NCBI RefSeq assembly: GCF_007559335.1
Contig: NZ_VMBG01000002.1
Span: forward strand, 736,501-800,500
Origin: Rariglobus hedericola
Lineage (GTDB): Bacteria; Verrucomicrobiota; Verrucomicrobiia; Opitutales; Opitutaceae
Direction of reading: 5' to 3'
Length of the DNA stretch: 64,000 nt
Shown here: in pieces, positions 1 to 64,000 of the stretch
How the letters are laid out: every line of letters starts with the position of its first letter
Numbering within the stretch: position 1 is the first letter of the stretch
The notes under the pieces: generated by a model
What the model was told of the DNA's origin: nothing
Database searches by the model: none
The model's input: the letters and a program-made list of their open reading frames with translations, nothing else
Made by a program: the position numbers and the translations under genes

Positions 1-896
1 TTCACGTTGAAGTCGTTGGCGATCTTCGAGGAACCGAGCACGGAGTCGAAGCCGGTGGTCTTGGCGCTGAGAACCTTGGAGCCCTCGGCGAGCGTGTGGA
101 ACTTGGTGCCGGGCATGAAGGCCGCGTATTCTTTCGGATCAACACCGGCGCGGGCGGCCATGATCTTGATGCCGTCTTCCTTGGTTTTCGGATCGGCGAG
201 GTAGGCGACGACTTTGTCCCAGACCTTGGCGACCTTGACCCACTCGGCGCGGTGTTGCGCGAGGCTTTGCGGGGTCACGGCGATGACGTCGTAAATGAGG
301 CCGGGTTCATCGGCACTCGTGTAGATGGCGGTCGCGCCAGGGACGGCTTTGAGGGCTTCGCCGGAGTTGGGCTGCCAGGCACCGATGGCGTCCACCTGAC
401 CGGAGGCGAGGACCTGCGGAGTCTGATTGGTGGGCGTGGGAACGAGTTCGACATCAGACTCGGTGAGGCCGACTTTCTTGAGGCCGTTGAGGAGGAGGAG
501 ATGTTCGACGAAACCGATCTCGATGCCGACCTTCTTGCCCTTGAAATCCTTGAGGGACTTGATGCCGGGTTTGGCGACGATCATGTCATTACCGTTGGAA
601 TAATCGGTGACGATGACGGCGATGTTTTTACCGCCGCCGGCGCCGGTGACGAGGGCGTCGCCGTTGGTCATGGTAACGGCGTCCACCTTGCCGGCGGTGA
701 AGGCCTCCATGGACGGGCCGTATTCAAACCAGAGAAGTTCGACGTCGACGCCGGCTTCCTTGAACCAGCCCTTTTGTTCGGCGATGGCGAGGGCGGTCCA
801 GCCCGGCCAGTCGGAGTAGGCGATCTTGAGGGGAGCGGCGGAAAGGAGGGAAGCGGTGCTGACCGCGGCGGCGAGGAGGAGATGACGTAGGCGCAT
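1..896 (-). CDS. ABC transporter substrate-binding protein, NitT/TauT type (3' end off window)
   Basis: This minus-strand gene begins with ATG at 896 and runs off the left edge; about 298 residues are visible. The N-terminus MRLRHLLLAAAVSTASLLSA is a Sec signal peptide. The mature part starts LKIAYSDWPGWTALAIAEQK and continues with the bilobed periplasmic-binding fold typical of the NMT1/SsuA/TauA families: a GKVDAVTMTNGD segment, an 'SLKDFKGKKVGIE' segment and 'LASGQVDAIGAWQPNS'. Such proteins deliver nitrate, sulfonates, taurine or pyrimidine precursors to an ABC permease; the ligand cannot be told from sequence. The permease and ATPase genes are not visible and may lie beyond the left edge. 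Family assignment is firm, substrate unknown. Confidence 0.88.
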   Translation of the reverse strand, partial: MRLRHLLLAAAVSTASLLSAAPLKIAYSDWPGWTALAIAEQKGWFKEAGVDVELLWFEYGPSMEAFTAGKVDAVTMTNGDALVTGAGGGKNIAVIVTDYSNGNDMIVAKPGIKSLKDFKGKKVGIEIGFVEHLLLLNGLKKVGLTESDVELVPTPTNQTPQVLASGQVDAIGAWQPNSGEALKAVPGATAIYTSADEPGLIYDVIAVTPQSLAQHRAEWVKVAKVWDKVVAYLADPKTKEDGIKIMAARAGVDPKEYAAFMPGTKFHTLAEGSKVLSAKTTGFDSVLGSSKIANDFNV

Positions 897-997
897 GATG
901 TTTTCGTTAGTGTTACGTTTTTGGCAAAAAGTATTACCGACCGCATTTAAGCAGGTCCCATGCCCGCAGCGTCCGTTGTGCGGAATTGAGCAGTGGA

Positions 998-1026
998 CGC
1001 GGCCTCACGCGAGGTGAGGCCCTACG
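998..1026 (-). repeat. REP-like hairpin, copy 1
   Basis: An 8-bp perfect stem, GGCCTCAC (1001-1008) with GTGAGGCC (1014-1021), is followed by CTACG. It lies just after the stop of the oligopeptide-binding protein gene on the minus strand. A second copy with the same flanks is at 55090-55116. Confidence 0.7.
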
Positions 1027-1033
1027 AGATCTA

Positions 1034-2644
1034 TTACGGAACGAGGTAGACGCCTTTGAGCGGATGGAGATCCAGAACGTTCGGTTCCCAGCCGCGCACG
1101 CTGGGAGAAGCGAGGTAGTTGCGGCGTCCGTAAACGAGCGGGGCGATTGGCATATCGTTGATGAGGAGCTGCTCGGCTTGGTGATAGAGCGGATAGCGCA
1201 CGGCGTTGTCGCCGGCCTTGAGAGCCTCGGCGAGAAGGCGGTCGTAGGCCGCGCTCGACCAGCCGGTGTGGTTGTTGCCGCCACCGGTGCGGAAAACATC
1301 CAAGAAACTCGTGGGATCGAGGTAGTCGCCGACCCAGCCGGCGGGCGCGATGTCGAAACTGTGCGTGCGCAACGAATCGAAGAACACGCGGCCCTCTTGG
1401 AGCACGATGGCGATGTCGATGCCGAGATGAGTCTTCCACATCTGCTGCATGGCTTCGGGCATCTGGCTGCTGCCGCCTTTGGCGGTGAGGAGTTCGAGGC
1501 GCGGGAAACCTTTCCCATCGGGAAAGCCGGCGTCGGCGAGAAGTCTTTTGGCTTCGGCGATGTCTTCTTTGAAACCGGGCGTGGCTTCGTAGCCGGCGAT
1601 GCCGGGCGGGGTGAAGGTGTAGGCAGGGGTGCGACCGCCCAGCAGCACCTTTTCGCAGAGAGCGGCGCGGTCGATCACGAGGGCGAGGGCGCGGCGGACG
1701 CGGACGTCGTTGAGCGGGGCCTTGGTAGTATTGTAAGTGAGGAAGTAGCTGGCAAACGTCGCCTCCTGGCGGAGGAGCTGCGGCTGGTCGCGTTTGTAGG
1801 TGGCGATTTTGTCGGGCGGGATGGTGGCGGTGACGTGAAGTTGTCCGGCGCGGAACGACGCTTCCTCCGTGGCGCGATCCTCGATGGGATAAAAGTTAAC
1901 CGCTTTGAGGCGCACGGCGTCGCGGTCCCAATAGGTTTCGCTCTTCACGAGACGCAGGACCTGGTTGGGCTCCCAGGCGTCGAGGGTGAAAGGTCCGTTG
2001 CCCACGAAGTTTCCGGGGCGCGTCCAACGAGTGCCGCGTTCATCCATGCGGCCGAATTTCTCGATGGTGGCTTTGTGAACGGGATGCCACGACTGGTGCA
2101 TGACGAGCGAGGGCAGGTAGGCGACGGGCGTGTGCAACGTGAGAGCAAGCGTGTGGTCGTCGATCACGCGGACGCCAACTTGCGAGAAATCGGTGAGTTT
2201 GCCGGTGTTGTAGGCTTCGGCTCCGCGGAGGCTGTAGAGAATCGAGGCGTATTCGGAGGCGAGGTTGGGCGAGAGAATACGTTGGATCGAATAAGCGAAA
2301 TCGCGGGCGGTGACCGGATCACCGTTGGACCAGCGGGCGTTCGCGCGCAGGTGGAACGTCCAGGTGAGGTTATCCGCGGAGACCTCCCAGCTTTCGGCAA
2401 CGCCGGGGACGGGGTGCGCGTCCTTGGGGTCCATGGCGGTGAGGCCTTCCATCAGGCCGATCGAGACCTGTGCGTCGGTGATGCTGGTGATGAGCTGCGG
2501 ATCCAGATCGGACGGTTCGGAGAGATTGCCGAGGTGGAGCGTCTGCGTGCGATCTCCGGCGGTGACGCGGGTCTCGGCGCGTTTGCAGGCGGACGAGGTC
2601 AGGAGAAGGAGTGCGGCGGCAACAGGGAGAAAGCGTCGGGTCAT
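1034..2644 (-). CDS. Oligopeptide ABC transporter substrate-binding lipoprotein (SBP_bac_5 family)
   Basis: The protein has 536 residues, the normal length for OppA/DppA-type binding proteins. The N-terminus MTRRFLPVAAALLLLTSSAC is a lipoprotein signal with the lipidated cysteine at residue 20, so it is probably anchored on the periplasmic side of a membrane. The family body is clear: 'LHLGNLSEPSDLDPQLITSI' near the start, then 'AESWEVSADNLTWTFHLR', a region with 'FAYSIQRILSP', and a late 'AGWVGDYLDPTSFLDVF'. It would bind peptides for import by an Opp/Dpp permease; no permease genes are adjacent. It is transcribed on the minus strand behind the coiled-coil gene at 2742-3554, with a 97-base gap. 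A REP-like hairpin follows its stop codon. Confidence 0.9.
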   Translation of the reverse strand: MTRRFLPVAAALLLLTSSACKRAETRVTAGDRTQTLHLGNLSEPSDLDPQLITSITDAQVSIGLMEGLTAMDPKDAHPVPGVAESWEVSADNLTWTFHLRANARWSNGDPVTARDFAYSIQRILSPNLASEYASILYSLRGAEAYNTGKLTDFSQVGVRVIDDHTLALTLHTPVAYLPSLVMHQSWHPVHKATIEKFGRMDERGTRWTRPGNFVGNGPFTLDAWEPNQVLRLVKSETYWDRDAVRLKAVNFYPIEDRATEEASFRAGQLHVTATIPPDKIATYKRDQPQLLRQEATFASYFLTYNTTKAPLNDVRVRRALALVIDRAALCEKVLLGGRTPAYTFTPPGIAGYEATPGFKEDIAEAKRLLADAGFPDGKGFPRLELLTAKGGSSQMPEAMQQMWKTHLGIDIAIVLQEGRVFFDSLRTHSFDIAPAGWVGDYLDPTSFLDVFRTGGGNNHTGWSSAAYDRLLAEALKAGDNAVRYPLYHQAEQLLINDMPIAPLVYGRRNYLASPSVRGWEPNVLDLHPLKGVYLVP

Positions 2645-2741
2645 GCGTGAGATGGACTGGTGAAAGGCGGGAAAAGTTCAGAAAAAAGCCACGCGGTCGA
2701 GGCGTGGCTAGTAGAGTGAAGACGGCGAAGAAGCGGGAGGT

Positions 2742-3554
2742 TTATTTCTTGGGCGACGCAGCGAGCTGGGCATCGAGGCGCTTCTGGATGTCGGCCATCT
2801 TGGCGACGAGTTCCTCTTCCTTCTTTTTACGCTCGTTGCTGGTGATGATGCTGAACTGCGAGGCGTCTTTCACGACGTTGGCCGGCAGCGTGAGCAATCG
2901 CGTGAGGATGCCCTGATCTTTCAAGGAACTCAGGTAAAGCGCGGTGATCTCGTGGGAGAGCGTAAGGGATTCGCGGGCGACGGCCTGGGTCTCGGCGAGG
3001 TTGTTGTTGAGGACCTGATTTTTCGCGAGTTCGGCGGTGAGCACGATGCCGACCTGGTCGGAAATTTTCTGGCTGTAACCGGCGAGCGAATCGCGGGTGA
3101 GGTGCTGATCCTTGGCGATGTCGGCGAGGATGGGTTGGATGCGTTCGGAGAGGCGATTGGAGACCTTGTCTACCTGCTCGTTCTGCACGCGTTCGGCTTC
3201 CTCTGGGGTCTTGGGCAGCGGGTTGAACGGCTGGATTTTTTGTGCGATGGCTTCGGCAAGCTGGTTGACCTTGGCCTCGTTGGCCTTGGCAAACTCCTCG
3301 TCATTCATGAACGCATCGGCGGAGCGCTTGGAGATCGCATCCTTGAGGAGCGTGTTGACGGCATCGATCTGGCGGCGCGTCTGTTCCGCGGAAGCCTGAA
3401 GCTCGGACGCGTGCTGCTGGCGAAGGGTGGACAGCTCTTCCTGCTGGGCGGCCTGCAGTGCGATGATGCGGGTGTTGGCGTAATAAACGGCGCCGCCGAT
3501 GATCAGCGCGAGGATGAGGATGAGCGGAAACTGTTCCTTAAGTTTGGACCACAT
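2742..3554 (-). CDS. Membrane-anchored coiled-coil protein, unknown function
   Basis: A 270-residue protein that I do not recognise. Residues 10-28 (PLILILALIIGGAVYYAN) form a single N-terminal membrane segment. The rest is highly charged, Gln/Glu/Ala-rich and predicted helical, with long coiled-coil stretches (for example residues 30-75), ending in a lysine-rich segment 'NERKKKEEELVAKMADIQKR'. The topology suggests a short cytoplasmic head and a long periplasmic coiled coil. No catalytic motif is visible. The codon usage and GC content resemble the neighbours. It could be a scaffold or cell-envelope spacer, but nothing in the context supports a specific role. Confidence 0.75.
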   Translation of the reverse strand: MWSKLKEQFPLILILALIIGGAVYYANTRIIALQAAQQEELSTLRQQHASELQASAEQTRRQIDAVNTLLKDAISKRSADAFMNDEEFAKANEAKVNQLAEAIAQKIQPFNPLPKTPEEAERVQNEQVDKVSNRLSERIQPILADIAKDQHLTRDSLAGYSQKISDQVGIVLTAELAKNQVLNNNLAETQAVARESLTLSHEITALYLSSLKDQGILTRLLTLPANVVKDASQFSIITSNERKKKEEELVAKMADIQKRLDAQLAASPKK

Positions 3555-3664
3555 GGAGAAGGGGATTTGTCACGACCGTAGGCCGGCGCGGTTTAAAAGC
3601 AATGTCACGGTGGGCGGCGGGTTTGCGGTTGTTTTTCGGCGGAGCGTGCGCACGTTTCGCGGCG

Positions 3665-3988
3665 ATGAGCCTTAACCGTGCCGAGCAGATGGTGTTCGAT
3701 TACCTTCAGGAGAAACCTGACGAGAAGCGTCACTGGCATGACAAGGTCAGCGGTATTTCCGCGCGTGCGCGTGATCCGCACACCGCGGCGATCGAGCTCG
3801 AAGGTGAATTGTGGCGCTACTTTGAAGAACGCTCGGCGGTAGCGTCGCCGTTTCGCGAGCGCGCTCAACGCGAAGGCCTGCGTCGCACGAGCCTGCGTAA
3901 TCTCGCGGAATATTTGTTGCGCGTGTGGGCTCCGGTGAAAGTGAAACCGCGCGCCGAGGGCGAGGAACCGTGGCGCCCCTACGCTTGA
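3665..3988 (+). CDS. Conserved hypothetical protein, 107 residues
   Basis: The frame is open from 3602, but the sensible start is ATG at 3665, giving MSLNRAEQMVFDYLQEKPDE; the upstream extension is Arg/Ala-rich and uncharacteristic. The protein is small, soluble and basic, with a helical N-terminal part ('RAEQMVFDYLQ', 'RHWHDKV') and a C-terminal 'LRNLAEYLLRVWAPVK'. No signal peptide, membrane segment or known catalytic motif is visible. It sits alone between a divergent membrane-protein gene and phoH. Function unknown. Confidence 0.65.
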   Translation: MSLNRAEQMVFDYLQEKPDEKRHWHDKVSGISARARDPHTAAIELEGELWRYFEERSAVASPFRERAQREGLRRTSLRNLAEYLLRVWAPVKVKPRAEGEEPWRPYA

Positions 3989-4064
3989 AATTCCGGCACG
4001 CCGTATGCGTTGAAGAAAACGTTACGGCCATGAAAAATATTGGAACTGGCTCAACTCTTGCATG

Positions 4065-4082
4065 GACAGAATACGTTCTGTC
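4065..4082. promoter_or_regulatory. Inverted repeat upstream of the PhoH-family gene
   Basis: GACAGAA (4065-4071) and TTCTGTC (4076-4082) are perfect inverted arms separated by TACG, ending 35 bases before the start codon at 4118. The site could be an operator or a 5' UTR hairpin. It does not match a LexA box that I know. Confidence 0.45.
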
Positions 4083-4117
4083 AGCAGACTTACTCACAAG
4101 TTATCCACCACCCTTAA

Positions 4118-5698
4118 ATGGAACACCTGAGCGAGGCTAAAGCCTCTAAAACGCAGCTCAAGGTCTCTGCAAAGGCGAAGACCTTCGTCCTGGACACCAA
4201 CGTCCTCCTCCACGACCCGCAGTCGATATTCAAATTCGAGGACAACAACCTGGCCATACCGGTCGAGGTTTTGGAAGAACTGGATGCCATCAAAACCGAG
4301 CAGTCCACCGAGCGCGGCCGCAATGCCCGCCGCGTGCACCGCATCCTCTCGGAGCTTCTGCCCGATTCGCGCTCCATGCACGAAGGCGTGAAGCTGGAAA
4401 CGGGCGGCACGCTTTCGGTCATCATCAATCCCTACATGGCGGACAACACCGCCATGCGTGATGCGCCGCTGATGCAAAAGCTGCGCGCGGTGCTCTCTGA
4501 CTTTTCGAAGAAGGACAACCGCATCATCGCCTCGGCGCTCTTTGTGCAGGAGCGCTATTCGCCGCCGACCATCCTTGTCACCAAGGACGTCAACGTCGCC
4601 CTCAAGGCGCGCGCCGTCGGTCTCGAAGCGCAGGACTATCTCAACGACAAGGTCCCCGAGACCGATGACGAGGACGCTTATCGCGAGATTCCGGTCACGA
4701 TCTACGAGATCCAGCGCTTCTGCTCCGAAGGCGAATTCAGCCTCGATGAAGACACCGCCAAGGGTCTCTACCTTAACGAATACGTGCTCCTTCGTTCCGA
4801 CGAGGGCAAGACGATGCCCGCCCGCTACTACGGCGAAGGCCTCGTGAAGCGTCTGCGTATTCCCGAAAGCATCAAAGCTCCCGGTGGCATTTCGATCCGC
4901 TCGCGCAATCTTGAACAGCAGTTCTTCATGGACGCGCTGCTCGATGATTCGATCGCGCTGATCACCTGCTTCGGCAAGGCTGGCACGGGCAAGACCCTGC
5001 TCTCGATCGGTTGCGCGCTCCACCAGACGCATGACGACCGCTCGCTCTACGACGGCGTGTCGATCTCCCGTCCGGTCATGGCACTCGGCAAGGACATCGG
5101 TTTCCTGCCCGGCACGATGGAGGAAAAGATGAAGCCCTGGCTTCAGCCTTACTTCGACGCGCTTGAGGTGCTCATGCCCTCGAAGCCCACGAAGGAGCCG
5201 CAATTCGCCGCGAAGAAAGTCTCCAAGAAACAGCAGAAGAAACAGCCTAGCGCCTTGGAAACATCGCGCCAGGAGTCCGTCTCCAGTCACGGCGGTCCAA
5301 ATGGTGGCGGCCACGGTGGTGGCAATCATGGCGGCGGTGGTCATGGTCCGGCCGCTCCGATGAAACCATACGAGCGTCTGATTAAGAGCGGTCTCGTCGA
5401 GGTGGAGGCGCTCTGCTTCATCCGCGGCCGATCGATTGCCCGCCGCTTCTTCATTCTGGATGAAGCGCAGCAGCTCACGCCGCACGAAGTGAAGACGGTC
5501 ATCACGCGTATCTCCGAAGGTTCGAAGATCGTGCTGATCGGCGATCCGGCCCAGATCGACAACCCGTATGTGGATGCGCGCAGCAACGGTCTCGTTTACT
5601 GCCACAACCGCATGAAGGGCCACGCGATCTCCGCACACGTAAAGCTCACCAAGGGCGAACGCTCGAAGCTCGCCGAACTCGCGGCCGACCTGCTCTGA
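4118..5698 (+). CDS. PhoH-family ATPase with N-terminal PIN domain
   Basis: A 526-residue protein of the PIN-PhoH (YlaK/PhoH2-like) architecture. Residues about 20-160 form a PIN ribonuclease domain ('FVLDTNVLLHDP', then conserved acidic residues around 'DNRIIASAL'). Residues about 260 onward form the PhoH P-loop ATPase, with Walker A GKAGTGKT at 286-293 and a Walker B-like 'FFILDEAQQ' near 445-451. Family members are thought to couple RNA unwinding or remodelling with RNA cleavage, in the cytoplasm. Unusual is a Gly/His-rich, low-complexity insertion at about residues 392-410, between the two Walker motifs, preceded by a Lys/Gln-rich stretch. No Shine-Dalgarno sequence precedes the ATG. A strong terminator follows. 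Confidence 0.93.
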   Translation: MEHLSEAKASKTQLKVSAKAKTFVLDTNVLLHDPQSIFKFEDNNLAIPVEVLEELDAIKTEQSTERGRNARRVHRILSELLPDSRSMHEGVKLETGGTLSVIINPYMADNTAMRDAPLMQKLRAVLSDFSKKDNRIIASALFVQERYSPPTILVTKDVNVALKARAVGLEAQDYLNDKVPETDDEDAYREIPVTIYEIQRFCSEGEFSLDEDTAKGLYLNEYVLLRSDEGKTMPARYYGEGLVKRLRIPESIKAPGGISIRSRNLEQQFFMDALLDDSIALITCFGKAGTGKTLLSIGCALHQTHDDRSLYDGVSISRPVMALGKDIGFLPGTMEEKMKPWLQPYFDALEVLMPSKPTKEPQFAAKKVSKKQQKKQPSALETSRQESVSSHGGPNGGGHGGGNHGGGGHGPAAPMKPYERLIKSGLVEVEALCFIRGRSIARRFFILDEAQQLTPHEVKTVITRISEGSKIVLIGDPAQIDNPYVDARSNGLVYCHNRMKGHAISAHVKLTKGERSKLAELAADLL

Positions 5699-5730
5699 GT
5701 CCGGTCAGTCTGTAACGGGTATCCGAATAC

Positions 5731-5768
5731 AAAACGCCCGCCTCTTTTTTGGAGGCGGGCGTTTTTTG
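5731..5768. terminator. Bidirectional terminator between phoH-type gene and cob(I)alamin adenosyltransferase gene
   Basis: The A-run plus CGCCCGCCTC arm (5731-5744) pairs with GAGGCGGGCG plus T-run (5752-5765), giving a 14-bp stem with U-tracts on both strands. It separates two convergent genes. Confidence 0.9.
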
Positions 5769-5776
5769 TTAAATCC

Positions 5777-6304
5777 TCACATCTCGGCCTGCCGTGCGAA
5801 GAGCCAGAGGAGGTCGGACACGCGGTTGATGTAATGACCGAGCAGCGGACGCACGGTGCGGCCCTGAGCGGGCAGGCCGACGAGACGGCGTTCGGCACGA
5901 CGCGCGGTGGTGCGCGCCAAGTCGAGCGCGGCGGCGTGGAGGTTCGCGCCAGGCGTGGCCCAGCCGTCGAATCTCACGTTTTGCGCTTCGACCGCGGCCA
6001 CGGCTTCGTCGATACGCACGAGATCGGCATCGGTGAGCTTGGGAAACTCGGATTCGGCGTAACGGGCGGCGTCCGTCTCCGCGCAGGCGATTTCGCCCAT
6101 GAGATTGACCAGATCTTTCTGGATGCGCTCGAGCTCGGTGCGACGCGCCGCGTCGGCGCAGGTGGCCTTGGCGAAGCCCACGGCGGCGTTGAGCTCGTCA
6201 AAAGCGCCGACGGCTTCGATTTGCGGATGATCCTTGGGCACGCGCTGGCCGTAGAGAAAGCCAGTGGTGCCGTCGTCGCCGGTGCGGGTCGCGATGGATG
6301 ACAT
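5777..6304 (-). CDS. pduO: ATP:cob(I)alamin adenosyltransferase, PduO type
   Basis: A 175-residue enzyme that transfers the adenosyl group of ATP to cob(I)alamin to make coenzyme B12. The ATP-binding N-terminus reads 'IATRTGDDGTTGFLYGQRV', followed by 'VGAFDELNAAVGFAK', and the C-terminal helix carries 'ARTTARRAERRLV', all PduO signatures. The start at 6304 (MSSIATRTGDD) is preferred to the upstream in-frame ATG at 6340, which adds an Arg-rich tail absent from the family. No cobalamin riboswitch is visible upstream. It is convergent with the phoH-type gene. Confidence 0.93.
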   Translation of the reverse strand: MSSIATRTGDDGTTGFLYGQRVPKDHPQIEAVGAFDELNAAVGFAKATCADAARRTELERIQKDLVNLMGEIACAETDAARYAESEFPKLTDADLVRIDEAVAAVEAQNVRFDGWATPGANLHAAALDLARTTARRAERRLVGLPAQGRTVRPLLGHYINRVSDLLWLFARQAEM

Positions 6305-6346
6305 GCGGCGAACTTCACGGCGCGGCGGGCTTTTCGCCAACGGAAA

Positions 6347-6376
6347 ATAAAAAGCCCCGGGAATTATTCCCGAGGC
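6347..6376 (-). terminator. Terminator of the surface-repeat protein gene
   Basis: On the minus strand a GCC-CGGGA/TCCCG-GGC hairpin (one mismatch) is followed by a T-rich tract (rc of 6347-6353). It lies 31 bases after the stop at 6407. Confidence 0.75.
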
Positions 6377-6406
6377 GTGAACCCTGACTTGGCGGAGCCG
6401 GTGAAA

Positions 6407-7006
6407 TCAGAAGCCGATATTGATGATCGGGAAAACCTTGGGCAGCGGGTCAAACTGGTCCCAGTCGCGGGTATTGACCTGATTCCACAGACCGATCTGC
6501 ACGCCTTTGAGGCTTTCGGCATAGTTGATGAAGCCAAACTGAATGCCGTAAACATGCTTGGAGACATTCACGAGGCCGATGCCCAGACCGGACATGTTCG
6601 CAGTGGCGAGGGCGTTGAAGTTGAGCAGACCGGTTTGCAGACCGGTGACCTTGGATTGGTTAAGGTTCACCCAGCCGCTTTGCCAGCCGCTCACTTCACC
6701 TTGTGCGTTGTTGACGACGCCCCACTGGACACCGGTGGTGGTGCCGCCGACGTAGTTATAAAGTGTGAAAATACCGCCCAAGCCGGTGAAGTCGCCGGTG
6801 GTGGAATGGGCGAAACCGATATCGAGGCCCTTTACGTTGCGATTTTCGCCGTAGATCTGAAGGCGGATACCGGAAACATCTTCAGTCGAATCCACGAGCT
6901 GCGGCTCGGGTGCCCAGAGTGAGGCTTGAAAAAAAGATTCGGCGCGGGCGGAAACAAACAGGCTTCCAATGGCGGACAGAAACAAGACGGCTTTTAGCGA
7001 TTTCAT
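6407..7006 (-). CDS. Secreted surface-repeat protein, LA_2272-like
   Basis: A 199-residue exported protein. The N-terminus MKSLKAVLFLSAIGSLFVSA is a signal peptide. The mature part is a series of short imperfect repeats with a hydrophobic alternating pattern, such as 'GVQWGVVNNAQGEVSGWQSG', 'VTGLQTGLLNF', 'GLGIGLVNVS' and 'GIQFGFINYAESLKGVQIGL'. These G-x-Q-x-G-x-x-N units are the hallmark of the LA_2272/LA_2273-type surface repeat family found in Leptospira and many other Gram-negatives; function is unknown, and a beta-rich outer-surface or periplasmic structure is likely. A conspicuous inverted repeat (7021-7048) lies in its 5' region. Confidence 0.75.
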   Translation of the reverse strand: MKSLKAVLFLSAIGSLFVSARAESFFQASLWAPEPQLVDSTEDVSGIRLQIYGENRNVKGLDIGFAHSTTGDFTGLGGIFTLYNYVGGTTTGVQWGVVNNAQGEVSGWQSGWVNLNQSKVTGLQTGLLNFNALATANMSGLGIGLVNVSKHVYGIQFGFINYAESLKGVQIGLWNQVNTRDWDQFDPLPKVFPIINIGF

Positions 7007-7020
7007 TGGGGGTAGGGGCT

Positions 7021-7048
7021 AACGTGATCGCAGGGGTAGGATCACGTT
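7021..7048. promoter_or_regulatory. Perfect inverted repeat upstream of the surface-repeat gene
   Basis: AACGTGATC (7021-7029) and GATCACGTT (7040-7048) are perfect 9-bp arms with a 10-base spacer, ending 15 bases before the start codon (7006, minus strand). This could be an operator or an mRNA leader hairpin. Confidence 0.55.
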
Positions 7049-7165
7049 ATGAGTCTGATTAATTGACGCAAAAAAGCACGCTCTTTAACGCCCGCTTTTG
7101 TAAGCAAGGAGTTAAAAAACGTGCCATTGCACGTGACTCTTTGACCGCGAAAAATACCCGGTGTT

Positions 7166-7195
7166 CGCGAAAAAAATCAGGCGATTTTTTTCGCG
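7166..7195 (-). terminator. Terminator overlapping the end of the oxidoreductase gene
   Basis: CGCGAAAAAAATC (7166-7178) and GATTTTTTTCGCG (7183-7195) form a perfect 13-bp stem with a 4-base loop. The stop codon of the upstream gene (7177-7179) lies at the loop, so the last codons (Lys-Lys-Ile-Ala) are part of the hairpin. Confidence 0.75.
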
Positions 7196-8250
7196 GCGGC
7201 CTGGGCCTTGAGGCAGAGCTCGGCGGCCTTGAAGGCGTGAGCTTGCGTCATGGCTTTTTCAGTGCGGTGGAGACAGTCCAGAATGAGTTCACCGAAGTAA
7301 CGGAAGCCGACCTGTCCCTCAACGTGGAGATGCTGTTCACCCTTTTCATCAACGAGGTAGACATGATTGCCAGTTTTCTCGCGGCCCACATCGACGTATT
7401 TACGCAGCTCGATGTAGCCCTTGGTGCCGAGGATCGTCATCCGTCCGTCGCCCCAAGTGCTGAGGCCGGCGGGAGTGAACCAATCGACGCGGATGTAATT
7501 GGACGTGCCGTTGTTGCCGACGAGGCTGGCCTCGCCGAAATCCTCGAACTCCGGCGTGTCGGGATTCGCGTAGTTGGCGACGGCGGCGTTGGTCACGGTG
7601 GCGTCGGTCGCGCCGGTGAAGGTGAGGAACTGTTCGAATTGGTGGCTGCCAATGTCGCACAGAATGCCGCCGTATTGCTCCTTTTTGAAGAACCAGTCGG
7701 GGCGGCCGGTGCCGAGGCGGTGCGGTCCGAGGCCGATTACTTGAATCACGCGGCCGATGGCGCCCTGTTGGACGAGATCGGTGGCATACATGGCGGATTC
7801 AACGTGCAGGCGCTCACTGAAATACACGGCGTATTTGCGACCAGTGCGGGCGACGACCGCCTTGGCCTCGGCGAGTTGATCGAGGGTGGTGAACGGCGTC
7901 TTGTCGGTGAAGTAGTCCTTGCCGGCTTCCATGACACGGCAACCGAGGGCGCCACGCAGATTGGGAATGGCGGCGGCGGCCACGAGCTGCACGGCGGGAT
8001 CGGCGAGAACTTCGTCCAGCGAGCGGGCGACCTTCGCGCTGGGAAACCGGGAAGCAAGAGCTTCGGCCTTGGCGGTGTCGGCATCGTAAACCCACTTGAG
8101 TTGCGCTCCGGCTTCGACGAGGCCGTTGCACTGGCCGTTGATGTGGCCGTGATCGAGATGGACGGCGGCGAAAATGAATTCGCCGGGTTTGACGACCGGG
8201 CGGGGTTTGCCCTGAGGGGCGTAGTTCATTCCGTCAGATTTTTGGCTCAT
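7177..8250 (-). CDS. Gfo/Idh/MocA family oxidoreductase
   Basis: A 357-residue NAD(P)-dependent oxidoreductase-like protein. The N-terminal Rossmann part has 'FIFAAVHLDHGHINGQCNGL' followed by 'LKWVYDADTAKAEALASRFP', and the family motif 'GKDYFTDKTPFTT' (usual EKP replaced by DKT). The C-terminal part carries 'GGILCDIGSHQFEQFLTFTG', corresponding to the conserved G-G-x-x-x-D-x-G-x-H catalytic region. Verrucomicrobia carry many such genes for sugar and inositol metabolism; the substrate cannot be named. The classical glycine-rich GxGxxG dinucleotide loop is not obvious (AVHLDHGH), which is seen in a subgroup of the family. It is a single gene; its terminator overlaps its stop codon. Confidence 0.9.
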   Translation of the reverse strand: MSQKSDGMNYAPQGKPRPVVKPGEFIFAAVHLDHGHINGQCNGLVEAGAQLKWVYDADTAKAEALASRFPSAKVARSLDEVLADPAVQLVAAAAIPNLRGALGCRVMEAGKDYFTDKTPFTTLDQLAEAKAVVARTGRKYAVYFSERLHVESAMYATDLVQQGAIGRVIQVIGLGPHRLGTGRPDWFFKKEQYGGILCDIGSHQFEQFLTFTGATDATVTNAAVANYANPDTPEFEDFGEASLVGNNGTSNYIRVDWFTPAGLSTWGDGRMTILGTKGYIELRKYVDVGREKTGNHVYLVDEKGEQHLHVEGQVGFRYFGELILDCLHRTEKAMTQAHAFKAAELCLKAQAAAKKIA

Positions 8251-8330
8251 GGTAAGGGGAAAGGGTTACCCAGAATCCAAACTGAATCCCCCGCGTGAGG
8301 CGAGGGAAGGAATCCTGCAAACTGTCTCAG

Positions 8331-8349
8331 CGGTGGTATGAAACCACCG
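8331..8349 (-). terminator. Hairpin after the peptide deformylase gene
   Basis: CGGTGGT (8331-8337) pairs with ACCACCG (8343-8349), 13 bases after the def stop on the minus strand. There is no strong U-run, so terminator function is tentative. Confidence 0.45.
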
Positions 8350-8361
8350 GTCTGCCCGGAC

Positions 8362-8958
8362 TTATTTTTCGCTGCAACCGGTGGCGCCCGCCTCGGCTTC
8401 GCCCTGTTCACGGGTTTCTTTCGCGAGTTCCTTGATCTCTTTCTCGATGCCCGTGCGCACTTTTTTCTCCATACGATCAATGAAGAGCGTGCCGTTGAGA
8501 TGATCGACCTCGTGCTGGATGCAGCGTCCGAGCAAGCCATCGCAAACCAGAGTGTGTGAAGTGCCTTGCAAATCTTGAAACACCACGCGGATCACATCGG
8601 GCCGGATTACATCGCCGCGGATATCCGGAAACGACAGGCAGCCTTCCTCGTAAACGGTTTTTTCGGACGGCAGCACGGTCACAATGGGATTGGCCAGAGC
8701 GAGCGGCATGAACAATTCCAGCGGCGGTCGGGCGCCATCGAGTTCCCACTCGAAGTCACGATCGGCCGCGCGCAGGTCCACCACACAGAACTGGAGCGCC
8801 TTGCCGACTTGCTGCGCGGCGAGCCCGATGCCGGACGCGGTGTGCATGGTGGCCACCATCTGCTCCGAAAAGAGAGCGAGAGCGGAGTCGAAAACCTTCA
8901 CGGGCTCGCCCTTTTTGCGGAGCACGGGGTCGTTGTAGCGAACAATTCGGAGGGCCAT
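8362..8958 (-). CDS. def: Peptide deformylase
   Basis: A 198-residue metalloenzyme that removes the formyl group from the N-terminal methionine of nascent proteins. All three family motifs are present: GIGLAAQQ at 43-50, EEGCLSF with the metal-ligand Cys107, and the HEVDH metal site at 149-153. The start at 8958 (MALRIVRYND) gives the family N-terminus; an in-frame ATG at 9012 would add an 18-residue basic extension and overlap the divergent gene's 5' region. The C-terminus has a charged helical tail. No fmt gene is adjacent, unlike in many bacteria. Confidence 0.96.
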   Translation of the reverse strand: MALRIVRYNDPVLRKKGEPVKVFDSALALFSEQMVATMHTASGIGLAAQQVGKALQFCVVDLRAADRDFEWELDGARPPLELFMPLALANPIVTVLPSEKTVYEEGCLSFPDIRGDVIRPDVIRVVFQDLQGTSHTLVCDGLLGRCIQHEVDHLNGTLFIDRMEKKVRTGIEKEIKELAKETREQGEAEAGATGCSEK

Positions 8959-9030
8959 GTGTCTTCTATGTTTAAGGCCGCGTAACGTGTATTTGCCATG
9001 CGCGTGCGGCAAACGAATACTTTAACGCGC

Positions 9031-10686
9031 ATGACGTCCTCCCGTTCTCCCTTTTCCGGATCAGCTTCGATCTGGATGCTTGCCGGCCTGTTGCTGCTGG
9101 CGGCGGCGTGGATCGTGCCCGTCAATCTGAAGTCGGTCACCCCCGCGCTCTTAAAGGAGGCCGGCGAAGGCACATCCACCGTGGCCCGGCTCGGACGCCA
9201 ATTGCTCGACCGTGAGAAACCCGGTCCGGCCGCACTCGTGCTCGCCGCGTCGCGCACCCTCGGTGACCCGCAGGCACCGGCGCTAGCCACGGCGATTGAC
9301 AACATTACCCACCGCCAGCCCGAACTCGTGCCGTGGGGCGGCTGGGATCCGTTTCTCGATCCGCTTTTCAGCCTTAAGGAAAACACCGGCCGCAGCGCGA
9401 GCACACCCGTCCTCACGTTTTTCATCACCGAAAAATCCCGCGCCGGCCTGCTCGCCTACCTGAAAAATTCGCGCTCGCAAGGCGTGCAAACGTTGCTGCG
9501 CGTGCGCGACGTTCCCGAGGCGGGGCGCTTTGTGCCTGCGACCAAGCCCGGCGGCCAGACGCTCGATGCCGTGGTGCTGCTTTCCGCGCTGCTTTATCAG
9601 GGCGATCATTTTTCAGCTCCGCTTCAACGCGAGTTGCGCGATTTGGCGCAGACCGCTGCGACGCAAAACAACCTGGGCGAATTGGAGCCCGCGTTCATCG
9701 ACCTGCTTTCGCTGGGACGTCGGCTTGATTGGATTCAGCTCACCGAGTTGATGCGGGTGACCGACAGCGTGAAAACCACCGGAGAATTCGCACAGCTCGC
9801 GCGCGCCGCGTCCGACGATCTGCCGGTGATTTATGCCGCCGCGTTGCTCACCGGGTCGGCGGATCGCGTGGCGACGTATCTGTTGAAATACGGTCGTCCG
9901 GGCATGGACGATCTAAAGCTGGCTCTCACGCTCGGCCAGGGCGCCACGGAGCAGCTGCTTGCGCGCCAAGTGCCGGTCAACCGCCAGCCCGCCCCGTCGT
10001 TCGGCCCGATTACATTGATGGCGTTGCTCTACCCGAAGCTGGCGCTGATCGCCAAGTATCTCGGGTTTCTGTTGGGAGCCTTCTGTGTATTTCGCGGTCT
10101 GGAGAGTTTGCTCTTTGATGATACTGGCGACCGTTCGCTGCCTCGGGTGAAGAGCGGCGCGCTTGCGATTTTGACCGCCGCGCTGCTCGTGCTCGGCACG
10201 GAACCCTTCCTGCTCAAAACACCCGCACCTTCCGAATTTCAACTCAAGTTAACCATTCCCGTCCTCGCCAATATTTCCGACCCTGCCTCTCTCACGCCCA
10301 CGGCTCCCACGTTTAACATGGATACTTCAACTCTCTTCACCATCGGGTTCTTCGCCCTGCTCCAGATCGGCATGTATCTTTACTGCCTCTCCAAGATCCG
10401 CGAAGTCGACCGTCAGGCCGTGCCCGCGCTCCTCAAACTCCGTCTCATGGAAAACGAAGAGAACCTCTTCGACGGCGGCCTTTACATCGGCATCGCCGGC
10501 ACCGCCACCGCGCTCGTGCTTCAGGTGCTCGGCGTCATCCAGCCGAACCTGCTCGCCGCCTATTCCTCGAACCTTTTCGGCATCTGCTGCGTTGCGCTGA
10601 TTAAGATCCGTCATGTGCGTCCCTACAAACGCAGCCTGATCCTGGCCGGCCAGGCCGAGTCGAAACCGGTGATCGCGGTGGCTTGA
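9031..10686 (+). CDS. Multi-pass membrane protein, unknown function
   Basis: A 551-residue protein that I do not recognise. An N-terminal membrane anchor (residues about 10-28, 'WMLAGLLLLAAAWIVPVNL') precedes a large soluble, helical, Ala/Leu-rich domain to about residue 320, then at least five membrane segments in the C-terminal half ('LALIAKYLGFLLGAFCVF', 'AILTAALLVLGTEPFLL', 'TIGFFALLQIGMYLYCL', 'GIAGTATALVLQVLGVI'). The soluble part is therefore probably periplasmic. Start chosen at 9031; the in-frame ATG at 8998 is also possible. It is followed after 28 bases by a second unknown gene on the same strand, probably in one operon. Confidence 0.75.
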   Translation: MTSSRSPFSGSASIWMLAGLLLLAAAWIVPVNLKSVTPALLKEAGEGTSTVARLGRQLLDREKPGPAALVLAASRTLGDPQAPALATAIDNITHRQPELVPWGGWDPFLDPLFSLKENTGRSASTPVLTFFITEKSRAGLLAYLKNSRSQGVQTLLRVRDVPEAGRFVPATKPGGQTLDAVVLLSALLYQGDHFSAPLQRELRDLAQTAATQNNLGELEPAFIDLLSLGRRLDWIQLTELMRVTDSVKTTGEFAQLARAASDDLPVIYAAALLTGSADRVATYLLKYGRPGMDDLKLALTLGQGATEQLLARQVPVNRQPAPSFGPITLMALLYPKLALIAKYLGFLLGAFCVFRGLESLLFDDTGDRSLPRVKSGALAILTAALLVLGTEPFLLKTPAPSEFQLKLTIPVLANISDPASLTPTAPTFNMDTSTLFTIGFFALLQIGMYLYCLSKIREVDRQAVPALLKLRLMENEENLFDGGLYIGIAGTATALVLQVLGVIQPNLLAAYSSNLFGICCVALIKIRHVRPYKRSLILAGQAESKPVIAVA

Positions 10687-10714
10687 TGCCCCACACTCTT
10701 CAGGCCTTGGCGCC

Positions 10715-12094
10715 ATGAACAAAACACTCCTTCTCATCCTCTGCGACTTCCTGCTGCTCACGCTGCTGGCGTTGACCGACTGGCAAAAGGCCGCGCCGGT
10801 CCAACCCGCCGCGCCGCTGCCGCCCGCAAGCGTAACGCCGGGAGCCGGCGCCGCCACCAAGGATGACGATATCGTCTCCCTGATGAAGCTTTCGCTCGAG
10901 GACGAACGCACCCAGCGCGACCAGCTCTCGCAGCAGTTGCAGACCACGCAGACGACTCTCAGCGATCGCGATAAGTCCCTCGCCGAAACCTCCACCGCGC
11001 TCGCCGACACGCGTGCGAAGGCCGATGACCTTTCCTCGAAATACACCAAGGCCGCCGCCGATGCGTCGTTGACCAAGGAGCAGCTCGACCAGTTGCGCAA
11101 AGACCTCGAGAAGCGCCAGGCCGAGGCCGAGCGTCAGGCGAAGGAACTCGCCGCCCTCGAAAAACAGCAGGCCGAGGCCCGTGCGAAGATTGAGGATCTC
11201 AACGTGTCTGTGCGCGTCGCCGAGCAGGAGAAACAGTTGCTCCGCACCGCGGCCGAATCGTTGAAGGTTCAAGTCGAGGCCGAGCGTGAGGAACGCATCA
11301 AAGTGCAGGCGGCCACCACGCAGCTGGCGCAAGGCGTCGGCCAGCTTGCCGACAGCTCCACCGCGCTCACGAAGGAGATTCGCGACAACCGTCCGATCAA
11401 TGTGAACATTCTCTTCAACGACTTCCTCGCCAATCGCGTGCAGACCTCGTTTGTCGGCACGCGCCCCGGGCTCTTCGGCGTGAAGACGGAGAACAAGGAC
11501 ACGCGCACGATCTTCGTGACCGACGGACGCGATACGTTCGCATTGTTTCATATCAACGACACGCCGTTCACGTTGAGCGAAATCAACTGGAACTGGAACA
11601 CGTTGAAAGCCGAGTTCCGCAAGGACGGTTACTCCACGACGTCTGAGCGCCTCACATTTCTCGCAGTTGATCCGCGCGTCGCTGTCATGCCGGTCACGGC
11701 CGAACAGCAGGCGGCCTTGGGCGTGAAAGCCTATCCTATTGCACTCGAGCCGTTCAAATACACCGAGGCTTTACTCATCGCGAATGGCGGCACTGGCTAC
11801 GGCGAAATTCCGTTCAAACTCGATCCGGCGAATCCGAGCTATGTGCGCATGGACAACCGTCTCGTTCGCCGCCTGTTTGGCGATTTCTCGCCGTCGCGCG
11901 GAGACCTTGTGCTGAGCAAAACGGGCGAGCTCCTCGGCATCATGGTGAACAGCGAATACTGCGCGCTGGTGAATAACTTCCTGCCGTCGCAGGTCATCCG
12001 CACGGGTGATGATCTGGCGAGCCGTCCCACGGCCAAACAGTTCGACGACCTCACGTTGCGCCTGCGCAAACTCCCGCTGCGCATCCAGCAGTGA
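10715..12094 (+). CDS. Membrane-anchored coiled-coil protein with possible degenerate trypsin-like C-terminal domain
   Basis: A 459-residue protein with an N-terminal signal anchor (MNKTLLLILCDFLLLTLLAL), a Pro/Ala linker, a long coiled coil at about residues 55-220 rich in Glu/Gln/Lys/Ala, and a C-terminal globular domain of about 230 residues. The latter ends with 'SPSRGDLVLSKTGELLGIMV', which resembles the Ser-protease 'GNSGGPLLN..GEVIGI' strand pair with most active-site residues altered; this is inference only. It lies 28 bases after the membrane protein at 9031-10686 and is followed by a terminator, so the two probably act together in the envelope. Specific function unknown. Confidence 0.75.
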   Translation: MNKTLLLILCDFLLLTLLALTDWQKAAPVQPAAPLPPASVTPGAGAATKDDDIVSLMKLSLEDERTQRDQLSQQLQTTQTTLSDRDKSLAETSTALADTRAKADDLSSKYTKAAADASLTKEQLDQLRKDLEKRQAEAERQAKELAALEKQQAEARAKIEDLNVSVRVAEQEKQLLRTAAESLKVQVEAEREERIKVQAATTQLAQGVGQLADSSTALTKEIRDNRPINVNILFNDFLANRVQTSFVGTRPGLFGVKTENKDTRTIFVTDGRDTFALFHINDTPFTLSEINWNWNTLKAEFRKDGYSTTSERLTFLAVDPRVAVMPVTAEQQAALGVKAYPIALEPFKYTEALLIANGGTGYGEIPFKLDPANPSYVRMDNRLVRRLFGDFSPSRGDLVLSKTGELLGIMVNSEYCALVNNFLPSQVIRTGDDLASRPTAKQFDDLTLRLRKLPLRIQQ

Positions 12095-12118
12095 GTCGCA
12101 CGACGCACGGCTGAAAAG

Positions 12119-12150
12119 AAGACGGCGCACTCCCCAGTGCGCCGTCTTTG
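12119..12150 (+). terminator. Terminator of the 9031-12094 operon
   Basis: AAGACGGCGCACT (12119-12131) pairs perfectly with AGTGCGCCGTCTT (12136-12148) around a CCCC loop, 24 bases after the stop. Confidence 0.88.
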
Positions 12151-12251
12151 TATCCCTATATGTATGTGAGCCGGCCTTGCCTGCCGGTTACCTTTACCCA
12201 GACGTCGCGAACTCGCGGCCGGTTACAGCCGTCATTTTTTTGGAGGGGCGA

Positions 12252-13046
12252 TTAAGGTTTTTTTGAGCGCGACGAAGTTGCCTGCAATGACTGCAACGCG
12301 GCGAAGTAGCGCGCGCCGAATTCCTTCAGCGCTTCCGAGCTGAAGTGCAGTTCGTCGCCTTTGTGGCCGAGCCCGGCGGAGGAAACTGCGGCGGCATGCG
12401 GGATCAACGAAGGCAGGGTGTTGATCTGTTCGTTGATCACGCGCGCGAAGGGGGATTTGTCGCCCTTGCGCGTGTAGAGGAACTCTCCCAGTTCGCCCGC
12501 GATGAACGGGACGTCAGGCGCATTGAGATCACGCCGAAAGCCGGCGGCGACCTCGGCGAGATTTTCCGCGTAAGCACGCGCCTTGGTTTCATCGCCTGAC
12601 TCGGACTCGCCTTGGTGCCAGAGAATGCCTTTCAGCCGTCCGCTTTGCTGGGCGAGCTTGGCGCGTGCGAGTGCCGCTTCGTAGAGATCGGCACCGGGCT
12701 TCCAACGCGCGATTGGTGTGCCGCCCACGGCGCACGGAATGAGGCCGACGGTTACACCGGGATTTTTTGCGGCTGCCAGTTTGGCAAACGTGAACCCAAG
12801 GCCCACGCCGGTCATGCCCGGTTTATCGAAGTGAATCGGCTCACCTTGGGACACCCAGGCATTCTCTTTGTTAAGGACGAAAATGCGCGGATCGGGTTTG
12901 CGATCGGCTTCGCTGAGTGCACCGCGGCCGGCCATGTTTGACTGGCCGATGAGCAGGTAGAGATCGAGCGATTCTGGCTTGGTGGCGAAGGCAGGAGATC
13001 CGGAAAAAAGACCGCAGAGCAAACTGACAATAAGAAATCGTTTCAT
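12252..13046 (-). CDS. Secreted SGNH esterase (sialate O-acetylesterase/CE6-like, SASA domain)
   Basis: A 264-residue exported hydrolase. The signal peptide is MKRFLIVSLLCGLFSGSPAF. The catalytic serine lies in 'LLIGQSNMAG' (Ser36), the WHQGES block is at 143-148, and the Asp/His pair is in 'GDELHFSS' (Asp231, His234), which together mark the SASA family of acetylesterases acting on sialate or acetylated plant polysaccharides such as xylan. The start at 13046 is chosen because it gives the signal peptide; the frame is open upstream to 13115. Plausible role: deacetylation of polysaccharides outside the cytoplasm. Confidence 0.88.
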   Translation of the reverse strand: MKRFLIVSLLCGLFSGSPAFATKPESLDLYLLIGQSNMAGRGALSEADRKPDPRIFVLNKENAWVSQGEPIHFDKPGMTGVGLGFTFAKLAAAKNPGVTVGLIPCAVGGTPIARWKPGADLYEAALARAKLAQQSGRLKGILWHQGESESGDETKARAYAENLAEVAAGFRRDLNAPDVPFIAGELGEFLYTRKGDKSPFARVINEQINTLPSLIPHAAAVSSAGLGHKGDELHFSSEALKEFGARYFAALQSLQATSSRSKKP

Positions 13047-13126
13047 GGGGAAGGCATCAGCTTGGTGCGCTGCGCAGGCAGCGTCAGGCGGGTGCGTCTG
13101 AAAACAGATTCCCAATCCGGCGCGGG

Positions 13127-13867
13127 TTAACTCAGCCGGCGACGGAAGAAATCCACGGTCATGCCCATTGTGAGGTGCGCGAGTTCGGCGTCATAGCGAA
13201 GGCCTTCGTCGCGGAGGAAGGCGTGGGCGCCGTTGAATTCGTGCCAGGTGAACGTCGTGCCGGCCGCAGTGAGGGCGGAGTAGATTTTGGCGCGACCTTC
13301 GCCGGGCACGTGCGGGTCCTGGCGTCCCCAGATCATCATGAGTTCACCTTTGATGTCGGGAATGCGGGCGAGCGAGTCATCGGCCTTTCCTTTCCCGAGC
13401 GAACCCTGATGGATGTCGGTCGCGTAGAAACACGTCGTGGCGTTGACTTCGGGCAGCATGGCGGCGCGGAAAGAGAGGTGTCCGCCGAGGCAGATGCCAA
13501 TGGCGCCGACGCGGCCGTTGCCGTTGTCATGATTTTTCAAATACGCGACGGCTGCGCGGGCGTCATCGTCGTAGGACGCGAGCTCCTTGGCGTATTTGAG
13601 TTCGTTGCCTTTGTCGGCACCCGCTTGGTCGTAGGCAAGCACGGTGCCGGCGGGCAGGAATTCGTGGTAAACCTCGGGCACGGCGACGATGAACCCGTGG
13701 CCGGCGAGAAACGCGGCGGTGCGCCGGATCGGTGCGGTGATCTGGAAAATCTCCGAATACAAAACGATGCCCGGATGACGTCCGTCGCCAGTGGGACGAA
13801 ACACCTGCGTGCGCATCAAGCCGCGCGGCGTGGGAAGATCGACGACTTCGGGTTCGCGAATGGTCAT
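13127..13867 (-). CDS. Dienelactone hydrolase family protein
   Basis: A 246-residue alpha/beta-hydrolase. The catalytic triad is visible: nucleophile Cys126 in 'GAIGICLGGH', Asp184 in 'MMIWGRQDPHVP' and His215 in 'EFNGAHAF', as in carboxymethylenebutenolidase. The enzyme opens dienelactones in chlorocatechol breakdown, but most family members have unknown substrates and no aromatic pathway genes are nearby. The start at 13867 (MTIREPEVV) is preferred to ATG at 13885. A striking 29-bp palindrome lies 79 bases upstream (13946-13974) and may be its operator. Confidence 0.92.
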   Translation of the reverse strand: MTIREPEVVDLPTPRGLMRTQVFRPTGDGRHPGIVLYSEIFQITAPIRRTAAFLAGHGFIVAVPEVYHEFLPAGTVLAYDQAGADKGNELKYAKELASYDDDARAAVAYLKNHDNGNGRVGAIGICLGGHLSFRAAMLPEVNATTCFYATDIHQGSLGKGKADDSLARIPDIKGELMMIWGRQDPHVPGEGRAKIYSALTAAGTTFTWHEFNGAHAFLRDEGLRYDAELAHLTMGMTVDFFRRRLS

Positions 13868-13945
13868 GGCCGCCGAGCGCAACACGCCCCAACCGCCTTG
13901 GCAACCCGCCGCATCGTGGACGCCTGCACCCGTTATCCGATCAGT

Positions 13946-13974
13946 CAGTTTGTAACTTATTAAGTTACAAACTG
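13946..13974. promoter_or_regulatory. 29-bp palindrome, candidate operator for the dienelactone hydrolase gene
   Basis: The arm CAGTTTGTAACTTA (13946-13959) is perfectly repeated in inverse (13961-13974) around a single central T. It covers the last codons and stop of the methyltransferase gene and lies 79 bases upstream of the dienelactone hydrolase start. There is no U-run on the minus strand, which argues against a simple terminator of the methyltransferase gene. Confidence 0.6.
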
Positions 13975-14613
13975 GTTTTTATACACGGCGCTGCGGAGGA
14001 AGCAGCCTTGGCGGGAGGTTTCGGCGAGCAGGTGGAATCCGGCGGTTTTGAGCAGTGCTTCGGCAGGAGGAAGTTCCCTGATGGCGAGGCCGGTTTGCCA
14101 GCGGAAAAAGGTGAACATCAGCGCGAGCCAGATGCGTGCGCGGGTTCGGGCCCAGCCACGGACGACAGGCAACGCAAAGTCCGCATACAACCAGATGGCG
14201 TCGGGCTTGAGCGACGGTCGCACGTGGTCGATACAGACACGGATTTGTTCGGGTGAAAAACAATCGAGGAAGAATAGCGTGGTGACCGCGTCGTAAGTGT
14301 TGCGCGGAAATTCAGCGGTGAGAACATCGGCCTGAAGCAAGGTGACGCGCTGGCGATCCGCCGGACTGAGGCGATCGGCGGCGCGTCGAAGCATGCCGGC
14401 GCTGAAATCGACCGAGTCGATCTGCGCATGGGGTGCAAGTTGGCATGCGAGGGCGAGGCCGCGGCCATCGCCGTCACCGAGGAGCAAGATACGTTGGCGT
14501 CCGCGCAACTGCTCGAAGTGCTGGAAGCGTGCGCGTTCCAATGCGCGGCCAAAGGCGAGAAATTCCAGTGACCGATAAAACCGGGCGAGTGGATCGTAGC
14601 CGTTGGTTTTCAT
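13960..14613 (-). CDS. Class I SAM-dependent methyltransferase
   Basis: A 217-residue protein with the Rossmann-like methyltransferase fold: motif I is 'RILLLGDGDGRGLALAC' (around residues 41-57), followed by the acidic strand end 'QIDSVDFSAGML' and motif 'VTLLQADVLTAEF'. The second half has 'YDAVTTLFFLDCF' and a hydrophobic segment. The substrate is unknown. Its ATG overlaps the stop of the upstream membrane-protein gene (14610-14613), so the two are translationally coupled and probably work on one lipid-like or membrane substrate (inference). Confidence 0.85.
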   Translation of the reverse strand: MKTNGYDPLARFYRSLEFLAFGRALERARFQHFEQLRGRQRILLLGDGDGRGLALACQLAPHAQIDSVDFSAGMLRRAADRLSPADRQRVTLLQADVLTAEFPRNTYDAVTTLFFLDCFSPEQIRVCIDHVRPSLKPDAIWLYADFALPVVRGWARTRARIWLALMFTFFRWQTGLAIRELPPAEALLKTAGFHLLAETSRQGCFLRSAVYKNQFVT

Positions 14614-15464
14614 GGGATGAAAAACAACACGACGGGCGTGATGAGCGTGAAATCCACCAAGGCCCGCGCGGTTTCACGACCGATGCGCGGTTGCGCGAGA
14701 TCGAGCAGACCGAGGAGCAGACCGCTCGCCGCGGTGCAGAGTGCGCCGGGGTGGGTTGGGTCGGAATTGAGGACGGCAGAAAGTAATCCGGCGATCAACA
14801 GCAGCCATGGCAGCGCATGGATGAGCGTCCACCGGCCCTTGAGTTGGAGGGCGAGGGAGGTCTGGCCGTGCAGCGTATCAACTTCTTTTTCCCAAGAGGC
14901 GATGAGCGCGCAATTGGAGAAACAGAGAAGTCCGAACAGCGTGACGGGAATAATGAGTGATGTGATTTTTTCGGGTGCGAGGACGGCGGGCGCGAGTGCG
15001 CAGCCGATGGCGAAGATCACCGCAATGACGATTTCTTTGGGCAGGCGCAGCGGATGATGTCGATGAACCAGCTGGTGCGAAAACAAATACAGAACAGTGG
15101 GAATGAGCAGGATGAAGCCGGCTTTGAATTCGCGTTCATCCAGGCGTCCGAGGGCGATGACGGTGGTCGCAATGATCGCGGCGATACCGACCCAGAAGAC
15201 CGGCCAGCGGTTGCGAATGTAGAATTCATGGCGACGCGTTTGCACGGTGTTCGGGTCGAGCCGCCAGCCTTCGATCCACCGATCGGCCGCGTAGATGATC
15301 CACACGGCGAGACCGATTAAAACGGGGTCGTGCCAGTCGAGGTGCACGTCGAGTTTGCGGGCGAAGAGAGCCTGCCAGAGCACGGCTACGAACGGGGCGT
15401 CGAGGGAAAGCGTGGAGGGCCATTGCCACCAAGGCGGGCGTCGCGATGTGCGGGACTGCGGCAT
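14610..15464 (-). CDS. Polytopic membrane protein, weakly UbiA-like
   Basis: A 284-residue protein with about eight hydrophobic segments. An 'IIYAADRWIEGW' motif followed by 'TRRHEFYIRNRW', and later 'RLPKEIVIAVIFAIGCALAP', recall the acidic and Lys-containing loops of the UbiA prenyltransferase superfamily, but the classical NDxxD motifs are not present, so this is a weak resemblance. It overlaps a methyltransferase gene by four bases. A prenyl- or quinone-related modification is possible but unproven. The function should be treated as unknown. Confidence 0.7.
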   Translation of the reverse strand: MPQSRTSRRPPWWQWPSTLSLDAPFVAVLWQALFARKLDVHLDWHDPVLIGLAVWIIYAADRWIEGWRLDPNTVQTRRHEFYIRNRWPVFWVGIAAIIATTVIALGRLDEREFKAGFILLIPTVLYLFSHQLVHRHHPLRLPKEIVIAVIFAIGCALAPAVLAPEKITSLIIPVTLFGLLCFSNCALIASWEKEVDTLHGQTSLALQLKGRWTLIHALPWLLLIAGLLSAVLNSDPTHPGALCTAASGLLLGLLDLAQPRIGRETARALVDFTLITPVVLFFIP

Positions 15465-15560
15465 GCGACGATGACTGAAGCGTGGGGATCGGTTGGAAGC
15501 AAAGGCTGGTTTTGCGTTGAAGGTTTGCGCGGCGGGGCGGCGGTGTGCGTTGATGACGGT

Positions 15561-16745
15561 ATGTCGTCAACGGCCGCGCCCAACATCCTGTGGATCGTCA
15601 CCACGCAGTGGCGGGCGCAGGCGTGCGGTTATGCGGGTGACGTGAATGCGCGCACGCCTCACCTCGATGCGCTGGCGGCGCGATCGGTGAATTACACGCA
15701 GGCGGTGACTCCGCATCCGTTCGGGCCGTTTGCCCGTGCGGCGTTGTTGACCGGTGTGCGTTCACCGGAAAACGGCGTGCGCGATTACTACGATCCGCTG
15801 CCGGTGGAGGCGCGGACGATTGCTCATGAGATGAACGACCGGGGGTATGCGACGGCGTTTTTTGGAAAGTGGCATTTGGCGCAACGCGATCCGGCGGCGG
15901 CGTTGGTGGGCGAGACGCATGCAAAGATGATTGTGCCGACGGAGTCGCGCGGTGGGTTTCAGTTTTGGGAAGGATTCGAGGGCGGGTTTTTGCTCAACGA
16001 TCCCTGGCTGCACGGAACACGGCTTCCGGAGCCGGTGCGGTTCTGTGGTTATCAAAGCGACGTGCTGTGCGAACGGGCAGGGGAGTGGCTTGGCGGTAGC
16101 GCGCGACTGCCGGGCGCACCATGGTTTGCCGTCGTGAGTTTGGAGGCTCCTCATCCGCCTTATGATGCGCCGGCGGCAGGCGTCGAGCCGCGCGCTATGG
16201 TGCTGGCGGATAACGTGCCTGTGTCGGTGGCGGAAAAAGCCACGCGTGAACTGGCGGGTTATCATGCGCATATTGAGGCGACTGATCGCGCGATCGGTCG
16301 ATTGGTTGCCGCGCTGCCCGAGGATGTGATCGTGGTGTTCACTTCGGTGCACGGAGACATGCACGGCGCGCACGGGTTGTTTCGCAAGGGATGGCCCCAC
16401 GAGGAAAGCGTGCGCGTGCCATTGTTGGTGCGCGGTGCACCGAGCGTCGAGCCCGGGGAGGGGAATCCGCACGGCTGCTCGGTTGAACCGGTCTCACTGC
16501 TGGATTTACCGGCAATGACGCTCGCATGGTCTGAAGGCCGGTCATGGACCTGTCAGCGGGACCGGGCGGAGATTTCGATGCCGAGTGTCGTTGCGCTCCC
16601 TTATCAATGCGACCGGACTTGGCGCGGCTGGCGATCGGCTACGCGGAAAGAAGTTTTCAACACGGATGGCACGCCGTGGCTGGCGTTTGATTTGGCGGCC
16701 GACCCTGGCGAGGTCAGGAATTTGACCAATAAAAAACCCGGCTGA
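15561..16745 (+). CDS. Sulfatase-fold protein lacking catalytic and metal-binding residues
   Basis: A 394-residue protein clearly related to type I sulfatases in overall sequence ('RTPHLDALAARSVNYTQAV', 'GYATAFFGKWHLAQ', 'GLFRKGWPHEESVRVPLLVR'). However, key residues are missing. The paired Asp metal ligands after the first strand are Thr15-Gln16. The formylglycine site C/S-x-P-x-R reads Gly55-Pro-Phe-Ala-Arg59, so there is no Cys or Ser to oxidise. The DHG motif reads Val263-His-Gly. Lys103, His105 and His264 remain. There is no signal peptide, whereas most sulfatases are exported. The start at 15561 gives the family N-terminus; the frame is open to 15330. The stop codon lies in the loop of a terminator. 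It may be a pseudoenzyme or have another activity. Confidence 0.85.
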   Translation: MSSTAAPNILWIVTTQWRAQACGYAGDVNARTPHLDALAARSVNYTQAVTPHPFGPFARAALLTGVRSPENGVRDYYDPLPVEARTIAHEMNDRGYATAFFGKWHLAQRDPAAALVGETHAKMIVPTESRGGFQFWEGFEGGFLLNDPWLHGTRLPEPVRFCGYQSDVLCERAGEWLGGSARLPGAPWFAVVSLEAPHPPYDAPAAGVEPRAMVLADNVPVSVAEKATRELAGYHAHIEATDRAIGRLVAALPEDVIVVFTSVHGDMHGAHGLFRKGWPHEESVRVPLLVRGAPSVEPGEGNPHGCSVEPVSLLDLPAMTLAWSEGRSWTCQRDRAEISMPSVVALPYQCDRTWRGWRSATRKEVFNTDGTPWLAFDLAADPGEVRNLTNKKPG

Positions 16746-16764
16746 TTAAGGCCGGGTATTTTTT
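16731..16764 (+). terminator. Terminator overlapping the end of the sulfatase-fold gene
   Basis: An A-run plus CCCGGC (16737-16742) pairs with GCCGGG (16751-16756) followed by a T-run; the stop codon TGA (16743-16745) is the first part of the loop. Confidence 0.8.
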
Positions 16765-16770
16765 AAAAAC

Positions 16771-16858
<88 letters not shown>

Positions 16859-17070
16859 GTTTTGATGTTCTGGACAAACCTCCGAAGAGCTCTGTCCGAT
16901 GGGCGAAGGGCAGAGGAAGTCGGTTCACTCCGCGCGGGTCAATGGTGAAAAATCTGATCTTCGGTTCGCCGCGGACTCATACCGGTTGCGTTTCCGAAAT
17001 GCGTCTTGCGCGACCTTGCACGGGTGCTACGGTTCGCCGGTTTAGGACCTTTTAACCACGACCAACGACC

Positions 17071-17583
17071 ATGGTTTCAGCTAATAACGAACTGGCATAC
17101 AACACGAAGATCGAGGGTGACATTGTTGTCACCCGTGCCGATGCCGTGATCAACTGGCTGCGCTCCTCCTCCGTGTGGCCCATGCCGATGGGCCTCGCGT
17201 GCTGCGCCATCGAGCTGATGGGCGTCGCCGCCGCCCGATTCGACATCGCCCGCTTCGGCGCCGAGGTGTTTCGTTTCTCCCCGCGCCAGGCCGATTGTAT
17301 GATCGTAGCCGGCACGGTTACTTACAAAATGGCTCCGCACGTCCGCCGCATCTATGACCAGATGGCCGAGCCGAAGTGGGTCATCGCCATGGGCGCCTGC
17401 GCTTCTTCTGGCGGCATGTATCGCAGCTACGCCACCCTGCAAGGTGTCGATCAAATCGTTCCCGTGGATGTATATATCAGCGGTTGTCCTCCGCGCCCCG
17501 AAGCGTTGTTGGACGCTTTGATGAAGCTCCAGTCGAAGATCAAAAAAGAGCCTTCGGCCAACACGCTCCTGCAGTCGGCTTAA
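17071..17583 (+). CDS. nuoB: NADH-quinone oxidoreductase subunit B
   Basis: A 170-residue subunit carrying the N2 4Fe-4S cluster of complex I, next to the quinone site on the peripheral arm. The four ligands are visible: the adjacent pair Cys44-Cys45 in '[10 protein letters not shown]', Cys110 in 'MGACASSGG' and Cys139 in '[16 protein letters not shown]'. It is the first gene of the nuo run here; nuoA, which normally precedes it, is absent, and the 212 bases upstream up to the tRNA gene hold no coding frame for it. No Shine-Dalgarno sequence precedes the ATG. nuoC starts 19 bases downstream. Confidence 0.97.
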
Positions 17584-17602
17584 TTTTCCCCGCATACTTT
17601 CC

Positions 17603-18232
17603 ATGACCGCGCCCGCCGACGTCACCGCCTCCCTTCAGGCCAAGTTCCCTGCCGCCACCCTGCGCCCTTCCGGCGATCATCCGGCGCTCAACCTTCCCAT
17701 GGGCGAGGTTGTTGCCGCTCTTAAATACCTGCGCGACGAGTTCGCTTACGATTTCTTGGTGGACGTCACCGCCATCGACAACGGCGTCGAAGCCACCCCG
17801 CGTTTCACGACGGTCTGGCACGTTTATTCCACCACCGGCCACGGCTATGTGCGCATCGCATCCGATTGCGCCAGCGACGAAGATCCCGTTGCGCCGACTG
17901 TCTCGCACATCTGGCCCACCGCCAACTGGCACGAGCGTGAGACCTACGATCTGCTGGGCGTTAAATTTTCCGATCACCCCGATCTGCGTCGTATCCTGAT
18001 GTGGGACGGCTATCCGTATCACCCGTTGCGCAAGGATTTCCCGCTGGCAGGCATTCAAACTCCGCTGCCCGACCTTGAGGTGGCGGATCTTACGAAAGCT
18101 TCGGTCAAGCCTGCGCCGATGATGGGCGGACCGTTCGTCGCCTCGTCCGGCGAGATGAACATGACCGACGCCGAGCCTCGCGCCAAAGACGAAAGCTGGA
18201 CCGAGCGCCGCGAAAAACCGGCCTCCGAATAA
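17603..18232 (+). CDS. nuoC: NADH-quinone oxidoreductase subunit C
   Basis: A 209-residue peripheral-arm subunit (30-kDa family). The family signature is 'WPTANWHERETYDLLGVKFS' followed by 'HPDLRRILMWDGYPYHPLRK'. The C-terminal 40 residues are a charged, disordered-looking tail. It is separate from nuoD, not fused as in Escherichia coli. It helps shape the docking of the N2 cluster module. Confidence 0.96.
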   Translation: MTAPADVTASLQAKFPAATLRPSGDHPALNLPMGEVVAALKYLRDEFAYDFLVDVTAIDNGVEATPRFTTVWHVYSTTGHGYVRIASDCASDEDPVAPTVSHIWPTANWHERETYDLLGVKFSDHPDLRRILMWDGYPYHPLRKDFPLAGIQTPLPDLEVADLTKASVKPAPMMGGPFVASSGEMNMTDAEPRAKDESWTERREKPASE

Positions 18233-18288
18233 ACCGCCTGACCCGCGCAACGACCGACAGACCTTTTCGACCTTAGACCCAATTTCCG

Positions 18289-19524
18289 ATGGCCACCGAA
18301 TACGCTTTTCCCGACAACGCCGCCAAGACCGCCGACGCGGCCGCTCAGGAATTCCAGACCGAGAAAATGTCGCTCGCGATGGGCCCGTCCCATCCGTCCA
18401 CGCACGGCGTGCTCCGCCTCCAGCTCGAGCTCGACGGCGAAATGGTCACCGCCTGCGATCCGATCCTCGGCTACCTTCATCGCGGTGACGAAAAAATCGC
18501 CGAGAACATGACCTACAACCAGTTCGTGCCCTACACGGACCGGTTGGACTACCTCGCGCCTCTCGCCAACAACGTCGCTTACGCCATCGCTGTTGAAAAA
18601 CTCGCCAACCTCAAGGTGCCCGCCCGCTGCGAGGCGATCCGCGTCATCTGCTGCGAACTCGCCCGCATCTCCGCCCACCTCCTCGGTCTCGGCGCCTACG
18701 GCATCGATGTCGGCGCGTGGTCGGTGTTCCTCTACTCGTTCGAAGAGCGCGAAAAACTCTACAAGCTCTTCGAAGAGCTCACCGGCGCCCGCTTCACCAC
18801 CAGTTACACCCGCATCGGCGGCGTCGCCCGCGACGTCCCCGAGGGTTGGAATGACCGCGTCGGCAAGTTCTGCGACCAGTTCCTGCCGATCCTCGAAGAG
18901 ATCCTCACGCTCCTCACGCGAAACAAGATCTTCACCGATCGCACCCAGGGCGTGGGCATCATCTCGAAGGAAGACGCGATCGGCTACGGTCTCACAGGCC
19001 CCAACCTCCGCGGTTCCGGCGTCGCCTTCGACCTCCGCAAGGACAAGCCTTACTCCGGCTACGAACAATACGAGTTCGACGTCCCCGTCGGCACGACCGG
19101 CGATTGCTACGACCGCTATCTCTGCCGTGGCGAGGAAATGCGCCAGTCCGTCCGCATTGTCCGCCAAGTCCTCAAAAACTTCCCCTCCGGCTCCTACTAC
19201 GCCGAGGACGCGAAGAAGATCTTCGCCCCCCGCAAGGACAAGGTGCTCACCTCGATGGAAGAGTTGATCAACAACTTCATGATCACCACCGAGGGCCCGC
19301 AGATGCCCGCTGGCGAAGTCTATTTCGAGGCCGAAAACCCGAAGGGCGCGCTCGGTTTCTTCATCGTCAGCAAGGGCGGCGGCGTGCCTTACCGCATGAA
19401 GATCCGCAGCCCCAGCTTCTGTAATCTCTCCGTCCTTCCCAAGGTCTGCCAAGGCAACCTGGTCTCCGATGTCGTCTCCATCCTCGGCTCCCTCGACTTC
19501 GTCATGGGTGAGTGCGACCGGTGA
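18289..19524 (+). CDS. nuoD: NADH-quinone oxidoreductase subunit D
   Basis: A 411-residue 49-kDa-family subunit that forms the quinone-binding site with NuoB. The conserved 'MGPSHPSTHGVLRLQLELDG' block (usual GPQHP, here GPSHP), 'GYLHRGDEKIAE', 'LDYLAPLANN' and the C-terminal 'SILGSLDFVMGECDR' are present; the ending matches the usual 'DIVFGEVDR'. The upstream gap of 56 bases is larger than elsewhere in the operon. Confidence 0.97.
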   Translation: MATEYAFPDNAAKTADAAAQEFQTEKMSLAMGPSHPSTHGVLRLQLELDGEMVTACDPILGYLHRGDEKIAENMTYNQFVPYTDRLDYLAPLANNVAYAIAVEKLANLKVPARCEAIRVICCELARISAHLLGLGAYGIDVGAWSVFLYSFEEREKLYKLFEELTGARFTTSYTRIGGVARDVPEGWNDRVGKFCDQFLPILEEILTLLTRNKIFTDRTQGVGIISKEDAIGYGLTGPNLRGSGVAFDLRKDKPYSGYEQYEFDVPVGTTGDCYDRYLCRGEEMRQSVRIVRQVLKNFPSGSYYAEDAKKIFAPRKDKVLTSMEELINNFMITTEGPQMPAGEVYFEAENPKGALGFFIVSKGGGVPYRMKIRSPSFCNLSVLPKVCQGNLVSDVVSILGSLDFVMGECDR

Positions 19525-19546
19525 TCCTTTTTCTTATTTCGCTTCG

Positions 19547-20035
19547 ATGAATCTCAAGCCCGAAACCTTCCAGCGTATCGACGAAGTCATTACGCACTAT
19601 CCGGTGAAGCGCAGCGCCACGCTGCCGCTCCTGCACCTCATCCAAGAGGACGCCGGACACATCTCCGACGAGGCGATCACCTGGATCGCGACCAAGCTGG
19701 AACTCCAGCCGATCAACGTGCTTGAGGTCGTCACGTTCTACCCGATGTTCCGCCGCGCGCCCATCGGCCGCCGCCACATCAAGGTCTGTCGCACGCTCTC
19801 CTGCGCCCTCAGCGGCGGCTTCAAAACCTGCGAAACCTTCGAGAAGGAATTCTCCACCCACCGCGGCGAGATTTCCCCCGACGGCGAAGTCACCGTCGAG
19901 TTCGTCGAGTGCCTCGCCTCCTGCGGCACCGCGCCCGTCGTCCTCATCGACGAAACGCTCCACACCAAAGTGGACGCCACCAAAGCCAAACAGCTCTCCG
20001 ACCAGATCAAGGCCGAGGCCGCCGCCCGCAAGTAA
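19547..20035 (+). CDS. nuoE: NADH-quinone oxidoreductase subunit E
   Basis: A 162-residue thioredoxin-like subunit with the N1a 2Fe-2S cluster. Ligands are Cys81 and Cys86 ('VCRTLSCALSG') and Cys122 and Cys126 ('ECLASCGTAP'). The start at 19547 (MNLKPETFQRIDEVI) is chosen because it begins the family fold and lies after the nuoD stop; the frame is open from 19469 inside nuoD. Together with NuoF and NuoG it makes the NADH-oxidising module. Confidence 0.96.
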   Translation: MNLKPETFQRIDEVITHYPVKRSATLPLLHLIQEDAGHISDEAITWIATKLELQPINVLEVVTFYPMFRRAPIGRRHIKVCRTLSCALSGGFKTCETFEKEFSTHRGEISPDGEVTVEFVECLASCGTAPVVLIDETLHTKVDATKAKQLSDQIKAEAAARK

Positions 20036-20052
20036 CCCTTACGCTCACCGCC

Positions 20053-21411
<1,359 letters not shown>

Positions 21412-21433
21412 TCCACCTCGACTACCTTTCGCA

Positions 21434-23122
21434 ATGATCCAGCCCGCCAAACCCGACCTCGTCACCGTCAACATCGACGGCAAGGAGATCGCCGTGCCCA
21501 AGGGCACCAACGTCATCGAAGCCGCCCGCCTCGTGAACGTTGACGTGCCCCACTACTGCTACCACCCGAAGCTCGCCGTGGTCGGCAATTGCCGCATGTG
21601 CCTGATCGAAATGGGCATGCCCGCCGTCGATCCCGCCACCAAGGTGCCGATCATGGACCCGGCTACCGGCAAGCAGAAGATCAACTGGATCCCGCGCCCC
21701 CAGATCGGCTGCGGCACCAACGTTTCCCCCGGCCTCCACGTCAAGACCACCAGCCCGATGGTCAAAGACGCCCGCGAAGGCGTGATGGAGTTCCTCCTCA
21801 TCAATCACCCGCTCGACTGCCCGATCTGCGACCAGGCCGGCGAATGCAAACTCCAAGAGCAGGCCACCGGTTACGGCCGCGGCTACTCGCGCTTCATCGA
21901 GCAAAAGAACGTGAAGCCCAAGCGCACCCAGCTCGGACCGCGCGTCACGCTCGACGATGAACGCTGCGTCCTCTGCTCGCGCTGCATCCGTTTCTCCCGC
22001 GACGTCGCCGGCCAGGACGTCCTCGGTTTCGTGGACCGCGGCAGCTACTCCACGCTGACCTGCCACCCCGACAAGAAGCTCGATCACAACTACTCTCTCA
22101 ACACGGTGGATATCTGCCCCGTCGGCGCTCTCACCTCGACGGACTTCCGTTTCAAGATGCGCGTTTGGTTCCTCAAGCAGACCAACTCCATCTGCACCGA
22201 GTCCTCCGCCGGCGTTAACTCCGTCGTCTGGTCCCGCGAAGGCGTCATTTACCGCATCACCCCGCGCCGCAACGACGAGGTGAACGAAACCTGGATGCCC
22301 GACTCCGGCCGCGTCCTCTACAAACAGGTCCAGTCCGCCGACCGCCTCAAGTCCGGCACTGCCCTCGACGCGCTCGTAGCTCAGGCCGCAGCGATCTTCA
22401 AGACCTCCGCCGGCGCGATTTCCGTCGTCGGTTCCGGCCGCAGCTCCGTCGAAGAACAATTCGTCACCAAGAAACTCGCCGCCGCCCTCGGCGCGCAAGC
22501 GCATCTGGTGAAGCGGGTGGGGGAGGGCGACAAGCTCCTCATCTCCGCCGACCGCAATCCCAACACCCGTGGCGCCCTCGTCACCGGCCTGATCTCCCAG
22601 CTCCCCTGCGCCGAGCTCAAGCAGCTCTCCGGCGAGATCGACTCCGGCAAAGTGAAGACGGTCGTCGCGATCAATGAAGACCTCCTCGCCGCCGGCCTCA
22701 CCGCCGCGCAGCTCGCCAAGGTCTCCGTGATCTACCTCGGCACCCACGCCAACGCCACCAGCGCCGCCGCCAAGGTCGTCATCCCGACTGTCACGGTTTT
22801 TGAAAAAGCCGGCACGTTCATCAACCAGCAGTTCCGTATCCAGAAATTCATACAAGCGGTTCCTCCGCTGTCCGGCGCGCACAACGACCTCACGGCTCTC
22901 GCCACGCTTTCCGCCGCCGCCGGTTCGCCGGTTGCCTCCGAGCTCGGCACGCTCTGGCCCGTGATCGCCGCCGAAGTCCCCGCGCTCGGCACGATGCTAT
23001 ACAAGAACATCCCCGAGACCGGCCTCCTCCTCGATTCCACTCCGTGGGCCGGCCTGCCTTTCGCTGAAGGCGAAACCCTCCACTTCAAACCCGCCGCGCC
23101 CGCCGCCGCCGTGACCGCCTAA
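21434..23122 (+). CDS. nuoG: NADH-quinone oxidoreductase subunit G, short form
   Basis: A 562-residue iron-sulfur subunit. The N-terminal ferredoxin domain has the 2Fe-2S ligands Cys42, Cys53 and Cys56 ('CYHPKLAVVGNCRMC'); then come the His/Cys cluster 'HPLDCPICDQAGECKLQEQ' and the 'CVLCSRCIRFSRDVAG' 4Fe-4S motifs with a later 'VDICPVGALT'. The C-terminal molybdopterin-oxidoreductase-like part is shorter and more divergent than in E. coli (about 900 residues), as is common in other phyla. It transfers electrons from NuoF to NuoI/NuoB. Confidence 0.96.
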   Translation: MIQPAKPDLVTVNIDGKEIAVPKGTNVIEAARLVNVDVPHYCYHPKLAVVGNCRMCLIEMGMPAVDPATKVPIMDPATGKQKINWIPRPQIGCGTNVSPGLHVKTTSPMVKDAREGVMEFLLINHPLDCPICDQAGECKLQEQATGYGRGYSRFIEQKNVKPKRTQLGPRVTLDDERCVLCSRCIRFSRDVAGQDVLGFVDRGSYSTLTCHPDKKLDHNYSLNTVDICPVGALTSTDFRFKMRVWFLKQTNSICTESSAGVNSVVWSREGVIYRITPRRNDEVNETWMPDSGRVLYKQVQSADRLKSGTALDALVAQAAAIFKTSAGAISVVGSGRSSVEEQFVTKKLAAALGAQAHLVKRVGEGDKLLISADRNPNTRGALVTGLISQLPCAELKQLSGEIDSGKVKTVVAINEDLLAAGLTAAQLAKVSVIYLGTHANATSAAAKVVIPTVTVFEKAGTFINQQFRIQKFIQAVPPLSGAHNDLTALATLSAAAGSPVASELGTLWPVIAAEVPALGTMLYKNIPETGLLLDSTPWAGLPFAEGETLHFKPAAPAAAVTA

Positions 23123-23137
23123 TCCAGACGCGCCGCC

Positions 23138-24307
23138 ATGTTCGACTTTTACTTCAACCTCCCGCTCTGGCTCCGTCTCGTGCTCCAAGGCACGGCCGTG
23201 ATCCTTGTGCTCTTCCCCATCGCCGCCGCGTGTTCGATGGCCGAGCGCAAAATCTCCGCCTGGCTCCAGGGCCGCCCCGGCCCCAACCGCACCGTGCCTC
23301 CGATCCTCGCCTGGATTCCCGGCATCGGCGTGTTCCAGCGTCTCGGCCTTTTCCAGCTGGCGGCCGACGGCGGTAAATTCACGTTCAAGGAAGACCCGAT
23401 TCCCGGCCACGTGAACAAGTTCTACTTCGTCGCCGCGCCGATCCTCGCGATGATCCCCGCGCTTTCGACCATCGTGGTCGTTCCTTTCGGCGCGTATTTT
23501 AACGAGGCCGGTAAACTCGTGCCCATCATCCTCGCCAACCTGGATATCGGCCTCCTCGCCGTGTTCGCGGTTTCTTCGCTCGGTGTTTACGCCGTGATCC
23601 TCGCCGGTTGGGCCTCTAATTCCAAATACCCGTTTCTCGGCGGCGTGCGTGCCTCGGCCCAGCTCATCTCGTATGAGCTTTCAATGACGCTCTCCGTGCT
23701 GCCGGTGTTTCTCTGGATCAACGCTCCCGGTGGCGAAGGCACGCTGAGTCTTTTCCGCGTCGTCGAACTGCAGTCCGGCTCCGGCTTCGCGTGGGACAGC
23801 GTCTGGTATGTGTTCTATTTCCCGCTGTCGGCGTTCATTTTCCTGGTCGCGCTCTTTGCCGAGACCAACCGCCAGCCGTTCGACATGCCTGAGTCCGAGT
23901 CGGATCTCGTCGGTGGTTTCCACACCGAATACGGCGCCTTCAAATGGTCGCTCTTCTTCGTGGCGGAATACTGTCACATGATTGTCGGCTCGGCCGTGTT
24001 CATCCTCCTCTTCTGCGGCGGCTGGAATCCGCTCCCCGGCCTGCCGCTGGGCGATGTGATCCACTGGCTCTCCGGCTTCGCGTCATGGGCCGCGCATCCG
24101 CTTGTCATGGGCCTGATCGGCATCGGCATCTTCCTCGGCAAGGTCTTTGCCTCGATCTTCTTCTTTATGTGGGTGCGCTGGACGCTCCCGCGCTTCCGCT
24201 ACGACCAAGTGATGACCATCGGTTGGAAGAAGCTCCTCCCGCTGGCGATCGCCAATCTGATTATCTACACGCTCGGAATCGCGGTTCTCGCGCATCTGAA
24301 AAAGTAA
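23138..24307 (+). CDS. nuoH: NADH-quinone oxidoreductase subunit H
   Basis: A 389-residue membrane subunit at the junction with the peripheral arm. The family loop 'ERKISAWLQGRPGPNRT' and 'AETNRQPFDMPESESDLVGGFHTEY' are clear, with about eight membrane segments. It lines the quinone chamber. It starts 15 bases after nuoG; no Shine-Dalgarno sequence. Confidence 0.97.
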   Translation: MFDFYFNLPLWLRLVLQGTAVILVLFPIAAACSMAERKISAWLQGRPGPNRTVPPILAWIPGIGVFQRLGLFQLAADGGKFTFKEDPIPGHVNKFYFVAAPILAMIPALSTIVVVPFGAYFNEAGKLVPIILANLDIGLLAVFAVSSLGVYAVILAGWASNSKYPFLGGVRASAQLISYELSMTLSVLPVFLWINAPGGEGTLSLFRVVELQSGSGFAWDSVWYVFYFPLSAFIFLVALFAETNRQPFDMPESESDLVGGFHTEYGAFKWSLFFVAEYCHMIVGSAVFILLFCGGWNPLPGLPLGDVIHWLSGFASWAAHPLVMGLIGIGIFLGKVFASIFFFMWVRWTLPRFRYDQVMTIGWKKLLPLAIANLIIYTLGIAVLAHLKK

Positions 24308-24328
24308 TTTCCCAACAAATTTCGCGCC

Positions 24329-24868
24329 ATGGCCGTCATCCAAGTCGAACGCAAACCGCTCTCCTTCGCCGAGCGCACCTACATCCCGCAGATTCTCGGC
24401 GGGTTGAAGACCACGTTTAAGCACCTGCTCAAACCCACGGTCACTCTGCAATATCCCGAGCAGCGCCCCGAGATCCCGAAAAATTACCGCGGCGTTCCCA
24501 CGCTGGTGAAGGATCCCAACGGACGCGAAAAGTGCGTGTCCTGCCAGCTCTGCGAATTCGTCTGCCCGCCCAAGGCCATCCGTATCACGCCCGGCGAGAT
24601 CCCCGAAGACTCCATCAACGCCCACGTCGAGAAAGCTCCGCAGGCCTTCGACATCGACATGCTGCGCTGCATATACTGCGGCCTCTGCCAGGAAGTCTGC
24701 CCTGAGGAGGCGATCTGGCTGCAAAACCAATTCTCCATGTCCGGCTACACCCGCGCCGAGATGGTGAACAACAAAGCGAAGCTCTACGAACTCGGCGGCA
24801 CGCTCCCCGACGATCACTTCAAGTGGGACAAAAAGAAGTCCGCCGAAGAACACGGCAACGCGCACTGA
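24329..24868 (+). CDS. nuoI: NADH-quinone oxidoreductase subunit I
   Basis: A 179-residue ferredoxin-like subunit with two 4Fe-4S clusters. Ligands are Cys69/72/75/79 ('CVSCQLCEFVCPPKAI') and Cys114/117/120/124 ('CIYCGLCQEVCPEEAI'). It carries electrons to NuoB. The 65-base gap to nuoJ contains a small inverted repeat. Confidence 0.97.
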   Translation: MAVIQVERKPLSFAERTYIPQILGGLKTTFKHLLKPTVTLQYPEQRPEIPKNYRGVPTLVKDPNGREKCVSCQLCEFVCPPKAIRITPGEIPEDSINAHVEKAPQAFDIDMLRCIYCGLCQEVCPEEAIWLQNQFSMSGYTRAEMVNNKAKLYELGGTLPDDHFKWDKKKSAEEHGNAH

Positions 24869-24881
24869 TTTTTAAAGCAGC

Positions 24882-24899
24882 GAGTAACGCCTGTTACTC
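24882..24899. repeat. Small inverted repeat between nuoI and nuoJ
   Basis: GAGTAAC and GTTACTC are perfect arms around GCCT, in one of the larger gaps of the nuo operon. It may be an mRNA hairpin that affects stability between the peripheral-arm and membrane-arm genes. Confidence 0.5.
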
Positions 24900-24933
24900 A
24901 CCACCCGCTACTCACTCCTTTTCCCAAACGCCC

Positions 24934-25464
24934 ATGTCGTCTGACATTTTCTTTTATTTCTTCGCCGCGCTGACCGCCGGCTCCGCGCTCGCGGTGGTGC
25001 TCACCAAGAACACCGTCGCCTCCGCGCTCAGCCTCCTGGTCAGCCTCGTCGGCGTTGCCGCGATCTTCGTTCTGCTCGACGCCTTCCTCCTGGCGGCGCT
25101 CATGGTGTTCGTTTACGCGGGCGCGGTCGTCGCGTTGTTCCTCTTCATCGTGATGTTGCTCGACAGCCACGGCGGTGACCGCAAGCCGTTCAAGAAGGCG
25201 ACCATCGTTGCCGGTGCGTTTGCGTTCGTGCTGCTGGTTCTGGGCGTCTTCACCTTCGCGAAACACGTCTCGATCGAGACGCCTGCCGCTGAATCATCCG
25301 CCGCGACCTTGGTGCCCGTCGGCGCCAGCTTGCGTGCTTACGGCGAACAACTCTTCACGACCTACCTGCTGCCGGTGCAGATCGTCGGATTTCTACTCTT
25401 GATCGCCATGCTTGGCGTCATCGTGCTCAGCAAAAAATTTGAAGGCCTGGAGGACGTAAAATGA
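24934..25464 (+). CDS. nuoJ: NADH-quinone oxidoreductase subunit J
   Basis: A 176-residue membrane subunit with five hydrophobic segments. '[25 protein letters not shown]' contains the family's conserved third membrane helix with its pi-bulge tyrosine region. The start at 24934 ([10 protein letters not shown]) is the family N-terminus; the upstream extension overlaps nuoI. Its stop overlaps the nuoK start by four bases. Confidence 0.95.
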
Positions 25465-25766
25465 CCGTCGGACTCAATTCATATCTCATCCTTAGTGCGA
25501 TTCTCTTCGCGATCGGCTTCTTCGGGGTTCTGCTCCGCAAGAACACGCTGGTGATCTACATGTGCCTCGAGCTCATGCTGGTCGCCTCGACCGTCGCCCT
25601 CGTCGCGTTCTCGCACTTCAACCGCACCAATGACGGCAACGTCTTCGTGTTCTTCATCCTCACGGTCGCCGCCGCCGAGGTTGCGGTCGGCCTCGCAATC
25701 ATCGTGGCCCTTTTCCGTCGCCGCCAGACCATCCAGGTCGAGGAGCTCAACGCGCTGAAAAACTGA
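25461..25766 (+). CDS. nuoK: NADH-quinone oxidoreductase subunit K
   Basis: A 101-residue, three-helix subunit. The conserved '[20 protein letters not shown]' helix carries the buried Glu used in proton transfer, and '[22 protein letters not shown]' has the second conserved Glu. Length is typical. It starts within the ATGA overlap of nuoJ. Confidence 0.97.
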
Positions 25767-25779
25767 TCCCCTTTCCAAC

Positions 25780-27702
<1,923 letters not shown>

Positions 27703-27723
27703 AGCCCTTTCGATTTAAACGTC

Positions 27724-29244
27724 ATGTTCTCCCATCTTCTTCTGCTCTCCATCGTGGCGCCGCTCGCGGCTGCGTTGGTGATCTCCGCCGGTATCCCGAC
27801 GCGTCTTGCCAAGATCGTCGCCGCTCTCGGTTTCCTGGCACCTGCGCTCATCGCGCTGCACGTGTGGTATCACTTCCCGCTCGGCGCCGGTGCCGGCTAT
27901 GAGTTCAAGGAGCTCTACGAAACCGGTCTACAAGGTCTGGGTATCAAGCTGCACCTCGGACTCAACGGCATCGCGCTGCCCCTTTATGTGCTCGCCGGCA
28001 TCGTGGGTCTCGCCGCGGGTCTCTATGCCATCCAGTCCGGTGCCGAGCGTCTCAAGACTTACCTCGCGCTGCTGCTGGTCATGCAGGCCGGTCTGATGGG
28101 CGTCTTCGCCAGCGTGGATATCTTCTTCTTCTATTTTTTCCACGAACTCGCGCTGATCCCGACCTTCATCATGGTCGGAATCTGGGGTGGCAAAGATCGT
28201 GGTTACGCCGCGATGAAGATGACGATTTACCTCACCGCCGGTGCGATGCTTTCGCTCCTCGGTTTGATCGCCATCTATTACAAGAGTGGTGCCGAGAGCT
28301 TCGATCTCATCACACTGCGCCAGGTGATTTCTGAAGGCGGCATCAAGGCCGGCACGCAGAACCATATTTTTGGCCTGCTCATGTTTGGTTTCGGTATTCT
28401 GGTTTCCCTCTGGCCGCTGCACACGTGGGCGCCGCTTGGTTACGGTGCCGCGCCGAGTTCCGCCGCCATGCTGCATGCCGGTGTGTTGAAGAAGTTTGGT
28501 CTCTACGGTCTGGTGCAGATCGCCGTGCCGTTGCTGCCGCTGGGTGCCGCTCACTGGGCCCAGCCGCTGGCTTGGCTCGCGGTGGTCGGTAACATTCTGG
28601 TGATCGGCTTCATCACCATCGCCCAACGCGACCTCAAGCAGATGGTCGGTTACAGCTCGGTCATGCACATGGGCTACGCGTTTCTCGGCGTGGCCACGCT
28701 GACTGCGGTCGGTGCCGGTGGTGTCGTTCTCATGATGGTGGCGCACGGTCTCTCGGTCGCGTTGCTGTTCATGCTCTCGACCAGCGTTTATCACCGCACG
28801 CAGACATTCGATCTCACCGAGATGGGCGGACTCGCGCAAAAGGCTCCGGTCCTTGCCGCGTTCTTCGTCACCGCCACCATGGCCAGCATCGGTCTTCCCG
28901 GTCTCGCCAACTTCTGGGGTGAACTCACGATCTTCGTCGCCGCCTGGCAATTCTCCAAGGTCCTTACGGTGCTCTCCGTGTCCGGTGTGGTGATCTCGGC
29001 GATCTACGGACTGCGTGCCGCCGCCAAGGTTTTCTTCGGCCAGCCGACCGAGGCGTTTGCCAAGGTCATTGCGGAAAAACCTCCGGTGGATCTCCGCTGG
29101 TCCGAAAAGATTCCGGCGCTGATCCTGATCGCTGCACTCCTCTTCATCGGTTTCTGGCCGAAGTCGCTTTCCACGCCGCTGAACGCCGCGTTGGAAATCG
29201 TTTATCCGGCCAAGGGTCCAATCATCACCATCGTCGGCCAGTAA
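27724..29244 (+). CDS. nuoM: NADH-quinone oxidoreductase subunit M
   Basis: A 506-residue antiporter-like, proton-pumping subunit. 'FFYFFHELALIPTFIMVGIWGG' carries the conserved Glu, 'HTWAPLGYGAAPSSAAMLHAGVLKK' the key Lys and His region, and 'KQMVGYSSVMHMGYAFLG' the later family motif. It starts 21 bases after nuoL. Confidence 0.97.
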   Translation: MFSHLLLLSIVAPLAAALVISAGIPTRLAKIVAALGFLAPALIALHVWYHFPLGAGAGYEFKELYETGLQGLGIKLHLGLNGIALPLYVLAGIVGLAAGLYAIQSGAERLKTYLALLLVMQAGLMGVFASVDIFFFYFFHELALIPTFIMVGIWGGKDRGYAAMKMTIYLTAGAMLSLLGLIAIYYKSGAESFDLITLRQVISEGGIKAGTQNHIFGLLMFGFGILVSLWPLHTWAPLGYGAAPSSAAMLHAGVLKKFGLYGLVQIAVPLLPLGAAHWAQPLAWLAVVGNILVIGFITIAQRDLKQMVGYSSVMHMGYAFLGVATLTAVGAGGVVLMMVAHGLSVALLFMLSTSVYHRTQTFDLTEMGGLAQKAPVLAAFFVTATMASIGLPGLANFWGELTIFVAAWQFSKVLTVLSVSGVVISAIYGLRAAAKVFFGQPTEAFAKVIAEKPPVDLRWSEKIPALILIAALLFIGFWPKSLSTPLNAALEIVYPAKGPIITIVGQ

Positions 29245-29260
29245 TCCTGTAATTTTGCCC

Positions 29261-30784
29261 ATGTCTCCCGAACTCATCCAGGCCGCCGCCGACAACCGCT
29301 GGGCGGCCATCGCCCCCGAGATTTCCCTCGGCTGTCTCGCGCTGTTCCTCCTCGTGCTCGAGGTGTTCCTGCCGAAGAAGCACCACGTCGTTATTCCCAC
29401 ACTGGCGATCGTCGGCCAGATCGGTCTGTTGATCGGCTTCCTGTGGAACTTCCGCACCGCCCAACCGTTCGTCGCCTACGAAACCTTTAACGGTCTCCTC
29501 CGCCACACGCAGGAGGGCCAGTTCATGCGGGTCTTCTTCATGCTCTCGTCGATCCTTGTGAGCATCCTCGGCGTGGTGGCCCTCGCGAAGCAGAAGATGC
29601 CGCGCATCGAGTTCTTCCACATCGTCATGGTGGTCTCCGCCGCGATGATGCTCCTCGCGCAGAGTAACAACTTCGTTCTCTTCTTCGTCGCCCTCGAAAC
29701 CGTCACGGTCGGTTTCTACATCCTCGTCAGTTATTTCCGCTCCAGTCCGCTTTCGCTGGAAGCCGGTCTCAAATACCTGATCACCGGTGCGCTCAGCTCC
29801 GCGATCCTGATGTTCGGCATCGTCCTGCTCTACGGTGTCGCGGGCAACTCGACGCTTCCTGGCTCCACTGCCGAGTCGATGAACTTCAATGCGCTTCGTG
29901 TATTCCTCGAAGCCAACCCCGAGAACTTCCTGGCGAGTGTGGGTATCGTGTTCGTGCTCGCCGGCGTCGCGTTCAAGATCGGTGCCGTTCCGTTCCAAAT
30001 CTGGATTCCTGATGTTTACCAAGGCGCGCCGACCCCGGTCACCGCGTTCCTGGCCGTCGCCTCCAAGGCCGCTGGTTTTTCGGTGCTCCTGATTCTCACC
30101 CAGCGCGTGTTCGGTTCGTATTATTATCTGACGGTGCCGGTGCTCTCCATCATGGCGGGTGCGACGATTCTTTTCGGCAATCTCGCCGCGCTCACTCAGC
30201 ACAATGTCAAGCGCCTGATCGGTCTCTCCGGCGTCTCCCACGCCGGTTACCTGCTCATCGCGGTCATTGCCGCCGGCAGCCAGCCGCTTGCCGCCGGCGC
30301 GGTTTATTTTTACCTCTTCGCCTACCTGCTGGCGTCCTTCGCCGTGTTTGGCGTGATGACCCACGTCGCCGGCGAGAATGACGCAGACCAAGACCTCGAC
30401 CACTACACGGGTCTGGCCAAGTCGCACCCGTTCCTCGGCGCTGTGCTGGCGATCGGCCTCGGTTCGCTCGCCGGCATTCCTCCGCTGGCCGGCTTCATGG
30501 GCAAGCTCTTCATCTTCATCGCGGCCTTCAAAGCCGGTCTCTACTGCTTGCTCGCCGTCGCCATCGTGGGCGTGATCGTTTCGATCTACTACTACTTCGG
30601 CTGGATCAAGGCGGCCTACTTCGAAACGTGGACCGCGCCCGTGTTGGAAGGCGAGACCGACACCCGTCCCGCCCGCACACCGGTGAGCCTCATGGCCGGC
30701 GTGACGCTGGCCTCGCTGGCCGTTGCCACCGTCGTTCTCGGTTTCTACCAAGGCGCACTCGGTGAGTGGCTCCTGTCACGATAA
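29261..30784 (+). CDS. nuoN: NADH-quinone oxidoreductase subunit N
   Basis: A 507-residue antiporter-like subunit. 'FFVALETVTVGFYILVSYF', 'GAVPFQIWIPDVYQGAPTPV' and 'NVKRLIGLSGVSHAGYLLIA' are the family motifs. ATG at 29261 is preferred to an in-frame TTG at 29255. It is the last gene of the operon and is followed by a strong terminator. Confidence 0.97.
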   Translation: MSPELIQAAADNRWAAIAPEISLGCLALFLLVLEVFLPKKHHVVIPTLAIVGQIGLLIGFLWNFRTAQPFVAYETFNGLLRHTQEGQFMRVFFMLSSILVSILGVVALAKQKMPRIEFFHIVMVVSAAMMLLAQSNNFVLFFVALETVTVGFYILVSYFRSSPLSLEAGLKYLITGALSSAILMFGIVLLYGVAGNSTLPGSTAESMNFNALRVFLEANPENFLASVGIVFVLAGVAFKIGAVPFQIWIPDVYQGAPTPVTAFLAVASKAAGFSVLLILTQRVFGSYYYLTVPVLSIMAGATILFGNLAALTQHNVKRLIGLSGVSHAGYLLIAVIAAGSQPLAAGAVYFYLFAYLLASFAVFGVMTHVAGENDADQDLDHYTGLAKSHPFLGAVLAIGLGSLAGIPPLAGFMGKLFIFIAAFKAGLYCLLAVAIVGVIVSIYYYFGWIKAAYFETWTAPVLEGETDTRPARTPVSLMAGVTLASLAVATVVLGFYQGALGEWLLSR

Positions 30785-30790
30785 CCATTA

Positions 30791-30825
30791 AAAAAGCGCC
30801 GGGCTTTTCGCCGGCGCTTTTTTTG
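30791..30825 (+). terminator. Terminator of the nuo operon
   Basis: AGCGCCGG (30795-30802) pairs with CCGGCGCT (30811-30818) and is followed by a run of T, beginning a few bases after the nuoN stop. Confidence 0.92.
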
Positions 30826-30845
30826 TGCCTGAAATCCACGGTTGT

Positions 30846-31772
30846 TTACTCGAACGCGCTGACCACCGGGCGGCCCCAAAAGCTTTCGGGAACCGGCACA
30901 TCGAGCAGCCAGAGCGCGGTGGCGGCGGTGTCGTATTGAACCACCGGCGCGGTGACGGTGAAACCGGGTTTCACGCCTTTACCCCAGGCGATCCAGGGAA
31001 TGATGACATCCGAAGAATCAGGTAAGCCATGGGTGCCGGGCGAGGGAGGCTGGCCGCGTTTGATACGCTCCGCGATCTCGGCGGCGGGCCGGTCGTGGCC
31101 GCCATGATCAGCGGTGAGAATCATCACGCTCTTATCGGCAATACCGGCGGCGGCGATCGCGGCACGGATGACGCCCAACGCCTGGTCGCAGTCGGCGAGT
31201 GCCTGCATTTTCTCCGCGGAATCCACGCCGTATTGATGACCGGTGGTGTCGGGGTCGGCGAAATGGATGAAAATCAGATTGGGCTGTTTGGTTTTCAGTA
31301 GATCGGCGACGGCGGCACCGATGTCCTTGGCCTTGGCGTCTTCGGGAATCAGGAACGTATCGAGCCCGCCCGCCTGCTCGAAGGTCCGGAATTTGTTCTT
31401 CGCCGCGATCATAGCGGTGCTGAGGCCCTTGGCCTTGGCGAGGTGGAAAATCGTGGGCACGGCGAGCTTCGGGCGCGTCTCATCCCACTCATTCCAGAGA
31501 ATCTGATGTTTTTGGATGCCGACGCCCGTGAGCATCGAAACGTGCGAGGGCAGGGTGATGCTCGGCACGATGGTGTAGGCTTCCCATGTGTGCGCACCCT
31601 CGGCCGCCATGGCTTTGAAAAGCGGCATGTTGGCCCGGTTGATTCCGGCCGGCGCCGCTTGATCGAAACTAATGACGAAAACATGCTCGGCCCGCGGTGC
31701 GGCCTGAGAGGGGGATCCCAGGCAAACAACAGCCAGAACGCAGATTAAAAAGGGGCGGATTCGGGTGATCAT
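30846..31772 (-). CDS. Exported alkaline phosphatase-superfamily protein (type I phosphodiesterase/nucleotide pyrophosphatase)
   Basis: A 308-residue exported metal-dependent phosphoesterase. The signal peptide is 'MITRIRPFLICVLAVVCLGS'. The metal and nucleophile sites are intact: 'FVISFDQAAP' (Asp), 'VPSITLPSHVSMLTGV' (Thr nucleophile), 'FADPDTTGHQYG', 'ILTADHGGHD' and 'GTHG'. Start at 31772 chosen for the signal peptide; the frame is open to 31898. It is divergent from the ThyX-like gene. Substrate unknown; likely phosphodiesters outside the cytoplasm. Confidence 0.9.
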   Translation of the reverse strand: MITRIRPFLICVLAVVCLGSPSQAAPRAEHVFVISFDQAAPAGINRANMPLFKAMAAEGAHTWEAYTIVPSITLPSHVSMLTGVGIQKHQILWNEWDETRPKLAVPTIFHLAKAKGLSTAMIAAKNKFRTFEQAGGLDTFLIPEDAKAKDIGAAVADLLKTKQPNLIFIHFADPDTTGHQYGVDSAEKMQALADCDQALGVIRAAIAAAGIADKSVMILTADHGGHDRPAAEIAERIKRGQPPSPGTHGLPDSSDVIIPWIAWGKGVKPGFTVTAPVVQYDTAATALWLLDVPVPESFWGRPVVSAFE

Positions 31773-31930
31773 AAGAAGTAAAACAGACCCGATTTCAAAG
31801 ACTCCGTTCGTGGCTGGCGACGTATTTAGTGTCACGTTGAGGTAAAGCAGACCGCCGGCTTTCTTCCCGAGGAATAGTGGAGATTTTCCTTTCAGCACGG
31901 AGGGTTTTCCTACACCGCTTTTTGCATCGT

Positions 31931-33277
31931 ATGAAGGTTACCGGCCTCGCTCTTGTTCCTCCCCCCTCGGCCGCCGACCTGCCCAAGGTCACGCCTGAGT
32001 TGCTCGCTTCCGTGCTGGCCCGCTATTCGCGCAGCAATGAGGGCATCCACGCCATCCTGGAAAAGGTCGACCCCGCGGATCCCGATGCCTCCATCGACCG
32101 CATCCTGAAGTTTGTCGATTACGGCCACGCGTCCATCGGCGGCCTGACCGGCGGCCTCGCCATCGCCCTCGATGACATCTCGATGTGGCTCGCGTATAAA
32201 CTTTTCGAGATCGCGCAAATGGCCGACGGTCAGGAGTCGTCCACGCGCTACATCACGATGAACGCGGACAACCTGCCGTCCGCCGCCGAGATCGGTATTC
32301 CCGAGGATCTCGCGCCTCGCTGGCAGGCTCTCATGGCGAAATCATTCGCCGCTTATAATTCCGAATACTCCCGCCTCGATGCGCTCGGCGTGGCCGAACC
32401 GGATCGTGTGCGCGTGCCCGTCAATGCGAAGCCCGCTGTTGTTACCCGCATCCGCAAAAACTACGCACTCGATCGCGCGCGTTATTTCATTCCGCTGGCC
32501 ACGCGCACCAACGTCGGGCTCGTCCAGTCTTCGCGCATGTGGGCGAACACCGTTAAGCACCTCGACTCGATGCCGCATCCCGAGGCCCGCGCCGCCGCCG
32601 GGCTCATCCGTAGAGAGTTGATGAAAATTTCGCCGCGTCTCATGCGCCACAGCTCCGCCGAAAAATCCTATCAGCAGCAGGCGCAACAAGAGCTCGATGC
32701 CTCGCTCCGCCTTGGCCTCGCGCGCCTTTCCACGAAGCCGCTCGCCGATGACGTCTGGGTGCATGTGGACCGCAGCACGCCGCCTTTCCTCAGCGAAGAG
32801 CAGCCGCTGGCCGAAGCCCTGCGCCATCGCGCCAACCGCTACGGCTACCAAGGCACCGCCACCCGCCGCATGCGTGTGAACTTTGCTTGGAACAACATGG
32901 CGATCGCCGAGCTGCGCGATCTCAACCGCCACCGCACCGGACATCGTTACACGCCGCTCATTCAGGCCGGCTTTTACCTGCCGCCCGAGATTACGCATGC
33001 TGCGCATCAGGAACTTCTCGACGAACAGGCCGCTCTCACCAAGGAGCTCATGCAACGCGGTTCGTCGGCCTACGTTTACTCGTTGCTGCTGGGTGCCCAG
33101 ACGCCGTTCGAGCACAGCACGCATGCCGACAAGTTTATCTACGAGGCCGAGTTACGCACGGGCATGGGTGCACATTACCGCTACGCCGATCATCTGAGCG
33201 CGGTGCTCAAAGCCTTCTTTGCGCAGGTTCCCGAGGCTCGCCAGTGGGTGGTCGAAGGCACGGCCGAGCCAGAATAA
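31931..33277 (+). CDS. thyX: Double-domain ThyX-like protein (FAD-dependent thymidylate synthase family)
   Basis: A 448-residue protein, about twice the usual ThyX length, that reads as two ThyX-like repeats. The N-terminal half has 'FVDYGHASIGGLTG' (His-Ala-Ser motif, residues 65-70) and 'EIAQMADGQESSTRYI' (93-107). The C-terminal half has 'IAELRDLNRHRTGHRYTP' (around 327-342). The single-domain signature RHRxxSxNExSxR is split: the RHR is in the second repeat (333-335) and the ExSxR in the first (102-106). ThyX makes dTMP from dUMP with FAD and folate. Long ThyX-like proteins occur in Chlamydiae and relatives. Activity is probable but not certain. Start at 31931. Confidence 0.85.
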   Translation: MKVTGLALVPPPSAADLPKVTPELLASVLARYSRSNEGIHAILEKVDPADPDASIDRILKFVDYGHASIGGLTGGLAIALDDISMWLAYKLFEIAQMADGQESSTRYITMNADNLPSAAEIGIPEDLAPRWQALMAKSFAAYNSEYSRLDALGVAEPDRVRVPVNAKPAVVTRIRKNYALDRARYFIPLATRTNVGLVQSSRMWANTVKHLDSMPHPEARAAAGLIRRELMKISPRLMRHSSAEKSYQQQAQQELDASLRLGLARLSTKPLADDVWVHVDRSTPPFLSEEQPLAEALRHRANRYGYQGTATRRMRVNFAWNNMAIAELRDLNRHRTGHRYTPLIQAGFYLPPEITHAAHQELLDEQAALTKELMQRGSSAYVYSLLLGAQTPFEHSTHADKFIYEAELRTGMGAHYRYADHLSAVLKAFFAQVPEARQWVVEGTAEPE

Positions 33278-33321
33278 ACCTTGTCCACGCCGTCGGGGAT
33301 TGGTTGACTGTCGGCTCTGCC

Positions 33322-33975
33322 ATGAGGCCCGTCTTACCCCTGATCCTCTTTGTTGTTTCCGCCGCGTTGCCCCTTGGTGTGCACGCGAAGGATCCTTCGA
33401 AGATAGACGCCGCCAAGCAAAACGAAGCACTCGCGCCCAAGGCGGACAACTCTGCGCCGATGGCTCCTTCACGTGAGAGCAACCAGCGTCCTTTTCTGCG
33501 CAACGACCACCTTCAGGATCAGCGTTTCCAAGCGCCCGATATGATTGAGCGCAAAGACTCGGCACTGGGCGATAAACGCGCGCCCATCGACTTGAAGGAG
33601 AAGCGCGATAAAACCATTGTTGATCGCAAAGATTATCCCAAGCCCGAGGTGCGTGATCGCGAGTTGAACAGCCACGATGGCCAACGCTCCAGCATCCAGC
33701 CGAAGGGAGATCAGATCCTGAAATATGATACCGTTGCGAAATATCAGGACCGTATGAAAGATGCCGAAACCGCGGCTTCACAGCGCCAGCCAAAAATGGA
33801 AAAGCGCACGACCTTCGATAAACTCAATCGATTCCTTTTCAAAAGAAACGGACCGGGCACGGAAAACGGAACCGCCATGGTGACTCCAGCTGCAGGTGGA
33901 CCAGCCCCGGCTTCGCAGGACACCCATACGAATTACAATATCGATTGGAGCAACACGTCGGCCGCGCCGCGTTGA
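33322..33975 (+). CDS. Exported charged protein, unknown function
   Basis: A 217-residue protein with a signal peptide (MRPVLPLILFVVSAALPLGV, cleaved after VHA). The mature part is very hydrophilic, rich in Lys, Asp, Arg and Gln, with no obvious globular core, for example 'KRAPIDLKEKRDKTIVDRKD'. It looks largely disordered. The start at 33322 is the only one giving a signal peptide; the same frame is open upstream inside thyX. It follows thyX by 44 bases. I do not recognise it. Confidence 0.7.
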   Translation: MRPVLPLILFVVSAALPLGVHAKDPSKIDAAKQNEALAPKADNSAPMAPSRESNQRPFLRNDHLQDQRFQAPDMIERKDSALGDKRAPIDLKEKRDKTIVDRKDYPKPEVRDRELNSHDGQRSSIQPKGDQILKYDTVAKYQDRMKDAETAASQRQPKMEKRTTFDKLNRFLFKRNGPGTENGTAMVTPAAGGPAPASQDTHTNYNIDWSNTSAAPR

Positions 33976-33984
33976 GCGGGCCGC

Positions 33985-34269
33985 TTACTTGCTGCGACGC
34001 ACGCGCTCTTTTTCGTCGTCGCGTTCCTCTTCGAGACGCACGCGTTCGCTCGCGATCTGGTCCACGATCTTGTTCACCTCGGCGAGTTTTCCCTCGTTGA
34101 GGGCATCCTCGATGCGCTTCTTGAGGAAGATTTCACGCTCGGCGATTTTGCCTTTGTAGATGAGATCGAGCTCGGCGAGCCGGGCCTTTTTTTCCGCAGT
34201 GAGCTTGATGCCACCATCCGGATCGGACTTTTCGAGACGTTCCATGGCGAGTTCGTAGGCACTTTTCAT
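33985..34269 (-). CDS. Small coiled-coil protein, unknown function
   Basis: A 94-residue, highly charged helical protein (MKSAYELAMERLEKSDPDGG, then repeated Lys/Glu/Arg heptads, ending ERVRRSK). The upstream frame is open far beyond but the ATG at 34269 follows the ComEC stop by 32 bases, and the coding bias fits from there. Similar small proteins lie beside ComEC genes in related genomes as far as I can judge. It has no metal-site motif and is not the missing ComEC nuclease domain. Function unknown. Confidence 0.7.
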   Translation of the reverse strand: MKSAYELAMERLEKSDPDGGIKLTAEKKARLAELDLIYKGKIAEREIFLKKRIEDALNEGKLAEVNKIVDQIASERVRLEEERDDEKERVRRSK

Positions 34270-34301
34270 GAGACCGAGCGTGCGCCGGTCGCGCGGGAAC
34301 A

Positions 34302-35939
34302 TCAAGCAGCGGCGATCAATTTCATTCCTGCTAACAACACGAGCAGCGTGAACGCAAAAGGCGTCCAGAACCCGCCGCAGGCTCGCCGCCAATCCAGTGC
34401 GTATCCCATGACGATCAGAGCCAACAGTCCGGCGAACGCGGCATAGCCCAGCCAGACGGGTGAGAATTGAGCCGCGTGGCTGGCTCCGGGCACATCGACA
34501 AAAAAGCGCACGCCGCGTTCGATGACCATCATCAGTAAAGTGCTCGCATGATTCAAAAGCACGGAGAGCCATCCGATGCCGATCAGTCCGCACAGCAGGG
34601 AAAGGAATCCTGAAATGATGACGAGTGATCCCAGGGGAATCAGCACGAGATTGGCCGGCAGCGAAATCGGGGTGAACAACTGGAAGATCACCACGCCGCT
34701 GATCATGCTCACGACCGTCGTCGACAAACCGATGGCGACCAACCCGAGCAGTCCGCGCCAGCAGTAATCGACCCAGTGATGATACCACCGCCAGGTCACT
34801 TTGGGCAGGTGGGGGAACAGCATCCATTTCTCCACGCAGTAATCGCCCATTGGCAGTCCGAGCAGCAGTAACGCGGCGACGATTCCGTAACTGAGTTGAA
34901 AGCTCGCCGTGAAGAGCTGCATCGGTTGCCAGAGCAACACGCACACGGCCGACGCCACCAGTGCCGCGAAGGGATTGCCGGGCACGCGCAACGTGTGCGA
35001 GGCATGCACAAACATCACCATGAGAAACGCCCGCACCGCCGAGGGTGTGCCGCCCGTGATATCCACATATAACCAAAGCAGGATTCCGCCGACCACCACG
35101 CGTGCCAGCGATGGCAGCCGCACCAAAATCAGTATCCCCTGAATCACCGCGGCGATCACCGCGATGTGCAGTCCGGATATCGAAAAGAGGTGCATCGTTC
35201 CGCTTTCGCGGAAAATCGTTTTTTGCGTATCATTTAATTCCTGCTGCTGGCCAAGGAGCATGGCTCGCAATACGCCGGCCTGTTCGGGGTGCGTTTCGAT
35301 ACCACGACCGAGGATGCTATTAAAACGACGGAGCGCCGTGTCGCAGAAAACCTGATACACACCGGCTTTTCCGACTTCGGCGTTCATGCGCGCCCGTGTC
35401 AGCTTGAAGTTCATGCCCTGGCTGGCGAGATAGCCGTCGAAGGTGTCGATGGCCGGATTTCGCGGCAGGGTTTGCAGCACGCCGGTTATGTCGAGCCGGC
35501 TTGAGCGAAGAGGAGGCGCCTCGCCGCGTTTCAAACCGAGGGAAAAATAAACGGGTTGGCCGGCGAGTTCGGCCAGGTGTGTGTCGGTCGAGACGAGCCG
35601 TCCGAGTCCGCCCAGGCTGCGCATTTCCGGTTTGGGCGGAAACACGCGGTCGATCTCCAAAGTCGCACGGATTTCGCGCGGAGGCAGCGAGTCCCAGTCG
35701 GGCAAACGGTCGCGGCGGATTTCGTAGAGTGCGCCTCCACTTAGGAAAATACCGAGAACCACGCCCGGAGCCCAAGCCCGTCGCCAACCCAAGGCCAGGC
35801 TGATGGAGACGAGGGCCGCGCTCATCCACCAGACCGGGGAGAGCGGAAGCCATTGGAGTTTCGCCGCGACGAGTCCGCTCATCAACGGCAGCAACACCCA
35901 TAGAAGTGGTGCGCGGTGTCCGAGGCTGCGGCTGGTCAT
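34302..35939 (-). CDS. comEC: ComEC/Rec2-family DNA uptake channel without C-terminal nuclease domain
   Basis: A 545-residue membrane protein. The N-terminal part has membrane segments and the OB-fold DUF4131 region ('LDITGVLQTLPRNP', 'YLASQGMNFKL'), followed by the Competence domain with its signature 'GTMHLFSISGLHIAVIAAVI' and 'GGTPSAVRAFLMVMFVHASH'. It ends in the last membrane helix; the C-terminal metallo-beta-lactamase domain found in Bacillus ComEC is missing. The protein imports single-stranded DNA during natural transformation. Short forms are widespread. Divergent from rarA, with a repeat-rich gap between them. Confidence 0.9.
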   Translation of the reverse strand: MTSRSLGHRAPLLWVLLPLMSGLVAAKLQWLPLSPVWWMSAALVSISLALGWRRAWAPGVVLGIFLSGGALYEIRRDRLPDWDSLPPREIRATLEIDRVFPPKPEMRSLGGLGRLVSTDTHLAELAGQPVYFSLGLKRGEAPPLRSSRLDITGVLQTLPRNPAIDTFDGYLASQGMNFKLTRARMNAEVGKAGVYQVFCDTALRRFNSILGRGIETHPEQAGVLRAMLLGQQQELNDTQKTIFRESGTMHLFSISGLHIAVIAAVIQGILILVRLPSLARVVVGGILLWLYVDITGGTPSAVRAFLMVMFVHASHTLRVPGNPFAALVASAVCVLLWQPMQLFTASFQLSYGIVAALLLLGLPMGDYCVEKWMLFPHLPKVTWRWYHHWVDYCWRGLLGLVAIGLSTTVVSMISGVVIFQLFTPISLPANLVLIPLGSLVIISGFLSLLCGLIGIGWLSVLLNHASTLLMMVIERGVRFFVDVPGASHAAQFSPVWLGYAAFAGLLALIVMGYALDWRRACGGFWTPFAFTLLVLLAGMKLIAAA

Positions 35940-35952
35940 GAATTTGAGTTGG

Positions 35953-36028
35953 AACCACTAATCGCCACTAATGAACACTAATTTGCGAATGGGCTTTTAT
36001 TAGTGCCCTTTGGGGGGAATTAGTGGTT
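35953..36028. repeat. Interspersed CACTAAT repeat in the comEC-rarA gap
   Basis: The outer arms AACCACTAAT (35953-35962) and ATTAGTGGTT (36019-36028) are perfect inverted repeats, with inner CACTAAT (35976-35982) and ATTAGTG (35999-36005) also inverted, and a further direct CCACTAAT. The whole element sits in the divergent promoter region. It resembles dispersed intergenic repeats seen in many environmental genomes. Confidence 0.65.
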
Positions 36029-36033
36029 TCAAA

Positions 36034-37389
36034 ATGCCTGTGTCCGACCAATCCGATTTCTTTGCAGAATCCCTCGCGCCGGCTGCCCCTGCGCCCTCTG
36101 CGAAAGTGCGTCCTTCGGCGCAGCCGCTCGCGGCTCGCATGCGTCCTCGTGTGTTGGCCGACATCGTTGGGCAGGAGCATCTGACTCAAGCGGACGGTTT
36201 GCTCACCCGCCTGATTAAGAGCAACCGCTTCGGCAGTCTCATTTTCTATGGTCCGCCCGGTTGCGGAAAAACCAGTTTTGCCGAAGTGATCGCCCACGAA
36301 ACGCAGAGCCGGTTCGTGCGCATCAATGCCGTCATGTCCAACGTGGCCGAGCTGCGCGAAATCCTTGCGACCGCCCGCAAGATGCCCGAGACGCCGACGC
36401 TGCTCTTCATCGATGAGCTGCACCGCTTCAATAAATCGCAACAAGACCTGCTCCTGCCTGACGTCGAGGAAGGTTACGTGCGGCTCATCGGCGCGACGAC
36501 CCACAATCCCGGTTTCTACGTCAATCCGCCGCTGCTATCACGCAGTCATCTGTTCCGGTTGGAGCCGTTGCCGGCGGCCGCCGTGGCCGGCGTGCTGGCG
36601 CGTGCGTTGACCGATACGGAGCGCGGACTTGGGGCCCGTGGTTGCACTGCCTATGGCAAGGTGCTCGCAGATCTCGCGGTGCTCTGTGACGGCGATCTGC
36701 GCCGCGCGCTGAATGCGTTGGAAGTCATCGTGCTTTCGCTGCCCGAAAAAGCCGACGTCACCGAGAAGGAGCTGGAGGTATTCGCCCGAGAGCGGCGCAT
36801 TCGCTACGACGCCGACGAAGATGAACACTACGACACGATTTCGGCGTTCATCAAAAGCTGCCGCGGCAGCGATCCGGATGCGGCCATGTATTGGCTGGCC
36901 AAGATGCTGGCGGGTGGCGAAGACCCGCGCTTCATCGCGCGTCGCCTGGTGATTCTGGCGAGCGAAGATGTGGGTCTGGCCGATCCACTCGCGCTCCCTC
37001 TGGCGGTCGCGGCGCATCATGCGTGCGACTTCATCGGTTTGCCCGAGGCGGAACTCACGCTGGCGCATGCCACGTTGCACATCGCCTGCGCGCCGAAGAG
37101 CAACTCGGCCACGCTCGCGCTGGCGGCTGCGCACCACGCGTTGAAATCGCGACCGGTGCAACCCGTGCCGCTGCCATTGCGCGACAAGAGCGGCGCGGCG
37201 AGCAAGCAGAACGGACACGGCAAAGGCTACCGTTACTCGCACGATTATCCGGAAAATATCTCGGGGCAGGACTATCTCGAAAAGCCGCTCTCGCTCTATA
37301 CACCCAAAAGCGCGGGGCTGGAGACGCGCATCGTGGAGCGGCTGGCGCGTTGGTCGGAATTGAAACAGCAGGCAAAGAACGCCGGCTGA
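36034..37389 (+). CDS. rarA: Replication-associated recombination protein A (AAA+ ATPase)
   Basis: A 451-residue AAA+ ATPase that acts at stalled replication forks. Walker A is 'FYGPPGCGKTSFAEVI', Walker B 'TLLFIDELHRFNKSQQD', the sensor 1 'LIGATTHNPGFYVNPPLLSR', and the C-terminal part has the tetramerisation domain with 'HYDTISAFIKSCRGSDPDAA' and 'MYWLAKMLAGGEDPRFIARR'. ATG at 36034 is preferred to a TTG at 36010. It begins near the inverted-repeat element. Confidence 0.95.
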   Translation: MPVSDQSDFFAESLAPAAPAPSAKVRPSAQPLAARMRPRVLADIVGQEHLTQADGLLTRLIKSNRFGSLIFYGPPGCGKTSFAEVIAHETQSRFVRINAVMSNVAELREILATARKMPETPTLLFIDELHRFNKSQQDLLLPDVEEGYVRLIGATTHNPGFYVNPPLLSRSHLFRLEPLPAAAVAGVLARALTDTERGLGARGCTAYGKVLADLAVLCDGDLRRALNALEVIVLSLPEKADVTEKELEVFARERRIRYDADEDEHYDTISAFIKSCRGSDPDAAMYWLAKMLAGGEDPRFIARRLVILASEDVGLADPLALPLAVAAHHACDFIGLPEAELTLAHATLHIACAPKSNSATLALAAAHHALKSRPVQPVPLPLRDKSGAASKQNGHGKGYRYSHDYPENISGQDYLEKPLSLYTPKSAGLETRIVERLARWSELKQQAKNAG

Positions 37390-37441
37390 CGGGCGGTGGC
37401 GGCTTGCGTGACACGCGAAAGCCATTACGTCTTGTCGGCAG

Positions 37442-39052
37442 ATGGTGCTGATTGATATCGCGGGCGGAGTGGCGCTGATCCTTTTCGGGATTCGCTTTCT
37501 ACGCAAAGGACTCGACCGGTTGGCGGGCGAGCGCATCCACCGTTGGACGGCAACCATGCAGAAACGCCGTGGCGTCGCACTACTTGGCGGACTCACTTTT
37601 GGCGCGGTCGCACCTTCGTCCACTGCTCAGACTTTGTTTACGCTGCAGTTGTTGCACGCGGGGCGATTGTCCGGCGACCGGCTGCTGATTTTTCTGCTGG
37701 GCGCGGGCATCGGCATCACCGCGACGGTGCAGCTGATCTCGTTTCATTTATTCGATTATTACGCGGTGCTGCTGGTCGTGGGTTTGTTGTGTTTCCAATA
37801 CGGGCGCAGTGAAGCCCTGCGCGGAATCGGACAGACGGTGCTCGGCCTGGGCTTTGTTTTTCTGGCGATGGTGCTGACCAGCGGAGCGGCACGCGCGCTG
37901 ACCGCCGATGCGGATTTTCAGACGCTGATGGGCGTGGTCACACATTACCGGCTGGCGCTGGTTCTCTTCGCCGCCGTGGTGACCGTCGCGATGCAAAGCT
38001 CAACAGCGTCCATCGGTCTGGTGCTGGCATTGGGCGAAGCGGGCGCGGTGGATATCACGGTGGTGCTCGCGGTCGTGATCGGCACCAATCTAGGGCTGGG
38101 CGTTACCTCATTGATCGCAGGCTGGGGAACGTTGCCGGGCCGGCGGCTCACGTTTGCCAATCTGCTGCTGAAGGGAGTGGTGGCTGCGGCGATGCTGCTG
38201 GCCTTCGACCCGATTCTGCGATTGCTCGCGGCGTTTCCAGGCTCACTCACGCGGCATGGCGCGGATTTGCACACGGGGTTCAACGTGATCACGGCGGTGC
38301 TCGGCCTGGTCTTTGCCGGACTGCTTTCGGGCTGGCTGGAGCGCATCATCAAGCCGGCGCCACCGGCAGGTGCGGGCATATCGGTCCCGACGCACTTGGA
38401 TGAGCGGGCGCTGGCGAGTCCGGTGTTTGCCCTGGCGAACGCGTCGCGAGAAATTTTGCGATTGGTGGATGAAATCCAGGCTATGTTCTCCGGTTGCTGG
38501 GACGCATATCTGCAGGGATCCGCGGAGCAGGCGCGGCGTGTGCGCAAGCGCGACGACCGTATCGACGAACTGCATACCAAAATAAAAAATTATCTGAGCC
38601 GCATCCCGTCCGAGGCGCTCAATTCGCGCGACAGTGAACTGCGGTTCGGGCTGCTTCATTTCACGAGCCAGCTGGAAGCGGTGGGCGACATCATCGAGAA
38701 AGAATGGTGCGCCCAGGTGATCAAACACGCGGAGCATCCGTTATCCTTTGCCCCGGCGGATCAGGCGAATCTGGCGGAACTGGCGCGCAAGGTCGGGCAC
38801 CGGCTCAGTCTGGCGGCCTCGGTGCTCACGACGCGCGATCGTGAACTCGCGAAGGGATTTTTGCATGAAGGCGATGAGCTCAAGGAATGGTGCATCACGG
38901 TGCAAAAACAGCATTACGACCGGTTGAAGTCGGCCGATGCGGCGGCGCTTGAGGCGAGCGTTCACTTCATCGACATGTTCAATACGCTGCGCCGCATCAG
39001 CGGACAGGTGAACTCGATCGGACACACGTTCACGCTGGCGGGTGAAGTGTGA
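37442..39052 (+). CDS. Na/Pi cotransporter family protein with C-terminal PhoU-like domain
   Basis: A 536-residue protein. The membrane part (residues 1-300) has the paired Na/Pi repeats, with 'GAVAPSSTAQTLFTLQLLH' in the first and 'VAMQSSTASIGLVLALGEAG' plus 'IGTNLGLGVTSLIAGWG' in the second. The first QSS motif is altered to PSS. The C-terminal 220 residues are helical and PhoU-like. Family members (NptA/YjbB) transport or export phosphate using the sodium gradient; the PhoU part may sense phosphate. It is 52 bases after rarA. Confidence 0.9.
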   Translation: MVLIDIAGGVALILFGIRFLRKGLDRLAGERIHRWTATMQKRRGVALLGGLTFGAVAPSSTAQTLFTLQLLHAGRLSGDRLLIFLLGAGIGITATVQLISFHLFDYYAVLLVVGLLCFQYGRSEALRGIGQTVLGLGFVFLAMVLTSGAARALTADADFQTLMGVVTHYRLALVLFAAVVTVAMQSSTASIGLVLALGEAGAVDITVVLAVVIGTNLGLGVTSLIAGWGTLPGRRLTFANLLLKGVVAAAMLLAFDPILRLLAAFPGSLTRHGADLHTGFNVITAVLGLVFAGLLSGWLERIIKPAPPAGAGISVPTHLDERALASPVFALANASREILRLVDEIQAMFSGCWDAYLQGSAEQARRVRKRDDRIDELHTKIKNYLSRIPSEALNSRDSELRFGLLHFTSQLEAVGDIIEKEWCAQVIKHAEHPLSFAPADQANLAELARKVGHRLSLAASVLTTRDRELAKGFLHEGDELKEWCITVQKQHYDRLKSADAAALEASVHFIDMFNTLRRISGQVNSIGHTFTLAGEV

Positions 39053-39064
39053 GCCGCGCGAGTT

Positions 39065-39940
39065 TTAGATACGCTGCATCACCACGGCGACTGATAGCTT
39101 TTCGGTGTGGGTGCCTTTGAACACGCCGCGGGTGGGAGTGCTGTCGTGATAATCGCGGCCGACGGCGACCTTCACATGGCGTTCGCCGGCGATGCAGTCG
39201 TTGGTCGGGTCGAGCGGCCACCAGAAGCCGCCGGGCAGATAGACTTCGACCCACGCATGGCTTTCGCTGGCACCGATGAGCGCGGGAGCGCGTTTGGCCT
39301 CGGAGGCTTTGCGCTGGGTTTCGGTTTCGATATAGCCGGTGACGTAGCGCGCGGGAATCTCGGCCGAGCGCAAGATGGCGATCATCACCTGGGCAAAGTC
39401 CTGGCACACGCCGCTGCGTTGTTTGAGCGCGGTCGTGACGGGCGTATCGATCTGGGTCGAGCCGGAGACGTAGCGAAAGTTGGTCTTGATCCAGTTGTTC
39501 AATCGCAGGAGCGAAACACCGAGCAGATCACCGGGTTTGAAGAGCTTGTTGGCGAGGGCGTTGACCTCGGGGCCGATCGTAATCGACTCGGACGGCATCA
39601 GAAACTCGAAGAGTTTCAGCTTCTCACTGCGGTAGAGCTGGCGGGCCTCGGAGATGCTGATTTCCAAGGCGGCGGCGGGCGGCGGGCAGGGTGTGGTCTC
39701 GATCTCGCACACGCTTTCAAGGAGGAGTTCGCGATGGCGTTTCACGATCGAGAACGTCTCCACGGTGTTGCCGAAATAATCGGCGTAGCTGTGCATGTTG
39801 GCCGCCGGGGTCGAGACGAGTTGGCGGGAAAGGAGCTTCTGGCAGTCGTCGGTCGTCGGCGTCAGACGCGCCTCCATAAACGATTCGGAGGCCGAGCCGG
39901 CGTAACGGTAAAGAGTGCGATGAGTGATTCGAAAACGCAT
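39065..39940 (-). CDS. Transglutaminase-like family protein
   Basis: A 291-residue protein with an N-terminal beta-sandwich (Bact_transglu_N, starting 'MRFRITHRTLYRYAG') and a transglutaminase core. The catalytic Cys is in 'QRSGVCQDFAQVMIAILR', His in 'ASESHAWVEVYLPG' and Asp in 'WWPLDPTNDC'. The family includes protease- and amidase-like enzymes of unknown substrate, often paired with alpha-E and circularly permuted ATP-grasp genes, which are not present here. It is cytoplasmic by sequence. Confidence 0.92.
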   Translation of the reverse strand: MRFRITHRTLYRYAGSASESFMEARLTPTTDDCQKLLSRQLVSTPAANMHSYADYFGNTVETFSIVKRHRELLLESVCEIETTPCPPPAAALEISISEARQLYRSEKLKLFEFLMPSESITIGPEVNALANKLFKPGDLLGVSLLRLNNWIKTNFRYVSGSTQIDTPVTTALKQRSGVCQDFAQVMIAILRSAEIPARYVTGYIETETQRKASEAKRAPALIGASESHAWVEVYLPGGFWWPLDPTNDCIAGERHVKVAVGRDYHDSTPTRGVFKGTHTEKLSVAVVMQRI

Positions 39941-39958
39941 GGAGTCGCGCAGCGTGTA

Positions 39959-40393
39959 TTAATTGCTGCCGGACGGCTCGGGGGGAAGTCCTCTTTTGTA
40001 TTTCAACTTCCACAGGTTGAGTGATTCCTCGGAGAGATTGTCGAGCATGCCGTGAATCGCGGTCACTGAACTGGTGATATGGGCATGGGCGGTCTTGAAG
40101 GGCATTTGGTCCTTTTTGTGCATATCAGCCGCAAAGATAATCACGCAGAGCTGGTTGTTCACGATGTCTTTTAACATGCGTTCGGCGTCCTCAAGCGTGC
40201 GCTGGCGGATGCGGCGCTGTCGGGTGCGCACGATCCAGAAAATCACCCCGTGAAGAACGCCCACTGCGATGGCGGTGGCCGCGGTCAACGCCCACGGGTG
40301 TTCGCTTTGTTGGAAAATCCAATGAACCGCAAAAATCACCAGCAGGCCGGCTGCGGTCAAAATCAGCTCCAGGTTCTCAAAGAATTTTCTCAT
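39959..40393 (-). CDS. Low-affinity-permease-like small membrane protein, unknown function
   Basis: A 144-residue protein with two membrane segments near the N-terminus ('LILTAAGLLVIFAVHWI', 'ALTAATAIAVGVLHGVIFWI') followed by a charged helical region with 'RMLKDIVNNQLCVIIFAADM' and a C-terminal tail. ATG at 40393 is preferred to 40429 because it begins just before the first helix. The overall layout is that of a two-helix membrane anchor with a cytoplasmic helical domain. No motif is recognised; the name given is descriptive only. Confidence 0.7.
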   Translation of the reverse strand: MRKFFENLELILTAAGLLVIFAVHWIFQQSEHPWALTAATAIAVGVLHGVIFWIVRTRQRRIRQRTLEDAERMLKDIVNNQLCVIIFAADMHKKDQMPFKTAHAHITSSVTAIHGMLDNLSEESLNLWKLKYKRGLPPEPSGSN

Positions 40394-40499
40394 GTGAAAA
40401 AGCCATGCATAAAGGCGCCTTCTTTGCATGCAACCTGAGAACAGCGGGTCGTTCCCGCTTCATTGACACGGGGGCGGGGTCTGGCGACGGTTACACCCC

Positions 40500-41603
40500 A
40501 TGGCCCTCTCCGCAGCCTCCCCGTTCGACTCCATCGAATCCGCGATTCAGGACATCGCGGACGGTAAAATCATCATCGTGACCGACGACGAGAATCGCGA
40601 GAACGAGGGCGATCTCGTCATGGCGGCTTCCAAGGCCACGCCTGAGGCGGTCAACATGATGATCCGCCATGCCCGCGGTCTGATCTGTGTGCCGACGACG
40701 GGATCGCAACTGCGTCGCCTCGGCATCAACCCGATGGTGCAGGAAAACCGCGAATCGCACAAAACCGCCTTCACCGTCTCGGTCGATGCGGCCGAGGGGA
40801 TCACGACCGGCATCAGCGCCTACGACCGCGCCCGCACCATTTCCTTGCTCGCCGATCCCGACGCGAAGCCCGATGCACTCGTGCAGCCGGGTCACATTTT
40901 CCCTTTGCGCGCCAAGGATGGCGGCGTGCTCGAGCGTGCCGGCCACACCGAGGCCGCTGTGGATCTGGCGTCGCTGGCAGGTCTGCACCCCAGCGGGGTC
41001 ATTTGCGAAATTCTCAACGACGACGGCACGGTCGCGCGTTTGCCGGAGCTGATTAAGTTTAAACAACAGTTCGGGCTGAAACTCGTCTCCATCGCCGATC
41101 TGATCGAATACCGTCACCGTCGCGAAAAGCTGGTGGAGGTCGTGTGCACCCGACCTTTCGCAAGCGAGTTTGGTGATTTTACGTTGCATGTTTTTCGCAA
41201 CAAACTCGACGGGCGCCACCACCTGGCGTTTGTGCTGGGGGGGCTCGATTCCGAGCCGACGCTGGTCCGCGTGCACAGCGAAAATTTACTGGGGGATCTT
41301 TTCCGCCAGCGCGGCAGCGACAGCCATGCCATGCTCACGGGCTCCTTGGAGGCGATCGCCGATGCCGGCCGTGGAGTGGTGCTCTATATGGAACATGCGC
41401 AAGGCGGCGCCGATGTGATCGACCGGCTCGCCGCGCGTCACGGTGCGGGCATGAGTTTTCGTGATTATGGCATCGGAGCCCAAATCCTGACCGCCCTCGG
41501 GCTGCGCAAGATTCGCCTGCTGTCCAACAGCTCGCGCAAGGTCGTCGGTTTGGATGGCTACGACTTGGAGATAGTCGAGGTCGTCCCCCTCGGCGGAAAA
41601 TAG
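40500..41603 (+). CDS. ribBA: DHBP synthase with degenerate GTP cyclohydrolase II domain (RibBA-like)
   Basis: A 367-residue two-domain protein. The N-terminal domain (1-205) is an intact 3,4-dihydroxy-2-butanone 4-phosphate synthase: 'IIVTDDENRENEGDLVMA', 'GLICVPTTGSQLRRLGI', 'TGISAYDRARTI', 'GHIFPLRAKDGGVLERAGHT'. The C-terminal domain keeps 'YGIGAQILTALGLRKIRLLS' but has lost the zinc cysteines of GTP cyclohydrolase II: the usual SEC is Ser-Glu-Asn262 and the RCDCG pair is Ser273 and Ser275. It therefore probably makes only the DHBP half of riboflavin precursor. No FMN riboswitch is visible upstream. ribH follows. Confidence 0.93.
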   Translation: MALSAASPFDSIESAIQDIADGKIIIVTDDENRENEGDLVMAASKATPEAVNMMIRHARGLICVPTTGSQLRRLGINPMVQENRESHKTAFTVSVDAAEGITTGISAYDRARTISLLADPDAKPDALVQPGHIFPLRAKDGGVLERAGHTEAAVDLASLAGLHPSGVICEILNDDGTVARLPELIKFKQQFGLKLVSIADLIEYRHRREKLVEVVCTRPFASEFGDFTLHVFRNKLDGRHHLAFVLGGLDSEPTLVRVHSENLLGDLFRQRGSDSHAMLTGSLEAIADAGRGVVLYMEHAQGGADVIDRLAARHGAGMSFRDYGIGAQILTALGLRKIRLLSNSSRKVVGLDGYDLEIVEVVPLGGK

Positions 41604-41653
41604 GTTGCCGAGGCACGTCCGCCTTCGCACACCTGTCCTTTCACTTCTTTCAC

Positions 41654-42127
41654 ATGAGTCTCGACGCGCCCAAGCCATTGTCCGTTTCCGGTGCCGATTA
41701 TCGTATCGGCATCGTGGCCGCCCGCTTTAACAGCACGTTGGTGGATGCTCTCGTGGACCGTGGCCAGGCCTGGCTCGTGGATTCCGGCGTCGCCCCGGCG
41801 GCCATCGAGATCGTGCGCGTCCCGGGCTCACACGAGATTCCCTGGGCCGCCCAGCAACTGGCCGCTTCCGCGCGCTTCGACGCGGTGATCGGTCTCGGTG
41901 TGTTGATTGCCGGTGATACCAACCACCACGAGATGGTCGGCGATGCCGTCGCTGCCGCGCTCATGCGCGTCTCGCTCGATACGGGCGTGCCGGTGATCAA
42001 CGGCGTCATCGTGGTCAACACCCTCGCGCAAGCCGAGGCCCGCGCCACCGGCTCCATCAACCGCGGCACCGAATTCGCCGCCGCCGCCCTTGAGATGGCC
42101 GTGCTAAAGAAAAAACTTTCCCAATGA
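41654..42127 (+). CDS. ribH: 6,7-dimethyl-8-ribityllumazine synthase
   Basis: A 157-residue enzyme that condenses DHBP with the aminopyrimidine to make lumazine, the penultimate step of riboflavin synthesis. 'IGIVAARFNSTLVDALVD' and 'VRVPGSHEIPWAAQQLA' and 'GVLIAGDTNHHEMVGDAVA' carry the substrate-binding and catalytic (His in HHE) residues. Its stop overlaps the nusB start by four bases. Confidence 0.96.
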   Translation: MSLDAPKPLSVSGADYRIGIVAARFNSTLVDALVDRGQAWLVDSGVAPAAIEIVRVPGSHEIPWAAQQLAASARFDAVIGLGVLIAGDTNHHEMVGDAVAAALMRVSLDTGVPVINGVIVVNTLAQAEARATGSINRGTEFAAAALEMAVLKKKLSQ

Positions 42128-42582
42128 GCAGCAACAAAGCCCTTTTCGCCCAGCGCCGTGACGGCCGGGTGGCCGCCCTGCAGTATCTCTTCGCGTGGAG
42201 TTTGAATACTCCGAAGAACCTGTCCGATGACATCCGCACGTTCATCGAAACGCAGGAACAGCCGCGCGAGCACTACGCGTTTGGCGAGGAGCTGATCAAC
42301 GGCGTGGTCACGAACGTGAACGAGATCGACGGCCGCATCCGCGGGCTCGCCCATAACTGGGACTTTGAGCGCATCGCCAAGATCGACCTCGCGATCCTGC
42401 GTCTGGCCATTTTCGAAATGGTCTATCGCAAGGACATCCCGCCGGTCGTCTCGATCAACGAAGCCATCGATCTTTCGAAGCAGTTTTCAAACCTCGATGC
42501 CAAGCGTTTCATCAACGGCATTCTGGACCGCATGAAAGACCAGCTCGGCCGCGACTCGCGCAAGGTCGAGAAGGCTGAATGA
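42124..42582 (+). CDS. nusB: Transcription antitermination factor NusB
   Basis: A 152-residue all-helical protein that binds boxA RNA with S10. 'RRDGRVAALQYLFAWSLN' (RNA-binding region) and 'DLAILRLAIFEMVYRKDIPP' followed by 'VSINEAIDLSKQFSNLDAKRF' (read in parts) and 'INGILDRM' are typical. It is translationally coupled to ribH, a common ribH-nusB arrangement. Confidence 0.96.
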   Translation: MSSNKALFAQRRDGRVAALQYLFAWSLNTPKNLSDDIRTFIETQEQPREHYAFGEELINGVVTNVNEIDGRIRGLAHNWDFERIAKIDLAILRLAIFEMVYRKDIPPVVSINEAIDLSKQFSNLDAKRFINGILDRMKDQLGRDSRKVEKAE

Positions 42583-42585
42583 TTT

Positions 42586-42656
42586 TTTAACGCAGAGATC
42601 ACAGAGGACACGGAGAAAATCCATTCCTCTGCGGTCTCTGCGACCTCTGCGTTAAA
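42586..42656. repeat. Interspersed inverted repeat between nusB and ftsY
   Basis: TTTAACGCAGAG (42586-42597) and CTCTGCGTTAAA (42645-42656) are perfect 12-bp terminal arms; the interior is also largely self-complementary with internal GCAGAG/CTCTGC-type units. It fills the whole gap and ends two bases before the ftsY ATG. It resembles widespread intergenic 'GCAGAG' elements in environmental bacteria. Confidence 0.8.
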
Positions 42657-42658
42657 TC

Positions 42659-43576
42659 ATGTTTGGTTTATTCAAAAAATTTAAGGACGGCTTCTCCAAG
42701 ACGGTCGCGGCGATCTCGGAGAAAACGCGCGGCATCTTTGGCGGACGCTCCATCGATGCGTCTTCGCTCGAGACGCTGGAAGAAGCGCTCTACACCGCCG
42801 ATTTCGGCGTGGCCACGACCGAGGAGATTCTTACCGAGATCAAGTCTGCCTACAAAGCGGACAAAGATCTTCGCGGCCAGCAGGCGGCCGCCATCGGTTC
42901 GTCGGTTTTGAAGCGCGTTCTGGCCGGCAGCGAACGTGAACTCACTCAGGCTCCGACCGGGCCGACGGTCATCGTGATGATTGGCGTCAACGGTTCCGGC
43001 AAAACCACCACGTCGGCCAAGCTCGCCTGGTTGCTCAAGCAGGACGGGAAATCTGTTATGCTCGCCGCGTGCGATACGTTTCGCGCGGCTGCGGTCGAAC
43101 AACTCAAAGCGTGGGCGACCCGTCTCGATCTGCCTATCGTCGCCAGCCACACGGGTGCGGATGCGGCAGCGGTGGCGTTTGACGCGATGCAGGCAGCGAA
43201 AGCGCGCGGCTGTGATTACCTCATCGTCGATACCGCGGGACGTCTGCACACGAAGAGCAACCTCATGGACGAGTTGGCGAAGATCCGCCGTGTGTTGCAG
43301 AAGAACGATCCGACCGCGCCGCATCATTCGTGGCTCGTCGTGGATGGCTCGCTCGGCACCAACTCGATCGAGCAGGCCCGGGTATTTCATAAGAGTTTTG
43401 GTATCACCGGCCTCGTCGTGACGAAGCTCGACGGGACCAGCCGCGGCGGCGCGATCGTGGGCATCTGGCGCGAGTTGAAGCTGCCGATTTATTTCCTAGG
43501 CCTCGGCGAACAGCCGGAAGACCTCCAGCCGTTCAGCGCGGAGAATTATTCGAAGGCCGTATTCGGCACCGAGTAG
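42659..43576 (+). CDS. ftsY: Signal recognition particle receptor FtsY
   Basis: A 305-residue SRP-receptor GTPase. The NG domain is complete: 'MIGVNGSGKTTTSAKLAWLL' (P-loop), 'AACDTFRAAAVEQLKAWA', 'YLIVDTAGRLHTKSNLMDEL', 'TKLDGTSRGGAI', 'YFLGLGEQPEDLQPF'. The acidic N-terminal A domain of E. coli is absent, as in many bacteria. The start at 42659 follows the inverted repeat directly, so the repeat forms its leader. Confidence 0.97.
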   Translation: MFGLFKKFKDGFSKTVAAISEKTRGIFGGRSIDASSLETLEEALYTADFGVATTEEILTEIKSAYKADKDLRGQQAAAIGSSVLKRVLAGSERELTQAPTGPTVIVMIGVNGSGKTTTSAKLAWLLKQDGKSVMLAACDTFRAAAVEQLKAWATRLDLPIVASHTGADAAAVAFDAMQAAKARGCDYLIVDTAGRLHTKSNLMDELAKIRRVLQKNDPTAPHHSWLVVDGSLGTNSIEQARVFHKSFGITGLVVTKLDGTSRGGAIVGIWRELKLPIYFLGLGEQPEDLQPFSAENYSKAVFGTE

Positions 43577-43697
43577 TTTTCTCACGATCGGGTCTGGTTA
43601 CGCGTAAACCAACGCAGTCGTTGCGCACGCATGGCGCGGTCGCGATACCCCGTGGCGTTAGTTCGTCCGCACCCCAACCCCAAACCCCGGAGGTAAA

Positions 43698-46025
43698 ATG
43701 AAGACGCCCCTGCGTATTCGTAGTTTGACGACTGTATTGGTCGGCGCCTTGTCCGCCGTTTCTGCGATCGCTGCAACCTATCACGTCAAGCCGGGCGGAA
43801 ATGATCTGGCGGACGGTCTGAGTGATGCCAACGCCTGGGCGACCATCGCCAAGGTCAACGCTACCACGCTGGTCGCGGGTGATCAGGTGTTGTTCAAAGC
43901 CGGCGGCGTTTACAACGATGCCACGCTCGTGCCGTCGGGCTCGGGCACCTCCACCAATCGCATTATTTACAGTGCCTACGGCGCGGGTGCGAAACCGACC
44001 CTGACCACGGCGATCGTGTTGCCATCGTCGGGCTGGACGACGGTGGGCGGCGGCGTTTACAGCCGTCCGCTCGCGACCGAGACGCGCATGGTGACGGTGA
44101 ATAACACCTACATGGTGCGCGCGTTGACGCAGGCGGCTTTGCTCGACGGAGAGTATTTCTGGGATGTGGCGACCGGGACGCTTTACGTGAAAGATCCGGC
44201 CGGCAGCCCGAATACGACGGGGAAAATCTACGAGGCCGCTCAACGCGATCACGTGGTGCATTCAAATCCGACGAAGACGGCAAAAAAACCTTATCAGACT
44301 TTTTCCGGCTTGAGGCTGGAAAAATCCAATCTCGGCCTCGCGGTGCTGGGCACGTATGCGAGCTACTACACGTTTGAGGACTGCGAATTCTTTTTTGCGA
44401 GTTCCAACGGGCAATATGCGTCCGCCGGCGTTCTCTCCAATCTCTGCGACGGACTGCGAGTCGTTGATTCGCGTTTTTCGTGGCTGGAGGGCGACGGCAT
44501 CTATGCGCAGAGCGGCGCCAACGTGGAGATCATCGGCAACGAGATCGACCACCTCTTCGACAAGGGCGGCGACAACGGTCCCGACGGCATTCAGGTGAAC
44601 GGACTAAAGAGCCCTGCAAACAACTTCATCGTGAAGGACAACATCGTGCGGCGTGAAACCAACACGACGGCCAAAGGCTGCATCATTGTGCAGCGCGGCA
44701 CGGGAGGTCTGGTTTCTGGCAACCGGGTTTTCAAGGGCGCGTTCGGCATCGCCGTTTATACCAAGGACACGGTCGTCGAATACAATTACGTCGAAGACAG
44801 TGGCAACGGCAGCGCCTTGCGGATGTGGGAAAACGAAGGTCAGACCAACGTCACGCTGCGTTACAACATCGTGAACGGGAGCATTAACTCTGGCCTCAAC
44901 GTGGGCAACGCCACGTATGCGGCGACTCCGATGGCCAACATACGGATCTACAATAATCTGTTTTATAACACATATTGGGGCGTCGGTGTTTCCGTGCCCG
45001 TCTCGGGCGAATTCCGAAACAACATCATCTGGTCCGACGCCCATGCGTCTCCGCAGCGGCGGTTCACGGTTGGCAGCATCATTGCCGGCCAGACCTTCGT
45101 TTCAGATAACAACATCATCCAGGACAAAGGGACCAACGTGATGGCGAGCTGGCTGGGCACGACCTACAACGATCTGGCGACCTATCAGGCCGGTTCCGGT
45201 CAGGAAGCAAACTCGCTGACGGCATCTCCGGCCTGGGTGTCGCCGGGCTCGGGGGACTTTCATCTGCAGGCCGGTTCGCCGGCAATCAACGCGGGTGCCG
45301 CGCTCGGCGCGACGACCGACTTTGATGGCAATCCGGTTCCGAATGGCGGCGCGACCGATATCGGGCCGCTCGAATACGGCGGCCTGATCGCTTATGAGGG
45401 TTTTGACTACACGGCGGGTTCGCTCACTTCGGCCAACGGCGGACTCGGCTGGTCGGGATCGTGGACGGTCGGCGGAAGCGCGGGCATCACAGAAATCCTG
45501 ACGTGCAGTCATGCGTGGACGGCTTTGCCGGCTACTGGAAACCGTTTCCGAATTTATGACACCGACGGGGCGCATCAGGAAATCAGTCGCACGCTCACCA
45601 AGACATTTGGTGCGATCAGCGAAACCTATTGGCTGTCATTTCTCGTCAAAAAATACTCATCGGGACGCGAAGCGTATCTCGATATGAACGGGTTTGTGTT
45701 CAAGGCGACGAGCGGAGACTGGCAGGTGAAAACTCCGTCCACGAGCTACACGGGCATCACGAGTTCCAATTATGCCGGGCTTCATCTGATTGTCGCTCGA
45801 GTGGATGCGATGGCATCGGGCGACATCGTTTATGTGTGGGTTGATCCGGTGATCGCGTTGGGCGAGCCCTCCGTCGGTAGCGCCGCGGCCACGCGCAGCG
45901 ACCCGGGCTTCACGTTCAACACGGTCAAGATCAAGCACGGTCCTTGGGGCAACTCCTCGCAAAGCAGCGAGTGGGATGAACTCCGCTTCGGCACGTCGTT
46001 CGGCGCGGTCGTATCCGGCCCCTGA
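43698..46025 (+). CDS. Secreted right-handed beta-helix protein, paralogue 1
   Basis: A 775-residue exported protein. The signal peptide ends about residue 26 (SAIA). Residues about 27-560 are a right-handed parallel beta-helix ('TYHVKPGGNDLADGLSDAN' at the start, then many 'YNNLFYNTYWGVG'- and 'NEIDHLFDKGGDNG'-type coils), as in pectate-lyase-like or alginate-lyase-like proteins. After 'DIGPLEYGG' a separate C-terminal domain begins with 'LIAYEGFDYTAGSL', resembling a jelly-roll carbohydrate-binding module common in Verrucomicrobia. It has a strong Shine-Dalgarno GGAGG at 43688-43692, rare in this window. Substrate unknown; likely polysaccharide. Confidence 0.87.
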   Translation: MKTPLRIRSLTTVLVGALSAVSAIAATYHVKPGGNDLADGLSDANAWATIAKVNATTLVAGDQVLFKAGGVYNDATLVPSGSGTSTNRIIYSAYGAGAKPTLTTAIVLPSSGWTTVGGGVYSRPLATETRMVTVNNTYMVRALTQAALLDGEYFWDVATGTLYVKDPAGSPNTTGKIYEAAQRDHVVHSNPTKTAKKPYQTFSGLRLEKSNLGLAVLGTYASYYTFEDCEFFFASSNGQYASAGVLSNLCDGLRVVDSRFSWLEGDGIYAQSGANVEIIGNEIDHLFDKGGDNGPDGIQVNGLKSPANNFIVKDNIVRRETNTTAKGCIIVQRGTGGLVSGNRVFKGAFGIAVYTKDTVVEYNYVEDSGNGSALRMWENEGQTNVTLRYNIVNGSINSGLNVGNATYAATPMANIRIYNNLFYNTYWGVGVSVPVSGEFRNNIIWSDAHASPQRRFTVGSIIAGQTFVSDNNIIQDKGTNVMASWLGTTYNDLATYQAGSGQEANSLTASPAWVSPGSGDFHLQAGSPAINAGAALGATTDFDGNPVPNGGATDIGPLEYGGLIAYEGFDYTAGSLTSANGGLGWSGSWTVGGSAGITEILTCSHAWTALPATGNRFRIYDTDGAHQEISRTLTKTFGAISETYWLSFLVKKYSSGREAYLDMNGFVFKATSGDWQVKTPSTSYTGITSSNYAGLHLIVARVDAMASGDIVYVWVDPVIALGEPSVGSAAATRSDPGFTFNTVKIKHGPWGNSSQSSEWDELRFGTSFGAVVSGP

Positions 46026-46050
46026 TACGGCGTGCTTCATGATTCCAAGC

Positions 46051-46073
46051 GCACGGGCATGAAGAGCCCGTGC
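46051..46073 (+). terminator. Hairpin between the beta-helix genes
   Basis: GCACGGGC (46051-46058) pairs with GCCCGTGC (46066-46073), followed by a weak T-rich tract. It may end transcription of paralogue 1 or be a REP-type element. Confidence 0.5.
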
Positions 46074-46112
46074 AGCTTTTCCATTTTCCCCAATGCCTGA
46101 AACCCAACTACA

Positions 46113-48449
46113 ATGAAAATGCTGCTGAGTATTCGCAGTTTATCCCTCGTCTTGGCCGGCGCGCTTTCGGCCATGTCTGCTTTCGCCGCAACCTATCATG
46201 TCAAACCGGGCGGCAGTGATCTTGCCGACGGTTTGAGCGACGCCAATGCGTGGGCCACCATCGCCAAGGTTAACGCGGCCTCGCTGGTCGCCGGTGATCA
46301 GGTTCTCTTCAAAGCCGGTGGCGTGTATAGCGATGCCACGCTCGTGCCGTCCCATTCGGGCACGTCCGCCAATCGCATTATCTATGGAGCTTACGGCACC
46401 GGCGCGAAGCCGATCCTGACGACGGCGATCGTGCTGCCGTCCTCGGGATGGACCACGGTGGGCGGTAGCGTTTACAGCCGGCCGCTGCCCGTGCAGACGC
46501 GCATGGTGACGGTGAACAACACCTACATGGTCCGCGCCTTGACGCAGGCGGCTTTGCTTGACGGTCAGTATTTTTGGGATGCAGCGGCCACGACGCTTTA
46601 TGTGAAGGATCCCGCGGGCAGTCCGAATACCACGGGCAAGATCTACGAGGCGGCGCAGCGCAACTACGTCGTGCATTCCAGCACGGGAAAGACCTATCTG
46701 ACTTTTTCCGGTCTGCGCCTCGAGAAGGCCAACTACAATCTGGCTGTCGTGGTGTCGTTTTCCCATCACCACACTTTCGAGAACTGTGAATTTTATTTCG
46801 CCAGTTCGAACGGACAGTTCGCATCCGCCGGCGTCATTGCGGACCGCAGCGACGGTGTTCGTGTTCTTAATTGCCGGCTGGCCTGGTTGGAAGGAGACGG
46901 CATCTACGTGCAAAGCGGGGCGGGCGCGGAGATCATCGGCAACGAGATCGATCACCTGCTTGATGAAGGCGGAGACAACGGTCCGGATTGCATCCAGATC
47001 AACGGCATCAAGAGGCCGATCAGCAACTTCATCATCAAGGACAACGTGGTTCGTCGCGAGAGCAACACGACGAACAAAGGCTGTATTATCGTGGCGGATG
47101 CCTCGGGAGGAACGGGAGGTCTCATTTCTGGAAACCGCGTTTACAAGGGGAAGTTCGGCATCGCTTTTTACACCAAGAACACGGTCGTGGAATACAACTA
47201 CATCGAGGATGCCGGTTCCAACGACGCGTTGCGCAGCTGGGAAAATCTGGGCCAGGAAAACAACACCATCCGCTACAACGTGGTGAACCGCTGTCTGGGC
47301 TCGGGCATTACGATCGGCGCGTATGTCACGAGCCCGGCGGTGGCTCCGCCGCAGGCGAACATCCATGTCTATAACAACGTGTTTTATGACACGCTTTACG
47401 GGGCGAATTTCCGTGTGCTGATGTCGGGCTCATTCCGAAACAACATCATCTGGTCGTCGACCGGAACGATGGCCCGGCGCATGCGATTCACCGGTCCGAT
47501 CGGAACGGGGCCCGGACAGACGTTTGTTTCGGACAACAATATCGTGGAGGACCAGGCCACCGGCGACTTCGCGGAGTGGATGGGAACGGATCATGCGACG
47601 ATCACTGCCTATCGAACTGCGTCAGGTCAGGACACGAACACCGTGACAACCAATCCGCTTTGGGTGAATGCCGCCGGCGGGAATTTTCATCTGCAGACTG
47701 CGTCTCCCGCCATTGATGCCGGCGCATCGTTTGGTTCACTCGTGGATTTCGACGGAAATCCCGTGCCCAGTGGCGGCGCGACCGATATCGGAGCACACGA
47801 ACACGGCGGCTTGCTCGCGTATGAGGGTTTTGACTACACGACCGGCACGCTGACATCGGCAAGTGGTGGCTTGGGCTGGACTGGTTCTTGGACGAGCACC
47901 GGCACGGGAGTAGCGGAGGTGCTCACGGGCAGTCTGGCATGGACGGGTCTTCCCGCCACGGGAAATCATCTGCGCATTTACGATGCCACCGGAGGCAATC
48001 AGGAGATCACGCGCACGTTGACCAAGACATTCGGAGCATTGTCAGAGACCTATTGGATTTCGTTTCTCGCCAAAAAAAGGAATTCCGGCCGCGTGGCGTA
48101 TCTCGATCTGGGCAGCTTTAGTTTCAAGGCCTCCAGCGGCAACTGGCAGGTGAAGACGTCTTCGACGAGTTTTACGGATATCACCGGCTCCAACTACGCG
48201 GGCCTGCATCTGATCGTGGTTCGCGTGGATGCGACGGTCTCGGGCGACACCGTTTATGTCTGGGTCGATCCGGTGGTCGCATCGGGGGAGCCTTCGACAA
48301 CCACGGCGGCGGTGACACTCAGCGATCCCGGGTTTACGTTCAACACGGTGAGCATCAAGCACGGGCCGTTCGGCAACCATACCCAGTCCTGCGAGTGGGA
48401 TGAACTGCGGTTCGGTCAAAGTTTCAACGCGGTGGTGACGGGGCCATAG
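46113..48449 (+). CDS. Secreted right-handed beta-helix protein, paralogue 2
   Basis: A 778-residue close paralogue of the preceding protein, with the same signal peptide, beta-helix and C-terminal 'LLAYEGFDYTTGTL' domain. Most residues in the first 200 positions are identical. Length differences are small indels, for example a shorter loop after 'VVHS' and an added 'ASGGTGG' segment. No Shine-Dalgarno sequence precedes it, unlike paralogue 1. The pair is a tandem duplication, perhaps for dosage or for different substrates. Confidence 0.87.
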   Translation: MKMLLSIRSLSLVLAGALSAMSAFAATYHVKPGGSDLADGLSDANAWATIAKVNAASLVAGDQVLFKAGGVYSDATLVPSHSGTSANRIIYGAYGTGAKPILTTAIVLPSSGWTTVGGSVYSRPLPVQTRMVTVNNTYMVRALTQAALLDGQYFWDAAATTLYVKDPAGSPNTTGKIYEAAQRNYVVHSSTGKTYLTFSGLRLEKANYNLAVVVSFSHHHTFENCEFYFASSNGQFASAGVIADRSDGVRVLNCRLAWLEGDGIYVQSGAGAEIIGNEIDHLLDEGGDNGPDCIQINGIKRPISNFIIKDNVVRRESNTTNKGCIIVADASGGTGGLISGNRVYKGKFGIAFYTKNTVVEYNYIEDAGSNDALRSWENLGQENNTIRYNVVNRCLGSGITIGAYVTSPAVAPPQANIHVYNNVFYDTLYGANFRVLMSGSFRNNIIWSSTGTMARRMRFTGPIGTGPGQTFVSDNNIVEDQATGDFAEWMGTDHATITAYRTASGQDTNTVTTNPLWVNAAGGNFHLQTASPAIDAGASFGSLVDFDGNPVPSGGATDIGAHEHGGLLAYEGFDYTTGTLTSASGGLGWTGSWTSTGTGVAEVLTGSLAWTGLPATGNHLRIYDATGGNQEITRTLTKTFGALSETYWISFLAKKRNSGRVAYLDLGSFSFKASSGNWQVKTSSTSFTDITGSNYAGLHLIVVRVDATVSGDTVYVWVDPVVASGEPSTTTAAVTLSDPGFTFNTVSIKHGPFGNHTQSCEWDELRFGQSFNAVVTGP

Positions 48450-48460
48450 GTTGAGCAGGT

Positions 48461-49462
48461 TTACGCCGCGATCTGTTCCGCGCGCAGAACGCGGGCGCGG
48501 CGCAGGGCGCGGGCGTGGTTGGCGGGGTCGATGTTGGCGCCGGTCAACGCGACCAAGACCCGTTTGCCGGCGAGTGAGGACAGGCGTCCGCTTAAACACG
48601 CGGCGAGCGCGGTGGCACCGGCGCCCTCCAGCGTGACGCCGTGGGCTTCGTGCGCGGCGAGCAACGCGAGGGCGAGGTCGTCTTCGCTCACGGTCACCAC
48701 GTCATCCACGAAGGCGTGCGCATGGGCGAAGGTGTGGGCGCCGGTTTGCGCGACGGCGAGTCCGTCGGCAAGCGAGGGGAGCGTGGCGGTGCGCACGGGA
48801 CGGCCGGCCTGACGCGCGGCGACGAGTCCGGCGGCATGCGCGGGCTCCACGCCGATCACCTGCACCTCGGGGCGCAACGCCTTCACAACGGTCGCGACAC
48901 CGGCGAGCAGTCCGCCGCCGCCGACGGGAACCACAAATGCATCCACGTCGGGTTCGGCGAGCAACGCTTCGAGGGCAAGCGTGCCTTGGCCGGCTATGAC
49001 CGACAGGTCGTCGAAGGGATGGACGTAGGCGAGTCCCTGCTCCACGGCGAGAGCGTGGGCATGAACGGAGGCCTCGTCATAGGTGTCTCCGTGGAGCACG
49101 ACACGGGCGCCGAGCGTATGGCAGCGCGTGGCTTTTACGCGCGGGGCGTTGCGGGGCATGACGACGGTGACGGGCACGCCAAGTTCGCGTCCGTGAAACG
49201 CGAGGCCGAGCGCGTGGTTTCCGGCGGAGGCGGCGATGACGCCGCGGGCGCGTTGAGCGGGTGTGAGCGAGGCGAGGGCATTGCGTGCCCCGCGTTCCTT
49301 GAACGAACCCGTGGCCTGGAGGTAGTCGTGTTTGGCGATGATCTCCATGCCCGCCAGATCGCTAAGGCGCGCCGAGGGCGCGCAAGGAGTGACGCGGACG
49401 CCGCCTGCCAGGCGCGTTTGCGCGTGGAGGACGTCGTCGAGGGTGAGCAGGGATGTGTTCAT
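48461..49462 (-). CDS. ilvA: Threonine ammonia-lyase (PLP-dependent)
   Basis: A 333-residue PLP enzyme that deaminates threonine (or serine) to 2-oxobutanoate. The PLP lysine is in 'YLQATGSFKERGARNALASL', the phosphate loop is 'VPVGGGGLLAGVATVVKAL', and the end has 'VALTGANIDPANHA'. The C-terminal ACT regulatory domain of biosynthetic IlvA is absent, so the length is like catabolic TdcB. However, an isoleucine-rich leader and terminator (49507-49661) sit just upstream, which points to isoleucine-responsive control and hence a biosynthetic role. Start at 49462 (MNTSLLTLDDVLHAQTRLAG); the frame is open upstream across the terminator. Confidence 0.88.
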   Translation of the reverse strand: MNTSLLTLDDVLHAQTRLAGGVRVTPCAPSARLSDLAGMEIIAKHDYLQATGSFKERGARNALASLTPAQRARGVIAASAGNHALGLAFHGRELGVPVTVVMPRNAPRVKATRCHTLGARVVLHGDTYDEASVHAHALAVEQGLAYVHPFDDLSVIAGQGTLALEALLAEPDVDAFVVPVGGGGLLAGVATVVKALRPEVQVIGVEPAHAAGLVAARQAGRPVRTATLPSLADGLAVAQTGAHTFAHAHAFVDDVVTVSEDDLALALLAAHEAHGVTLEGAGATALAACLSGRLSSLAGKRVLVALTGANIDPANHARALRRARVLRAEQIAA

Positions 49463-49506
49463 CGAGAAAAAATCTGAAAAGCGGAGAAAGGTCGGAAAAT
49501 ACAGAC

Positions 49507-49539
49507 AACAAAAAGCCCCGGGCTGTGAGGCCCGGGGCT
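49507..49539 (-). terminator. Attenuator terminator of the threonine ammonia-lyase gene
   Basis: The minus-strand stem is AGCCCCGGGC with GCCCGGGGCT (plus arms 49514-49523 and 49530-49539), a perfect 10-bp hairpin followed by a T-run (rc of 49507-49513), 45 bases before the ilvA start. Its 5' arm contains CCCGGGCC, which can pair with GGCCCGGG in the leader (49593-49600), as expected of an antiterminator. Confidence 0.82.
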
Positions 49540-49574
49540 GATGGAAATTCGCGTTTAAAAGTGTGATGATGCGT

Positions 49575-49661
49575 TCACGCGATGCGTCCATGCCCGGGCC
49601 GGCGGCTGATAATAATCATGCCAATAATCATGGCGCGGGCGTTGGTGTTGCGGGAGGTCAT
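49575..49661 (-). CDS. Isoleucine leader peptide (28 aa) for threonine ammonia-lyase
   Basis: A 28-residue ORF on the minus strand, starting with ATG at 49661 and containing the run MIIGMIII (residues 11-18), five isoleucine codons in seven (ATT ATT GGC ATG ATT ATT ATC). It ends in Arg-Arg-Pro-Gly-His-Gly-Arg-Ile-Ala. The terminator of the downstream gene follows 35 bases after the stop. This is the arrangement of an ilv/thr-type attenuator, in which ribosome stalling at Ile codons would allow an antiterminator to form. An alternative in-frame ATG at 49685 would add 8 residues. No Shine-Dalgarno sequence. No such peptide is described to my knowledge for this gene. Confidence 0.72.
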   Translation of the reverse strand: MTSRNTNARAMIIGMIIISRRPGHGRIA

Positions 49662-49808
49662 TGCGGTGAAGCGATTACGAACCATGCGGAAATTGGTGGT
49701 GAAAGCAAGGCCGCGGTCCTGCGGGAGCCGTGCGTTCCCTCTCAAAAATAATTCAAAAAATCTTTCAACTCCGGATGATTTTTTGGCAAAGATGAGTAGA
49801 TTAATCAC

Positions 49809-49939
49809 GTGACCGAGAGGTCACTGACTCCGCCAGATAGTAAGACGAAGATAACCGCCATAGCCGCGGTATTCGGGTCTGAACCCGAAGACGTAGAATA
49901 GTCGCCGCCAGCTCAGAGCTGACGGCGACTTTCTGTTTA
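49809..49939 (+). ncRNA. Array of four hairpins ending in a terminator-like stem, possible small RNA
   Basis: In order: GTGACC/GGTCAC (49809-49814/49819-49824), ACCGC/GCGGT (49854-49858/49866-49870), TTCGGGT/ACCCGAA (49872-49878/49883-49889), and a long stem AGTCGCCG/CGGCGACT (49900-49907/49923-49930) with an inner CAGCT/AGCTG, then TTTCTGTTT on the plus strand. The last stem is terminator-like for the plus strand, and could also end the TonB-receptor transcript from the other side. No convincing plus-strand promoter is visible, so the strand and status as an RNA are tentative. Confidence 0.4.
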
Positions 49940-49956
49940 TAGCGGGCCTGATCTGA

Positions 49957-52050
49957 TCAGAAGCTGGCGCGCACACCGAAGGTAATTGCGCGGCCGGGGA
50001 GCGGGGCGATGTCCTTGATGTTGGCAAAGGAGCTGGCGTTGCGCGCGGACTCGTCGGTGAGGTTGCTGCCGCGCACGAAGAAATCGTAGGTCACGGGATT
50101 CGTCTGCCAACGATAGCCGGCAGAGACGCCGAGAAGGGCGTAGCCATCGGTGGGCGTTTCGCCGGGAGCGCGGTTGCGTTGCTCGGCGGCGTATTGGACG
50201 TCGATGCCGGCGCGCCAGGCGGCGAAACCCCAGTCGAGGGCGACCAGTCCTTTCACAGGTGGAATGCGGGGCAGGTCGGGACCATCGATTTCGCTGGCGC
50301 GGGTGTGGTCGATGTTAAAGCGCAGATCGAGCGTATGGCCGGGTTCGTCGTGCAGATGGAAAACCGTTTCCAGCTCCACGCCGTAGAAGAGCGCGTCGCG
50401 TTGCACGAAGCGAAATTCGGGGAGCGTTTCCTCGTCGCCGCTGCCGGGGATGCCATCCGGATCCTCGAAGACCACGGGCGTCGCGGTGTCCTGAAGGAAG
50501 ATGTATCCATCAAATCGATTCGCGAAGACGGTGAGCGCACCGGTCACGAAGCCGCGGGTTTTGCGCAGACTGAGCTCGGCGCCGAGCGCGGTCTCGTTGT
50601 CGAAGGAGGCGTTGCCGACTTCGTAGGCGTCGGTGCCGATGTGCGGGCCGTCGGCATAGAGTTCCTGCGCGTTGGGTGCGCGGGTGGTGTGCGTGAGGCT
50701 GAAGGCGAGGCTGTAATCGGGGTTGAGCGTGTAGATGACGCCGCTGGAAAGGCTGAGAGTGTCCCGGTCGTCGGAACGTGCGGCGTAGGTGCGCGTAGGG
50801 TCCAGGCCGTTCAGGAAGAGGACGCTGTCGAAGGCATCTGCATCGATGGCGCGGTGTTCGTAGCGGGCGCCCGCCTGCCAGGTGAACGCGCCGGTTTTTG
50901 CTTCTTCAAAAACAAAGAGCGCGAGATTCTGCGTGTCGCTGGTCGGCAGGTAAGCCTCCGCGCCGACCGCGCTGAAATCACTGAAGCCGACCTCGGCACC
51001 GAACGCACCGGTGAAGCCGGCGAGCGGGCCGTGGAGGAGTTCGACGCGACCGTTGTAGCCCTTGTTGGTGAACACGGTGCCGGAGACGCCACCCTCGAAT
51101 TCGGTGTGCTGGTAATCGGCGACGCCGAACTTGGCGCGGGCGCCGGTGAAGATGCCGAAGTCACGGTTGTAATCTGCGGAGAAATCATAGCGACGCTGAC
51201 GCAGCTCGATCTCGACGGACGGCTCGTTGGGCACGCCGTAGGTGGTGTTGAACCCGTTGTAGTTGAGGCCGGCGTTGAAGTCGGGATTCACATAGGAAAG
51301 CCCGATGGAACCGCCGTCCGCGTCGAGTTGGGTATTTGGAATGTGTCCGCGACTGGCAGGGTTGGACGGATCGGCGAAGCCGGGGACTTCCACGTCGTCG
51401 GCCTCGCGGCGGAAACCGTCGAGGTGGAGAACGAAGCCGGATTTTGTTTCGCGATTCGGGGCGAGGGCCACGTCGAGCGAGCCACCGGTGGCGTAGCCGT
51501 TGGTGTTGGTGTCGTAGCGCGAATCGATGGTGCCGGAGAAGGTATTTTCCGGCAGTTCGCTTTCGATGCGGTGATCGATGACGTTGACCACGCCGCCGAC
51601 GGCCGCGCCGCCGTAAAGCAACGAGGCGGGGCCGCGCACGATCTCGATGCGTTTCACGAGAAACGGTTCGACGCTCACGGCGTGATCGGGGCTGGTCGAG
51701 GAGGCGTCGATGGTGTCGGTGCCGTTCTGGAGCACACGGACACGGTTGGCGTCGAGGCCGCGGATCACGGGACGGCTCGCGCCGGGGCCGAAGTAGCTTG
51801 AACTCACGCCCGGCTGGCCGGCGAGGGTTTCACCGAGGGTGGGTTGCTGGCGCAGGAGCAGTTCGCGACCGCCGAGGACGGTGGTGGCGGAGGTCAACTC
51901 GGCCTGGCTACGGGCGTAGGGCGAGGCGGTGACCACGACATTTTCGAGGCTGACGGAATCGTCGGGCGGCGTTGCCGGCGGGACGGTTTGCGCGTGCGCC
52001 AGACTGGTGGCGACGGCGAGTAAGAGGGGAAGACGGACGGAAAAGTGCAT
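49957..52050 (-). CDS. TonB-dependent receptor, ZnuD-like
   Basis: A 697-residue outer-membrane receptor with signal peptide MHFSVRLPLLLAVATSLAHA. The plug domain has 'ENVVVTASPY' (TonB-box region), 'GETLAGQPGVSSSYFGPGAS', 'DASSTSPDHAVSVEPFLVKR' and 'IEIVRGPASLLYGGAAVGGV'; the last two recall the zinc/heme receptor ZnuD, but ligand assignment is inference. The C-terminus is a beta-barrel strand ending in Phe ('GRAITFGVRASF'). The upstream DUF2946-like gene on the same strand fits metal transport. The hairpin at 49900-49930 follows its stop. Confidence 0.9.
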   Translation of the reverse strand: MHFSVRLPLLLAVATSLAHAQTVPPATPPDDSVSLENVVVTASPYARSQAELTSATTVLGGRELLLRQQPTLGETLAGQPGVSSSYFGPGASRPVIRGLDANRVRVLQNGTDTIDASSTSPDHAVSVEPFLVKRIEIVRGPASLLYGGAAVGGVVNVIDHRIESELPENTFSGTIDSRYDTNTNGYATGGSLDVALAPNRETKSGFVLHLDGFRREADDVEVPGFADPSNPASRGHIPNTQLDADGGSIGLSYVNPDFNAGLNYNGFNTTYGVPNEPSVEIELRQRRYDFSADYNRDFGIFTGARAKFGVADYQHTEFEGGVSGTVFTNKGYNGRVELLHGPLAGFTGAFGAEVGFSDFSAVGAEAYLPTSDTQNLALFVFEEAKTGAFTWQAGARYEHRAIDADAFDSVLFLNGLDPTRTYAARSDDRDTLSLSSGVIYTLNPDYSLAFSLTHTTRAPNAQELYADGPHIGTDAYEVGNASFDNETALGAELSLRKTRGFVTGALTVFANRFDGYIFLQDTATPVVFEDPDGIPGSGDEETLPEFRFVQRDALFYGVELETVFHLHDEPGHTLDLRFNIDHTRASEIDGPDLPRIPPVKGLVALDWGFAAWRAGIDVQYAAEQRNRAPGETPTDGYALLGVSAGYRWQTNPVTYDFFVRGSNLTDESARNASSFANIKDIAPLPGRAITFGVRASF

Positions 52051-52163
52051 GATGATACGAACGACTGCAAAGGGATGTATCCGCGCACAATGAAGGCGCG
52101 GGGGTGCGAACAGGAATAAGCACGGGGCTTCGCGCAGGAAGCCGCCGGAAGATCAGCTGAACT

Positions 52164-52514
52164 TTATCCGATGTAGGGCGGTCCGCGCGCCGGCCAAAGC
52201 AAGTGGCGCGGAGCGGAGACCGCGAGTGTGTCCCGCGCAGGCGGCACATTCGCGGTCCAGGTAATACGCGGCGTGGTGATACGCGGCAGGTCGATCGGCG
52301 TGGTGATTCCGTGGCCAAAAAGAGTGATTGCGCAACCGGCGTCGTCCGTTGCGAACGGAGCGTCATGATGGTGGGCTGACGACGAATCGTGCAGATGGGC
52401 GTGCGCCGAGGGGGAGACCGCCAGCAGGCCCAGAGCGAACACCAAGCCTGCAAGCAACCACGTGAGCGCACTCTGGGTGCGGCTGAGAGTGGGAGCTAGG
52501 CGAGGGGATGACAT
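52164..52514 (-). CDS. DUF2946-like His-rich membrane-associated protein
   Basis: A 116-residue protein with an N-terminal membrane segment ('ALTWLLAGLVFALGLLAV') and a short His-rich cluster 'AHAHLHDSSSAHHHDAPF', ending in 'WPARGPPYIG' (DUF2946-type ARGPP tail). Such proteins lie next to TonB receptors and metal-related genes and are thought to be metal-binding accessory factors. It starts 114 bases upstream of the TonB-receptor gene on the same strand. Confidence 0.75.
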   Translation of the reverse strand: MSSPRLAPTLSRTQSALTWLLAGLVFALGLLAVSPSAHAHLHDSSSAHHHDAPFATDDAGCAITLFGHGITTPIDLPRITTPRITWTANVPPARDTLAVSAPRHLLWPARGPPYIG

Positions 52515-52560
52515 GACTGGCTTAGAGTAATAGCAGATGCGTCAAGGGGCGCGCTCGTTT

Positions 52561-53700
52561 TCAGGGCGTGACCAGCGTGCGCACATTAAACAACCACAAG
52601 TCGGGACCGATGCGCTCGGTGCGGGCAAAGACGCGCGAGTTGGGTTTTGCCGCAGTGATCATGTCGGGCGCGGCTTTGAAAATCGTGGTCGTGGCTTTCA
52701 GGAGGCCGGGAATGTCGTCATGGCTGAGCGTGATCGTGCCGGCCTTTGGATTGATGTCGGTGATGCGGCCCTTCAGCGCGTAACCGCGTTGGTCTTCGGG
52801 ACGCGGATCGCAGCCGCAGGTGTCGGCTTCGGCCAGCAAGGAGGCATCGGGCAACGTAATCAGGCGGGCGACGGGTTGGCCTGAAACGGTATAGGCGAGG
52901 CGCAGTTGGGCGGGCGTGGTATCGCCATCTTTGATACGAGTGAGTCGCGGGTGGCCGGGATCGGGGGCGAGACGGGCGAGTTGCACCGGCACGCTCAGCG
53001 TGCCTTGGGGTGAGATGCGGCGAAGCAGAATGACGTAGTCGGTTTCGAGGCGTTCCACCCAGGAGACGAGTTGCGCGCCATCATCAAGGAGGACGATGGA
53101 AACGCGGCCGATGGGGGCGATGTCGTCAACGCGGAGGGGAATAAGCCATTGGCTGCCGGCGTTGCTGGAGGTGGCCACATTGATGCGCGGACCTTCGGCG
53201 GCGGTGAACCAGGCGACCGCGACATGGGACCCGCGGCTGTCGATGGCCGGACCCTCGCCGACGGGATCATCCAGTGTGCGCCAGTCGTCTTGATTGAGCG
53301 TGGTGGCCGGTTGCCAGGCGCCGTCTGCGAAACGGGCGGTGCGCAAATCACGAGTGTCGCCTTCGCCACGACCGCGCCAGACGAGCAGCGCGGAGTTGTC
53401 GGCAAACGCGACCAAGACAGGCGGGCAACCGGCGGTGGCATGCGGATCGAGCACATACGAAGCGCCCTTGGTCAGATCAAAAAGGAGTTCTTCGCCGGCC
53501 AGCCAGACGGTGAGTTCACGACCATCGGTCAACGTAACGCGGGCGCGGGCATCTGTTTCGGTGCGCGTGGATGCGGAGGTTGATGCGGGCACCGCGACGA
53601 GCTGGTTGTGCACAACAAACGTCGGAGAGTCCGTGGCGGCACGCACCCCGGAGGCAGCCGTCAGCAAACCAAGGAGTAAAAACAGGGGGCGCGATTGCAC
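52561..53700 (-). CDS. Exported protein with sialidase-like body and CusF-like C-terminal domain
   Basis: A 379-residue protein that starts with GTG at 53700 (Val-Gln-Ser-Arg-Pro-Leu..., translated as Met), giving the signal peptide 'SRPLFLLLGLLTAASGVRA'. The frame is open upstream, but those residues have no signal peptide. The middle has repeated 'ARVTLTDGRELTVWL' and 'NVATSSNAGSQWLIPLRVDD' blocks, resembling BNR-like propeller strands. The C-terminal 80 residues ('GYALKGRITDINPKAGTITL' to 'DLWLFNVRTL') match the OB fold of CusF, a periplasmic copper/silver-binding protein, although the Met/Trp metal ligands are not conserved. A 'TCGCDPRPED' motif precedes it. Metal-related role is inference. 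Confidence 0.72.
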   Translation of the reverse strand: MQSRPLFLLLGLLTAASGVRAATDSPTFVVHNQLVAVPASTSASTRTETDARARVTLTDGRELTVWLAGEELLFDLTKGASYVLDPHATAGCPPVLVAFADNSALLVWRGRGEGDTRDLRTARFADGAWQPATTLNQDDWRTLDDPVGEGPAIDSRGSHVAVAWFTAAEGPRINVATSSNAGSQWLIPLRVDDIAPIGRVSIVLLDDGAQLVSWVERLETDYVILLRRISPQGTLSVPVQLARLAPDPGHPRLTRIKDGDTTPAQLRLAYTVSGQPVARLITLPDASLLAEADTCGCDPRPEDQRGYALKGRITDINPKAGTITLSHDDIPGLLKATTTIFKAAPDMITAAKPNSRVFARTERIGPDLWLFNVRTLVTP

Positions 53701-53821
53701 AGGTCTAGGTATGCAACCGGAACAGGCTGGAGACAAGCCGTGCGCAGGGTTTTCGAGCAAGCGAACAGGAGTTGGCGCCAGTGGACTTGCTGCTCGTCTA
53801 GCGGGTGTTAAGCTCGAAATC

Positions 53822-54502
53822 GTGCTCTCGAAACCGATTCCGCCTTGGATTCTTGCTGGTGGTTTTGTGCTCACCTGCGCGGCGGGGAGCATCAATGCAG
53901 TGGGTTTTCTGGGGATGCACCATCAGGCGATCTCGCACATGTCGGGAACCGTCACGGTGCTGAGCAATGAATTGGCGACGGGCCAATTTTCGCTGGCGTG
54001 GTATGCGGTCATGGTGGTGCTGGCTTTTTTTACGGGCAGTGTGTTGAGCGCGGTGATCATTCGCCAAAGCGCGCTCAAACTCGGGCGCCGTTACGGGGTG
54101 GCGCTGATGCTGGAATCGGTGTTGCTGATCGTGGCGAGCCGGCTGCTCGCGCATGGTGATTACATGGGAGAGTGTCTGGCGGCGATGGCGTGCGGTCTGC
54201 AAAATGCGATGGCGACGCATTACAGTGGCGCGATTATTCGCACGACGCATGTGACGGGAATCATCACCGATCTGGGAATTGCGGTGGGGTTGAAATTCAC
54301 GGGGGAGCCGATTGAAAAGCGCAGGACGGGATTGCTGCTGGTATTGCTCGCAGGGTTTTTCACCGGCGGAATTCTGGGCAGCTGGGGCTACACGCTGCTA
54401 GGGTTTGATACCCTGTTGTTTCCCGCGGCGCTGACCGGCGTGGCGGGCGGTGGTTATTTTGCATACAAATACTTTGCGCGCCGGGGCATGGCTGAATCTT
54501 AA
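53822..54502 (+). CDS. DUF1275 (YoaK) family membrane protein
   Basis: A 226-residue protein with six hydrophobic segments. 'AGSINAVGFLGMHHQAISHM', 'SGTVTVLSNEL', 'CGLQNAMATHYSGAIIRTTH' and 'VTGIITDLGIAVGL' are the DUF1275 signatures. The start is GTG at 53822; no ATG lies nearby, and the long upstream extension in this frame is not credible. Divergent from the CusF-like gene. Function unknown. Confidence 0.85.
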   Translation: MLSKPIPPWILAGGFVLTCAAGSINAVGFLGMHHQAISHMSGTVTVLSNELATGQFSLAWYAVMVVLAFFTGSVLSAVIIRQSALKLGRRYGVALMLESVLLIVASRLLAHGDYMGECLAAMACGLQNAMATHYSGAIIRTTHVTGIITDLGIAVGLKFTGEPIEKRRTGLLLVLLAGFFTGGILGSWGYTLLGFDTLLFPAALTGVAGGGYFAYKYFARRGMAES

Positions 54503-54568
54503 CCAGCACTAGAGTAGAAAAATCAGCATTTTTTGGAAAACGATATTCTCGGCTTGCCAGCTCTTCAT

Positions 54569-54583
54569 TGAGAACAAGTCTCA
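54569..54583. promoter_or_regulatory. Fur-box-like palindrome before the Spy-like gene
   Basis: TGAGA-ACAAG-TCTCA matches the TGAGA-N5-TCTCA core of a Fur box. It ends 13 bases before the ATG at 54597, overlapping the likely promoter. A second site of the same form is at 62984-63000. Confidence 0.6.
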
Positions 54584-54596
54584 GTATCTTATTATT

Positions 54597-54977
54597 ATGA
54601 ACATCAAATCCTCGTTATCGGTGATCCTCGGTGCAGTTTCTTTGGTTTTGGCGGTGCCTGCCGTGCAGGCCCATGGCGACCACAGCGCGGGCGGCAACAC
54701 GCCTGAAGCTCGCGCCAACCGTCTCGAAGAAGCGCTCGGCTTGAGCGAAGAACAGGCCAAGAAAGTCGAAGCGGTTTACGTCGAAGAAGCTGCGGCGATC
54801 ACGGCTCTGAAGGAAAAGAAGCTGGAGCCCAAGGTGCAGCGCGAAGAGATGAAAACCTTGCGCACCGCTTTCCAAGTGAAGGTGAAGGCGGTGCTCACCG
54901 CCGAGCAGCTGGCGAAGCTGGAAGCGCAGATGAAAGAACGCGCCGCCGCTCGCGAGGCCGCTGAAGCCGCCAAGTAA
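54597..54977 (+). CDS. Spy/CpxP-like periplasmic protein
   Basis: A 126-residue exported protein. The signal peptide ends after VQA (about residue 25) and is followed by a His-containing 'HGDHSAGG' stretch. The mature part is helical and charged with 'LGLSEEQAKKVEAVYVEEAA' and 'VLTAEQLAKLEAQMKERAAA', similar to the LTxxQ motif of Spy/CpxP chaperones and metal-resistance CnrX/ZraP proteins. A Fur-box-like palindrome is just upstream. It may respond to metal stress (inference). Confidence 0.78.
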   Translation: MNIKSSLSVILGAVSLVLAVPAVQAHGDHSAGGNTPEARANRLEEALGLSEEQAKKVEAVYVEEAAAITALKEKKLEPKVQREEMKTLRTAFQVKVKAVLTAEQLAKLEAQMKERAAAREAAEAAK

Positions 54978-54998
54978 TCCGGTTCGGATTTGTTAAAT

Positions 54999-55036
54999 AA
55001 AAAGCCGCCGCCCTGCGAGGGGACGGCGGCTTTTTT
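54999..55036 (+). terminator. Terminator after the Spy-like gene
   Basis: AAGCCGCCG (55002-55010) pairs with CGGCGGCTT (55024-55032) followed by a T-run; A-runs upstream make it partly bidirectional. Confidence 0.9.
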
Positions 55037-55089
55037 GTGACTGATGCGATGTGATGAGGTGAGGCTTCCCAGTGGGAATGCTTTCGGAG

Positions 55090-55116
55090 CGGGCGCACAC
55101 AAGGTGCGCCCCTACG
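55090..55116 (-). repeat. REP-like hairpin, copy 2
   Basis: GGGCGCAC (55091-55098) and GTGCGCCC (55104-55111) form an 8-bp stem followed by CTACG. It lies just after the PepSY-TM gene stop on the minus strand. It has the same layout as the copy at 998-1026; the stem differs at two base pairs, both compensated. Confidence 0.7.
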
Positions 55117-55119
55117 GCA

Positions 55120-56529
55120 TCAGGAGGTGGGTGCGGGCTTGGTTTTCTTTCGACCGTTTTTGCCGAAGAAGCGGCGCCAGCTGAGGGCGAAGCCGGTGTA
55201 AACGAGGAAGAGCGCACCGATCGAGGCGATGGCCGCGATGAGCTGAGTGGGCCAGCCGGCAATGGTTCCCATGTGAACGGGTTTGGCGAGGGCGCGAAGG
55301 CGGCGGCCCAGGTTTTGATCGCCGAAGTTCTGGGTGCGCAGGATGTCACCGGTGTAGGGATCGAGCGAAAGGGTGAGGCTTGAGGTGGAAAACCACATGT
55401 CGGACGTGCGCACCGTCAGGACGACCGCCTGCGGTGCGCGGGGCGTGCGGGCAGCGCCGCCACCTTCGGCAGCGCGGGCCGGACGTTCGCCGGCGCTGGC
55501 GGTTTCACTCGGGGCTTCCGTCTTGGCGGCGGGAGCAGCCGGAGTATCGCCGGCGGGGCGGCGTTGCTGCCGTTGATTTCCACCGGCGGGACGGAGGGTG
55601 ATCTGGGTCCAGTTCGGGTAGGTTTCGCGGACCTTGGCGAGGAGCGGGTCGTAGGCGAGGGCGCGGGTGCCACGAGGAGGCGTGGGGACAACCACCGGAG
55701 GAAGGCCGTCGGGTGTGGTTACAGGGGCCGGTGCCGCAGGAGCGAGCGCAGTGGTGTTCGCAGCGGGGGCGGGAGTTGTGGCGGGCGGTGTATTTTCGCC
55801 GGGGCCACCTTCGGGAGCACCTTGGGCGCGGGCGGCGGGCACGGGATTGCCGGTGAGGATGTAGGCGAGGTTGCCGGCCCAGCGGTAGGTCATCATCAGG
55901 CCGGTGATGCAGATGAGGATGAGCAGGGGCGTGGTCCACAGGCCGATGACGTTGTGCCAGTTCCAATCGCGCAGTTTGCCTTTGGCACCGATGAACCAGA
56001 CTGAGGGTTTCATGGAGCGCCAGTTCCACTTGCGCGGCCACCAGATGATCAGGCCCGTGACAGAGAGACCGAGGAAGATGAAGGTGGCGATACCGATGAT
56101 CTGGCTGGCGATGGGGCGTTGGTCGCCGGAGAGTGCGAGGTAGCGGTGCAGACTAAGGGTGAAGTTGAAGAAGGCGCGGAGCTTTGCGGAGCCGGCTTCC
56201 TTGATGGCGGTGGTGTGGGGATCAACGTAGAACGTGAGACCGCGGCCGGCGGGGATGACGATGGCAGCGGTGGGATCTGCGTAGACGGTGAAACCGGCGG
56301 GTCGTGCATCGGGGTGTTCTTCGCGGATGAACTTCATCAACTCCTCGATGCTGGTCTTTTCGGCGTCGGCTGCGGCGGCCGGGATGCGGCGGACGTCACG
56401 CTCGACGAAGTCGATGATCTGGGGCTCGAAGGAGAGCGTGAGGCCGCTGAGGGCGAGCAGGGCGATCACGAGGCCGGCGGTCAGGCCGGAGACGAGGTGC
56501 GTCCAAAAAAAGATTTTACGAAGGTTCAT
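55120..56529 (-). CDS. PepSY-associated TM domain protein
   Basis: A 469-residue protein. The first membrane segment with 'FFWTHLVSGLTAGLVIALLA' begins the PepSY_TM fold; 'FNFTLSLHRYLAL' carries a conserved His pattern and 'VTGLIIWWPRKWNWRSMK' follows. A long Pro/Ala/Thr-rich linker (about residues 225-370) is low complexity and periplasmic by position, then a last membrane pair. Related proteins are linked with iron-siderophore reduction (FoxB/FpvG-like) and lie beside TonB receptors. Neighbours support iron handling. Confidence 0.85.
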   Translation of the reverse strand: MNLRKIFFWTHLVSGLTAGLVIALLALSGLTLSFEPQIIDFVERDVRRIPAAAADAEKTSIEELMKFIREEHPDARPAGFTVYADPTAAIVIPAGRGLTFYVDPHTTAIKEAGSAKLRAFFNFTLSLHRYLALSGDQRPIASQIIGIATFIFLGLSVTGLIIWWPRKWNWRSMKPSVWFIGAKGKLRDWNWHNVIGLWTTPLLILICITGLMMTYRWAGNLAYILTGNPVPAARAQGAPEGGPGENTPPATTPAPAANTTALAPAAPAPVTTPDGLPPVVVPTPPRGTRALAYDPLLAKVRETYPNWTQITLRPAGGNQRQQRRPAGDTPAAPAAKTEAPSETASAGERPARAAEGGGAARTPRAPQAVVLTVRTSDMWFSTSSLTLSLDPYTGDILRTQNFGDQNLGRRLRALAKPVHMGTIAGWPTQLIAAIASIGALFLVYTGFALSWRRFFGKNGRKKTKPAPTS

Positions 56530-56596
56530 TGAAACGAAGAGGAAAGGGAGAAACGCCGGTCGGCAGGTCGCGAATGACGGCGGGGACAGCGAAGAG

Positions 56597-57088
56597 TTAC
56601 GCGCCTTTGCGTTTGCGTCGCGCGCAGGAGCCGCACTGGCGGAGTTCTTCGCAAGAGGCTTCGATGCGCAGGCTCATTTTCTGTGGGTTGAAGCCGAGTT
56701 GTTTGGCGAGGAACCCTTCACGTAGCGGCAGGCAATCGTCATTCATCGGGATGACTTGCTCGCAATCGGTGCAGACGATGTTGCTCACGCCGGTGTGCTT
56801 GGAGTCGATGAGGGTGTAGCAACGCAGATCGTTCGGGCCGGTGATCTCTCGCAGCAGGCCGGCTTCGACGAGGCTGCCCAGTGTGCGGTAGATGGAGGCG
56901 TAGGAAATGCCGCGATCAATCAGACGGGCCTGCGTGCGAAGTTCGTCGGCGGAGAAGGGTGCGGCTTGCGCGGCAACAACGCGGGAAAGCACATCGCGGA
57001 CTTGGGTGCGACGGCTGCCGTCCTTACTCCAATGATCCTGCGCGCGCTGCACGAACGCCTCGATATCTTCCGGGGGGCGCGTTGCCAT
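56597..57088 (-). CDS. Fur-family regulator without the canonical His-rich metal site
   Basis: A 163-residue winged-helix protein of the Fur family: 'RRTQVRDVLSRVVAAQAAPF', 'IDRGISYASIYRTLGSLVEA' and 'GLLREITG' match the DNA-binding domain. The zinc CxxC pairs are Cys106/Cys109 ('VCTDCEQVI') and Cys152/Cys155 ('QCGSC'). The usual HHDH segment just before the first CxxC (residues 99-103) is Thr-Gly-Val-Ser-Asn. The signal sensed is therefore uncertain. It is downstream of the Cys-rich gene at 57098-57484. Confidence 0.87.
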   Translation of the reverse strand: MATRPPEDIEAFVQRAQDHWSKDGSRRTQVRDVLSRVVAAQAAPFSADELRTQARLIDRGISYASIYRTLGSLVEAGLLREITGPNDLRCYTLIDSKHTGVSNIVCTDCEQVIPMNDDCLPLREGFLAKQLGFNPQKMSLRIEASCEELRQCGSCARRKRKGA

Positions 57089-57097
57089 AATACGAAC

Positions 57098-57484
57098 TCA
57101 AGCCGCCTGCTTGTAGCGGAAGGCGAGATTGATGCCGGTAGATCCGTAGGCGCGGTTTTCGTGAAATTCGGCCATCGTGCGACGGCAGTAGGTCTCCAGA
57201 TCTTCGGACTCGGAAAGTTGGAGCGGAAACGCTTCGAGGGGGCGGGAGGATTCGTCGGAGGCGACGACTTCGATGTGGGTTTCGAGCCAGTTGCGCAGCG
57301 GGCAGAGCTTGGCGATCACGCGTGCAGCGGCGGCCGTCTGAAGGGCAAAGTAGCAGGCGACGCAGCGACCGGGACGGGTCTTGCTGGAGGCGCAGGCGCG
57401 CAGGTCGAGCAGGGTGTCTGCCTGACGGCAGAACGGCTCAGCCAAGGGCGCGAGCACCGGATCGAATGCGTGGTTAAGTTGCAC
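57098..57484 (-). CDS. Cys-rich small protein, unknown function
   Basis: A 128-residue protein starting with GTG at 57484. Cys residues are spread through the first half ('FCRQADTLLDLRACASSKT', 'GRCVACYFALQ', 'IAKLCPLRNW'), suggesting a metal or Fe-S site. It ends 9 bases before the Fur-like start, so the two form an operon. I do not recognise it. Confidence 0.68.
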   Translation of the reverse strand: MQLNHAFDPVLAPLAEPFCRQADTLLDLRACASSKTRPGRCVACYFALQTAAAARVIAKLCPLRNWLETHIEVVASDESSRPLEAFPLQLSESEDLETYCRRTMAEFHENRAYGSTGINLAFRYKQAA

Positions 57485-57529
57485 GCGGCGAAATTGATGA
57501 GACTGAGAATCAGGCTCAACTAAAAAACC

Positions 57530-57559
57530 GAAGAAAAACGGAGGCTTTTTGGCCTCCGT
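57530..57559 (-). terminator. Terminator before the Cys-rich/Fur operon
   Basis: ACGGAGGC (57538-57545) pairs with GCCTCCGT (57552-57559) and has a T-run on the minus strand (rc of 57530-57537). It terminates the small gene at 57622-57837. Confidence 0.85.
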
Positions 57560-57621
57560 GAGTTAGGTTGTGGCAGTTAACGCCACAATTGTGATTTTTG
57601 CGCGTAATCGGCGCCAAATGA

Positions 57622-57837
57622 TCAGGCCTTGGAATAATCGCCGCACCAGTCGGCGGCTTTGGTGACAGGAAAGCGGGATTCAAACTTAACATCGTCATCG
57701 ACGTTGAAGGCGATGGTCTGCGGGGCGTGGCGACGGCATTCGCCCAAAGTGTTGGTCTTGGCCTCCCAGTAAGTGCAGGACTTGCATTGGGCGGCGGCGG
57801 TGACGGAGGCTTTTTTGGTTTTGGCGAGAGTGCTCAT
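57622..57837 (-). CDS. Small CxxC protein (zinc-ribbon-like), 71 residues
   Basis: A 71-residue protein with four cysteines in the pattern CxxC (21 residues) C...C: 'AAQCKSCTYWEAKTN', 'LGECRRHAP', 'KAADWCGDYSKA'. The F-P-x-T...DWCGDY ending recurs in a family of small uncharacterised bacterial proteins. Start at 57837 (MSTLAKTKKASVT). Likely binds zinc; function unknown. Confidence 0.78.
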   Translation of the reverse strand: MSTLAKTKKASVTAAAQCKSCTYWEAKTNTLGECRRHAPQTIAFNVDDDVKFESRFPVTKAADWCGDYSKA

Positions 57838-58037
57838 GGGAAGTGGTTGGTTTGTATCCAACTCTATCCCACGACAGGCCTGCTGGCACAAGGTAAGAGG
57901 CCGCGGCGGGCGTTCTTGTGGCTGACATTCAGTCGCAACTGAGTGATCGGCGGGGACCAAATCCGGCGATCTTTACCTGTTTGATCTGCAATCAACAGGA
58001 ACGACCGAGCACTTGGTGAAAAGGAAAGGGGGCGCGA

Positions 58038-58142
58038 TCAATGAAGTAGTAGCAGGAAGGCGGCGAGTCCGACGACGGCGCAGACGATGGAGAGAGAGAA
58101 CTTCCACGTGTCGATCGCGTCGTGGGATTTCGCCGCCTTCAT
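58038..58142 (-). CDS. 34-residue single-span membrane peptide downstream of flavodoxin
   Basis: The ORF starts with ATG at 58142, 5 bases after the flavodoxin stop (58148), and encodes 34 residues. The first 14 residues are polar (MKAAKSHDAIDTWK), and the rest (about 20) is a hydrophobic span 'FSLSIVCAVVGLAAFLLLLH'. The tight spacing and clean topology argue for a real small protein rather than chance. It could be an anchor or subunit for the flavodoxin or an electron partner. No homologue known to me. Confidence 0.62.
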   Translation of the reverse strand: MKAAKSHDAIDTWKFSLSIVCAVVGLAAFLLLLH

Positions 58143-58147
58143 TGTAT

Positions 58148-58612
58148 TCAGGAAGCGGTGACGGCTTCGCTGATGAGGGGGAGGGCTTGGCCGATCCACT
58201 CGTTGTAGGTGTCTTCGTAGTCGAGGTCGGCTTCGGCGCGCGGGAGAAGGGCCTTGGCACCGAGAGCGGTGAGGCGTTCGTCGAGCTTGCGGGCGAAGCC
58301 GTTGAAGTCGGAGTAGTCGCGGTCACCGAGGCCGAGGACGGAGTAACGCAGACCGGAGAGATCGAGCTGGGCCTTCTCCAAATCGTAGAAGAAGTCGCAG
58401 CCATCGCTCGGGGGTTCGCCATCGCCCCAGGTGCTGACGACGAACAGGGCCAGCTGCTTGGAAACGAGATCGGCGGGCTTGAGCGTGGAGATGTTCGCCA
58501 CGATGGCATCGGCCTGACCTTCGGCGACCGCGCGCTCGTGTGCCTGGCGGGCCAGCGTTTCGGAGTTGCCGGTTTCGGTTGCGTAGTAAATCGCGAGGAT
58601 GGGTTTGCTCAT
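58148..58612 (-). CDS. Flavodoxin-like protein (MioC/sulfite reductase-type FMN domain)
   Basis: A 154-residue single-domain flavoprotein. The FMN phosphate loop is 'YYATETGNSETLARQ', the isoalloxazine loops are 'VSTWGDGEPPSDGCDFF' and 'YSVLGLGDRDYSDFNG'. It resembles MioC/CysJ-type domains more than classic electron-transfer flavodoxins. It may replace ferredoxin under iron limitation, in keeping with its iron-related neighbours (inference). Hairpin repeat copy 1 lies upstream. Confidence 0.9.
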   Translation of the reverse strand: MSKPILAIYYATETGNSETLARQAHERAVAEGQADAIVANISTLKPADLVSKQLALFVVSTWGDGEPPSDGCDFFYDLEKAQLDLSGLRYSVLGLGDRDYSDFNGFARKLDERLTALGAKALLPRAEADLDYEDTYNEWIGQALPLISEAVTAS

Positions 58613-58752
58613 GGGAAAATGAAGTGTGCCGGGAGACGGATGTCAGCGGACAAAATTATCAGGTCGGGCGGCAACAAAGCTTACCGATTCTTGCTTAACT
58701 TTTACCGATCCTTGCCGTCGGTTTTCCATTTGCCGGAACGCGATGTGCGGAC

Positions 58753-58815
58753 ACAAAAAGGCCGCCAGGCGACCAAACCCGGCGGCGACCAATTTTGACC
58801 TTAACGACTCTGACC
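58753..58815 (-). repeat. AraC-flanking hairpin repeat, copy 1, with terminator
   Basis: GCCGCC (58761-58766) and GGCGGC (58781-58786) frame a loop containing CGACCAA, with a T-run on the minus strand (rc of 58755-58760). The element ends in TTTTGACCTT-N4-GACTCTGACC. It lies between the AraC gene stop and the flavodoxin start. Confidence 0.65.
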
Positions 58816-58906
58816 AAAGAACGCGACTTGCTGGTAAACCGAACAAATCGTGGAGCTACTTTAGCATGCCTGAATGGCGGAATGCTTACCGGTCCTTGCT
58901 GAGTGT

Positions 58907-59746
58907 TTACCCGTTGTTGCGAGGGAGCAGGGCACTGGGCGATTTGCCGTGGTGTTCGGTGAAAGCCCGGGAGAATTGGCCCAGGCTTTGGTAGCCGGCG
59001 GCAAAGGCGGCTTCAGTGACGTTGGCCTGTCCGGAGCGGAGAAGTCCGGCGGCGTGATCGAGACGCAGGCGGCGCAGATGCACGGTCGGGCCATAGCCGA
59101 ATTCGGCGGTGAACAGACGGCTGAGATGCGAGGGGCTGCTGTGCGCGGCCTCGGCGAGATCGGTCAGCCCGATGGGTTCGGAGAGGTGCGCCGCCATGAA
59201 ATCCAGCACGGCGCGCAGTGCCGGGTGCAGCACGCGCGAAGTGTTGCGGGAGTGGGGTGAATCGGCCGGAGGCGGAATGATCAGCGTGAGCAGTTCGATG
59301 AGTTTTCCGGTGCCCCAAAGCGCGCGGAGCACGGGAGAGACAGGACAACTGCGCAGGGCGAGGATCAGCGTCTGCATCGACGGAGTGAGCGGAGCAGGGC
59401 CGTGGGCGGGCGCCGCTCCCGGGGCGGCCAGCAAGGAATGCATCTCGGTGGGTAGCGCGGCCGGCTGGAAATGCCATACGAGCAGTTCGGCGGCGTTTTT
59501 GGAAGCGGAGCGGAGCACGGTGGCGCCGAGCGGGGAGAGCCAGGCGAACTGGTTTGTTTCCAAGATCCAGGAGCGATCGGCGTGGGTGCACGTTACGGGG
59601 CCTTTCAGGCAGAGCAGAAGCAGGTGTTCGGGCTGGGCGGACGAGGCATGGGGCAACACGAGGCCGTCCGCGGGGAGGCGGATTTCGGCGAGGTGCTGGG
59701 ATGAAGCGACTTCGCCGGAGAGCGTGCGGGTGTCCGGCGGGAGCAT
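58907..59746 (-). CDS. AraC-family transcriptional regulator
   Basis: A 279-residue regulator. The first 165 residues form a cupin-like effector domain; the rest is a typical two-helix-turn-helix AraC DNA-binding domain ('IGLTDLAEAAHSSPSHLSRL', 'TEFGYGPTVHLRRLRLDHAA' and 'EAAFAAGYQSLGQFSRAFTE'). Start at 59746 (MLPPDTRTLSGE). With the adjacent siderophore receptor and PiuC-type hydroxylase it resembles PchR/siderophore-responsive regulators. Flanked by the repeated hairpin element. Confidence 0.9.
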   Translation of the reverse strand: MLPPDTRTLSGEVASSQHLAEIRLPADGLVLPHASSAQPEHLLLLCLKGPVTCTHADRSWILETNQFAWLSPLGATVLRSASKNAAELLVWHFQPAALPTEMHSLLAAPGAAPAHGPAPLTPSMQTLILALRSCPVSPVLRALWGTGKLIELLTLIIPPPADSPHSRNTSRVLHPALRAVLDFMAAHLSEPIGLTDLAEAAHSSPSHLSRLFTAEFGYGPTVHLRRLRLDHAAGLLRSGQANVTEAAFAAGYQSLGQFSRAFTEHHGKSPSALLPRNNG

Positions 59747-59766
59747 GATGTTGATAAAATAAATCA

Positions 59767-59816
59767 GCCGCCGGACGACCAAGTCCGGCGGCTTTTGACC
59801 TTGTTTGACTCTGACC
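59767..59816 (-). repeat. AraC-flanking hairpin repeat, copy 2
   Basis: A perfect 9-bp stem GCCGCCGGA (59767-59775) with TCCGGCGGC (59784-59792) and loop CGACCAAG, followed by TTTTGACCTT-N4-GACTCTGACC, which matches copy 1. It lies just upstream of the AraC start and downstream of the hydroxylase gene. Confidence 0.65.
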
Positions 59817-59830
59817 CGACTAACCTGACG

Positions 59831-59858
59831 TCGTCCAGAACGACCAAGAACCGGACGA
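59831..59858 (-). repeat. Related CGACCAA-loop hairpin
   Basis: TCGTCC (59831-59836) and GGACGA (59853-59858) enclose a loop with CGACCAAG, the same sequence as in the loops of the two flanking repeats. It lies directly after the PiuC-type hydroxylase stop. Confidence 0.5.
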
Positions 59859-59865
59859 AAGTGAA

Positions 59866-60546
59866 TTATACCTCAGCCCATTCGCGGATGAGGTTGTGAT
59901 AGACGCCGGCGAGCTGCACGGCGGCGGGGCTTCCGGGTTGCTCGGCACCGACACGCTGGGTGGCTTGATCCAGCTCGAAGAGCAGTCCGCGGTGAGAGTC
60001 GTGGCGGATCATGCTTTGTATCCAAAAAAACGAACACAGGCGCGTCCCGCGCGTGACGGGGGTGACGCGGTGCAGGCTGGTGCCGGGGTAGAGCACCATG
60101 TGGCCGGCGGGGAGTTTTACGGATTTCGCGCCATAGGTGTCTTCGATGATGAGTTCGCCGCCGTCGTAGTCTTCGGGGTTGGCGAAGAAGAGCGTGGCGG
60201 AGAGATCGGTGCGCAGGCGCTGGGCGGTGCCGGGAATCTGGCGGATGGAGCCGTCCACGTGGTTGCCGTAGTTTTGTCCGCCGGTGTAGCGGTTGAACAT
60301 CGGGGGCAGGATGTGCAACGGCAGGGCGGCGGACATGAACAACGGGTTTTGCCCGAGGGCGCGGACGATCATCTGGCCGACCTGTTTGGCGGCGGGATGA
60401 TCGGCGGGGATCTGCATGTTATCCTTCACCTTGGCAGCCTGATGGCCCGCGGTGGCCTTCCCGTCGGTCCAGTCGGCGGCGTCGAGAAGCGCGCGGGCTT
60501 CAGCGAGTTGGTCGGGATTGAGGACGTTTGGGATGTCGAGGATCAT
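59866..60546 (-). CDS. piuC: PKHD-type 2-oxoglutarate/Fe(II) hydroxylase (PiuC/YbiX)
   Basis: A 226-residue dioxygenase. The iron-binding triad is visible: His-x-Asp in 'NYGNHVDGSIRQI' and His in 'GTSLHRVTPVTRGTR', with the Arg for 2-oxoglutarate following. Length and motifs match PiuC/YbiX, genes found beside TonB siderophore receptors (fiu-ybiX, piuA-piuC). Substrate unknown; thought to aid iron-siderophore use. It is downstream of the receptor gene on the same strand. Confidence 0.92.
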   Translation of the reverse strand: MILDIPNVLNPDQLAEARALLDAADWTDGKATAGHQAAKVKDNMQIPADHPAAKQVGQMIVRALGQNPLFMSAALPLHILPPMFNRYTGGQNYGNHVDGSIRQIPGTAQRLRTDLSATLFFANPEDYDGGELIIEDTYGAKSVKLPAGHMVLYPGTSLHRVTPVTRGTRLCSFFWIQSMIRHDSHRGLLFELDQATQRVGAEQPGSPAAVQLAGVYHNLIREWAEV

Positions 60547-60565
60547 GCGGATTGAAAAGACAAAG

Positions 60566-60594
60566 CCGTCCCGTTTCGCAAGGAAACGGGACGG
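60566..60594 (-). terminator. Terminator of the siderophore receptor gene
   Basis: A perfect 12-bp stem CCGTCCCGTTTC (60566-60577) with GAAACGGGACGG (60583-60594), followed by T-rich sequence on the minus strand, 15 bases after the receptor stop (60610). Confidence 0.9.
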
Positions 60595-60609
60595 TGGTGG
60601 CCGAGGAGC

Positions 60610-62967
60610 TTAGAACTTAAAGTCGGCGCTGAGGACGTAATTGCGGGTGGCGCCGGGGTAGTAACGCGCGCCGCCGTTGTTGACGCGGTAGTATTGCTCG
60701 TCGAGCAGGTTGTTAACGTTGAGGCGGACGGTGAGATTTTTGCTCACCTCGTAGGCGACGAGGGCGTTGACCAACCAGTAGGACGGGACGCCCGTGATGG
60801 TGGATGCGGTGGGCACGGCGGTGGTGCTGGTGCTGCGTGCGACCGATTCGGAATACTGAACGCCGCCACCGATGGTGAGGTGGAAGGGCAGCGCGTAGGT
60901 GGTCCAGAGGTTGCCGGAATACTTGGGAGTGAAACGGAGTTCGGCACCTGATCCGGCGGCGGGCGGAGCACCGGCGGATGTGGTGTTGGTGGTGTCGAGC
61001 CAGGAGAAGCCGCCGAAGACGAGCCACTCTTTGGTAATCTTGCCGGAGATGCCGAGCTCGATGCCGTCGACCTGTTGCTCCGCGTCATAGACGATGACGG
61101 GGATGGCGGTGGTGCCGATGTTGGTGGCTACATTGGTGTTGAGGGACCGGAATGCAGCGAGGTTGGTGGACAGGCGGCCTTGGAAGAATTCCCACTTGGT
61201 GCCGATTTCGTAATTTTGGGCTTCCTGGGGTTCGACGCCGGGATCGTTGGCGTTGCCCGCCGTGGCGGAGAACGCGAAGTTGGTGCCGGGAGGGGTCTGC
61301 GAATTACCGTAAGCGGCGTAAATGGTCCCGTTGGGAAGGGGCTTGTAGGCGGCGCCGACCTTCCAGCTATAGAGGTCGTCGGAGGTCTTGACGCGGCTGA
61401 GGACGGGAACGGGGGTGGTGGTGCTGGGCGTGGCGAGGCTGGTGCCCGTTATCCAATAGCGCTCGGCGCGCATGCTGCCGTTGATGAGGAAGCGTTCAGT
61501 GATATGAATCGTGTCGAAGAGATAAACCGCGACGGTGTCGATTTCGGCTTCGGAGAAAGCGCCGTTGGCGACCCGACCGGGGACCACGATGGGGCGGTTG
61601 GGATCGGGGTTGTAGGCGTCCGTGATGAGGTTGGGATCCAGGATGCTGCTACCCGGGAATGCCGTGCCGGAGGCGAGAACGCTCTGGTAGCTCGGCGTGT
61701 ATTGGTCCTCGCGGGTGGCATCGAGTCCGGTGGAGACATCGTGGGTGAGGAAACCGGTCTCAAACTTCGTGGTGAAGTTCGTCTGGTTGGAGAAGATTTT
61801 GTTTTCCGACTCGTTGATGATGCGGCGCGCGAAGACGTTGGGGGCGGTGTAGGGATTCGGGCCGATGTAGGTGGTCATCGCCTTGCGATCGGTCTTGGCG
61901 TAACGCGTCTGGTTGGTGATGCGGTTGTCGGGCGTTAAGTCGTGTTCGATGCGGGCGGTGAAACCGAGGCTGGTGACATCTTCATAGTCGGCCTTGGTGC
62001 CGTAAAAGTTGCTTTGATCAACTGGGCCGGAAGGAAGCGTGGCGCCGAGGGGATTGCCCGGGAGGAAGGCGGCGGGAAGGCCGGAGTCGGGGCGGTTGTC
62101 CTGCTTCACATAAGAACCGGAGAGGATCAGGCGCGTGGGTGTGCCGAGTCCGAAAGCGAACGACGGCGCGACGCCGGTGCTGGTGTTCTCGACGTAATCG
62201 CGACCGGGGACGCCGCTGTCCTGCGCCATGAGATTGAGGCGGAAGGCGGTGCCGGGGACCGGGCTCTTATCGAGCGCGATGTTGGTGTCGATGGCGGCGC
62301 GGCTTTGGGGATCACCGCCACCCTCGGACAATCCGTAGCTAAGGGCTGCGGTGGTGAAGTTTTGAAGCGAAGGGGATTTGGTCGCGAGATTGACGTAACC
62401 CGAGCTGCCGCCGCGGCCGTTGTCGGCACCGGCGGGACCCTTGGCGATTTCAACCTGTTCGATGTTGAAGACATCGCGGCTGAAGGCGCCGGTGTCGCGC
62501 GTGCCATCGACGAAAATGCTGCCGGAGGAGTCGAAGCCGCGCATGGTGAAGGTATCACCGGAGGCAACGTTGCCGTTTTCGCCGGCGGTGAAGGTGATGC
62601 CGGGCGTGTTGCGCAAGACGTCGCTGAGGGTGGTGGCGCCCTGCTGGTTGAAGATTTCCTTGGGCACGACGACGACCGTCTGGGGGGTGTCCAGGAGGGG
62701 TTGCGTGAACTTCGGTGAAGACAGTTTGGGGGCTGCGGTGGCCTCGACCGTGACGGCGGGGAGTTCGACCACGTCAGAAGGCTTGGTGTTCTTTTGCGCG
62801 TCCGTGTTAGCGGGGGCCGGAGCGGCCTCTTGGGCGCCGAGTGAACCGATCATCATCAGCGGGGACATAAACGCCAGAGTCTTGGCGAATGAGCCAAAGC
62901 CCATGGGGCAATCGCTGGCGGCAGTGGAAGGGAGATCGCGGGAAGAGGAAAAAGATGAGGGATTCAT
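60610..62967 (-). CDS. TonB-dependent siderophore receptor (Fiu-like)
   Basis: A 785-residue outer-membrane receptor. The signal region is long ('GSFAKTLAFMSPLMMIGSLG' before the cleavage), the TonB-box region has 'VVELPAVTVEATA', the plug has 'TPQTVVVVPKEIFNQQGATT', 'TMRGFDSSGSIFVDGTRD' and 'VEIAKGPAGADNGRGGSSGY', and the barrel ends with 'RNYVLSADFKF'. The 'KGPAGADNGRGGSSGY' pattern and the neighbouring PiuC gene fit the Fiu/FiuA group, which import catecholate or related ferric siderophores. A Fur-box-like palindrome precedes the start (62967). Upstream frame opens to 63012. Confidence 0.92.
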   Translation of the reverse strand: MNPSSFSSSRDLPSTAASDCPMGFGSFAKTLAFMSPLMMIGSLGAQEAAPAPANTDAQKNTKPSDVVELPAVTVEATAAPKLSSPKFTQPLLDTPQTVVVVPKEIFNQQGATTLSDVLRNTPGITFTAGENGNVASGDTFTMRGFDSSGSIFVDGTRDTGAFSRDVFNIEQVEIAKGPAGADNGRGGSSGYVNLATKSPSLQNFTTAALSYGLSEGGGDPQSRAAIDTNIALDKSPVPGTAFRLNLMAQDSGVPGRDYVENTSTGVAPSFAFGLGTPTRLILSGSYVKQDNRPDSGLPAAFLPGNPLGATLPSGPVDQSNFYGTKADYEDVTSLGFTARIEHDLTPDNRITNQTRYAKTDRKAMTTYIGPNPYTAPNVFARRIINESENKIFSNQTNFTTKFETGFLTHDVSTGLDATREDQYTPSYQSVLASGTAFPGSSILDPNLITDAYNPDPNRPIVVPGRVANGAFSEAEIDTVAVYLFDTIHITERFLINGSMRAERYWITGTSLATPSTTTPVPVLSRVKTSDDLYSWKVGAAYKPLPNGTIYAAYGNSQTPPGTNFAFSATAGNANDPGVEPQEAQNYEIGTKWEFFQGRLSTNLAAFRSLNTNVATNIGTTAIPVIVYDAEQQVDGIELGISGKITKEWLVFGGFSWLDTTNTTSAGAPPAAGSGAELRFTPKYSGNLWTTYALPFHLTIGGGVQYSESVARSTSTTAVPTASTITGVPSYWLVNALVAYEVSKNLTVRLNVNNLLDEQYYRVNNGGARYYPGATRNYVLSADFKF

Positions 62968-62983
62968 CGGATGGGCGCTGTTA

Positions 62984-63000
62984 ATGAGACTCCATCTCAT
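62984..63000. promoter_or_regulatory. Fur-box-like palindrome before the siderophore receptor
   Basis: ATGAGA-CTCCA-TCTCAT matches the ATGAGA-N5-TCTCAT outline of the classic Fur box. It ends 17 bases before the receptor start codon at 62967 (minus strand). Confidence 0.65.
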
Positions 63001-63165
63001 GCTGGCAAGCACTATTTAATACTAGGTCTCAATTTCATTAAGCTGAGTGATCGTGGGTAAATGGTGAATGATTCGTATCAAATTAAATGTTAATTGGTTA
63101 GATGTTATGACGGGGATTCGGTCTTGCCGGAGCTAGATGAGACGATCAAAGAAATTCCCTAAATT

Positions 63166-64000
63166 ATGGATGATTCGCAGCCCCTAAGTATTGAGCAGGT
63201 GCAAGCCGAAGCGCGTGCGATGATCCATGCGTCGTCTGCTGCGTGGATGTCTCAGGACGCGGCCCAGATCACCGCGGCGTTGCAAGCGTGTGAACAGGTG
63301 CTGAAAGCCATGCCTCCAGAGAAAACCGTCCCGGAGTCAGGAGCACCGGATCCCACTGATGTATTGGCGACTGAGCGCGCATTGGCGTGGTTGTGGCGCG
63401 GGCGTTTTTTAGTGGCGGCGGACAACCCCGATTTAGTGGTGAAGGGCCTGCAAAGTCTCGATCAAGCCATCGCGCGGCTCGTTCTGGCGGGCAATGCCGA
63501 GGAGTCGCTGTCCATTGCGTGGATGAATCGCGGGAGCGGGTTGTTCCGGCTGGGCTCGCACGAGGCGCTGGCGGAGGCCGTGCGTTGTTATGAAAAGGCG
63601 ATCGAGTTGTTGGAGCGCGCACCCGACAACGCACGCAACGCACTCGGTGCGGCGTTCATGAACCGCGGGGTGGGTTTGATGCACCTCGATCACGTGAAGG
63701 ACTCGCCGGAATCGATCGAGACGCGTCTGGCTGAGGCGGTGCGTTCTCTGGAACGTGCGGTCGAAGTGTTGCAACCGCTGGCGTCCACGCAGGTCGCCGC
63801 ACAACGCAACCTCGCCTCGACGTGGGCTAATCTCGGCATGTTGCACACACGGCGTAAAAACACCGAAGCTGCGGAGGTCGCACACCGACAGGCCGTGGAA
63901 TTATTCCGCCCCATCGCCGCGCAGACGGGATCGCCCGGTGCGTTTGAACTCGCGGCGCGTTTGTTTAATTACGGTCAGGCCAGTGGTGAAGGCGGTCATA
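63166..64000 (+). CDS. TPR-repeat protein (3' end off window)
   Basis: The ORF begins with ATG at 63166 and is open to the right edge; about 278 residues are visible. It has no signal peptide and is made of helical pairs with TPR features ('AIARLVLAGNAEESLSIAWM', 'LGSHEALAEAVRCYEKAIEL', 'TWANLGMLHTRRKNTEAAEV'). TPR proteins act as scaffolds. It is divergent from the siderophore receptor; no specific function can be assigned. Confidence 0.82.
   Translation, partial: MDDSQPLSIEQVQAEARAMIHASSAAWMSQDAAQITAALQACEQVLKAMPPEKTVPESGAPDPTDVLATERALAWLWRGRFLVAADNPDLVVKGLQSLDQAIARLVLAGNAEESLSIAWMNRGSGLFRLGSHEALAEAVRCYEKAIELLERAPDNARNALGAAFMNRGVGLMHLDHVKDSPESIETRLAEAVRSLERAVEVLQPLASTQVAAQRNLASTWANLGMLHTRRKNTEAAEVAHRQAVELFRPIAAQTGSPGAFELAARLFNYGQASGEGGH

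Follow-up and report, generated by a model that had tools for sequence, protein, structure and literature searches.

The 64,000-nucleotide stretch of Rariglobus hedericola DNA analysed here (the window) contains, directly upstream of the threonine ammonia-lyase gene ilvA, a short isoleucine-rich open reading frame (ORF) followed by a terminator-like hairpin. We consider it highly probable (ca. 0.9), judging from sequence comparisons, that this element is an isoleucine-responsive, ribosome-mediated transcription attenuator. Together with its relatives, it gives a concrete candidate regulatory RNA family in Verrucomicrobia.

The leader ORF is located on the minus strand at positions 49575-49661 (ATG at 49661, TGA stop at 49577-49575), comprises 28 codons (MTSRNTNARAMIIGMIIISRRPGHGRIA) and is kept in relatives. 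Five of seven consecutive codons at 49608-49628, the putative regulatory run, specify isoleucine (ATT ATT GGC ATG ATT ATT ATC). Four minus-strand segments can be distinguished around it. Strand 1 (49632-49640), a possible protector seen in the minimum free energy fold, would pair with strand 2 (49600-49592) as long as it is free of a ribosome. Strand 2, the antiterminator strand GGCCCGGG (49593-49600), is separated by 7 nt from the 3′ end of the Ile run and is the exact complement of CCCGGGCC (49536-49529). Strand 3 (49530-49539), the 5′ arm of the terminator, has, according to the fold and to covariation, either strand 2 or strand 4 as its partner, and strand 4 (49510-49523 in the fold) consists of the terminator 3′ arm (49523-49514) and a U-run (49514-49510). 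The whole terminator, AGCCCCGGGC-CTCACA-GCCCGGGGCT (49539-49514), has a 10-bp GC-rich stem with the U-run starting at 49514. The ilvA gene follows at 48461-49462 (minus strand) and encodes a 333-aa protein. The ORF, the Ile run, the antiterminator strand and the terminator had been located in a preliminary description of this DNA, whose coordinates and sequences proved exact to the base. On its other side, ilvA lies tail to tail with the second of two tandem paralogues on the plus strand (43698-46025 and 46113-48449; 775 and 778 residues, 69% identical).

The combination of a short ORF containing five or more Ile codons in seven with a strong terminator downstream is found at this one place in the window and is absent from all 60 dinucleotide shuffles; the terminator alone is unremarkable for such a region (two overlapping terminator-like sites vs. 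1.9 in shuffles). The energies of the competing structures, a comparison proposed in the preliminary description, were calculated in isolated folds and are −23.5 kcal/mol for the terminator (z −5.2) and −31.8 kcal/mol for the antiterminator region (z −4.1); the 166-nt region as a whole folds with −61 kcal/mol (z −3.7). The leader was also compared with 4227 Rfam families, none of which matched it at gathering score (11 weak matches, all below). This bears on the possibility that isoleucine or tRNA-Ile is sensed directly by a T-box or a riboswitch, the leader ORF being incidental. The target genes would fit such a device, and candidate T-boxes upstream of actinobacterial ileS genes are mentioned in PMC1262725. 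The T-box covariance model is absent from the leader's Rfam matches, weak ones included, and no riboswitch family is among them; the modelled span of ca. 140 nt is about half ORF; and the Ile codons are conserved despite T/C variation at the third position. Direct sensing is therefore scarcely credible. The sole Rfam match at gathering score in the window, which is also its sole tRNA, is a tRNA-Ser (GGA) at 16771-16858 on the minus strand.

A search with the IlvA protein covered 252 genomes of the window's family (Opitutaceae), and 30 loci were fetched among the matches listed. Assigned by identity and length, 19 of them carry the window's ilvA type (usually 324-339 residues from the match, the exceptions being L009, with an internal stop, and L026, of 415 residues), and 11 carry a long IlvA of 376-406 residues from the match (L010, L015, L016, L018, L020, L021, L022, L025, L027, L028 and L029). 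Both leader and terminator are present in 18 of the 19 window-type loci; the 19th (L004) starts inside the gene. In the 11 long loci, no leader was found by reading or by model R2. Another leader model, R1, added seven ilvA leaders (L038, L042, L045, L048, L049, L052 and L053), which, being found by a leader model, are selected for having a leader; the gene after the L053 leader (G012:C56) contains internal stops. A further leader, L265 (G042), which was missed by both model-based genome searches, was recognised by reading another row of the protein search. The family total of window-type ilvA genes with a leader is thus 26 (18 from the protein search, L265 and the seven from the leader model), one short-looking row of the protein search (G242:C169) having been left out of the reading. 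Eight of the 90 places scored are not leaders on reading (L100, L118, L125, L127, L129, L130, L132 and L133), and neither is the weak model match L263; L272 (the same place as L155), an ORF with three Ile codons only before a gene of unclear identity, was dropped.

The same class of leader is found before a second gene. Most of the R1 mid-score matches that were fetched precede a gene with the motif YDTTLRDGTQGEGISFSV, and a 70-residue piece of one such product matches citramalate synthase TIGR00977. Citramalate synthase, CimA, provides the other route into 2-oxobutanoate and isoleucine. Reading in two rounds yielded 58 cimA genes with a leader (51 and 7), and TIGR00977 matches at E 1e-100 or better in 57 of the 58 genomes. 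For ilvA and cimA alike, the downstream gene makes the amino acid that the leader codons specify. No genome was seen to have the leader on both genes (26 have it on ilvA, 58 on cimA); simple counting gives a chance of 0.0007 for zero overlap, which is not a fair probability since the genomes are related. By model, 23 of the 26 genomes with an ilvA leader also have cimA. In 14 of these, the region upstream of cimA was read or searched and no leader was found (G000, G209, G214 and L273-L283); in the remaining nine, cimA is taken to be leaderless because the model gave no strong second match, weak second matches being present in some of them. The genome of the window has a leaderless cimA, as do 12 of 13 genomes of its genus (the exception is G215). 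A terminator and no Ile-rich ORF precedes cimA at L288. The leaderless cimA genes L084 and L273-L282 have in common an upstream CTTGCCA box, some 30-37 nt ahead of the start codon, a position that would suit frequent short or absent 5′ leaders in these bacteria.

In a tree of the leaders, the window's clade of ilvA leaders adjoins the cimA leaders with support of 96/92, but a single clade of ilvA leaders is also compatible with the tree (p-AU 0.333), so that their origin may be read either way. One RNA device on two unrelated enzymes that open the same pathway may mark the entry route used by a genome. We regard as an evenly balanced possibility that the element is a portable cassette, which serves only one of the two entry enzymes, has changed its target in evolution and consists of a near-leaderless ORF that is free of a Shine-Dalgarno sequence and contains the antiterminator strand. 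If true, this would imply tight ribosome-RNA polymerase coupling in Verrucomicrobia.

Translation of the leader is suggested by its codons. In 91 leaders (58 before cimA, 26 before ilvA and 7 before ilvA outside the family), 450 Ile triplets fall in the leader frame, compared with 19 and 20 in the two alternatives. The starts, as chosen by the script, are ATG in 68 leaders and GTG in 23, and all three stop codons are used. Ile codons in 75 leaders are ATT 265, ATC 108 and ATA 0 (n = 373), vs. ATT 99, ATC 1093 and ATA 11 (n = 1203) in the downstream genes, so that the share of ATT is 71% vs. 8%; it is higher in the leader in 75 of 75 cases. ATT, being a rare codon, would suit a sensitive stall site; possibly, low-GC codons are instead favoured because they avoid pairing in that stretch.

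A −35-like box, [CT][TCG]GACA, is present within 60 nt upstream of 81 of the 91 leaders vs. 7.5% in shuffles, and in 61 of the 81 it is located 29-37 nt before the start codon; a Shine-Dalgarno core is present in 1 of 91 leaders vs. 6.6% in shuffles. From the position of the box and the usual spacing, transcription should start close to the leader start codon. The window's leader, together with L002, L003, L005 and L006, is without the −35-like box and has CTTGC 37-43 nt before the start codon, which makes the start site in the window less sure. A scan of the window's leader region found no sigma-70 promoter. An in-frame ATG upstream of the window's leader start, at 49685, is absent at the matching place in L002, L003, L005 and L006.

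The preliminary description had held that conserved Ile codons and compensatory changes in relatives would support the proposal, and both were observed. In 73 aligned leaders, 91.9% of terminator cells are paired vs. 85.5% in shuffles. Changes on both sides are seen in 66 cells vs. 20.1 in shuffles, and the covariation score is 0.259 vs. 0.146; none of 500 shuffles was as high by any of these measures. Pairs with double changes number 4 of 10, which 92 of 500 shuffles reach. The complementarity of strands 2 and 3 is kept across sequence classes: CCCGGG/CCCGGG, TCAGGGC/GCCCTGA and, in the ilvD-like L124, GGGCGGC/GCCGCCC. For 80 leaders, the 2:3 duplex formed by a leader's own strands has a mean energy of −16.6 kcal/mol, and none of 10,000 permutations was as good. 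Exchange of strands between the two main classes weakens the duplex by 4 to 5 kcal/mol (−12.0 and −10.9 vs. −17.1 and −15.2 kcal/mol for their own), and swaps inside one class cost about 0.2-0.3 kcal/mol; these being nearly free, the 2:3 covariation rests on few class changes. The longest exact complement in 74 leaders averages 6.8 nt vs. 4.2 nt for shuffled tails, and a complement of at least 6 nt is present in 66 of the 74 vs. 10% of shuffles. Strand 2 is separated from the last Ile codon by 6-12 nt in 66 of 82 leaders. Its match is poor or doubtful in L003, L102, L106, L117, L121, L126, L128 and L134. Alignment A2 omits L102, L115 and L134, and L102 and L134 are also omitted from the 2:3 duplex, exact-complement, folding-state and shuffled-tail tests.

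That the ORF is clearly under reading-frame selection would be expected, too, if the Ile-rich ORF encoded an independent small protein, for example, a membrane peptide, and the hairpin were the terminator of a constitutive small RNA or of an upstream gene; small hydrophobic peptides are common in bacteria. Yet what is conserved is mainly the Ile run and the RNA-pairing segment, and the peptide changes from Pro-Gly (CCCGGG) to Ser-Gly (TCAGGG) where both terminator arms change as well. Moreover, most full-length leaders that were read precede genes of isoleucine or branched-chain synthesis, on two unrelated enzymes; the exceptions to this link are a gene of no assigned function in genus g42 and L259, a His leader before a hisG-like gene. 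A small protein is hence unlikely. The anatomy of the attenuator, its conservation, covariation and reading-frame selection, and its link to isoleucine genes are directly supported by these data.

For the attenuator, we infer the following course of events, from the place where transcription starts, stalling and the strands covered by the ribosome to termination and the isoleucine response. A ribosome following RNA polymerase closely would translate the leader. Under isoleucine shortage, it would stall on the rare ATT/ATC codons and cover strand 1; with strand 1 masked, strand 2 would be free to pair with strand 3, and ilvA would be transcribed. When charged tRNA-Ile is ample, the ribosome would reach the stop codon and block stems nested in the antiterminator, strand 1 would re-pair with strand 2 behind it, and strand 3 would then pair with strand 4, leading to termination before ilvA. 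In relatives, the same cassette would act on cimA, the alternative entry enzyme of isoleucine synthesis. Since attenuation needs a ribosome close behind RNA polymerase, such leaders would be indirect evidence for transcription-translation coupling in Verrucomicrobia, whose relatives include bacteria with unusual cell plans.

Folding was modelled for 74 leaders. When the ribosome was placed, as if stalled, at the first Ile codon of the run and strand 4 was still missing, the antiterminator was formed in 74 of 74; with the ribosome at the stop codon and the whole RNA present, the terminator was formed in 74 of 74. The first at-stop fold was made without any of the RNA that precedes the stop. As long as strand 4 is missing, 64 or 51 of 74 leaders still formed the antiterminator with the ribosome at the stop (12 or 14 nt covered behind the P site), and 55 of 74 formed it at the same stage without a ribosome. 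At least four protector pairs were seen in 64 of 74 leaders, or in 47 by a stricter count (full RNA, no ribosome). In the window, where a ribosome at the stop blocks the stems nested in the antiterminator, the fold before strand 4 has −31.8 kcal/mol in the stalled state vs. −25.2 or −19.4 kcal/mol with the ribosome at the stop, despite more free upstream RNA. When leader tails were shuffled, 67% of controls still formed at least five antiterminator pairs, which weakens stalled-state folding as proof. Once strand 4 is present, 68 of 74 leaders (66 in another count) have the terminator as their best fold even with a stalled ribosome, and timing must therefore decide. In 62 of 82 leaders, the stop codon ends 18 or 20 nt downstream of strand 2 (18 nt in the window), so that a ribosome at the stop would sit past strand 2 and leave it uncovered; the trp-style arrangement, in which the ribosome at the stop covers strand 2, does not agree with this geometry.

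As can be seen, simple folding models separate the stalled and unstalled states weakly. This would be compatible with control through ilvA translation or through a leader-binding protein instead of termination, and with 90 of 91 leader starts being without a Shine-Dalgarno core, translation control in these bacteria is poorly known. Against this, a GC-rich stem followed by a T run is present in all 82 scored leaders (by construction of that search), and the conservation of terminator pairing described above (91.9% of cells) also argues for termination. We therefore consider control by translation or by a protein very improbable and retain transcription attenuation.

Since the window's enzyme has no ACT domain, the preliminary description suggested that transcription control may stand in for feedback by isoleucine. 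The window's IlvA matches Pfam PALP only, threonine ammonia-lyase models being matched below their cut-offs, and no ACT domain was found by Pfam in it or in the others of this type that were scanned (L005, L014, L024 and L026). Two of the long, leaderless IlvA proteins, L016 and L020, were scanned, and both have an ACT-like tail below the Pfam cut-off. The suggestion thus holds insofar as the window enzyme is without ACT and the 11 long IlvA of the family are without a leader. Outside the family, four of seven IlvA were scanned: the leader precedes an IlvA with an ACT-like tail in L150, L151 and L156 (in L151, above the Pfam cut-off), and no ACT was found in L152. Within the family, L121 and L257 encode long IlvA proteins that, judged from sequence and length, are of the E. 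coli type, and have Ile-rich leaders with terminators; strand 2 pairing in L121 is very weak. These five leaders on long ilvA genes, three of them with an ACT-like tail, contradict the leader as a general substitute for ACT feedback.

With R2, 47 of 384 genomes of the class were matched at E 1e-4 or better, and 26 of the 47 lie outside the family. The 14 stronger of these 26 were read; seven are leaders before IlvA, distributed over four families (L149, L150, L151, L152, L153, L156 and L161), and seven are not leaders (L154, L157, L158, L159, L162, L163 and L164). Of the 80 top-ranking named IlvA loci, drawn from many phyla, two have a leader: L178, which lies on the contig of L011, and L176 of Verrucomicrobium sp. 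BvORR106; at L214, the upstream sequence is too short for a judgement. As far as sampled, the element is thus a feature of Verrucomicrobia.

Other leaders were met in the course of these searches. Ile/Val/Leu-rich leaders (such as AAIIIVVVILLTPTSGRHSHS) are present in genus g16 (L124, L254, L260 and L262), before a gene that, by its motif, we take to be dihydroxy-acid dehydratase (ilvD). A short ORF, MALRHHHHHVY, with a terminator in L259 (G140) precedes what is presumably hisG and is probably a classical histidine leader in the window's family. Thr/Ile/Met-rich leaders of the TTIIMMTKANTPWAGGTRR type, with terminators, are found in genus g42 (L080, L123, L252, L256, L258 and L264); in L080, L252, L256 and L258, the next ORF has 122-135 codons and contains FRYCR, a gene of no assigned function. 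Leaders L068, L078, L253, L255 and L261 (the ORF of the last with one Ile only) precede a small gene of ca. 100 codons, perhaps, as a guess, the acetolactate synthase small subunit; a 70-residue piece of the L068 product has no match in NCBIfam. The His, Ile/Val/Leu and Thr/Ile/Met leaders suggest that the strategy is general in Verrucomicrobia.

In titles and abstracts of open-licence literature, we found no attenuator for cimA, for ilvA alone or for Verrucomicrobia, and a term search of the main text of PMC8632094 returned neither Opitutus nor Verrucomicrobia. Within the literature searched, and as far as that search went, the leaders would represent a known kind of regulation, well conserved, with a new phylum, target and distribution. 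The preliminary description had regarded such a leader as undescribed for ilvA, which is too broad: in enteric bacteria, ilvA belongs to the attenuated ilvGMEDA operon. The novelty lies in the phylum, in the position of the leader immediately before ilvA and in its being shared with cimA.

In the enterobacterial ilvL (ilvGMEDA) and ivbL attenuators, a long operon is under the control of a single leader that contains Ile, Val and Leu codons. The leaders described here are similar in having a branched-chain-codon leader, mutually exclusive antiterminator and terminator and predicted control of isoleucine genes including ilvA, and different in that a mainly Ile leader without a Shine-Dalgarno sequence lies directly before ilvA or cimA in another phylum. 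The E. coli trp attenuator likewise has strands 1 to 4 with protector, antiterminator and terminator; its stop codon, however, precedes strand 2, which is covered when the ribosome is at the stop, whereas here strand 2 lies inside the ORF.

The codon run of actinobacterial ilvB leaders reportedly overlaps the terminator, their mode of action being called unclear (PMC1262725), and Streptomyces lividans has IlvL and several leader peptides that are transcribed leaderless (PMC8079986). By description only, these resemble our leaders, being short branched-chain-codon ORFs before or over a terminator; their target, unlike here, is ilvB or ilvBHC. The Staphylococcus aureus ilv attenuator peptide (PMC5794164) also serves branched-chain synthesis and differs in being leucine-rich and in a Firmicute. 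Finally, trpL of Sinorhizobium meliloti is an attenuator ORF (PMC10117765) that is leaderless by data and concerns tryptophan and trpE; in our leaders, too, the start codon seems to be near the transcript start, the leaderless state here being deduced from the promoter-like box.
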